A DNA stretch of 33,572 nt from Bacillota bacterium. Its GTDB lineage: Bacteria; Bacillota; Sulfobacillia; Sulfobacillales; Sulfobacillaceae. Position numbers and translations under genes: made by a program. The first letter of the stretch is position 1; every line of letters begins with the position of its first letter. This document shows positions 1 through 33,572 of the stretch, in pieces. The DNA is taken from assembly GCA_021784595.1 (NCBI GenBank), contig JAJYHT010000045.1:1-33572 (forward strand). The letters are read 5' to 3'. Below the pieces are notes generated by a model. The model had not been told where the DNA came from, made no database searches, and worked only from the letters and a program-made list of their open reading frames with translations.

Positions 1-3
1 AAT

Positions 4-23
4 TTTTGCGAAATCTCGCAAAA
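4..23. promoter_or_regulatory. Perfect palindrome, possible Fur/Nur-family operator
   Basis: The arms TTTTGCGA and TCGCAAAA flank a 4-bp centre (AATC), so the 20 bp are a perfect inverted repeat. The core half-sites TTGCGA/TCGCAA are the same as in the two palindromes at 4689-4705 and 4814-4830, but the centre here is 4 bp instead of 5. The gene it might control lies outside the window. Its role as an operator is inference from this resemblance. Confidence 0.4.
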
Positions 24-89
24 GAAGCGCCGCTGCCCGATATATAGTGCTTTGATCAAAACGCCTCTAGACAGCGCATATGCAAATAC

Positions 90-119
90 CGGCCGGACCC
101 TTTTGGGGAGGTCCGGCCG
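90..119. terminator. GC-rich hairpin, likely (bidirectional) terminator
   Basis: CGGCCGGACC (90-99) and GGTCCGGCCG (110-119) form a perfect 10-bp stem with a 10-nt loop. It sits 8 bp beyond the stop codon of the minus-strand 68-aa gene. On the plus strand a TCTTTTT tract follows after five bases. On the minus strand only TATTT follows, so it could serve convergent transcripts and is better formed for the plus strand. Confidence 0.6.
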
Positions 120-127
120 CAGTCTTT

Positions 128-334
128 TTACCCGATATTTTGAAACACATTGACCACCACAGTTGCGATCATTAGAATCACGTAGATTCTCAGAGCCCAC
201 ATCAGTCCTTTCAATGCCGGCGATAAGTGTCTCGGCCCCAAGTGACGGATGCGCTCCCGACTTTCCTGATGCTCTTGGAGCAAACTCTCAACGTCTAGTG
301 CAGCTAGGCCGTTATCAAATGGTTCAGTTACCAT
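128..334 (-). CDS. Small single-pass membrane protein downstream of the NRAMP gene
   Basis: This 68-aa protein is not recognised. Residues 1-42 are hydrophilic and charged, with an acidic start and an RERIRHLGPRH stretch. Residues 45-64 form one hydrophobic segment (WALRIYVILMIATVVVNVF), so it should be a tail-anchored or single-pass membrane protein. The ATG at 334 has a strong site, AAGGAGGGA, 6 bases upstream. It starts 27 bp after the stop of the NRAMP-type transporter on the same strand and is followed by a hairpin at 90-119, so the two genes are probably one transcript. A role as an accessory subunit of the transporter is inference from position only. Confidence 0.7.
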   Translation of the reverse strand: MVTEPFDNGLAALDVESLLQEHQESRERIRHLGPRHLSPALKGLMWALRIYVILMIATVVVNVFQNIG

Positions 335-361
335 GCGAGGTCCCTCCTTAATGTTGGTCTC

Positions 362-1664
362 CTATAACGTTAGGTGTGGAAATACCACGGTGAGTGCGTA
401 AATAATGCCCGCCAGGGATATAAAAATTCCAACTCCAATACCTAGAACATTTAGAAACCATGTGCTTTTATGTGCTCCAACCACTTCTGAATCATTGGCT
501 AACAGCAGCAGGAATCCGATAGCCGGTGGCATCGTCAACACGGCAATCACATTAACGATGATCACCACCATTTCGAGTGGAAAACCGGGAATGATAACGA
601 TTGCTCCCGCCACGGCTGCCACCCCAATCAGAACCAAGTAAAAGCTCTTAGCCTCTTTAAAGGATCGATTGAGACTATGAGCTTTTTGGACGACTTCCCC
701 AAAGGCGTAGGCAGATGAAGTGGAAATGGCCACTGCGGCGACCAAACCGGCATCAAAGATGCCCAGTGCGAACAATGCACCACCGATATGGCCAATATAG
801 GGCACTAGCGCCTGGGCAAATTGGGCCGCGCCAAACTGAGCAGCATTCATATGATGGGTATATAAGGGGGCCGTCACCACAATGCACCCAACAGCCGCCA
901 ATGTTGCTAGAACAGCTCCGAGCGCGGTGTCAATCCGTCCCCAATGTATGTCGCGCTGAGCCAGCCCTTTATCGGTCACCGCGCCTTGTTGAAAAAACAG
1001 CATCCAAGGCGTAATCGTTGCGCCAATATCAGCCAACAGCATAATAATCGTGTTGGAATTCCAACCTCCAGGCAGCGGGGTCCAACTCCACATGGCATGC
1101 CCCACGCTCGACCATGACACTGGCGCCATAAACGCCACTGCGAGGAACACCAAGTTAAAACTAGCCAATGCGAGTATTAACCGCTCCCATGACCAATACC
1201 GCCGAAACACGACCGCACTGCTGACCACTAGCAGTCCGACCAGCACTGCAATCGCCCGCCACGATGCCCACAAACTCCGTGACTAGGGTTAAAAAATTTG
1301 TAAACAATAGGTCGAGCATGGCAAAGTTGCCCCAAAAACGGCCGAATCTCTTGTAAATGAGCTCAGCATGACCAGACTTGGAGGCTGCTCCTAGCCGCAC
1401 CGTAATCTCTTGTGCGATAAACGCCATGGCGAACGTAAGCATCACGAACGGAATAAAGAATCCGATGCCAAATTGGGATCCGGTGGCTGCATAAGACAAC
1501 ATGCTGGGCGCATCGTTTTCTCCGAGCATGACTAATATCCCTGGGCCAATCAAAAGCCAAAACAGCTTCCCCCAATGACGCTTGCTGCGTGCTGATGCAA
1601 CCCGCAGCCGATCTTCCGCCCTTGATGTATTTTCCCGATTTATAAGAGGATCCCTTGTGGCCAC
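362..1664 (-). pseudogene. NRAMP-family divalent metal transporter, interrupted by a +1 frameshift
   Basis: Two overlapping reading frames encode one NRAMP protein. The N-terminal part (1664-1161, GTG start, AAGGTAGGTGAG site) carries the TM1 region GPGILVMLGENDAPSMLSYA. The C-terminal part (from about 1260 to 362) carries the TM6 region GATITPWMLFFQQ. The frames join at TEFVGIVA/AIAVLVGLL if one base is dropped from the CCC run at 1255-1257. Without that, translation ends after about 35 unrelated residues. NDAPS replaces the canonical DPGN motif and TPWMLFFQ replaces MPHNLYLHS. These changes are typical of the NRAMP-related branch proposed to move Mg or Mn rather than classic MntH substrates. 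The frameshift may be a sequencing error, a real lesion or, less likely, recoding. No classical slippery site was seen. Confidence 0.8.
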
Positions 1665-1680
1665 CCGCTCTCACCTACCT

Positions 1681-1714
1681 TGCAATTGTTAGCCCAGACT
1701 GCAATTGTTAGCCC
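1681..1714. repeat. Tandem 15-bp direct repeat upstream of the NRAMP gene
   Basis: TGCAATTGTTAGCCC occurs at 1681-1695 and again, identical, at 1700-1714, giving a 19-bp period. The copy nearer the gene abuts the ribosome site of the NRAMP gene, so it lies in the 5' untranslated region or over the promoter. It could be a two-site operator (each copy contains the palindrome CAATTG) or a recent local duplication. No known regulator site was recognised. Confidence 0.6.
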
Positions 1715-1870
1715 GGGGCAATAACACAATACGAATGGAATCGCCCTGTGGTGCATACAGATAGAATTTCTGAGCACTTTTTATCACCAGGTCAAAGATG
1801 GGCGCGATCTATATCTTCCCAGGCGCCAACAGACTCCCACTGGGCATGCTACTCGCGGGGGTGAATAAAC

Positions 1871-3253
1871 ATGGCCGAGGACCCACACAATTCTATTAGC
1901 CAAACACTTAATGACGCTCCGCTTGGTCTTTTTCATTTTAGGGCCGTGGTCACGGCCGGCACGGGATTTTTCACCGACGCTTATGACCTCTTTATTATTG
2001 GAGCAGCGCTAGTGTTGATTAAACAGCAATGGCATCCGTCTTCTTCGCTCATCGGCTGGATTGGATCTTCTGCCTTAATAGCGGCCTTCGTCGGCGCTCT
2101 GGTATTTGGACGGCTGGCAGATCTGCTGGGCCGCAAGAAGATCTATGGCGTTGAAGCGTTATTAATGGTTATCGGCTCAATTTTGTCTGCGGTTTCTCCT
2201 AATATGGGGTGGCTCTTAGTAGCTCGTTTCATCATGGGAATCGGCATTGGCGGCGATTATCCGGTCAGTGCGGTCTTGATGAGCGAATATGCAAACACTA
2301 AGGACCGAGGAAAACTGGTTAGCCTGGTCTTTTCCATGCAAGCTCTGGGCTTAGTGGCTGGCCCCATTGTGGCCTTGACGTTACTGGCCTCGGGATTAAA
2401 TTCTACGTGGTCGTGGCGGATAATGCTCGGTTTAGGTGCCATACCTGCCCTGGCAGTGATTTCGCTACGTCGCAAACTCCCCGAATCGCCTCGCTATATG
2501 GCGCAAGTCAAAGGACAGGCTAAAAAGGCCGCACGGCACCTTCGGGCTATCGGTGGGCTTGAGGTCGTGAACATCACTGACGATATTCAAAGTCACGGAA
2601 CCCTCAAAACCTTTTTAACGGACCCACGCTATATGCGTTTGTTATTGGGGACTGCAGGAAGTTGGTTTTTGTTTGACTATGCCTATTATGGCAACTCCAT
2701 ATCGTTGCCCTGGGTCTTAAAAGCCTTGGCGCCCCATTCATCAACCGTGACCGCCATGGCATGGTCTCTCATCATCTTTACGTTAGCGGCGTTGCCGGGA
2801 TACATCCTCTCGTTTGCCATGATTGACCGAATCGGCCACCGCCGTTTACAGATAGTAGGGTTTTTAATGATGGGGCTCTCGTTTACCGCCATTGGCCTTA
2901 TTCCGGGCCTCACCACGATGGCCATGCCATTTTTATTGCTTTTTGGCGTCAGCTACTTTTTTGCCGAATTCGGACCAAATACGACAACATTTGTATTGGC
3001 AGCAGAACTCTATCCCACTTACGTCCGCACCACTGGGCACGGCATTTCCGCGGGCGTAGCCAAGATTGGAGCCTTTATCGGTGTATTCGTGTTTCCTTTG
3101 TTGACCCAACGCCTCGGACTTCACGGGACTTTGCTGCTTACTGGTGTTTTTTCCTTGAGTGGATTGCTCCTGACCACGATACTGCCCGAGCCGGCAGGAC
3201 GATCTTTGGAAGAGATGGCAGAACCCATCCCCAAAAAGGTTACCCAGCGATAA
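1871..3253 (+). CDS. MFS transporter, phosphate:H+ symporter-like
   Basis: This 460-aa protein has the 12-helix layout of the major facilitator superfamily. Residues 32-41 read GFFTDAYDLF, residues 80-90 read GRLADLLGRKK, and a later segment reads GIGIGGDYPVSAVLMSEYA. These are the hallmarks of the phosphate:H+ symporter (PHS/Pho84-like) branch, although related bacterial proteins carry other substrates, so phosphate is only the best guess. It would sit in the cytoplasmic membrane. The ATG at 1871 has the ribosome site GGGGGTGA at 1857-1864. The gene converges on the APC permease, with only 5 bp between the two stop codons. It diverges from the NRAMP gene across about 200 bp. Confidence 0.85.
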   Translation: MAEDPHNSISQTLNDAPLGLFHFRAVVTAGTGFFTDAYDLFIIGAALVLIKQQWHPSSSLIGWIGSSALIAAFVGALVFGRLADLLGRKKIYGVEALLMVIGSILSAVSPNMGWLLVARFIMGIGIGGDYPVSAVLMSEYANTKDRGKLVSLVFSMQALGLVAGPIVALTLLASGLNSTWSWRIMLGLGAIPALAVISLRRKLPESPRYMAQVKGQAKKAARHLRAIGGLEVVNITDDIQSHGTLKTFLTDPRYMRLLLGTAGSWFLFDYAYYGNSISLPWVLKALAPHSSTVTAMAWSLIIFTLAALPGYILSFAMIDRIGHRRLQIVGFLMMGLSFTAIGLIPGLTTMAMPFLLLFGVSYFFAEFGPNTTTFVLAAELYPTYVRTTGHGISAGVAKIGAFIGVFVFPLLTQRLGLHGTLLLTGVFSLSGLLLTTILPEPAGRSLEEMAEPIPKKVTQR

Positions 3254-3258
3254 CCAGA

Positions 3259-4671
3259 TTAGGTGGGCATGCGCCTAATTCCCAATTGCCGACCATCTTT
3301 CTCACTCATATGCCGTGTCACGGACAACACATAGAGAATGGTCGGTATGAGCACCAAAAGCCAAATAACGGCTGACCAGCTCAGAGGCAACGCGATAGGC
3401 CACACCGATTCGTACAATACCCACCAAAACAGTCCGGTGGCCACGAGCGGCAGCACAAAATGCTGCACCGCATGCGATGGTTTCTTTTCGTCTCGAAAAA
3501 GGCGCATCAACGACACATTCATCAAAGTATGGGCGGTGACTAATCCAAACAAGACAGCGGTCGTCATCACGTTGAAGGCTGCCGAAGGTCCGAGCCAAAG
3601 ACCGGCACTAATACCGGCCACAACGGCAATGATAGCGAGCACGGTAATGCTTTTGGCTGGTGCCCGGCGCCCATTGACTTGCGCAAAGCTGGCATTGACC
3701 AAATCATCACGGCCAATGGCATACAACACCCGAGACGAGCTTGTCAAAAGGGCTAAACTATCGGTCAGCGCACTGTTGACGGCCAACACGACCAAAGCGA
3801 TGGCTCCCACCGGTCCTAGATAGTGGAGAAAAACGGTAACTCCGGGAGCATTGGCATTGGCGAACGAACCCATCTTGGTTTCGCCCCATCCTACTGTCAA
3901 GGCATAAGCGGACAAGGTCAGCGCTGCACCGACCAATGTCAAGGATACCAAGGCCGCTTTGCCAATCAGACGCCCTTTTTGTGTTTGGACACCCTTGGTT
4001 TCCTCCCCCAATGGCGCATGACTGCCAATGCCGATAAAGCTCGTGATGGCAAAGATCATGCCCATTGCCACTCCTTTATAGCCAACCGTGCCTATCCGAA
4101 ACGGGCGAAGAGGATGTCCCGTATGGGCTCGGCCCATAATGATCAAGGAAGCGCCGATTAGAAACGCAATTTCGGTAAGACTCGTAGTCGCCAGAACCTT
4201 AATACTGGGTCGGATTCCCATGACCCCTAAAAGCCAGGGCACTCCGATGAAAAACAGTACGGCAACAATCCAAAACCAGCTCGGCAACGAGATGCCAATA
4301 TGATGCGCCAAGCCAGGCAAAAAAACCCCACCGACATAAACTGGAATCCCCGCCACACTCAGCACTTGATAAAAAGTCACCATGAACCCTGTGACCAATG
4401 CTGCTCGAGGACCTAATCCAGCAGATACATAGCTGTAATATCCTCCTGCGCTCGCTCGGTTTTTCGACAGATGATATAGCGTATTGACTTCAATAAACAT
4501 TAAGGCAAAAGCCCACAGATAAGATAAGGGCAATGCCACCAACGCAAAAGCTGCGCCAGCCGTCATGAAAGCCACTACGTCGCAAGTTGGCGCCATTCCT
4601 GCCAAGCTCTGGCTGACCAGTCCCCAAAATCCCACGACGTTGGGACGCAAGTCATTGCCGACAGTGTCCAA
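3259..4671 (-). CDS. APC-superfamily amino acid/polyamine permease
   Basis: This 470-aa membrane protein has the 12 hydrophobic segments and the N-terminal unwound-helix region (SQSLAGMAPTCDVVAFMTAG) of the amino acid-polyamine-organocation superfamily. The segment FAITSFIGIGSHAPLGEETKG corresponds to the conserved TM6 region. Substrate cannot be read from sequence. The start is a TTG at 4671 with AGGGG ten bases upstream; a nearby ATG is out of frame. Its promoter (4714-4742) is followed directly by a palindrome matching the one before the divergent nickel-permease-like gene. The two are probably co-regulated, and a metal-chelate or metal-linked amino acid substrate such as histidine is a reasonable inference. 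Confidence 0.85.
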   Translation of the reverse strand: MDTVGNDLRPNVVGFWGLVSQSLAGMAPTCDVVAFMTAGAAFALVALPLSYLWAFALMFIEVNTLYHLSKNRASAGGYYSYVSAGLGPRAALVTGFMVTFYQVLSVAGIPVYVGGVFLPGLAHHIGISLPSWFWIVAVLFFIGVPWLLGVMGIRPSIKVLATTSLTEIAFLIGASLIIMGRAHTGHPLRPFRIGTVGYKGVAMGMIFAITSFIGIGSHAPLGEETKGVQTQKGRLIGKAALVSLTLVGAALTLSAYALTVGWGETKMGSFANANAPGVTVFLHYLGPVGAIALVVLAVNSALTDSLALLTSSSRVLYAIGRDDLVNASFAQVNGRRAPAKSITVLAIIAVVAGISAGLWLGPSAAFNVMTTAVLFGLVTAHTLMNVSLMRLFRDEKKPSHAVQHFVLPLVATGLFWWVLYESVWPIALPLSWSAVIWLLVLIPTILYVLSVTRHMSEKDGRQLGIRRMPT

Positions 4672-4688
4672 TCAGTTTCATCCCCTAA

Positions 4689-4705
4689 TTGCGAATTAAT
4701 CGCAT
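4689..4705. promoter_or_regulatory. Nur/Fur-like operator of the APC permease
   Basis: TTGCGA-ATTAA-TCGCAT is a 6-5-6 inverted repeat with one mismatch in the arms. It covers roughly +2 to +18 of the transcript expected from the promoter at 4714-4742 on the minus strand, a position where bound repressor would block initiation. Its arms and spacing match the site at 4814-4830. Confidence 0.55.
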
Positions 4706-4713
4706 TTGCACTA

Positions 4714-4742
4714 ATCTTACGATTATACCCTCTTACTGTCAA
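4714..4742 (-). promoter_or_regulatory. SigA-type promoter of the APC permease
   Basis: On the minus strand TTGACA (4742-4737) and TAAGAT (4719-4714) are separated by exactly 17 bp. A separate TATAAT (4727-4722) lies between them but has no -35 box at proper spacing. Confidence 0.6.
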
Positions 4743-4779
4743 GGTTTCCAAAAATATTTAAAATCCCTCACGAAACCTC

Positions 4780-4809
4780 TTGCGTCAATCAGCTTATCCA
4801 TGATATTTT
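4780..4809 (+). promoter_or_regulatory. Probable SigA-type promoter of the nickel-permease/fur operon
   Basis: TTGCGT (4780-4785) and TATTTT (4804-4809) are 18 bp apart. Transcription would start near 4816, inside the palindrome at 4814-4830 and about 37 bases before the ATG. Confidence 0.45.
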
Positions 4810-4813
4810 GTTG

Positions 4814-4830
4814 TTGCGATAATCTCGCAA
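4814..4830. promoter_or_regulatory. Nur/Fur-like operator of the nickel-permease operon
   Basis: TTGCGA-TAATC-TCGCAA is a perfect 6-5-6 inverted repeat. From memory, the Nur box of Streptomyces is a TTGCAA-type repeat with the same 6-5-6 geometry. The Fur-family gene is the second gene of this operon, so autoregulation is likely. The site sits on the predicted transcription start. Confidence 0.6.
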
Positions 4831-4852
4831 TAGCGAACGGGAGGGAACTGCT

Positions 4853-5740
4853 ATGCCAAACCTATGGGACCCACACGCTGGAATTGTGTGGACCACGGCC
4901 TTAGTCACCGCGTTTTTATTGGGTATGGTCCATGGCATCACGCCAGACGAACACACTTGGCCGATAACATTCAGCTATGCGATTGGCAGCTACTCCACCA
5001 AGAAGGGCTTGGTCGCTGGCTTAACGTTTTCTGCCGCCTTTACCCTTCAGCGGGCGATCGCCAGCGAGCTGGCGTATTTGGCGCTCGACAAATGGTTCAC
5101 GTTGGGCTCATCCGTCGATTATATCGTGTATTTAGTGGTGGGAGCTGCGATGGTGTGGGCGGGTCGATATATCATACAAGGGAAGCATTGGCACTTGAAC
5201 TGGCGCCATTCGCATAAAATAGCCGCCCCTCAAGACACCACGGTGCGAGCGCCCAAACCATGGATGCCTGCACTACACGGGTTTATTGCTGGTTGGGGCT
5301 TTGGCGCGTTCGCTATGATAATTTACACGGTATTAGCGCCAGCGATGCCTTCGGCCGCTTGGGGATGGGCGCCAGGAGCCTTGTTTGGCTTAGGTACTAC
5401 CGTGATGCAAGCCGCCGCCGGTGCCTTGTTTGGATGGTTCAGCCAGCGTCTGGGACTGCCGCCTGAAGCCACCCAAAAAGTGGCCTTGGTCACTGCTGGA
5501 CGTACCCTGACCTGGGGAGGCACAGCCTTTGTAGCTGGTGGTCTTTTAGGATTGCTGCTGCCGAATTTGGCCGATTTCAGCATCACCACCGGAATTCACG
5601 TGCACAATCTCCATCAAATTGGCATTGCCTTTGTGTTAGTGGTAGTGTCGGTAATGGGAATTGGATTGACCACCCTGATACAGCAAACCTTGTATTGGTC
5701 TCGGCAAGCCAAGATCTCTCGCCATTCTTTGCAAAACTAG
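4853..5740 (+). CDS. Nickel/cobalt permease-like membrane protein (NiCoT/NicO-like)
   Basis: This 295-aa protein has six to eight hydrophobic segments. In the first, residues 27-34 read HGITPDEH. This is close to the H-x4-D-H metal-selectivity signature of nickel/cobalt transporters, but with an extra residue (H-x4-D-E-H). A second His-rich stretch (WHLNWRHSHK) lies in a cytoplasmic loop, and HVHNLHQ lies before the last helix. The ATG at 4853 follows the strong site GGGAGGGAA. The Fur-family gene starts 15 bp after its stop, so the two form one operon behind a palindromic operator. The metal link is supported by motif and regulator together, but the exact substrate (Ni, Co or other) is open. 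Confidence 0.7.
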   Translation: MPNLWDPHAGIVWTTALVTAFLLGMVHGITPDEHTWPITFSYAIGSYSTKKGLVAGLTFSAAFTLQRAIASELAYLALDKWFTLGSSVDYIVYLVVGAAMVWAGRYIIQGKHWHLNWRHSHKIAAPQDTTVRAPKPWMPALHGFIAGWGFGAFAMIIYTVLAPAMPSAAWGWAPGALFGLGTTVMQAAAGALFGWFSQRLGLPPEATQKVALVTAGRTLTWGGTAFVAGGLLGLLLPNLADFSITTGIHVHNLHQIGIAFVLVVVSVMGIGLTTLIQQTLYWSRQAKISRHSLQN

Positions 5741-5755
5741 GGAGGCATCGACATC

Positions 5756-6193
5756 ATGGAGCTGAGTCCAGAAGAACAATTGAAAACCTTGTTGCGAGCG
5801 CGGGGATTGCGCTTTACCCCCGATCGCCTCCGGGTGTTTCGCGCGTTGGCGGATGCCCCGCAGCCACTTTCGGTCCCCGCCTTAATCAACATCGTGGCGA
5901 CTGACGGCGTTAATCAAGCGACCGTTTACCGCACTTTAGAGCAATTTTTAGCCATGGCTGTCGTACAAACCGTGTTGTTGCACGACGGGGTGGTGGGGTA
6001 CGAACTCGTTCCTCCATTTTCGTCCCACCACCACCACTTCATTTGTCTCGACTGCGGCACGATCCAGGCTCTTCCGGCAGACAGTGTAGACACCGCTCTC
6101 TTTAAAAGCCTAGAAGGTTCGGGATTAAAAGCCATGGGTCATAAAATCGACATCTATGGGCAATGCGAGCGATGTCACTCAGACACCGATTGA
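5756..6193 (+). CDS. Fur-family metalloregulator (Nur/Zur-like)
   Basis: This 145-aa protein has normal Fur length. Residues 1-80 form the winged helix, with the recognition-helix sequence NQATVYRTLEQF at 53-64. The metal part has HHHHF at 91-95, C97-x2-C100, H129 and C137-x2-C140; the two CxxC pairs are the structural zinc site. The metal sensed cannot be read directly. A nickel sensor (Nur) is favoured because the gene shares an operon with a nickel-permease-like protein and the nearby palindromes have Nur-box geometry. Zur remains possible. The ATG at 5756 has GGGAGG ten bases upstream. Its 3' end overlaps the convergent M20 gene by 19 bp. Confidence 0.9.
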   Translation: MELSPEEQLKTLLRARGLRFTPDRLRVFRALADAPQPLSVPALINIVATDGVNQATVYRTLEQFLAMAVVQTVLLHDGVVGYELVPPFSSHHHHFICLDCGTIQALPADSVDTALFKSLEGSGLKAMGHKIDIYGQCERCHSDTD

Positions 6194-7299
6194 ACACCGC
6201 GCCACAAGGCCTCTACTCCGAGCGGCAAGGCCTCTTCGTTAATCAAGAAATGTGGGGAATGGTGAGGAAAAATTTCCCCTTGAGGAGCACAACCCAAAAA
6301 TAGAAAGGCTCCTGGCCGATGATGCAAATAATACGCAAAGTCCTCGCCACCCATGGACGGCTGCCCCTCCCTCAGTTCGACCACTCCGCCCAGGGCCTTG
6401 CTCCAGCGTGCGACCGTTTGTGCGTGGTTCACTACTGCCGGATATCCCATCACATACGAGAAATCGACCTCGGCGTCACATAGCTGTGCTGTGGTTTGTG
6501 CAATATGGTGAATTTCCTGGCGAATCCTCTTTTGGACTTCTTGGGAAAATGTGCGGACGGTTCCGGTAATTTCCGCCTGTTCGGCAATGATGTTGAAATT
6601 TGCTCCGCCACTGATGGTGCCGCAACTTACCACAGCGGGATCAAACGCACCAATGCGGCGCGACACTATCGTCTGCAGGTTCACAACAATTTGGGCAGCA
6701 ATCAACACCGCATCTTTGGTTGTCTCAGGGGCAGACCCGTGGCCTCCACGACCCTTTACCCGAATAATAAATTCATCCGCATTGGCCATAGCTGGTCCGG
6801 CCAAAAGCTGAACCTCCCCGACGGGGAATTCAGACCAGAGGTGCAAACCTAGGACTTCGTCAACCCCTTCCAGCACTCCCGCAGCAATGAGGTCTACCGC
6901 GCCGCCAGGAGGCTTTTCCTCGGCAGGTTGGAAAGCTACGCGCACACGCCCGGTAAAATCATCGCGATTTGCTAATAACCGCGCCGTGGTTCCCAACAAA
7001 ATCGCCATATGGCCATCATGGCCGCACGCATGCATGATCCCTTCATGTCGCGATGAAAAGCTCAGACCCGTATCCTCTTTAAGCGGCAGTCCATCAATAT
7101 CCGCCCGCAGCATAACAGTCTTTCCCGGTCCATTTCCCTCAATGTCGGCCCATAATCCTGTTTTGTGCGCTACCGGATCCAACCCCATGGATTGCAGCGC
7201 CTGATGCAAATATGCTTGGGTTTCACTTTCCTCAAACCCCAACTCAGGGATTTGATGCAAGGCGCGCCGATGCGCCACCACCTCATCCTGCCAACTCAC
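6175..7299 (-). CDS. M20-family amidohydrolase (N-acyl-amino acid deacylase type)
   Basis: This 374-aa cytosolic metallopeptidase-family enzyme belongs to the group with hippurate hydrolase, IAA-amino acid hydrolase and N-acetyldiaminopimelate deacetylase. Visible motifs are MLRADIDGLPLKED, MHACGHDGH (C92, H94), FQPAEE (E127-E128), GLHLW (H153), the dimerisation-domain GGHGSAPE, and the C-terminal PHHSPHF. These supply the binuclear metal centre. It hydrolyses an amide between an acyl group and an amino acid; the specific substrate is not determined. The GTG start at 7299 has AAAGGAGGG upstream, and only 15 bp separate it from the arginase stop. The two genes are likely co-transcribed for amino acid degradation or scavenging. 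Confidence 0.85.
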   Translation of the reverse strand: MSWQDEVVAHRRALHQIPELGFEESETQAYLHQALQSMGLDPVAHKTGLWADIEGNGPGKTVMLRADIDGLPLKEDTGLSFSSRHEGIMHACGHDGHMAILLGTTARLLANRDDFTGRVRVAFQPAEEKPPGGAVDLIAAGVLEGVDEVLGLHLWSEFPVGEVQLLAGPAMANADEFIIRVKGRGGHGSAPETTKDAVLIAAQIVVNLQTIVSRRIGAFDPAVVSCGTISGGANFNIIAEQAEITGTVRTFSQEVQKRIRQEIHHIAQTTAQLCDAEVDFSYVMGYPAVVNHAQTVARWSKALGGVVELREGQPSMGGEDFAYYLHHRPGAFLFLGCAPQGEIFPHHSPHFLINEEALPLGVEALWRGVQSVSE

Positions 7300-7314
7300 G
7301 GTCTAACCCTCCTT

Positions 7315-8214
7315 TTAAATGATTCGATGCCCGAGCGCCGAGGCAATCAGGTTGGCCGCCAGTTCTCCAGTGCGATTATGTTCATCCAGGATAGGATTGA
7401 CCTCAACCATCTCCATGCTGGTCAACACATCATCCTCAGCCAGCAGTTCCAGCGCCAAGTGCGCCTCGCGATCGGTGAGTCCTCCGCTGTAAGGGGTGCC
7501 TGAGCCCGGTGCATACAAAGGATCCAAGGCGTCAATATCGAAACTGCAATGGACTCCGTCTGTATCCTTTTGCACAATCTCAATGGCCCGAGCCATGACT
7601 TCGCGCATCCCATACCGATCAATTTCATGCATAGAAAATACCGTGGTCCCGCTACCCCGTAAAGCCTCAGCTTCCGACTGATCTAGTGTCCGCACACCCA
7701 CATAAACCACTTTGGTAGGATCCACAAAATGGCCGCGAAACGCCGTTCCCAATGCCTTGTGGCCTAATCCTACGGCCGAGGCCACAGGCATCCCATGAAC
7801 GTTTCCCGAGGGTGACGTGGCATCGGTATTGTAGTCCCCATGCGCGTCAAACCATAAAAGTCCCAAGCGTGGTTGCCGGCGTAGTAGCCCCGCGATGGTG
7901 CCGATCGCAATGCTATGGTCTCCTCCCAACACCAAAGGGAAGGCTCCTTCTTCCAAGACTTTTTCAACAGTGCGGGCCAGCACACGGCTCACCTTGACAA
8001 TTTCGTCCAGATACTTCATGTGGGTTTGGGTCAGGGGACGACTCTCGGGAACAGGAACTGGCAAATTCCCCAGATCCACTACGGTGTGGCCGGCCTGACG
8101 AATTTTTTCATGCAAACCGGCATAGCGGATGGCACTTGGCCCCATATCCACACCTCTGCGATCCGCTCCATAATCTAACGGCACCCCGACAATTCGGACA
8201 GTCTTCGGTTTCAT
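7315..8214 (-). CDS. rocF: Arginase
   Basis: This 299-aa ureohydrolase splits L-arginine into ornithine and urea in the cytoplasm. The full manganese-binding set is present: GGDHS (H100), DAHGDYN (D123, H125, D127), SFDIDALDP (D227, D229), and the C-terminal EVNPILDEHN with E271. Length and the SGNVHGMP loop fit bacterial RocF-type arginase rather than agmatinase. The ATG at 8214 has AAGGGAGA upstream. It is the first gene of a pair with the M20 amidohydrolase. Urea made here could feed a nickel-dependent urease, which would tie in with the adjacent nickel genes, but no urease is in the window. Confidence 0.95.
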   Translation of the reverse strand: MKPKTVRIVGVPLDYGADRRGVDMGPSAIRYAGLHEKIRQAGHTVVDLGNLPVPVPESRPLTQTHMKYLDEIVKVSRVLARTVEKVLEEGAFPLVLGGDHSIAIGTIAGLLRRQPRLGLLWFDAHGDYNTDATSPSGNVHGMPVASAVGLGHKALGTAFRGHFVDPTKVVYVGVRTLDQSEAEALRGSGTTVFSMHEIDRYGMREVMARAIEIVQKDTDGVHCSFDIDALDPLYAPGSGTPYSGGLTDREAHLALELLAEDDVLTSMEMVEVNPILDEHNRTGELAANLIASALGHRII

Positions 8215-8346
8215 AAGATCTCCCTTAAAAACAAGATTTTTGTCCTTTTAAGTCCGTGTAAGCGGACTCTGAATGTGAGCCCATCATGCGTAGTGCGCGG
8301 TGCCAACCTACTCCATTATACCTTCTCAGCCTCTTAAGAAATCGAC
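8215..8346 (-). promoter_or_regulatory. Leader and promoter region of the arginase gene
   Basis: A consensus TATAAT lies at 8320-8315 on the minus strand, but no good -35 box is seen at 16-18 bp. Downstream, AGTCCG and CGGACT (8268-8251) form a 6-bp hairpin with a 6-nt loop in the leader. No T-tract follows it, so it is not an intrinsic terminator. Confidence 0.4.
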
Positions 8347-9066
8347 TCAGTCCCGGATTAATAGGTGTGTAGGAGGAGGAGTTTGCAAAAGATTTTCCGG
8401 CCAACGCCCCTTTAAAAACCATCGTTCGGTGCCCACAAAAATATACCATGTCAAATCGCGCTGATATTCGGGATTTAACAATTTCGCTTCTTCTTTGGCA
8501 TTGGTAATGAACCCAATTTCCACATTGATAGCCGGCATCTCGGCATGACGCAGCACGTACTGGTCAATACGGGTGACCGTGCGCCTGGTGTGGGTAAAAT
8601 ATTGCAGTTCTTCTTGCACATCATAAGCCAAGTGATAACTTGCCGCACCATCCCAATAAAAAGTTTGTGGACCGTGAAAACTTTTGGCGCCCGAGTTGCA
8701 GTGAATATCAATCAGCACGTCCCCCCGACTATGGTTTATCCAAACCATCCTTGCCCGCACTCGATATTTTTTATGCTTAGGCACATCTCGCGGCGTCATT
8801 CGGGTCATCACCACCCGTGCCCCGGCCCGTTCAAACCACTGTTTTAAAACCAAAGCAACCTCTAAATTCACACGGTCCTCTGTAGCTTGTATCCCATGCG
8901 CTCCTGGATCGTAACCGCCATGTCCTGGGTCAATGATTATGACCCGCCCCGCGAGCAAGTCTCCAGCCATCGGAAACTGCTGCGCCCGGGCTAATGGCCA
9001 ATTAAATCCCATCACAACCAGCAAAACCAGCAACCCCGCCCATAGTCCACCCCGTCGCAGCATCAT
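8347..9066 (-). CDS. cwlD: N-acetylmuramoyl-L-alanine amidase, CwlD-like
   Basis: This Amidase_3 zinc hydrolase has a signal peptide (residues 1-28, LWAGLLVLLVVMGFNWPLARA) and IIIDPGHGGYDPGAHG with zinc ligand H49. Further ligand regions are E69, LIDIHCNSG and the catalytic NVEIGFITN. The reading frame opens upstream with a TTG at 9102, but ATG 9066 (or 9063) has the site AGAGGGTGG just before it and lies downstream of a SigG-like promoter. This gives 239 aa, close to the length known for B. subtilis CwlD. CwlD removes peptide side chains to make muramic delta-lactam in spore cortex, so this gene points to sporulation. Confidence 0.85.
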   Translation of the reverse strand: MMLRRGGLWAGLLVLLVVMGFNWPLARAQQFPMAGDLLAGRVIIIDPGHGGYDPGAHGIQATEDRVNLEVALVLKQWFERAGARVVMTRMTPRDVPKHKKYRVRARMVWINHSRGDVLIDIHCNSGAKSFHGPQTFYWDGAASYHLAYDVQEELQYFTHTRRTVTRIDQYVLRHAEMPAINVEIGFITNAKEEAKLLNPEYQRDLTWYIFVGTERWFLKGRWPENLLQTPPPTHLLIRD

Positions 9067-9089
9067 GCACCACCCTCTTCTTTTACGGA

Positions 9090-9120
9090 TAGTGTGGAAC
9101 AACTGGCGGAAATATACTCA
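9090..9120 (-). promoter_or_regulatory. SigG/SigF-like sporulation promoter of cwlD
   Basis: On the minus strand TGAGTA (9120-9115) and CACACTA (9096-9090) are 18 bp apart. The consensus for forespore sigma factors is about TGAATA, 17-18 bp, CATACTA, so 11 of 13 bases agree. It lies 23 bases upstream of the chosen ATG. B. subtilis cwlD is known to use sporulation sigma factors. Confidence 0.5.
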
Positions 9121-9290
9121 CAGAGCCGGATGCTCTGGTCCTTTAGATTCATGTCTTACACGTCATTGGTGTCACATAATACTTATCGAACCGCGACTTC
9201 ACTAAACTTCAATAAAATTTAATCTATCTATTCCGTTTTGCATGTGTCAATTTCAATTAACCTATGATACATTGGAGCTAGGAGGGATGA

Positions 9291-10631
9291 ATGGTGGTTG
9301 GGGCGAAAATCCGCGACTTGCGCAAGAAACTTGGGTTGACCCAAGAACAATTAGCCGGACAGGAATTGACTAAAAGTTACGTCAGTCAAGTTGAGTTAGG
9401 CCGTATCCATCCATCCCATAAAGCGTTAGCCATCATCGCCGCACGACTCGGGAAACCCTTGGGATATTTCCTAGAAAACGGCGATGACATGCGCACAATA
9501 GAAGTCTTGCTAAAGGCTGCTCAAGCCTTATGGAATACGGGACGTCTAGATGAAGGTATGCTCGGATTGCAAGAAGCTTTAATGTTAGCGGAACGTACTG
9601 GCCGCGAAGATATTTTGGCACGCATCAAAGCCACCATGGGCCGCCTGGAAATGACCCAGGGCAACCTAAGCGCCGCCTTGGACTATCTGGAAGAAAGTTT
9701 AACCTTGATTCACCCCCAAGATCACCCAGCGCAAGCCGTGGAAATAGCAAACACATTGGGTGTCGTAGCGGCTCGCAGTGGATCGTTCCACAAGGCGATG
9801 AACTCGTTTCAGCAGGCATTGGAATATGCCCAACGACTGCCTGATGAAGCCGCTGACGTGCGAGCAGAAGCTGCTCAGCACTATGGAGACTTTTGCTATA
9901 GCCAAATGCAATGGATTTCCGCACTGGAACTTTACCATCAAGCCTTGACAGATCCTCGCCAATTAATTCCGGTCAGTCGGAAAACCGAACTTATGGGGCG
10001 CATTGCCTCAACACAATGGCAATTGGGCGAACAAGACAAAGCATTGACGGCCATCAACAGCGCCTTGCAGTTGATGAATCAAGTTGCCAATTCCGATGAG
10101 CGCGCTGCGATTAATGGAGATTTGGCCCGTGTCTTAATTGACATTGGTCGCTTTTCCGAAGCCCATGAGTTGTTGCAACAGAGTTTGGAGACCTTTGATC
10201 GGCTGAATTTCCAAGAAGGGCAAGCGGTCATATTAGACGCCCTGTTGCAGTTAAGCGCCGCCTCCCATTCTGCGGACTGGCTTAACCAATATAGCCAGCG
10301 CGTGTTGCGCACTCCCAACGCTTGGCCCTGGCACTCGGTGAAGCTCTATGCCTTGCGGCTTTTGGCGCGCCAGGCAGTGGAGGTAGGCCAATTGGGTCCT
10401 GCACGCGACTATCTAGCGGACGCTTTGCAATTTGCTTATGAAGAAGAACGCAGAGACATTGAATGTGAATATTATCTGATCCGCACCCAGTTGGGCGACT
10501 CTTCTGCGCTGGATCATTTGTGGGCCCATATCGCAGATCCAAAATTCACCAATATAAAACCTCATCCGTTTACACCTCGGATGCCGAAGATTGCGACGCC
10601 GTCGCTTTCCCTCATTGGATCGCTCACCTAA
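9291..10631 (+). CDS. Xre-type HTH regulator with TPR repeats
   Basis: This 446-aa protein starts with a Cro/C1-type helix-turn-helix: residues 5-58 include LRKKLGLTQEQLAG, SYVSQVELGRIHPS and ALAIIAARLGKPLGYFL. The rest is a chain of about eight helical hairpins of TPR type, for example SGSFHKAMNSFQQALEYA and IGRFSEAHELLQQSLETF. The layout resembles the RRNPP peptide-sensing regulators and other Xre-TPR proteins, in which the TPR part binds a peptide or partner. No small cognate peptide gene was found next to it. The ATG at 9291 has AGGAGG at 9280-9285; another ATG four bases upstream is out of frame. It diverges from cwlD and its targets are unknown. Confidence 0.85.
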   Translation: MVVGAKIRDLRKKLGLTQEQLAGQELTKSYVSQVELGRIHPSHKALAIIAARLGKPLGYFLENGDDMRTIEVLLKAAQALWNTGRLDEGMLGLQEALMLAERTGREDILARIKATMGRLEMTQGNLSAALDYLEESLTLIHPQDHPAQAVEIANTLGVVAARSGSFHKAMNSFQQALEYAQRLPDEAADVRAEAAQHYGDFCYSQMQWISALELYHQALTDPRQLIPVSRKTELMGRIASTQWQLGEQDKALTAINSALQLMNQVANSDERAAINGDLARVLIDIGRFSEAHELLQQSLETFDRLNFQEGQAVILDALLQLSAASHSADWLNQYSQRVLRTPNAWPWHSVKLYALRLLARQAVEVGQLGPARDYLADALQFAYEEERRDIECEYYLIRTQLGDSSALDHLWAHIADPKFTNIKPHPFTPRMPKIATPSLSLIGSLT

Positions 10632-10654
10632 AGCAATCGTCTTCGGTTTGTTTC

Positions 10655-10696
10655 AGCGATAAAAGAGAGGCTCCTAGGAGCCTCTCTTTTATCGCT
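10655..10696. terminator. Bidirectional terminator, perfect 42-bp palindrome
   Basis: The arms 10655-10675 and 10676-10696 are perfectly complementary with no spacer. GAGAGGCTCC pairs with GGAGCCTCTC and is followed by TTTTATCG on either strand. It serves the convergent Xre-TPR gene (plus) and rpsI (minus). The rpsI stop codon (10689-10691) lies inside it. Confidence 0.9.
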
Positions 10697-11081
10697 TGGA
10701 AAACTGTGGCGCCTTACGGGCTTTCTTCAACCCATATTTGCGACGCTCTTTCATTCGCGAGTCTCGCTTAAGAAATCCAAGACGTTTTAACGACGGCCGA
10801 AAATTCGGATCAACACTTAGCAAGGCACGCGCAATACCATGGCGCACTGCTCCCGCCTGGCCAGATAGACCACCGCCTTCAACACGTACCAAAACATCAA
10901 AGCGTCCCTCTACAGCTGCCGTCTTCAAAGGACTTTCAATAATGGTCCGCATCGTGTTTACCGGAAAATAATCCTCAAAAGCACGGCCGTTAATCACTAA
11001 CTTTCCCGACCCAGGAACCAGCCGGACCCTAGCGACGGCATTCTTGCGACGACCAGTACCCCAAAATTGCGCTACTGCCAT
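10689..11081 (-). CDS. rpsI: 30S ribosomal protein S9
   Basis: This 130-aa protein is a complete S9. It has the N-terminal [19 protein letters not shown], the conserved [19 protein letters not shown], and the C-terminal tail [12 protein letters not shown] that reaches into the ribosomal P site. The ATG follows the rplM stop codon directly (TAA-ATG), with a GGGAGG site inside the end of rplM, so translation is coupled. The stop codon lies within the palindromic terminator. Confidence 0.98.
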
Positions 11082-11516
11082 TTATGCCTTAACCTCCCAG
11101 AATTCCGGTTGTTGAGCCTCATGGGGATGCTCTCCATTGCGATATACCTTAAGCTTTTTAAACATTGCGCGACCCAACCGGTTGTGCGGCAACATTCCCC
11201 GCACCGCCTTCTCCACCACAAAATCTGGTTTGCGCAACATTAATTGACGATAGACGGTCCTCTTTAAGCCGCCTTCATATCCTGAATGATGAAAATAAAT
11301 CTTTTGGTCCAACTTACGACCCGTCAATGCAACCTTATCGGCATTTATAATAATCACGTGATCGCCAGTATCCAAATGGGGGGTGTATATCGGTTTGTGT
11401 TTCCCACGTAGCAACGTTGCCGCCACTGTGGCTACCCGCCCAAGGGGAATGCCTGCTGCATCAATCACGTACCATTTACGCTCAAAATCCTTTGGGCGAG
11501 CCATATACGTGGACAT
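11082..11516 (-). CDS. rplM: 50S ribosomal protein L13
   Basis: This 144-aa protein matches L13 end to end: [53 protein letters not shown] and [21 protein letters not shown]. It is an early-assembly protein of the large subunit. The ATG at 11516 has AGGAGGGA upstream; a second ATG four codons in is possible but less well placed. It is the first gene of the conserved rplM-rpsI operon, with its own consensus promoter. Confidence 0.98.
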
Positions 11517-11536
11517 CCAAATCCCTCCTACGAAAT

Positions 11537-11562
11537 GGGTCCGGCTGAGACCGCCGAAACCC
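11537..11562 (-). promoter_or_regulatory. Leader hairpin of rplM, possible L13 autoregulatory element
   Basis: In the roughly 50-nt leader, GGG-TTT-CGGC and GCCG-GA-CCC form a two-part stem around a 7-nt loop, with an asymmetric internal loop. L13 leaders that bind L13 are known in Firmicutes. This one has the right place and a hairpin of similar kind, but it was not matched to the family model. Confidence 0.4.
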
Positions 11563-11572
11563 GAACAGCACT

Positions 11573-11601
11573 AGTCTAATGTTCTTAGCCAGTTGTGTCA
11601 A
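11573..11601 (-). promoter_or_regulatory. SigA promoter of rplM-rpsI
   Basis: TTGACA (11601-11596), a 17-bp spacer and TAGACT (11578-11573) on the minus strand. The -35 box overlaps the end of the T-tract of the upstream terminator. Confidence 0.8.
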
Positions 11602-11640
11602 GACAAAAGAAACGAGGCCGCATATTCGGGGCCTCGTTTC
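11602..11640 (-). terminator. Intrinsic terminator of the secreted NHL protein gene
   Basis: GAAACGAGGCC and GGCCTCGTTTC form a perfect 11-bp stem with a 10-nt loop (11640-11609), followed on the minus strand by TTTTGTCTT. It lies 17 bp past the stop codon of the gene at 11658-13664 and separates it from the rplM promoter. Confidence 0.9.
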
Positions 11641-11657
11641 ATCTTGTTGGCAACCAA

Positions 11658-13664
11658 CTATTTCAAAACATCCAATGTGTTGGTATTGTCATCGGTAAAG
11701 AAGACTTCCAATTGACCAGCATTTTGCATGGCATAGACCCCAAACAATGCGGACCCTGCACCGGTTTGCGGATTGACCGGAGTATTGTCTAATACGGTTT
11801 GTCCGGCCGCATACGCGTTCCCGTTGTTTAATGCGATTTCCACCAAGTTGTTGTTGCCTTGGTTGGCAACCAAAAGGTCCCCATTCAAGGGATCTATGGT
11901 AATTCCTACCGGAGCCATAAGCGGTGCTCCTTGGTAGACCAGTTGACCTAAGCCCTGATTGGGAGTGCCTGCCCCATCCCAATAAAATCCTCTTATCGAA
12001 TTATCCGCTGTATCAGTTACATAAACCATCTGCGTAGCCGGATCGTACACCATGCCTTGAGGTCCTTTCACAGTGCTTGCAGTCGTGCCCTGATGGGCCA
12101 AACCTTGGCCGATTACGGCAAACTTCGTATCGGTGCTGAAGTTAGGCGGAGCAAACCCGTACATCGCGTCGATGGTTCCATTCAAAGCATTCGTAACGAA
12201 AAACGCAGGTCCCGCAGCACTAGGGACAAATGCTTGTCCCCACGGGCCATCCAGTAGAGGAGAAGTAATGGTGCTTCCCCCGTTGGGGAATTGTCCTCCG
12301 GTCGGTGTCAAAACCTCGTCATTGCCATTGCTGCCGTTGGTCCCAAAATTCGCGATCCATAGGGGACCCAAAGGGCTCACAGCCAGACTGACCGGTCCGC
12401 TAGCGGACGCGGCAAATCGAGAAACCGCTCCCGTGGTAGGATTTATCGCCTCTATGGTAGTTCCCGCTCCATTAGTGCCTGCCTGGTTAGAGAAATTGGA
12501 GACGAGAAAATCTCCGATATATGGGTCCGTAGCGGGACCTTTAGGCGGATTATAATAGGTCAGCCCATAAGGATTTTGGTCTCCATTAATGGCGTCGACC
12601 GTACTGGCGATGGGGGTAATGGTATGCATTTGCGATATGTTGCCATCAAATGCGCGGCTGGACACCGTGGCCGACCCGTAAGCAACAGTCGGCTGGACAA
12701 AGCTCCCGGCACCTGGCATTAAGGCGCTGCTCGTTATAACGTCGCTGGTGCCAGCCGTTGTGGAAGCCATAACATCCGCCATTCCCACGCCATTGGCAAT
12801 TGGCACCGCAAGGCTAGCCGTACTGCCAGTGGCACCCATTAGAAGACCTAGAGTATCCCCGATGGTGACCGTTCCGTTAAAGTTCATGATAGGATTGCCC
12901 GCTGCATCTTGCACCGATACCATGATGGGATCGATGCCCTGACTTCCGGCCTTTAACGCACTGACCGCCGGCGATATCATCACGCGCGCTGCAGGTACGG
13001 CCACAGCCACTGATTGTGCGGGGGCAAATACCGCATCTGCGGCAGTCGCCATGGCATTTTTCTCCTTGGCGTATGCCATAAACTCATAATTTCCACCCTG
13101 GGGTAAAGCGACCGTGAAGACATTGGAGGTTTGATATGCTCCACTCTGCTCCCAAACGCCTGCCGGTGTTTTCCACCACAGTTGGTATAACGGGCTGTCC
13201 ACATTTTGTGCGGTCACTGTCACCGTAACCACCGGATTTGCGGTATCCGCATTGGCTGCCACCGTCATGTGCACTGCACTATCAACATATAGCGGCACAG
13301 AGTTGGTCTGAACCGCTAAAGACCAGTCGCCAGCCCCCACTTCCGCTTTAGAGAGCGCATAAGCCACCACTGTTTCGCTGCCGCTGGCGGTCGCATGCAA
13401 AGCGTATGAGGCACTTGGCGAATAGTTTTGAGCCATTGTCCACTGACCCGATGTCCCCTGAACCCAAAATTGATATTCGGTGGTACTAGTGGCTGCGCTG
13501 TCTGCTACCGTATAGGTCACTGTTTGACCGACACTAGTGCGAGTAGTGCTAGCAGTCAGACTTGCCGTGCCGGAAATTTGTGCTGCCAATGCCGTGGCTG
13601 GCAATAGTCCCAACAAGGCCATCGACGACGCCATCGTCAACGCCGATAATTTTCTTGATATCAC
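11658..13664 (-). CDS. Large secreted protein with Ig-like modules and an NHL-type beta-propeller
   Basis: This 668-aa protein has a Sec signal peptide (residues 1-28, ending ATALAA). Two similar N-terminal modules follow, each with an aromatic pattern (EYQFWVQGTSGQWTM and LYQLWWKTPAGVWEQ). Then comes a bacterial Ig-like region (PIMVSVQDAAGNPIMNFNGTV). The C-terminal half has NHL/SMP-30-like blades (GPQGMVYDPATQMVYVTDTADNSI and APVGITIDPLNGDLLVANQGNN), which fold as a propeller. Composition is rich in Ala, Thr, Ser, Asn and Gly. No membrane anchor or sortase motif was seen. It is likely released or loosely held at the surface and may bind ligand or protein; no catalytic residues were recognised. 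The GTG start at 13664 has GGGAGGAA upstream. Confidence 0.8.
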   Translation of the reverse strand: MISRKLSALTMASSMALLGLLPATALAAQISGTASLTASTTRTSVGQTVTYTVADSAATSTTEYQFWVQGTSGQWTMAQNYSPSASYALHATASGSETVVAYALSKAEVGAGDWSLAVQTNSVPLYVDSAVHMTVAANADTANPVVTVTVTAQNVDSPLYQLWWKTPAGVWEQSGAYQTSNVFTVALPQGGNYEFMAYAKEKNAMATAADAVFAPAQSVAVAVPAARVMISPAVSALKAGSQGIDPIMVSVQDAAGNPIMNFNGTVTIGDTLGLLMGATGSTASLAVPIANGVGMADVMASTTAGTSDVITSSALMPGAGSFVQPTVAYGSATVSSRAFDGNISQMHTITPIASTVDAINGDQNPYGLTYYNPPKGPATDPYIGDFLVSNFSNQAGTNGAGTTIEAINPTTGAVSRFAASASGPVSLAVSPLGPLWIANFGTNGSNGNDEVLTPTGGQFPNGGSTITSPLLDGPWGQAFVPSAAGPAFFVTNALNGTIDAMYGFAPPNFSTDTKFAVIGQGLAHQGTTASTVKGPQGMVYDPATQMVYVTDTADNSIRGFYWDGAGTPNQGLGQLVYQGAPLMAPVGITIDPLNGDLLVANQGNNNLVEIALNNGNAYAAGQTVLDNTPVNPQTGAGSALFGVYAMQNAGQLEVFFTDDNTNTLDVLK

Positions 13665-13833
13665 GTCAAATTCCTCCCATGGTAATCCATTCGTTGTTCG
13701 ATTCCATTAAGAGGATACGCATCTAGAATGCCTAACGGATTCATACTGCCTTGAAAATTAACAATATCTCTCATCTGCAACTAAGAAGCGCTGGATAGAG
13801 TCACCCGCCGCATCAAATTCGACGGCGCGTTGC

Positions 13834-14262
13834 CTACTGGCCGGACACAAGTCCCAAGGGAAAGTGATCAAGATGAATGTGGCCATAGTAATCAAACCAT
13901 CGTTCAAATCGTTGATGGCAGTGTGGGCAGGTTCTAAAAGCATGGTTGGGAAACAGGCGGTTGACACGCTCTTCGTCGCTAGGAGAGGCTAGGGCGCCAT
14001 TGACACCAATGCTCAGCAACGCGCGCCCCTTTTCATATACGATATCTTGATAGGCCGAGGCATCAAGCACCCGCAATTCGATAAAAGTCTCCTGCCCATC
14101 ATGCACGTGATAAATTGCATCGTAGGGCGGGCGAGACAGACGTGTCCACTCTGTCTCTAAATGATGGCGCAGCATCTCTGCCAAACTTGGTGTGACAACG
14201 GTGGAATCGACTAATTGATTGACTAGGCGACGCAGGTGAGTTGTCTTTAACTGATTTCTCAT
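13834..14262 (-). CDS. Small protein with a classical C2H2 zinc finger
   Basis: The frame opens at 14433, but the ATG at 14262 has AAGGGGG ten bases upstream and removes a leader without protein-like character, giving 142 aa. Residues 112-133 read C-P-H-C, 12 residues, H, 4 residues, H: an exact C2H2 zinc-finger spacing (C112, C115, H128, H133) with the hydrophobic positions expected (F119, F123). Residues 1-40 are helical and basic. The middle part (IYHVHDGQETFIELRVLDASAYQDIV) looks like beta strands. The family is not recognised. C2H2 fingers are uncommon in bacteria (Ros/MucR type), so DNA, RNA or protein binding are all open. It diverges from the hydroxyacid dehydrogenase. Confidence 0.65.
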   Translation of the reverse strand: MRNQLKTTHLRRLVNQLVDSTVVTPSLAEMLRHHLETEWTRLSRPPYDAIYHVHDGQETFIELRVLDASAYQDIVYEKGRALLSIGVNGALASPSDEERVNRLFPNHAFRTCPHCHQRFERWFDYYGHIHLDHFPLGLVSGQ

Positions 14263-14450
14263 ATGGCAGACCCCCTTGATGTCTCTCGTTGCGGCTATTG
14301 CCTGATGCACACTATGCTGGAGTCTTATTAAAGCTGTGATACATATATTAGCGCAAGATTCGGAAAAAGTAAGATGAAAGATTCGCCAACTCATGATCTT
14401 GCCTTTGCTGTGATAAAATCGGATAAGCATCATGAAGGGGTTATGAAGAA

Positions 14451-15371
14451 ATGGATACTCTTGCAGTGATTGGTACTTTGGACGACACCTGGCAGGAAAA
14501 AATCCGTCAGTGCCGACCCGATTTAAACGTCTTATTCTATAACACCGCTCATGACTTGGCGGCCTTGCCCGATCCGCGGATCACCATCCTGGCTGCTGGT
14601 GGAGGTCGGGCTACAGGACTTTTATGGCCCTTGCTGCCTAACCTGAGATGGATCCAAACCTGGTCGGCGGGCGTTGATGGATTAATCGAGTCCCTTCCCG
14701 ACCATGTCACCCTGACCACGATGAAAGGGCTCGGCCAACAAACCGTGGCAGAACATGCGATGGCTCTTCTGTTGTCCTTAACCCGCATTTTGCCAAACAG
14801 CGCAACAACCGAGCGGCGCTGTCAAGTACCACTTCCATCCTTGGCCGGTCTTACCCAAGTAATTGTGGGGTATGGCCATATCGGGCAAGAAATCGGACGT
14901 CTCAGCGAAGCTTTCGGCATGAAAGTGATGGGTGTACGCAATCACCCCCAGCCTGGACAGTGGGCTCTGTCCGACCTGACCCAGTTGCTGCCGCTAGCTG
15001 ACGTCGTCACCTTGGCATGCCCGCTTACCGAAGCCACATATCGCCTCATGAATGAAAAATCCTTATCGCTGCTTGGTCCGAATGCCTTTCTTATCAACAT
15101 TGCCCGGGCTGAAGTTGTTGATCAAGAAGCCTTGCTGCACGTTCTTAAAACGCGCGCAATCGGGGGCGCGGGGCTTGATGTCACCACGCCCGAGCCGTTG
15201 CCGGCCGGCCATCCCTTGCTGCAGCTGCCAAACGTGGTCGTCACACCCCATGTGGCCGGAAATTTGCCCGATTATATGCAGAGAGCTGCTGCAATTCTTA
15301 TTCAAAACCTGGAAAACGATTTCAATGGTCGACCGCTGTTGAATCCGGCAAGGCGGAACGATGGCTACTAG
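14451..15371 (+). CDS. D-isomer-specific 2-hydroxyacid dehydrogenase
   Basis: This 306-aa NAD(P)-dependent oxidoreductase interconverts a 2-oxoacid and a D-2-hydroxyacid in the cytoplasm. The nucleotide fold has G140-Y-G-H-I-G145. The catalytic triad is complete: R219 in NIARAEVVDQ, E248 in DVTTPEP and H267 in TPHVAG. Substrate (phosphoglycerate, glyoxylate, lactate and others) cannot be told apart from these motifs. The protein is shorter than SerA and lacks an ACT domain. The ATG at 14451 has GAAGGGG upstream; an ATG at 14443 is out of frame. Its last 4 bp overlap the convergent ABC permease gene. Confidence 0.9.
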   Translation: MDTLAVIGTLDDTWQEKIRQCRPDLNVLFYNTAHDLAALPDPRITILAAGGGRATGLLWPLLPNLRWIQTWSAGVDGLIESLPDHVTLTTMKGLGQQTVAEHAMALLLSLTRILPNSATTERRCQVPLPSLAGLTQVIVGYGHIGQEIGRLSEAFGMKVMGVRNHPQPGQWALSDLTQLLPLADVVTLACPLTEATYRLMNEKSLSLLGPNAFLINIARAEVVDQEALLHVLKTRAIGGAGLDVTTPEPLPAGHPLLQLPNVVVTPHVAGNLPDYMQRAAAILIQNLENDFNGRPLLNPARRNDGY

Positions 15372-16177
15372 CCGTTTCGCTTTAAGGTGCCGCGATGCAT
15401 CGCCCATCGCTCCGCGCTCGTAAAAATCCATAATCCCAACGGCACCAGGACGAGTCCTGACAACAGCAATTCCAAAGATATGCCCGTTACCGACCCAATT
15501 GATCGTCCATTCAAAATGGCTCCACGGGAAGCTTCTAAAGTGTATGTTGCTGGCGACGCCCAGGAAAACCATCTAAGCCAAACCGGCAATACTGAGACAG
15601 GATAATAGACGCCGGACACCAAGAGCAGCACTCCTTGGATAATTTGCGTCGCTTGGGCACCTCGCTCAGTGGACAACAGGGGCAATACGGCGCCCATTAA
15701 CCCCAAGCCGATAAATGGCAGCACCGAACCACCCAGCACTACGAGAGCACCCCACCAGTCAGCATGGGCAATCGAGACGTGAAAGAACACCATGATAGCC
15801 AATAAGACAACCGCAGTGCGCAGCAAGCCATAGAGCACCGCGTAGGTGCACACGCCAAAAAGATAGGTCAGTCGATGGATCGGGGCCATAAAGCTGTACT
15901 CGATCGTCCCCTCCCATCGTTCCCAGGAAACTGCATTGGCGATCTCTTGAAATAAAATGGATAAGAAGTTCCACAATAACGCTCCGATAGCCAAATAGAC
16001 CACAGTATGCGCCCTCTGTGCCGCCGGAAGGGACAAGCCAATCAGTCCTATCGTCAAAGTATTAATAATGTTGTAAAACAGAAAAACGACTTCCCATCCT
16101 AAGTATCGGCGGATTAGGTGGAAATTTCGTCGGACAATGGAACCCAAAGCTCTGGCTTCACGTTCAACAACCAACAT
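15368..16177 (-). CDS. ABC-2 type transporter permease
   Basis: This 269-aa protein has six hydrophobic segments and the ABC-2 layout. The amphipathic start is followed by IRRYLGWEVVFLFYN, the middle has WERWEGTIEYSFMAP (the coupling region typical of DrrB/NodJ-like exporters), and near the end LLLVSGVYYPVSVLPVWLRW. It should dimerise and pair with the ATPase at 16222-17040 to export a lipid, drug or polymer. The ATG at 16177 has AGGAG eight bases upstream; a TTG three bases further up is possible. The gap to the ATPase stop is 44 bp, same strand. Confidence 0.85.
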   Translation of the reverse strand: MLVVEREARALGSIVRRNFHLIRRYLGWEVVFLFYNIINTLTIGLIGLSLPAAQRAHTVVYLAIGALLWNFLSILFQEIANAVSWERWEGTIEYSFMAPIHRLTYLFGVCTYAVLYGLLRTAVVLLAIMVFFHVSIAHADWWGALVVLGGSVLPFIGLGLMGAVLPLLSTERGAQATQIIQGVLLLVSGVYYPVSVLPVWLRWFSWASPATYTLEASRGAILNGRSIGSVTGISLELLLSGLVLVPLGLWIFTSAERWAMHRGTLKRNG

Positions 16178-16221
16178 CAATTTGGCTCCTGCCTTCCATT
16201 TTTGATTTTCTTCTCCACATT

Positions 16222-17040
16222 CTACGAAGGTTCCTCATCGCTCAGTAAGTCCCGGCCGGTCAAGCGAAAAAATGCATACTCCAATCCTTGCCCTTCACCC
16301 CATTGGGAAATCAGATCTGCTGGAGCGGCGTTGGCTACAAATTTTCCTAGGTGAATAATTGCAATCTGATCACACAGCCTTTCGGCTTCTACCATGTCAT
16401 GGGTTGAAATTAATATCGTGGCATCATGATCCGCTCTGACTTGCAAAATAAAGTCCTGCACTTCCCGCCGCGAGGTTGGATCTAGGCCCGTAGTCGGTTC
16501 ATCCAACAGCATAAGATTGGGCGAGGTTAATAAAGCCCGGGCAATGGCGATTTTTTGTTGTTGTCCACGGGACAAATTCTCTAGCGGAATGACCAGTTTG
16601 GCCCGAGGCAAGGAAAGCCGCTCAAGAATGCGCGTAGCCTCTTGTTGGGCGGCGCGGTTGGGTATTCCATAAAGTCCGGCGGCATACGCCAGATTTTCTC
16701 GGGCCGTAAGTTTTTTAAAAAAGCTGGCCTCTACGGACACCCGATTAATCAGTCTGCGCACAGCCATACGGTTTTTCATCACATCCATCCCAAATATCTC
16801 AATACTGCCTTGATCGGGGATTAACAACGTGGCCATCATGCGAATCAAGGTCGATTTGCCTGAACCGTTCGGCCCTAGCACGCCAAGAATTTGATTGCGT
16901 GGCAAAATCAAATTAATTCCTTGCACAGCCTTTGTTTGGGAAACCACGCGATTCCATCCCTCCCGCCTGACATTACGAAAGGTTTTCCACAAATCGTGGC
17001 ACTCGAGAGCTGGTATTAGACCGAGCGCATTGCTACTCAC
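16222..17040 (-). CDS. ABC transporter ATP-binding protein (ABC-2 exporter)
   Basis: The frame opens at 17133, but that start lies inside a terminator hairpin. The GTG at 17040 has AGGGGAG seven bases upstream and gives 272 aa. Walker A is GPNGSGKST (56-64), the signature is LSRGQ (a variant of LSGGQ), Walker B is LMLLDEPTTGLDP, and the switch His is in ISTHDM. The order fits the DrrA/NatA-like branch that drives ABC-2 permeases. It is translated before its permease partner. The leader upstream holds a short ORF, a long hairpin and an intrinsic terminator, so expression is probably controlled by attenuation. Confidence 0.9.
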   Translation of the reverse strand: MSSNALGLIPALECHDLWKTFRNVRREGWNRVVSQTKAVQGINLILPRNQILGVLGPNGSGKSTLIRMMATLLIPDQGSIEIFGMDVMKNRMAVRRLINRVSVEASFFKKLTARENLAYAAGLYGIPNRAAQQEATRILERLSLPRAKLVIPLENLSRGQQQKIAIARALLTSPNLMLLDEPTTGLDPTSRREVQDFILQVRADHDATILISTHDMVEAERLCDQIAIIHLGKFVANAAPADLISQWGEGQGLEYAFFRLTGRDLLSDEEPS

Positions 17041-17100
17041 AAAATCACTCCCCTGACAAATTACTGTATATGCCCGTTCATACTCCAAAAAACGAGGACA

Positions 17101-17130
17101 AAATAAAACCGACCGGAAGCATCCGGTCGG
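17101..17130 (-). terminator. Intrinsic terminator in the leader of the ABC exporter
   Basis: CCGACCGG (17130-17123) and CCGGTCGG (17116-17109) form a perfect 8-bp stem with a 6-nt loop. It is followed on the minus strand by TTTTATTTT. It lies 68 bases upstream of the GTG of the ATPase and 18 bases after the stop of the 20-codon ORF. There is no longer minus-strand gene before it to terminate. Confidence 0.85.
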
Positions 17131-17178
17131 CATAGGCTGCGCCTTAAACTAGCGAAAAGGCGGAGTCAGCCCATGCCG
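17128..17178 (-). promoter_or_regulatory. Long leader hairpin overlapping the short ORF and the terminator
   Basis: In minus-strand RNA, CGGCATGGGCTG (17178-17167) pairs with CAGCCTATGCCG (17139-17128) over 12 bp with one G-U pair. After a 4-nt bulge, CGCCTT (17162-17157) pairs with AAGGCG (17145-17140). The loop is 11 nt and contains the TAG stop of the short ORF. In plus-strand RNA the G-U pair would be an A-C mismatch, which favours the minus strand. The last three bases (17130-17128) are shared with the terminator stem, so the two structures compete at their edge. Confidence 0.65.
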
Positions 17179-17211
17179 CACGGTGAACGCACTCACATAA
17201 AATTGGCGCAC
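17149..17211 (-). CDS. 20-aa leader peptide candidate upstream of the ABC exporter
   Basis: A GTG at 17211 opens a 20-codon frame that begins MRQFYVSAF, ends LTPPFR, and stops at TAG (17151-17149). The ribosome site GGGGAGGA (17224-17217) is five bases upstream, one of the strongest in the window. The second half of the ORF is the left strand of the hairpin at 17128-17178, so a ribosome moving or pausing on it would open that hairpin. This is the arrangement of leader peptides that control resistance or transport genes by attenuation. Pro-Pro near the end could slow translation. It could instead be an independent small protein. Expression is not shown. Confidence 0.5.
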   Translation of the reverse strand: MRQFYVSAFTVRHGLTPPFR

Positions 17212-17324
17212 GCTGATCCTCCCCTTTCGGTATAATGGTAATATTCAGTAGACCATCCATTGCCATCTTTTGTCAAGCGATTGTCCTCAAAACCGAAAGT
17301 ATTCGGACAAGGCGAAGGAGATAT

Positions 17325-18203
17325 ATGAAACCAGGCAGTGGCCCTGAGGGGGCAGTTATGGCACGTACGCTGGCAGACCATCTAGATTCCACCATCCAAG
17401 AGTTGTCGCTACACGTAGCAGAGAGGTACCAATGGCTATTGCTGCAAACTCTTTATACTGGCTCCAGTCGCCGTCGCGGCTTAGCTAAGCTTCCCATTGA
17501 AGCGAAAAGCCATGGTTTGGATATCGGTACAGGATTTGGCGTGATGGCGATTGAAATGGCTGCAGCTTTTGACTGCTTTGTCGATGGAATTGACCTAGAT
17601 CCCGCCGTCTTAACCTACGCTCAACAAATATCCGCCCCATTGGCGGAAATTCAACCGCGTGTTCACTGGATTCACACCGACATTCATCGCTTGCCCTATG
17701 CGAACCACAGTCAAGACTTCATCACAGCGCGATTTGTGTTGCAGCACATTTCTCATCCTGAAGAGTTGCTACATGAACTATTTAGGGTAGTTCGCCCCGG
17801 AGGTTTCATTTACGTGGAAGACATTGACGATAGCCTGATTCTACAGTATCCCACTCCTCCCCAGTCATGGCAAAACGTGATGGCTCAGTTTGCGCGCTTA
17901 CAAGAGATTCGCGGGGGTGACCGCCAGGTCGGACGCAAGCTCCCGGTCTGGCTAGCCATGGTAGGGTTTTCTGTACAATGGGTACATCCCGAATGGCAGT
18001 CCTCAGTTCACCCGCCTCATGAAAAAGGACCCGCCCTAGAGTGGGAACTGCTGCGGGTTGAAGATGTGTTGCCAGCACTTTATGGCGCGGATCTATTATC
18101 TCCCCCCGAGTGGGAACAAGGACGGGCCGATTTGTTGCGAACCCAGACCAACTGGTCTTTTGAGGGAAACGCCTCACTACAAATTCTCGCCTTCAAGCCT
18201 TAA
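17325..18203 (+). CDS. SAM-dependent methyltransferase (class I)
   Basis: The frame opens at 17235, but ATG 17325 has AAGGAG five bases upstream and gives 292 aa. Motif I is LDIGTGFGVMAIEMA (about 65-79), followed by the acidic GIDLDPAVL and the post-motif FVLQHISHPEELLHELFRVVRPGGFIYVED. This is the Methyltransf_11/25 pattern for small-molecule or quinone-like substrates. The last 90 residues are not recognised and may bind substrate. The gene diverges from the ABC exporter leader and overlaps the convergent epimerase-like gene by 4 bp at the stops. A TATAAT lies near 17230 but without a clear -35 box. Confidence 0.85.
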   Translation: MKPGSGPEGAVMARTLADHLDSTIQELSLHVAERYQWLLLQTLYTGSSRRRGLAKLPIEAKSHGLDIGTGFGVMAIEMAAAFDCFVDGIDLDPAVLTYAQQISAPLAEIQPRVHWIHTDIHRLPYANHSQDFITARFVLQHISHPEELLHELFRVVRPGGFIYVEDIDDSLILQYPTPPQSWQNVMAQFARLQEIRGGDRQVGRKLPVWLAMVGFSVQWVHPEWQSSVHPPHEKGPALEWELLRVEDVLPALYGADLLSPPEWEQGRADLLRTQTNWSFEGNASLQILAFKP

Positions 18204-19057
18204 AGATCTTTTCCTAATGGCGTTGGGGCCACCCACTGCATCCATCGGCGGTCATCCGTAGTATTATTTTCCGCCAGCATCAGAAGTTGGTCGACAGACA
18301 CGGGAAACCCAGGAAGGTTCTCTCCAAAACGAGCCAGGTTCATCATCAGCCCATAGGGAATATGCCATGGCATAATTTGCTTTTTCCCAACGCTCTGGGC
18401 TGCCCTTCGATACATGGTATTGAGGGAAAAGCGTTCTGGCCCCCCCATTTCAAAAGTCTCTCCCATCGCATCGTTGGGATTGTCCAGCACAAGAGCCGCA
18501 AATTCGGCAACGTTGCCCCGATACACCGGGTCAAACTGTGTGTTTCCTGAACCCGGAATAGGGGTTATCGGCCACTTGGCTTGAGATTGCAACATCTTGA
18601 AAAATGGAGCCCCCCCGCCAAACAGCAATGAAGGCCGCAATATGGTGAATTGCAGGCCCGACGTGTGCCGGATCAGGTCTTCCGCGATCCATTTGGTCTT
18701 ATGATAACGCGCCCGAGCACCCGGACGGGTTCCCAAGGCCGACATCTGCACCAAGCGACGAACCCTGACCGCAGACATGGCGCTAATCACCCGCCGTACC
18801 ACTTCTACATGCATCAATTCAAACGTTATCTGCTGAGCAGGACTCTCCTCAATAATGCCAACCAAATTCACCACCGCGTCAGCCTCATCAAATGGGGTTG
18901 CCAAATCCATATCGCGCACATCTCCCGCCACAAACTGCGCGCCGTCTGCCACCGGTCCTTTTCTTGCGATCACTTTGATTTGATGGCCGTGCGACAAGAG
19001 CGCCTCTTGAACCGCACGGCCCACATAGCCAGTACCTCCCAGCACGACAATATGCAT
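18200..19057 (-). CDS. NAD(P)-binding atypical SDR / NDUFA9-like epimerase
   Basis: The frame opens at 19108 within the upstream terminator; ATG 19057 with GGAAGGGGACG upstream is the likely start, giving 285 aa. The Rossmann motif GGTGYVG follows the first strand (MHIVVLGGTGYVGRAV). Then come VNLVGIIEE, VQMSALGTRPGARARYHKTKW and LRPSLLFGGG. The YHKTKW part keeps the Tyr-x3-Lys spacing. This is the pattern of the complex I NDUFA9-like atypical short-chain dehydrogenases, which bind NADP and often act in quinone or lipid metabolism or as chaperones. The substrate is not known. Confidence 0.85.
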   Translation of the reverse strand: MHIVVLGGTGYVGRAVQEALLSHGHQIKVIARKGPVADGAQFVAGDVRDMDLATPFDEADAVVNLVGIIEESPAQQITFELMHVEVVRRVISAMSAVRVRRLVQMSALGTRPGARARYHKTKWIAEDLIRHTSGLQFTILRPSLLFGGGAPFFKMLQSQAKWPITPIPGSGNTQFDPVYRGNVAEFAALVLDNPNDAMGETFEMGGPERFSLNTMYRRAAQSVGKKQIMPWHIPYGLMMNLARFGENLPGFPVSVDQLLMLAENNTTDDRRWMQWVAPTPLGKDL

Positions 19058-19106
19058 GGCAAGACGTCCCCTTCCAGTTAAGTCCATTGTATGCGGTTTA
19101 GAAAAC

Positions 19107-19142
19107 AAAAAAAAGGCAACGAGGCAAATTATCCCCGCTGCC
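19107..19142 (-). terminator. Intrinsic terminator of the efflux operon
   Basis: GGCAGCGGGG (19142-19133) pairs with CCTCGTTGCC (19124-19115) over 10 bp including two G-U pairs, with an 8-nt loop. Eight T residues follow on the minus strand. It lies 12 bp past the stop of the membrane-fusion gene and marks the end of the operon. Confidence 0.85.
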
Positions 19143-19154
19143 GCACATATCCAT

Positions 19155-19838
19155 TTAGTGGATGGTAATCCGCACCTCGCAGTTTTCTCCTGGCAATAGC
19201 GAGTAGCCCGCGGCGTTGATACTCATGATAACCGGCACTCTTTGGGTGACCTTCGTATAGGTCCCTGCTGTGGCGGAAGTGGGTATCAGGGAAAAAAACG
19301 ACTGGGTGGTTGGTTGAATGGCATCTACTGTTCCCGTAAAGGACACCCCGGGATGGGCATCCACATAGATGGTTGCGGTTTGGCCCACATCCACATTGCG
19401 AATTTTGCTTTCAGGGATGTTGGCCACCACCGTCACTTGGTCTAACTTAACTTCCGTAAACAGAGGCGTACCTACGCCCACAACCTGCCCATTGCTGGTT
19501 GATACCGTGGCAATAGTGCCACTGGCCGGAGCCACAATGTTAAGGGTGGTGTATGCTGGGCTGGTGGACCCTTTACCCGTCGCAGACGTTGGCATGCTCA
19601 CTGTCTGTTCTTGGCCGACAACTTGCCCTTTGGTCACATGTTGGCCAACTTGCAGCGCAAAATTTTGAATGGTTCCCGCAGCTAACGCCGGTACAGGAAT
19701 AGTCGGAGCAGTGACCGAAGCATCCTCTGTGGTCACATAATTGTAATTCTGGTTCCAATAGTACATACCCAAACCGCCTACGATGATCACGGCCACAAGA
19801 ATAAGGATATTGATCAATATCAGCCGACCTTGTTTCAC
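19155..19838 (-). CDS. HlyD-family membrane-fusion protein, second of two
   Basis: The frame opens with ATG 19871, which has a poor site. GTG 19838 has AAGAGGAG eight bases upstream and is preferred, giving 227 aa that start VKQGRLILIN. Residues 4-26 form one membrane helix. The rest has the biotinyl-lipoyl-like halves (QVGQHVTKGQVVGQE and VAPASGTIATVSTSNGQVVGVGTPLFTEV) and the beta-barrel (VVANIPESKIRNVDVGQTATIYVD). It lacks the long coiled-coil hairpin of Gram-negative EmrA, which fits a single-membrane cell. It follows the DHA2 pump and resembles the protein at 21546-22169 in layout but is clearly diverged. Confidence 0.85.
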   Translation of the reverse strand: MKQGRLILINILILVAVIIVGGLGMYYWNQNYNYVTTEDASVTAPTIPVPALAAGTIQNFALQVGQHVTKGQVVGQEQTVSMPTSATGKGSTSPAYTTLNIVAPASGTIATVSTSNGQVVGVGTPLFTEVKLDQVTVVANIPESKIRNVDVGQTATIYVDAHPGVSFTGTVDAIQPTTQSFFSLIPTSATAGTYTKVTQRVPVIMSINAAGYSLLPGENCEVRITIH

Positions 19839-19962
19839 TTTGCTCGCTCCTCTTGAAAAAAGATTTTGCATCGTTCTTGGTTCCCAATCACAGCAAGGGA
19901 GCCCATTTTGTAAAAATCCTGTGTCCTCTAGCCTCTCAAGGATCTCTAAAGTTTTGGTTCCT

Positions 19963-21519
19963 TCAGTCTGCCGCCATCGGCCGTGCCGAAGTTCCTTGTG
20001 TGCGATAGGTTTTTAATCCGAGAGCCAAGATCGCGCCAACCACTGTAAATAGGGCTGCCACCACGAAGACATCATCGATGCCCATCACAAAAGCCTGTTG
20101 CTCAATCATGCCGTACAAAGTGGTGATGGTTAGTTGCACCGCTTGGGCTCCGGGAATGCCCTCTTTAGCAATCAAACCTTGCAATCCTTGAAAAAGCTGC
20201 ATCGCCGAGCCCGATGCGGGAGTATAGGCTGATGCCAGCGTTTGGGCATGCATGGTCGCTTGCTCTTGCAGCAATGCGGTTAAGGCTGCTAATCCAAAGG
20301 ATCCCGCTACCCGTTGCATAATATTGTTGATGGCCGAAGCACCGCCTACATGCTCTGTGGGTACGGCAGACATCCCTGCGGTGGTTACCGGCATCATCGC
20401 CATGCCCATTCCAACCCCTCTCAGTGTCAGCCAGAAAATCACGGCGCCGACCGAGGTGTTCACTGAAAGGTTGTGCAGCAGATAGGTGGTAATGGCCAGA
20501 AGAGCCATCCCGGTAAACACTAGGGCACGGGCACCGATCTTATCGTAAATTCGTCCTGAAATAGGCATCATAATCGCTGATGCCAAGGCCGCTGGCATCA
20601 TGATCAAACCCGTCTTCATTGCCCCAAACCCTACGATGGTTTGAAGGAATAACGGCACATAAAAGACCCCGGAATACATGGCCACGGTTACTAATACGAC
20701 CAAAATGTTAGAGAGTCCAAAAGATCCAAATCGAAAAACTCTTAGGTCCAGCAAGGGATGGGGTACTCGAAATTCCCATAGCACGAAGAACAGGAGTAAA
20801 AGTGCCGAACCCATCAATAAGAGCACGATCGGTTCCGAACCCCAGCCCCAGGTTTGCCCTTCTGAGAGCGCCAACAGCAGACCAAAAAGTCCGCCCGCGA
20901 CCACCGCAAATCCCACGGCATCAAAGTTTCCCACTTTGACTTGAGCAAACTTCGGCACATACAATAGAGCCAAAAACACGCCGACAATTCCAATCGGCAC
21001 ATTGATATAAAAAATAAGGCGCCAATTGACGTATTCGACTAAATAGCCCCCCAAAGTCGGTCCTATAGCGGGGGCCACAATAATGGCCAATCCCCAAAAT
21101 CCCATGGCGGTGCCAATTTGTTGCCGGGGAACAATGCGATAGAGCATGGCCATGGTAATCGGCATGATAAGTCCCCCACCCATTGCCTGCAGGACTCGAA
21201 ACACCGTTAGCACATGCAGACTCCATGCCAACCCCGACATCGCGGAACCAATCGTAAATACCACCAAAGAGAGGATATAGATGCGGCGATATCCAAATCG
21301 CTCTCCAAGATATCCGGCAGCGGGAACCACAACCCCTAGCACTAACAAGTAAATGGTGACAACCCACTGCACTTGCGCCGTATCTACTGAAAACACGCTT
21401 TCTAATTTGGGAACGGCAATATTCACAATAGAACTGTCCAAAATTGCCATAAAAGCTCCAATTACCAATACCGCCAACGCCACGCCCCAATGGCGTTCGG
21501 TCTGTGGAGAGTCGGCCAC
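19963..21519 (-). CDS. DHA2-family MFS multidrug transporter (EmrB-like)
   Basis: This 518-aa protein has 14 predicted membrane segments. The DHA2 signatures are FMAILDSSIVNIAVPKLE in TM1, the loop motif GYLGERFGYRRIY, and motif C in helix 5 (GLAIIVAPAIGPTLGGYLVEYVNWRLIFYIN). It would export drugs or other amphiphiles using the proton gradient. The GTG start at 21519 has AAGGAGGAA nine bases upstream. It lies 26 bp after one membrane-fusion gene and 124 bp before another, all on the minus strand behind a MarR gene, so a MarR-controlled tripartite-like efflux operon is likely. Confidence 0.92.
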   Translation of the reverse strand: MADSPQTERHWGVALAVLVIGAFMAILDSSIVNIAVPKLESVFSVDTAQVQWVVTIYLLVLGVVVPAAGYLGERFGYRRIYILSLVVFTIGSAMSGLAWSLHVLTVFRVLQAMGGGLIMPITMAMLYRIVPRQQIGTAMGFWGLAIIVAPAIGPTLGGYLVEYVNWRLIFYINVPIGIVGVFLALLYVPKFAQVKVGNFDAVGFAVVAGGLFGLLLALSEGQTWGWGSEPIVLLLMGSALLLLFFVLWEFRVPHPLLDLRVFRFGSFGLSNILVVLVTVAMYSGVFYVPLFLQTIVGFGAMKTGLIMMPAALASAIMMPISGRIYDKIGARALVFTGMALLAITTYLLHNLSVNTSVGAVIFWLTLRGVGMGMAMMPVTTAGMSAVPTEHVGGASAINNIMQRVAGSFGLAALTALLQEQATMHAQTLASAYTPASGSAMQLFQGLQGLIAKEGIPGAQAVQLTITTLYGMIEQQAFVMGIDDVFVVAALFTVVGAILALGLKTYRTQGTSARPMAAD

Positions 21520-21545
21520 GCGCTGTTCCTCCTTCCGTCCAATCG

Positions 21546-22169
21546 CTAAATATGAACCCGAACCGAGGCATTTTCTCCATCTCGAAGATTGCCCGGGGAG
21601 TCAATCAATGTAATAGTCACAGGAATCCATTGGCGTTTTTTGGCAAAACTACCCACTTGCAAAATCGGCGATAAGGTCGTCAGCGTTACCGATCCAAGGT
21701 GGCTGATCGTCCCGCGATAGGCTTGCCCAGGCTCCTCGCTGAAATAAACATCCACAGTTTGATTCAATGCTAAATTGCGAGAGTGCGCTTCTGGCACTTC
21801 AGCCACCACCGTCACATGGTTCAAGTCGACCACGGCATCTAAATTTTCACCTTGCTCAACCATCGCTCCTTGGGTCACGTTGAGATCCCCAATCACGCCA
21901 CTCGTTGTTGCCCTTATGGCAAACGACCCCGATTTCCCTGGCGGCTGCTCATCAAACAGGATTTGCCCTTTGGTCACATGCTGACCATTCGATACCAGCA
22001 CCTGCGTTATCTGGCCATTTTGAGGCGCCGTCACCCAAGCGTACGGTGATGTCACATAAGCGTAGTCACTGGTCACATAATTGGCATCTTGGTACGCGTA
22101 CCAGCCTGCGGTCCCTCCTAAAAGCAAGATCCCGATGACCGTTACCGCGATTAATACCCAACGCGGCAT
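21546..22169 (-). CDS. HlyD-family membrane-fusion protein, first of two
   Basis: This 207-aa protein has one membrane helix (residues 4-26). Then come the periplasmic-type modules: NYVTSDYAYVTSPYAWVTAPQNGQITQVLVSNGQHVTKGQ, a second lipoyl-like half (ATTSGVIGDLNVTQGAMVEQGENL), and the barrel VVAEVPEAHSRNLALNQTVDVYF. Its ATG overlaps the stop of the upstream gene (TAATG), so translation is coupled. It directly precedes the DHA2 pump. Both fusion proteins are short and lack a coiled-coil hairpin. In a cell with one membrane they may act as extracellular collars of the pump. Confidence 0.87.
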   Translation of the reverse strand: MPRWVLIAVTVIGILLLGGTAGWYAYQDANYVTSDYAYVTSPYAWVTAPQNGQITQVLVSNGQHVTKGQILFDEQPPGKSGSFAIRATTSGVIGDLNVTQGAMVEQGENLDAVVDLNHVTVVAEVPEAHSRNLALNQTVDVYFSEEPGQAYRGTISHLGSVTLTTLSPILQVGSFAKKRQWIPVTITLIDSPGNLRDGENASVRVHI

Positions 22170-23017
22170 TATTGCGCCTCCTCATCCAACATCGCTTGAT
22201 AGCCCATTTGCAACAGCGTTATTTCCTCAAAACGCTCCTCTAGCCCGCTTAACTTTTCAAACCGCACTCTCTCGGATAGCGACCGTCGGTAGGGATCGTC
22301 ATACTCCGCGGCGGTCTGTTGCCAGTGGACCGCTTCTGCCTCCAGCGCGCTAGCTTCTTGTGCAAAATCCCCCAGTCGTTCATGAATATCCTCTACCGTT
22401 TGGGTTTGTCGATACCGTTCCAAATGAAATTCCGGATTTTTCCCCGTCGCCCAGGCATCAAACCCCTGGCTTAAAATTGCCAAATCGCACAATCGACGGA
22501 GTTGGCGGGGCCGTTCATCTTTGGTTGGATCCTGAGCTCGACCCTCGTGTAGCACCATTTCCGCCAACGCAGCTGCCCGCGTTTCGGCGTCGCGAGCACG
22601 GTAGCGCCAGCGCGAACGCATCACCGTATCGTGCATCAGATCCACGGGGGCGGGAACATCGGCGCGCAGCGGGACCAAACCCATTTCGTCCGCACTTTCA
22701 ATAGGCGACAGCGACACAGGTTGTTCTGCAATACGGAGCCGCGCCGATGAATCCAAAGAATCCTCATCGAGTTCCGCTTCCTGCTGGAGTAAGGTCTGAT
22801 CCTCCGCTCGTACCGATCCGTTTGCTGCAATAGTTTGGGACATATCTTTTTCCTCACGAGGCCTTCTTCCTAACGCCATGCTTAGGATCAGTACTACCAA
22901 ACCCACAACAAATGCTACGCCACCCCAGATATGCGGCACGCTGCTGGAAAATAATAGGTAAAGTCCCACGCCCCACGCGATTAATGCCTCAATTAATCCT
23001 GCAATCAAGAGCCCCAT
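22169..23017 (-). CDS. Two-TM protein with a charged helical tail, first structural gene of the efflux operon
   Basis: This 282-aa protein is not recognised. Two hydrophobic helices span residues 2-24 and 29-49. They are followed by RRPREEKD, which should stay inside, and a long cytoplasmic part. That part has an acidic, probably disordered stretch (about 55-115) and then charged helices (RWRYRARDAETRAAALAEMVLHEG and the final 80 residues, rich in Glu, Arg, Leu and Ala) that could form coiled coil. The ATG at 23017 has AAGGAGGAG upstream. The stop overlaps the next ATG (TAATG), tying its synthesis to the membrane-fusion protein. A scaffold or regulatory role for the pump is inference. Confidence 0.7.
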   Translation of the reverse strand: MGLLIAGLIEALIAWGVGLYLLFSSSVPHIWGGVAFVVGLVVLILSMALGRRPREEKDMSQTIAANGSVRAEDQTLLQQEAELDEDSLDSSARLRIAEQPVSLSPIESADEMGLVPLRADVPAPVDLMHDTVMRSRWRYRARDAETRAAALAEMVLHEGRAQDPTKDERPRQLRRLCDLAILSQGFDAWATGKNPEFHLERYRQTQTVEDIHERLGDFAQEASALEAEAVHWQQTAAEYDDPYRRSLSERVRFEKLSGLEERFEEITLLQMGYQAMLDEEAQ

Positions 23018-23144
23018 TGCGTGACTCCTCCTTGTATCCGGCTCCCGATACCCCCGGGCGACAAACCTCCGTCATTTTGTGCTCTCACCGATTGACTTAG
23101 AGCGCTTTCAGTCCATGGCAAAAAACCCCCGTTGGCGTCGCTAG

Positions 23145-23238
23145 AGGTGGATAGATCCGGGATAGCTATCGGGCACCTGGCCCCCGTCGCTGTAGGTGCG
23201 TCCGATTCACAACCGCACGTCCCGCCGCATTAGGGACG
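23145..23238 (-). promoter_or_regulatory. Structured intergenic segment with competing pairings
   Basis: Between marR and the next gene, GCACCT at 23173-23178 can pair either with AGGTGC at 23194-23199 or, using five bases, with AGGTG at 23145-23149. A third hairpin, CGTCCC/GGGACG, lies at 23218-23238 just past the marR stop. A GGGGGTTTTTTG tract on the minus strand follows at about 23130-23118, but no stem sits directly before it. This could be a conditional terminator or only a weak end of marR transcripts. Confidence 0.3.
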
Positions 23239-23240
23239 CA

Positions 23241-23672
23241 TTATTCGGCATCACCGGACTCCACCCGTTCCACAACTTTTTCCAACATTTGTATGAGTTG
23301 TCTTAAATCTGCTTCATCAAGCGGAGCAAACAACTCGCGAATCTGCTGCTGCCGATCGTGATGTTTGGCCGTCATTTTTTCTCGGCCCATGGTTGTCAAA
23401 TCCACCCAGACCACGCGGCGATCAGTTTCTGAGCGACCTCGCAATACCCAACCGGCGTGCACCAAACGATCCATCATTCCGGTCGCACTGGCCATCGAGA
23501 TGCCCAAGTGCTCAGCCACAGTACCCATCGGCAAGGGTCCCATGCGATATAAAACAATCAGCGCGGAATACTGGCCAAAGGTAAGCGAATCATCATGCAT
23601 TCGCCGAAAACGACGGCCTATACGGGAAAATATTTGCTCCATGCCGTCAATCAGTTCGTCTCGATTTGACAA
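23241..23672 (-). CDS. MarR-family transcriptional regulator
   Basis: This 143-aa winged-helix protein has the MarR core: FGQYSALIVLYRMGPLPMGTVAEHLGISMASATGMMDRLVHAGWVLRG with recognition helix SMASATGMMDRLV. The wing follows in RSETDRRVVWVDLTTMGREKM. It should bind as a dimer and respond to small aromatic or drug-like ligands. The TTG start at 23672 has AAGGGTGG nine bases upstream. A SigA-type promoter and an AT-rich inverted repeat lie just upstream. The efflux genes downstream on the same strand are the obvious target, together with its own gene. Confidence 0.92.
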   Translation of the reverse strand: MSNRDELIDGMEQIFSRIGRRFRRMHDDSLTFGQYSALIVLYRMGPLPMGTVAEHLGISMASATGMMDRLVHAGWVLRGRSETDRRVVWVDLTTMGREKMTAKHHDRQQQIRELFAPLDEADLRQLIQMLEKVVERVESGDAE

Positions 23673-23689
23673 GTCGATTCGCCACCCTT

Positions 23690-23752
23690 ATATTTCGTAT
23701 TCCGTAATATTAACGACAGGCAATTTTAGTATTATTATTCTTCTCTTGTCAA
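23690..23752 (-). promoter_or_regulatory. marR promoter with a likely MarR operator
   Basis: TTGACA (23752-23747), an 18-bp spacer and TAAAAT (23728-23723) form a SigA-type promoter on the minus strand. Just downstream of the expected start, ATATT (23690-23694) and AATAT (23706-23710) form an imperfect inverted repeat around an 11-bp centre, a common size for a MarR site. Autorepression is inferred. Confidence 0.6.
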
Positions 23753-23769
23753 TCATCTTATCCCCTTAA

Positions 23770-24263
23770 TTTTGTCTGCAAAATTTTTGTTCGGGTTTGG
23801 GAACATCAAACTGACTGGCTACTACTCGACGATGAAAGCATGCCATGGCCGCTCAAAGCTCACGATCTGTTGCAAAGCCAATATGCTGGGTTTGCCCGTG
23901 CTACTCATATCGGAGTCGCGGGCAGAGCGAAAAAACATCACGTCGGCAGGTTTTGAAGACAAGGTAGTCAAACCACGACCATTTGTCGTACGAAACAGTC
24001 ATGACAGGCTGGTGCAACATCGGGGGATGGCAGCCTAACGAGCTTTCGCACTGCATGAATGTGCCCACGGATCGGAGCGGCTGCACAGGGTTGTTGCAGG
24101 AGAGCCGTTGCATCGCGCGCTGTGTTAGAGCTTTGAGAGTCAGCCGGCCTGGCGGCGTATTTCAAGTCGTCTAAAGGGTTTGGATCGAGCGGCGCCATGC
24201 AGGTGCTGGCACTTCGCATTCGCGATCGTCACTTTTCATCAATCTAACAAAGCCACCCGATCA
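23770..24263. other. Region without a supportable gene
   Basis: Only short overlapping frames are present, with low protein-likeness and no good ribosome sites. A plus-strand stretch near 23815-23960 (reading GYYSTMKACHGRSKLTICC) faintly recalls transposase fragments, too weakly to name. This marks the start of the gene-poor accessory region. Confidence 0.5.
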
Positions 24264-24614
24264 TTACCGCGAAGCGATGGCCTTCCTGATGTATTCTGGA
24301 ATTAAGACTAACTCTGTCCGCATCACCTGGCGGCTTCCTTTTTCGATGCATTCTTCCCACAGTGCCAGATGAATTCGGTCGATTTCTGCTATGGAATCCT
24401 GAATCGGACGTCCCCCAACATCTTTGAATTCTACCCACCATAGATACATCTCATTCCCAAGTTCCTCAGAGAAAATTGCCTCAAAGAACATGTTTTCTGC
24501 CTCGAGAGTAGCGCGGCACTCGTCTATCCGTTGATTGAGAATGCCCATCCATTCCCTCGCCCGTTCTTTTTTGTCTGATTTCACATGAAAGCGATCCAGA
24601 ACGACTTCACCCAC
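24264..24614 (-). CDS. DUF6176-like small protein
   Basis: This 116-aa protein has an alternating pattern of strands and helices (VVLDRFHVKSDKKERAREWMGILNQRIDECRATLEAENMFFEAIF ... EMYLWWVEF) that fits a ferredoxin-like, dimeric alpha-beta barrel fold. It resembles DUF6176 proteins as remembered. No enzymatic residues are known for that family. The GTG start at 24614 has AGAGGGGGAG upstream. No neighbour lies close enough to suggest an operon. The protein-like composition and strong site make it a real gene even though it sits in a sparse region. Confidence 0.65.
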   Translation of the reverse strand: MGEVVLDRFHVKSDKKERAREWMGILNQRIDECRATLEAENMFFEAIFSEELGNEMYLWWVEFKDVGGRPIQDSIAEIDRIHLALWEECIEKGSRQVMRTELVLIPEYIRKAIASR

Positions 24615-25049
24615 TAAATCTCCCCCTCTACGCAGGCGCGTAGGTTGACCGAAAGCATTCCCGTCTTCTGCTCACACAGGTTATGAAACGATGGTTAGAC
24701 TATTAGTGGCTTAATGATATGATGGAAACAAGAATCCGTGCAAGCATTCAAGATAGCACATGAATCCCTGCTCGCTACGGTCCCAGTGCACCAAAAGGAG
24801 CGAGTTCCTGGACGGTATCAGGCTGGCCAACACGCAACTTCGGGTCGTCTACACAATCGCCGCATTGGCCGCGGCAAAACAGCGATCTGAATACCCAGTT
24901 AAGTAAATTATTCCGGCTGCATATGGGCCATCCTTCCGTATCCGTAAGAGCCTATGCCGATTGAATTGAAAGGATCATTACTAGCAATATCCCAAGCTTT
25001 AGGCCAATCCATCTAGCATAAGTCAGCAATACGTGGGGAGCGATGGGTC
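24615..25049. other. Region without a supportable gene, possible transposase debris
   Basis: No intact frame is convincing. A short plus-strand stretch around 24820-24905 (LANTQLRVVYTIAALAAAKQR) recalls the C-terminal end of IS110-type transposases (N-x2-LR, then AAL-A), but it is too short to call. Confidence 0.4.
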
Positions 25050-26297
25050 TTGGAACATAAGGGCAGACAGAAGGGTCCACGGCGATTATTCGTCTTAAGT
25101 GTGTCGTTGCTTCTAGTTTTAGTGGCCATCGTTGCTATCGGCAAAGCCAATCTCTGGGGTCCAAAGATCGGCCCACCACCGCGAGTAGGGGTTGCAGCGG
25201 CGCCAACCAATCCAAACGTAAGAACGACTCCCCAATCCACACCTTCTTACCCCACTTCTTCTGCAATTTTCAACGTGGAAAGTTACGGTGCGGATCCCAC
25301 AGGAAAGCGGGACTCTACCGTTGCGATTCAGGAGGCGATTGCGGCGGCCGAAACAAAACCAGGGAGCGAAGTATACTTCCCTCATGGGCGGTTCATCCTG
25401 GACCAGCCCTCTCATAAGTTGTTTACCTTTGTTATAGACAAACCGATAGCGATCGTAGGAGCGGGCATCAATCAAACCACCATTATCAACGAAGTTGGCA
25501 AGAAAACACCTGGCGTCAAACTGAGCCGGGATATGTTCGCTATAGAGGTGGCGCCAGGGCAACAAACAGGTGGTGGAAGCGGTAGCGTCATCACCAATAT
25601 GACACTCGATAGCGCGACATATGATGCCGGCACGGACATTATGGATTTTGCTAATCATACGACGTTGAGCAACTTGAAAGTCTTGGCTGCCAAGAGCACC
25701 AATACGTATAATTACAATTCCTTTGGAATCCGGGTTATTGCCATTTGCAACCCCAGCACGGCATCATATATTTATCGTGTAGACAATGTTATTCATAATG
25801 TCACCATTATTGGACAAGGATATGCTGGAACAACAGAACTTGACTTGTCTTGCCAAGTGGGGACAACGGCATCGAATATCAATATTACTGGGAACGGCAT
25901 CGATGTCTTTTATAGCCATAATGACGCGGTTAGTCATGCGGACCTCGTGGGCGGTGCCGACGGAAGTACCCACTTTTATACGTGGGCCATCACGGGGTCT
26001 TTCGATATTGATTTGTCGCATATTACAACCAATGGCATAGGGGGCGTCATCGCTCCTGATGTCAAGCTGGTTAGCCATAATATAAACATCTCAAATGAAA
26101 CCATGCTCAATAAGAGCGCGTATCTATACATTGGCGATTCCAGGAATGTGACTATCTCAAGAAGTGCCCTCGGCGGCATAGCCGTGCTGCCAAGGGACTC
26201 GGTGAGCGGATTGCACGTAAAATACACCACGTATTCGTCGGTGCGATGTACGCCATCAGTGGTTATTTCAGGGCTCTCCGGCCTAGCCTGCCCATAG
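25050..26297 (+). CDS. Membrane-anchored pectate-lyase-fold (right-handed beta-helix) protein
   Basis: This 415-aa protein starts with a positively charged tail and one hydrophobic helix (residues 13-31) without a clear cleavage site, so it is probably anchored with the bulk outside. A Pro/Thr-rich linker (about 41-72) leads to FNVESYGADPTGKRDSTVAIQEAI (74-97), the entry motif of the pectate lyase superfamily. About ten parallel beta-helix coils follow with repeated short strands and Asn/Thr-rich turns (VITNMTLDSATYD, LSNLKVLAAK, VIHNVTIIGQG, ASNINITGNGIDV). Catalytic residues cannot be assigned. A role in polysaccharide binding or cleavage is likely. The start is TTG with GGGGAG about ten bases upstream; a nearby ATG is blocked by a stop. 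Confidence 0.8.
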   Translation: MEHKGRQKGPRRLFVLSVSLLLVLVAIVAIGKANLWGPKIGPPPRVGVAAAPTNPNVRTTPQSTPSYPTSSAIFNVESYGADPTGKRDSTVAIQEAIAAAETKPGSEVYFPHGRFILDQPSHKLFTFVIDKPIAIVGAGINQTTIINEVGKKTPGVKLSRDMFAIEVAPGQQTGGGSGSVITNMTLDSATYDAGTDIMDFANHTTLSNLKVLAAKSTNTYNYNSFGIRVIAICNPSTASYIYRVDNVIHNVTIIGQGYAGTTELDLSCQVGTTASNINITGNGIDVFYSHNDAVSHADLVGGADGSTHFYTWAITGSFDIDLSHITTNGIGGVIAPDVKLVSHNINISNETMLNKSAYLYIGDSRNVTISRSALGGIAVLPRDSVSGLHVKYTTYSSVRCTPSVVISGLSGLACP

Positions 26298-26368
26298 CAT
26301 ACAAGACGAATCCTCGCCAAACGGGTTTTACGAGCTTTGGTTTTGCAAGGGGAGTGTCAAAAACCCGA

Positions 26369-26608
26369 TTAGATTTGGTTTCCTGTGAACCGCTCGCCGG
26401 AGGAGACGGCAAATTGCACCAGCATCTTGCCTTCTGGCGTAAGGAAATAAACTCGACGAGATCGCAGTCCTTGACGCTCTACCGCAATCGTGACAAGTCC
26501 TTCAGTTTCTATTCCATGCAATACCGGGTGCAGTGAACCTTCTCGCAATTCCCACGCCCCGTTTGACCACTGCTCGATCCGCCTCGCAATGAGACTCTCC
26601 TGGTCCAT
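26369..26608 (-). CDS. Short PadR-like winged-helix protein, probably truncated
   Basis: This 79-aa protein reads SLIARRIEQWSNGAWELREGSLHPVLHGIETEGLVTI, the second half of a PadR DNA-binding domain (PadR members have GS-x-YPLL-x-L in this place). It continues with a wing (QGLRSRRVYFLTPEGKMLV). The usual first helix (LLG-L-x-HGYEL) is missing. In-frame stop codons lie directly upstream, so either the 5' end was lost or this is a minimal form. The ribosome site is weak (GTGAAAG). It may not be functional. Family assignment is good, but function as a regulator is doubtful. Confidence 0.55.
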   Translation of the reverse strand: MDQESLIARRIEQWSNGAWELREGSLHPVLHGIETEGLVTIAVERQGLRSRRVYFLTPEGKMLVQFAVSSGERFTGNQI

Positions 26609-27681
26609 CTTTCACTATGCATCGCTCCCGATATATCGTATGGTACTTGTCTAATCATCGTATTCATACGAAGTCCAGTGCAGGTTCTGGAAATAACACG
26701 ATAGGGGTTATTGTCTAGCCCAATAGAAAGATTATCGCCGGAGCTCATCAAACCATCTCTGCCCAAACAACTCACAAAAGAGCGTCTGCATTTTGGAGAA
26801 TGCTATAATCTGGCCAGAAACACTAGATCGAGGTGGCGAACGTGGCCAGGATCGTTACCCAGTCCGCTGAGCACAAACAAGCTTTTTGCGAAAAATTGAG
26901 GACAAGCAGGCAGTCAGGGAACAGGGTGTTCGTGGGCGCATCCAGACGTTAGATCCATTTCATGCTACACCACATAGATGACCGCGCGGAGCCCTCAGGG
27001 TTCTCACTACTTGTAACCGCATGTTCGGTCGCCCCTCTTCCTAACCCATTGGCCAACAACCGTAAAGAGCTTTTTGTGCTGTTCTAGGGACCCCAGTGAC
27101 TGGCGTGAGAATGCCCGTCAAAAAACTTTATCACAGACCTCGACGAAGGCATGCGGGATTCAGGAAACGACCGTCGCCCTGATGCCTTGGTCTTCCCAAT
27201 TGCCCGAACATGTAAAATCCCCGGTACCCCCTACACCAGCAAAACGATAAAATCGGCGTCATGGCCTCCGTCGCAAGGTGGGGGCTATTTTACGCTTACG
27301 TTTGGAATTCGGCGTGGTAGGAAGTGGTATCACGAAGGGCATTTCATTTATTATGCTATCTATGCCTGCTTCGTTCAAATGGTGACCTGAGGCTTTCTTA
27401 AGATAAGCGGGTCTATTGGAGAACGTTGATTTGGTGGACTCTGACGGAGGCCTTTCGTTTGGGCGTGGCTCATTAGGTCTATTATATTGTCTCCGATGCT
27501 CGCGGGAGTGCGGGACAGAGAAGCACAAGAATTTGTGTGGCCGGTACATCATAGCGTATGGTGGTTTTGAGAAGCTCCTGTATTACCCCGTCTGTGGGGT
27601 GTGATGGACAGAATTGCTGACCTATCGAATTGATCCGCTTGTGAACGGTCACTATGCCTTTTAAAAATAAAGGTTCGAGTC
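26609..27681. other. Gene-poor stretch of about 1.1 kb
   Basis: Several frames of 60-97 aa overlap on both strands, none with recognisable domains or coherent composition. A GTG at 26841 with GAGGTGG before it opens a 36-codon frame that could be a small protein, but nothing else supports it. No tRNA, repeat array or clear terminator was found. Decayed mobile DNA is the likeliest content. Confidence 0.45.
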
Positions 27682-28017
27682 TTAGCGTAAATCGTCCGGG
27701 AACCACGCCGGCAAGGCCTCTTGGGGAACCGTTCGACGGCCGTTACCGCCTGCCCAGCGTGGAGTTTCTTGGGGCGTCCCCCACAATATCAATGTCCAAA
27801 ACCGTTCCATTGGCGGTGGGAGCATCTGCGCATGCCCTGGCTCCCCAAGCCATGCCTGAATGGCCTCCCACCCATACACGCGAAATAGCCACTCCCAATC
27901 CTCGACGGTTCCGTCAGACAAGACCGTGGGAATAATCAGAGCTGCGTGGCGGTGAGTGTCCAATCGGTCCGAATGGTAGCGATAGAACAGTCGTTGAATG
28001 GAGTCCGGCAGCATCAT
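27682..28017 (-). CDS. DUF6922-like partner of the nucleotidyltransferase (putative antitoxin)
   Basis: The frame extends up to 28071, but the ATG at 28017 overlaps the TGA of the upstream gene (ATGA), a classic coupled start, giving 111 aa. The core FYRYHSDRLDTHRHAALIIPTVLSDGTVEDWEWLFRVYGWEAIQAWL resembles DUF6922 proteins. These are commonly encoded next to AbiEii-type nucleotidyltransferases, where the partner counters or modulates the enzyme. The C-terminus is Pro/Trp-rich. Antitoxin function is inferred from the pairing. Confidence 0.7.
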   Translation of the reverse strand: MMLPDSIQRLFYRYHSDRLDTHRHAALIIPTVLSDGTVEDWEWLFRVYGWEAIQAWLGEPGHAQMLPPPMERFWTLILWGTPQETPRWAGGNGRRTVPQEALPAWFPDDLR

Positions 28018-28697
28018 AACTGGGGTCCTCGCGTGGAAGGAGCAGACAGACGTAGTCGCCGGGCGGCCCAATTTTGCACCTGCTGGGTCAAATCCTGGGT
28101 GATCTTCTCAAACGACTCTGGGGTCACTAAGAGGCTCAATGCGGTATCTCGGTCCGGAAGATCCTGCGTATAGGTGAGTTGTTGGAGAAATAAACGTGCG
28201 GAAAAGGCATCGTGATAGGTGTCTTGGGCTAAACGCAGGAGATCATCAAGAGACACGAGTCCCCGGGTCAACACCGCATGGAGGTCCAGATAATCGCGGG
28301 CCTGCGCACGGCGTCCCACCGTATAGGCTTTTTGCACCGCCACATCCCGGACGTCAGCGACCGCTAATCCCTGCCACGAATGGTAACCAAAGTGGTGGGG
28401 AAACGGATAGGCCAGAAGTGTGATCGACACATCGTCGAGTCGCCACTGGACTTGTTCTGGGGTGTTGAGATCCCATTGAACTCGCCCAAATTGCGTCAGC
28501 AAATGATCCATTCCAGTCAGAGAGGGCAATGTCCCCGCTGGATTCCGCGTGAAAAAATCTAGATCCCGTGATTGCCGATGGCCGAGATGGAGAGCCAAAG
28601 CCGTACCTTCGGCCAAATAGAATTGGTGCATCGCCGGCCATTGCGCCAAGATTAATGCGACCGCGGCGGTTCTTCCTGGAAGGCAATCCACATGCAT
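28014..28697 (-). CDS. AbiEii/AbiGii-type nucleotidyltransferase (putative toxin)
   Basis: The frame opens with GTG 28706, but ATG 28697 has AGGAG and GAGGTGG at better distances; this gives 227 aa. Residues 27-50 read FYLAEGTALALHLGHRQSRDLDFFT. This is the nucleotidyltransferase core of the AbiEii/MenA-like family, with G31, S43 and the metal-binding D45-x-D47. The later YTVGRRAQARDYLDLHAVL also fits the family. Members transfer nucleotides to tRNA or other targets and act as toxins in type IV-like pairs and abortive phage defence. The DUF6922-like gene overlaps its stop by 4 bp. Confidence 0.85.
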   Translation of the reverse strand: MHVDCLPGRTAAVALILAQWPAMHQFYLAEGTALALHLGHRQSRDLDFFTRNPAGTLPSLTGMDHLLTQFGRVQWDLNTPEQVQWRLDDVSITLLAYPFPHHFGYHSWQGLAVADVRDVAVQKAYTVGRRAQARDYLDLHAVLTRGLVSLDDLLRLAQDTYHDAFSARLFLQQLTYTQDLPDRDTALSLLVTPESFEKITQDLTQQVQNWAARRLRLSAPSTRGPQL

Positions 28698-28721
28698 ACC
28701 GACCACCTCTCCTCTAATCTA

Positions 28722-29204
28722 TTATAACCATTGATCCTCATCCATCACAGTTCCAACCCGCGTACGCCATTGTGCGCCATCGGAGGTTCTCGTATGGACC
28801 GTATAGTGTTTATGTTCCTTCGCGAGTAAAAGGCTCCAATGGCGGTGATGGATCGATTTCTTGTCACGCCAGTGGTCAATTTTCAGCTTCTCTTCTTTCA
28901 TAATTCGGAGGAGTTCAACAGATACCTGTTTAATTCGCTTTACGTCCTTCGCGGACAGTTCCGGCTTCTTGAGAAGGTTAAATATCACCAAACTTTCCTC
29001 GTCCAGGCCCTCACGCATGGACCGAGACGCTTCTTCATTCAAGTCATCCACGAAATTCAACAGCGCTTCGAACGTCTTTTCAATCGTCAGCCAACGCCAT
29101 GCAGCTTTTGGATGATATCCGAAATGTCCGCCAAGTCCCGATCTTCCTGTAAACTGCGATAGATAATATTAATGGCGTACGTTTCAGTACTGATATTATT
29201 CGTG
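28722..29204 (-). pseudogene. hsdR: Decayed C-terminal fragment of type I restriction subunit HsdR
   Basis: Two pieces of HsdR are joined out of frame. Piece one (29204-29087) reads ETYAINIIYRSLQEDRDLADI followed by SDIIQKLHGVG and a stop. Piece two (about 29100-28857) reads LTIEKTFEALLNFVDDLNEE, then SRSMREGLDEESLVIFNLLKK and VELLRIMKEEKLKIDHWRDK. In intact HsdR these two segments are separated by about 100 residues, so an internal deletion with frameshift occurred. After DHWRDKK the sequence no longer resembles HsdR. No ATPase or nuclease part, HsdM or HsdS is nearby. This is a relic of a type I restriction system. Confidence 0.75.
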
Positions 29205-29442
29205 CTGCATGATGCAATTTCCTGCTATAGGAGACTCCATGCTTTTTGTCAAGCCGAGTCTTTCTTGCCCCCCAAAGTGAACGAAAAAAGGAAGTGCATG
29301 GATGATTTTAGGACGCAAAAAACTTGTACAGCGGATCTTGGGTGGATTCGTTTAAATTTTGGGTTAGAATCCCGTGGGGAATTTTTCGACATTTCGATGT
29401 CAACGAGGAAAAAAGCAGGGTAGGCTCGTATCTCGCTTAGTC

Positions 29443-29679
29443 TTAGAGAGTTTCCATTTTCCGTGCTTCGCCTGGGAACTTGACAGCGAGGATTACGACA
29501 TCATGACCTGAAACCTCAAAATAAACCCTGAATTTTCGGATCACCATGCGAGAAATTCCTTTGAACTCTCCGTACTCCTCAGTATAATGCCGACTTACCG
29601 TTGAATTTGAGAGAACATCCTCTGTTTCCAAAATGAATTGAGCTCCGCCGTTGGTTTTTGCTTTGGACCCGAAGGCCAA
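29443..29679 (-). pseudogene. N-terminally truncated RelE/ParE-type toxin
   Basis: This 78-aa frame ends in RMVIRKFRVYFEVSGHDVVILAVK, the last strands of a RelE/ParE fold (yRv-Y-v plus vvIL-v). The preceding ILETEDVLSNSTVSRHY could be the end of a helix. The first strand and the helical hairpin expected of the family are missing, and the first 15 residues (GSKAKTNGG) do not fit. The only start is a TTG without a good ribosome site. It is probably inactive, or a diverged short form. Confidence 0.5.
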
Positions 29680-29711
29680 CTAACAACGTATACTGTGACG
29701 ACCCGTCGCTG

Positions 29712-29741
29712 TATAATGGATGCATGGAATTCAGGAGGTGA
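29712..29741 (+). promoter_or_regulatory. -10 box and strong ribosome site of the antitoxin-like gene
   Basis: TATAAT lies at 29712-29717, preceded by TG-like bases but no clear -35 box. AGGAGGTGA (29733-29741), a full anti-16S match, is nine bases before the ATG at 29751. This shows a gene built for high translation in an otherwise decayed stretch. Confidence 0.6.
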
Positions 29742-29750
29742 CAGTGGACT

Positions 29751-30020
29751 ATGGAAGTCATTCATACCCCACATGAACTGATGGAGCGCATTGCAAAGTT
29801 AGACAAGGAACACTCTGTGTGCCAAGTCTTCATTCCTGGAAAGGGCCAGGTCACGATTGTATTTCAAGCCAATGATGTGGATGCCGTCGCTTCCGAAGTG
29901 CAGGCTGACCCTCAGCTAGGAGAATTGATTCATAGTAGTCGGAATGCGTACCAACGAGGAGATGTCATGACAACCTCCGAATTGCTTAAATCCTTATCCT
30001 CCAAGGATTTTGCTCAGTGA
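29751..30020 (+). CDS. Small antitoxin-like protein, divergent from the RelE/ParE fragment
   Basis: This 89-aa soluble, acidic protein begins MEVIHTPHELMERIAKLDKEHSV, has a strand-rich middle (CQVFIPGKGQVTIVFQA), and ends NAYQRGDVMTTSELLKSLSSKDF. The ending resembles the C-terminal toxin-binding tails of RelB/Phd-like antitoxins (pattern GxxxTTxELLKxL). A DNA-binding domain is not evident. The ribosome site is excellent. It faces away from the truncated toxin across 71 bp, unlike the usual same-strand order, which suggests a rearranged toxin-antitoxin locus. An antitoxin role is inference. Confidence 0.6.
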   Translation: MEVIHTPHELMERIAKLDKEHSVCQVFIPGKGQVTIVFQANDVDAVASEVQADPQLGELIHSSRNAYQRGDVMTTSELLKSLSSKDFAQ

Positions 30021-30044
30021 CAACTGCCATTCTACATTTTGTTA

Positions 30045-30076
30045 GTCATTTCCTTCATCGCTGTCGAGGAAATGAC
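30045..30076. repeat. Perfect 10-bp inverted repeat downstream of the antitoxin-like gene
   Basis: GTCATTTCCT (30045-30054) and AGGAAATGAC (30067-30076) flank a 12-nt loop. It sits 25 bp beyond the stop codon. No T-tract follows on either strand, so it is not a standard intrinsic terminator. It may stabilise a 3' end or be a protein site. Confidence 0.5.
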
Positions 30077-30212
30077 AGGAAAAACCCCTAAAATTGACAA
30101 TTCTGGTTGAATGAACCTGAGGTCCATAGATTGGATCTCCTTTAGAGATATTTAATGCTAGCGGAGAAACAGAATTAACCATCAATGCGTCCCTGCGATC
30201 CTACCGATTAAG

Positions 30213-30518
30213 TCACCCGTTGTTAGTGTGATTCGAAGCCAGATGCGTTGTGCCAGATTCTTTGTCCAGTCCTACGACACGCCATCCTGCTGCGGCAATG
30301 GCGTTTCCCACTGAAGTTCCCGGCTGTCCTCCATACCAATATGCCTCATACTTTCGGGATGATAGCGGCAGCACGCTGCCAATAATGCGTTCCAGATCTT
30401 CGAAGTTGAGCACAACCTCTTTATCCGCACATTGTTGGAGCCAGGCAGTAAGATCGGCATATTTTCCTGAATTAGCGCGAGAACCCAAATGGGTCGTCAT
30501 GGTCCTTGGGAAACGCAT
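30213..30518 (-). CDS. DUF7662-like small protein overlapping the helicase gene end
   Basis: This is a 101-aa frame; ATG 30518 has GAGGGGG about 12 bases upstream, and ATG 30500 is an alternative. The core KYADLTAWLQQCADKEVVLNFEDLERIIGSVLPLSSRKYEAYWYGG ... AAAGWRVVGLD closely follows the pattern of DUF7662 proteins (Y-x2-L-x2-L, a strand, I-x2-I-x3-LP-x-SA, W-x2, GW-V). The function of that family is not established. The 5' end overlaps the helicase gene by 47 bp in another frame on the same strand, so the two are translated from one transcript. This makes it a candidate accessory of the helicase. Confidence 0.75.
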   Translation of the reverse strand: MRFPRTMTTHLGSRANSGKYADLTAWLQQCADKEVVLNFEDLERIIGSVLPLSSRKYEAYWYGGQPGTSVGNAIAAAGWRVVGLDKESGTTHLASNHTNNG

Positions 30519-33500
30519 GAGCCACCATGGCCCCCTCTCTCATTGGCGGCTCGGATGACCGCGATTCCGATGGGTTGGCTCCCGACAGCTCTGCGATCCG
30601 ATGCTCAATCCGTTCCATTTCACGTCTTGGATTTGTCAGCCAATCTAGAGACCAAATGCGCTCCAAATTCCATCCCAGCTCTTGTAGTACATACGGATGA
30701 AGTCGGTCCCGATCTCGCACCGAGGGCAGCGACCGATAACTGGTTCCATCACTTTCAATGCCCAGGATGAAACGGGTCGGATCGGCGGGATCGACAATGC
30801 CGACATCTACCCGATGTTCAGACGACCCAATTTGCCGCTCACAGACCCACCCGCGCTTCTCTAATTCCGCGACAATGCTTTCCTCAATCGGATGCTGTGC
30901 AGTCAACCCAGCTCGCGATGCCCCGCGAGCCATCGTTCTGTGCTGCGCGTAATGCAGATATTCTTTGAGATCCATCACACCTCGGGCACGGGTGCGGGAC
31001 AAATCAATATCGTCAGCCGATATGGTGGAGAAAATTTTGATCCCTAGCCGAGCCCTGGTAATCGCCACATTCAACCGTCGATGTCCACCCTCTTTGTTCA
31101 GCGGACCCATATTCAATGCCACGCGGCCACTCTGATCGCGTCCATAGGTTACGGAAAAGAATATAATATCCCGTTCGTCTCCTTGCACATTCTCCAAGTT
31201 CTTAATGAACAATCGCTCGGACGCCTGACTAATGCGCTCTTCCAACTCTGGGCTGTCCTGCAATTTCTGATCCAGCAGCTCCTCAATCAACTGTTGCTGC
31301 GCTAGGTTGAACGTCACCACACCCAATGTTGGCGCGTTATCCCCATACTCAGTGAAGTGTTCGGCAATCGCATCGACCACGGCCTTGGCTTCGTTGGCAT
31401 TGGTGCGGGTGGCTCCACGCTCATACGTCCCTTCCACCTGGCACAGCGTTACTGCCTCATCGCGGGTGACTGGGGAGGGAAAAGTGACCAGTTGAGAATC
31501 GTAATACCGATGGTTGGAAAAGGCGATAAGGCTTTCATAGCGGCTGCGATAATGCCACTCCAGCCGCAATGCCGGCAGCGAAGTGCCCAAACATTCATCC
31601 AAGATACTCTCGAGATCTTGCGCCATAGTATCGTCTTGTTCATCATCGTTGTCTTGGGTGTCAAAAAATGTGGTGGGCGGCAACTGTTTGGGGTCGCCGA
31701 CGACAATCAGCTGCTTTCCGCGGGCAATCGCTCCCACGGCGTCCCATACGGGTATCTGAGACGCCTCGTCAAAAATCACCACATCGAATTTAGCGCTCGC
31801 ATCCAGGTACTGTGCAACCGATAGAGGACTCATTAGGACACAAGGCTTCAACTTGGGCAGAAGCGTCGGTAATTCGCGAATCAGTTTCCTTACCGGCCAA
31901 TGCGCACGTTTTTTGGCCAATTCACGCTGCAGAATCCGCATTTCTGCTCCAAAATTGGTCAATGCGTTTCCTTTTGGCACCTGAGAGGTTAACTTTGCCA
32001 CAATATATTGGGCAGTCAACTGTCGGAACTGGTCATCAGCTTTTTGGAAATCGGTAATCTTTCGCGCTTGGTCGGAACGGGAGAAACTACGCAGCACCGG
32101 ATCCTGGTCGATAATGGCACGAAACCACCAGTACTGGTAGGAATATGCCCATCGGTCCTCGAGTTCGATGGCAGACGCTTTTCCCTGCTCCAATTGCCCG
32201 ATTAACCCGCTGAGCCCTAGTTCCGTCAACTGGTTTCGAAGTTCCACCCAACGGCACCATACCCGCCACTGTTCTCGTGCAGAACGCCACCGTCGAATTG
32301 TCTCCAGAAAAGCGTCTATATCGGTGGGCAACACATTTTCGCCAGGCGCTTGGGTGAGAGCAGCGAATGTTTCACGAATCTCCCGATATTGACCCCAACT
32401 CTCTCGATACTGGTTCAACAAGGGTTGCGCTGCCCCCACCCCAGATTTTCCCTGATTCCGTATCCAGCTCACCAAATTTCGCAAGACTGCATCGGACTCG
32501 CTTTGGCTGGCACTTCGCGACCATTGGTCGGCTGCTCTGTTGAATTCATCTATCCAGGTTTCAACATGCTCCACCCTATCCCAGTCGGTCTCGGGTCCCT
32601 GATAAAGGTCTCCCAGCAGCCGGGACGCCTGGTCGCCGACTGACTTCAAATAGCTCTCTTCTTCGTTAAGACGGCACAGCGAATCCAGCACCGAATCCAG
32701 AGCCTCTTCCGGTACAACCTTTACCGTAAACGGCCGGAACTGACTCAAAATTTTTCGCCGTGTCAGCCAGCGCCCGAGCATGGATTTTCCTCGACCTAAC
32801 ATCCACTGGGTACGCAGCATCTCCCCATTGACCCGTGAAATTCCCTGGAGAAACCATGGTTGCAATTCACTCCAAGCCACGTTGCGCCGATGTCCATGCC
32901 TCCTCCAATTCTGAAGTTCGTCCGCCATATGTTCTTGCAGTCGATGCAGGACTTCGGGGGGAATTTTTTCAGACTGCAAGAGCCCCTGGCACAACGCGTC
33001 CAAGTCTTGCAAACTTTGGTCGGTCATGGCAACCTGAGGTGAGGAAAATAAATTCGTCAATTTACTGCTGTCCAACATCAGTTTGTTTACGGTCTCTTCG
33101 GCGTTTTCTATCAAGTCACTCAGGCGATCCTCCCAGGCAGTGGTCCATTCGCTATGGTGCAATCCGGTCAGTGGGTGCCCCGGCAAAGATCCCAAATCCC
33201 CGAGAACGGCCGCGGCAGTGCGCACCACCTCGCGCTGCGACTTCAAATCGCCCGCATTGTGTATATCAGGATGGCTCCACGACATGCGGGCCGGCTCCCA
33301 GTCAGGATGCCGGCTTAAGGTTCCCATCGCGTCCCGGACGGTCAGACCATTGGAATGTCTTTTATGCAAGGTTTCCACCCAAGCGTTCAAATTCGTTTTG
33401 AGGCTCGCCAACTGATCGGCATGAACCCGCCAATTCTCTTCAGAATAGGCATAAGACACCGCAAGGGCAGACCTCAACTGTTCCAAAACTTCCGTCTTTT

Positions 33501-33572
33501 TTGCCTTGGCCGAGTGAAGTTCCAGACAAAATGGGGCCAACCCCACCGCAGTCAGCCGTTGATAGACTACCT
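30472..33572 (-). CDS. DUF4011-type SF1 helicase with C-terminal nuclease-like domain, partial (5' end outside window)
   Basis: The frame is open to the window edge. Upstream codons read VVYQRLTAVGLAPFCLELHS with no stop, so the GTG at 33546 is not the real start; about 1,033 codons are visible. The first 550 residues are helical and include insert-type coiled regions. SF1 motifs follow: FDVVIFDEASQIP (II), LIVVGDPKQLPPT (III), LEWHYRS (IV), ENVQGDERDIIFFS (V) and LNVAITRARL (VI). Walker A must lie outside. The C-terminal part (ESIVAELEKRGW ... HRVDVGIVDP ... LGIESDG) has a Vsr/PD-(D/E)xK-like nuclease pattern. Proteins of this kind occur in phage-defence islands (DUF4011-helicase-Vsr, named Hhe as remembered). 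Confidence 0.85.
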   Translation of the reverse strand, partial: VVYQRLTAVGLAPFCLELHSAKAKKTEVLEQLRSALAVSYAYSEENWRVHADQLASLKTNLNAWVETLHKRHSNGLTVRDAMGTLSRHPDWEPARMSWSHPDIHNAGDLKSQREVVRTAAAVLGDLGSLPGHPLTGLHHSEWTTAWEDRLSDLIENAEETVNKLMLDSSKLTNLFSSPQVAMTDQSLQDLDALCQGLLQSEKIPPEVLHRLQEHMADELQNWRRHGHRRNVAWSELQPWFLQGISRVNGEMLRTQWMLGRGKSMLGRWLTRRKILSQFRPFTVKVVPEEALDSVLDSLCRLNEEESYLKSVGDQASRLLGDLYQGPETDWDRVEHVETWIDEFNRAADQWSRSASQSESDAVLRNLVSWIRNQGKSGVGAAQPLLNQYRESWGQYREIRETFAALTQAPGENVLPTDIDAFLETIRRWRSAREQWRVWCRWVELRNQLTELGLSGLIGQLEQGKASAIELEDRWAYSYQYWWFRAIIDQDPVLRSFSRSDQARKITDFQKADDQFRQLTAQYIVAKLTSQVPKGNALTNFGAEMRILQRELAKKRAHWPVRKLIRELPTLLPKLKPCVLMSPLSVAQYLDASAKFDVVIFDEASQIPVWDAVGAIARGKQLIVVGDPKQLPPTTFFDTQDNDDEQDDTMAQDLESILDECLGTSLPALRLEWHYRSRYESLIAFSNHRYYDSQLVTFPSPVTRDEAVTLCQVEGTYERGATRTNANEAKAVVDAIAEHFTEYGDNAPTLGVVTFNLAQQQLIEELLDQKLQDSPELEERISQASERLFIKNLENVQGDERDIIFFSVTYGRDQSGRVALNMGPLNKEGGHRRLNVAITRARLGIKIFSTISADDIDLSRTRARGVMDLKEYLHYAQHRTMARGASRAGLTAQHPIEESIVAELEKRGWVCERQIGSSEHRVDVGIVDPADPTRFILGIESDGTSYRSLPSVRDRDRLHPYVLQELGWNLERIWSLDWLTNPRREMERIEHRIAELSGANPSESRSSEPPMREGAMVAHAFPKDHDDPFGFSR

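Follow-up and report, generated by a model that had tools for sequence, protein, structure and literature searches.

A probable ribosome-mediated transcription attenuator ahead of a DrrA-like ABC exporter in Sulfobacillaceae, with counterparts in Chloroflexota

We analysed a 33,572-nucleotide stretch of DNA from a Bacillota bacterium of the family Sulfobacillaceae (hereafter the window) and examined the leader that precedes a two-gene ABC exporter operon on its minus strand. Judged from its sequence, this leader is probably a ribosome-mediated transcription attenuator with three RNA states, in which a ribosome held at the start of a short open reading frame (ORF) would switch the exporter on. 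The anatomy of the leader, its conservation, its mutually exclusive complementarities and the compensatory changes within them are observed directly in the sequences compared. More tentatively, it may represent an undescribed attenuator family, present in Bacillota and Chloroflexota and attached to one exporter clade, in which the leader ribosome-binding site (RBS) is itself a switch arm and the ORF end refolds after the first ribosome, shutting off its own initiation; since the ORF end would fold back on its own RBS, such a leader would sense initiation and early elongation per nascent RNA, independently of peptide sequence.

The known cases of drug-type ribosome-mediated attenuation come mostly from Bacillus, Listeria and streptococci. 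If true, the present proposal would extend it to deep-branching acidophiles and Chloroflexi, and would suggest that one unstudied clade of ABC-2 exporters probably responds to ribosome-targeting compounds. With the leader sequence rewritten again and again while its pairing is kept, compensatory mutants offer a direct test of the three-state model.

Anatomy of the leader

On the minus strand, the elements follow one another from 5′ to 3′ as a putative promoter, a Shine-Dalgarno (SD) sequence, a GTG-initiated ORF, a hairpin, a terminator and the ATPase start. The putative sigma70-type promoter (17276-17247), found by eye, consists of TTGACA (17276-17271), an 18-nucleotide spacer and TCTACT (17252-17247), and TTGACA-N18-TCTACT or TCCACT occurs at the equivalent position in two relatives (L012 and L013); we grade it as weak because a consensus scan gave no call there at its threshold. 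The SD, GGGGAGGA (17224-17217), serves a 20-codon ORF (17211-17149) that runs from GTG to TAG and encodes the peptide MRQFYVSAFTVRHGLTPPFR. Wherever a leader was called in a relative, it too follows an SD, and in about 47 relatives a leader ORF of 20-36 codons occupies the equivalent place. The predicted intrinsic terminator (17131-17100), equivalently placed in relatives, reads GCCGACCGGA-TGCT-TCCGGTCGG(T), with a stem of 9-10 bp at 17131-17108 and the T tract TTTTATTTT after it. Between ORF and terminator lies a long hairpin in two parts, 11 bp (17177-17167 with 17139-17129) and 6 bp (17162-17157 with 17145-17140), whose loop holds the TAG stop of the leader ORF and which has about three bases (17131-17129) in common with the terminator, or six with an internal-loop extension. 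The GTG start of the ATPase (17040) is 68 bases past the terminator stem. By prediction, then, the gene to be regulated is preceded by a small ORF that has a ribosome site to itself, and an intrinsic terminator separates the two.

Most of this layout had been described in an earlier, sequence-only reading of the window: the ribosome site, the 20-codon ORF with its stop in the hairpin loop, the three shared bases and the ATPase start 68 bases on were all recovered here. It was also right about the two-part form of the hairpin and about the terminator with its T tract, but its lengths of 18 bp and 8 bp give way to our counts of 11 + 6 bp and 9-10 bp, respectively.

The predicted folding energy of the 146-nucleotide leader is -65.1 kcal/mol; 200 shuffles averaged -46.2 ± 3.8 kcal/mol, and none was as low (z = -5.0). 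A scan of both strands of the window for an SD, an ORF of 14-45 codons, a terminator and pairing between the SD and the ORF end returned exactly one site. An Rfam covariance-model search matched no family to the leader at gathering score; its only hits were RNase P and tRNA, elsewhere in one of the loci (L105).

Three segments are named below according to their pairing. R1 (17229-17208) comprises the SD and start-codon region and would form, by its duplex with R2, the 5′ arm of an anti-antiterminator (AAT). R2 (17178-17152) is the end of the leader ORF and may pair with either R1 or R3. R3 (17145-17128), which continues into the left arm of the terminator, would be the 3′ arm of the antiterminator.

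Distribution among relatives

Of 34 genomes from the same family, 20 encode an orthologue of the ATPase. In 14 of these 20, counting the window, the equivalent place is occupied by a leader ORF of 20-25 codons preceded by an SD. Among the relatives compared are Sulfobacillus benefaciens AMDSBA4 (L050) and S. harzensis DSM 109850 (L059). Some relatives (g5, g7 and g2) have no recognisable leader. Among orthologues from GTDB genomes (48-80% identity), a leader and a terminator occur in other families of the order and the class and also in Chloroflexota, including Thermoflexales and Anaerolineae. The gap from stop codon to terminator is 11-26 nucleotides in 44 of 47 leaders, with a median of 17 and an interquartile range of 15-18.

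A blind scan, covering both strands of 777,345 bp, required an SD, an ORF of 14-45 codons, an R1:R2 duplex of -15 kcal/mol or lower and a terminator 3-50 nucleotides past the stop. It yielded 43 matches within 600 nucleotides upstream of orthologous ATPases, some loci being counted under two start codons, and three elsewhere; the pairing criterion barely filtered, as 46 of 53 candidates with ORF and terminator satisfied it. The on-target matches come from Chloroflexota as well as from Sulfobacillaceae and other Bacillota. Within the window's own genome, the six closest paralogue loci (L002-L007) gave no match and a further one (L008) a single stray match, and no paralogous leader was found elsewhere in the window's genome. 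Rows labelled as having the leader cluster on the ATPase tree, where the label changes 13 times, compared with 29 for shuffled labels; losses are over-counted in this figure because several rows scored as lacking the leader have a terminator and may hide a missed one. The earlier suggestion of ribosome-mediated attenuation of the exporter is well supported in that leader, alternative pairings and terminator are kept upstream of orthologous ATPases across phyla.

Two competing helices

In the window, pairing of R2 with the segment from the stop codon to the terminator loop is predicted at -37.0 kcal/mol (z = -4.9), and R2:R3 z values range from -2.3 to -5.4 in its close relatives. When the window is compared with the five sequences closest to it, both sides of three R2:R3 pairs have changed; four of 500 shuffles reached the resulting covariation score, and no slid version did. 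The sequence-only reading had proposed to look in relatives for compensatory changes and for conserved peptide residues: the former appeared in this long hairpin, the latter did not. Taken over all lineages the antiterminator signal is weaker (mean z -1.5), and the pairing is not significant, as groups, in the Sulfobacillaceae genera g11 and g3 and in genus g14 of family f2. The R2:R3 helix would exclude the terminator by base overlap, in the window partially; because the core hairpin shares only three bases with the terminator (six with the internal-loop extension), readthrough may be partial or leaky. The long hairpin could coexist with a shortened terminator, and the view that it acts as the switch by itself is not supported.

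The switch would need a second helix, R1:R2, which was overlooked in the first reading and competes with the long hairpin. R1, with the SD and start codon of the leader, can base-pair with R2 at the ORF end; in the window this duplex is predicted at -29.8 kcal/mol, a value that 3% of shuffles reached. The same complementarity is present in all 14 Sulfobacillaceae leaders, at -16.7 to -31.6 kcal/mol. Compared with dinucleotide shuffles, the mean z is -2.46 over 47 leaders (t-test over 13 lineage groups, p = 3e-5), a set partly selected by the energy filter, which the 14 family leaders were not; a held-out Anaerolineae set called without R1:R2, in which a few loci of the larger set recur, has a mean z of -1.9 (n = 19). 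In most leaders R1 also pairs more strongly with its own R2 than with an R2 swapped in from another lineage. Across lineages the sequence is rewritten and the complementarity kept, with the start codon inside the helix in many. Among the six closest sequences the AAT pairs hardly vary, apart from a shift by one base in g6; covariation of this helix therefore rests on the wider comparisons. By its predicted pairing, R1:R2 is an anti-antiterminator that would exclude the antiterminator.

Covarying alternative structures as strong as these, together with a peptide free of coding constraint (see below), would also be expected of a riboswitch or an RNA-binding-protein attenuator, in which a ligand or protein selects the helix and the short ORF is incidental. 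Such a reading accounts poorly for the SD, the open frame and the fixed distance from stop to terminator, which recur in lineages that have no sequence in common, or for a helix arm that is the ribosome site itself; moreover, the leaders share no aptamer-like core, and Rfam returned no match. We consider it unlikely.

Folding models of the switch

At equilibrium, the window RNA prefers R2:R3 together with a trimmed 7-bp terminator, and the modelled lower terminator stem is weak both without a ribosome (0.12) and with a ribosome at the stop (0.02); in the window, the OFF state would hence require AAT formation to precede the synthesis of R3. When ribosomes were represented as masks, the terminator averaged 0.82 in free RNA, 0.65 with a ribosome at the start and 0.86 with one at the stop. 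This is the predicted direction on average, but not in the window itself nor in every lineage, and we accordingly did not take equilibrium folding with masks as proof of the switch. In models of nascent-RNA folding, a ribosome at the start codon raised the downstream pairing of R2 over that of free RNA in 35 cases and lowered it in two, whereas a terminating ribosome removed most of it; the comparison is partly circular because masking R1 frees R2.

Selection on the RNA rather than on the peptide

Twelve of the 14 Sulfobacillaceae leaders terminate in GSPPxx, LTPPxx or TLPxx, and many Chloroflexi leaders in RSAPxxx, directly before the stop. These endings bear a superficial likeness to the Arg/Ser/Ala/Pro-rich ends of leader or upstream ORFs that encode RAPP-type arrest peptides (PMC10951233), and favour an attenuator in which a C-terminal GSPP, LTPP or RSAP stalls the ribosome as RAPP or polyproline sequences do, the stall or its drug dependence setting readthrough. 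The underlying nucleotides argue instead for conservation at the RNA level. In Chloroflexi leaders with RSAP or RSAS, the Ser codon is invariably AGT and the Ala codon invariably GCG; the conserved string GTGCGCC, which pairs with R1 (GGCGCA/GCGCAC) and with the left arm of the terminator, falls in a different frame in two leaders (L155 and L172), where it encodes VRP. Differences between close pairs number 113, 95 and 108 at codon positions 1, 2 and 3. With codon positions so evenly hit and the frame of GTGCGCC varying, no selection on the peptide is visible, and among the leaders compared we found no conserved C-terminal motif under amino-acid selection. In addition, A132S is among the non-stalling variants of the RAPP peptide ApdP (PMC10951233).

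A specific or drug-specific arrest peptide is not supported by leaders that lack coding constraint and whose motif changes frame. The reading based on GSPP and RSAP was dropped on three grounds, namely invariant third codon positions, a frame-shifted motif and even differences over codon positions, and we regard it as decidedly unlikely; the earlier proposal that pausing on the peptide decides readthrough is likewise not supported. What is kept is the SD, the open frame and a stop 11-26 nucleotides ahead of the terminator, a set that fits a sensor of ribosome occupancy. On these comparisons, the leader more likely senses ribosomes detained at its start, or close to it, than encodes a drug-specific stalling peptide.

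An amino-acid attenuator of the trp/his type, in which starvation stalls the ribosome on regulatory codons, would share the overall anatomy of leader ORF, alternative hairpins and terminator, but the leaders have no run of codons for a single amino acid in common and the downstream genes encode an exporter rather than biosynthetic enzymes, making it very improbable. Equally hard to credit is a constitutive partial terminator whose sole effect is to reduce exporter expression, without regulation: it would suit the lack of a known inducer and the g5, g7 and g2 relatives without a recognisable leader, yet it would have no use for R1:R2 and R2:R3 pairing that exceeds what shuffles and swaps give.

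Proposed mechanism

The attenuator that we favour would work as follows. With no ribosome on the leader, R2 would pair with R1 and hide the leader RBS, leaving R3 and the terminator free, so that transcription would stop near 17100. When a ribosome completes the leader, it would reach a stop codon 17 nucleotides ahead of the terminator and cover R2, and the terminator would again form. When a ribosome is held at the start codon or within about the first four to eight codons, R1 would be masked and R2 freed to pair with R3 and the left arm of the terminator; RNA polymerase would then read on and the exporter would be made. It follows from this three-state model that the quantity sensed would be a ribosome slowed or blocked at the leader start, most plausibly by a translation inhibitor. 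Termination and antitermination in the cell, ribosome occupancy of the leader, the nature of the inducer and drug export are what we infer from the pairings and the gene context.

Relation to known attenuators

By its predicted pairings, the leader follows the anti-antiterminator/antiterminator/terminator logic of vmlR and bmrB, of which it would be a widely distributed new case on an uncharacterised clade of ABC-2 exporters. The vmlR leader of Bacillus subtilis (PMC9226507) similarly has a short uORF within an AAT hairpin, an alternative antiterminator and an intrinsic terminator ahead of an ABC-type resistance gene. There, a ribosome held at the uORF start blocks the AAT, natural uORF variants still function, and uORF translation, AAT hairpin and terminator were tested by mutation (PMC9226507). 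In vmlR, however, the uORF has three codons and the SD is single-stranded before SL-1 (PMC9226507), whereas here the ORF has 20-36 codons and the SD and start codon make up the AAT arm; the target also differs, being an ABC-F protein in vmlR and here, as predicted from sequence, a two-gene ABC-2 exporter. The bmrB leader of bmrCD, also from B. subtilis (PMC4191407), combines a leader ORF and predicted AAT, antiterminator and terminator with a multidrug ABC exporter operon; leader and terminator were tested experimentally and the function of the AAT was left open by the authors (PMC4191407). Its terminator lies inside the 162-bp leader ORF (PMC4191407), in contrast to about 17 nucleotides past the stop here, and BmrCD is an ABC exporter of another kind.

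Predicted attenuators with antiterminators upstream of ABC transporters were also described as ABC-leaders by Naville and Gautheret in 2010 (PMC2965389), but the five cases shown there come from Gammaproteobacteria, lactobacilli and other Firmicutes, with no leader ORF described, and the main text names neither Sulfobacillus nor Chloroflexi (PMC2965389). RAPP-type leaders differ in that the motif shared here is one of RNA, variable in frame, within an unconstrained peptide. We found no report of the present element in the literature available as open-access full text.

Exporter operon and its neighbourhood

The first gene of the operon (17040-16222, minus strand; GTG start, SD AGGGGAG) encodes a DrrA-like ABC exporter ATPase (Pfam ABC_tran, 5e-32) whose best NCBIfam match is drrA at 6e-67, under that model's cut-off, and which is the single orthologue within its own genome. 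The second (16180-15368, minus strand) encodes an ABC-2 type permease (Pfam ABC2_membrane, 9e-18). A PDB search returned no relative close enough to name the exporter's substrate.

A divergent methyltransferase gene lies on the plus strand (17235-18203). Its longest ORF begins at 17235, within the leader promoter region, but translation of the conserved protein probably begins further in, at the ATG at 17325 or 17358. The order of divergent methyltransferase, exporter and convergent 2-hydroxyacid dehydrogenase is apparently kept between the window (14451-18203) and two relatives (L050 and L053), as compared by ORF size and strand and with the dehydrogenase confirmed by Pfam in L053. In S. harzensis (L059), the exporter is flanked by MFS transporters instead.

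Further observations concern other loci. In class relatives of family f24 (L070-L082), the terminator is near-identical across species (GGCCCGGYCGGTCAG..CTGACCGACCGGGCC) and the leader peptide variable. Four Alicyclobacillus loci (L101, L107, L115 and L117) have a terminator upstream of the ATPase with arms of the CCRTGG/CCACGG type, and the leader finder called no acceptable ORF at the right place in them; they may possibly hold a diverged version of the leader. The ATPase match in one genus g3 locus (L025) carries one in-frame TGA. Six loci (L092, L093, L095, L097, L102 and L108) have a second, tandem hairpin, GGCCGTGG..CCACGGCC, between the leader terminator and the ATPase, and such a hairpin is found in many Chloroflexi loci, often with a T run of its own.
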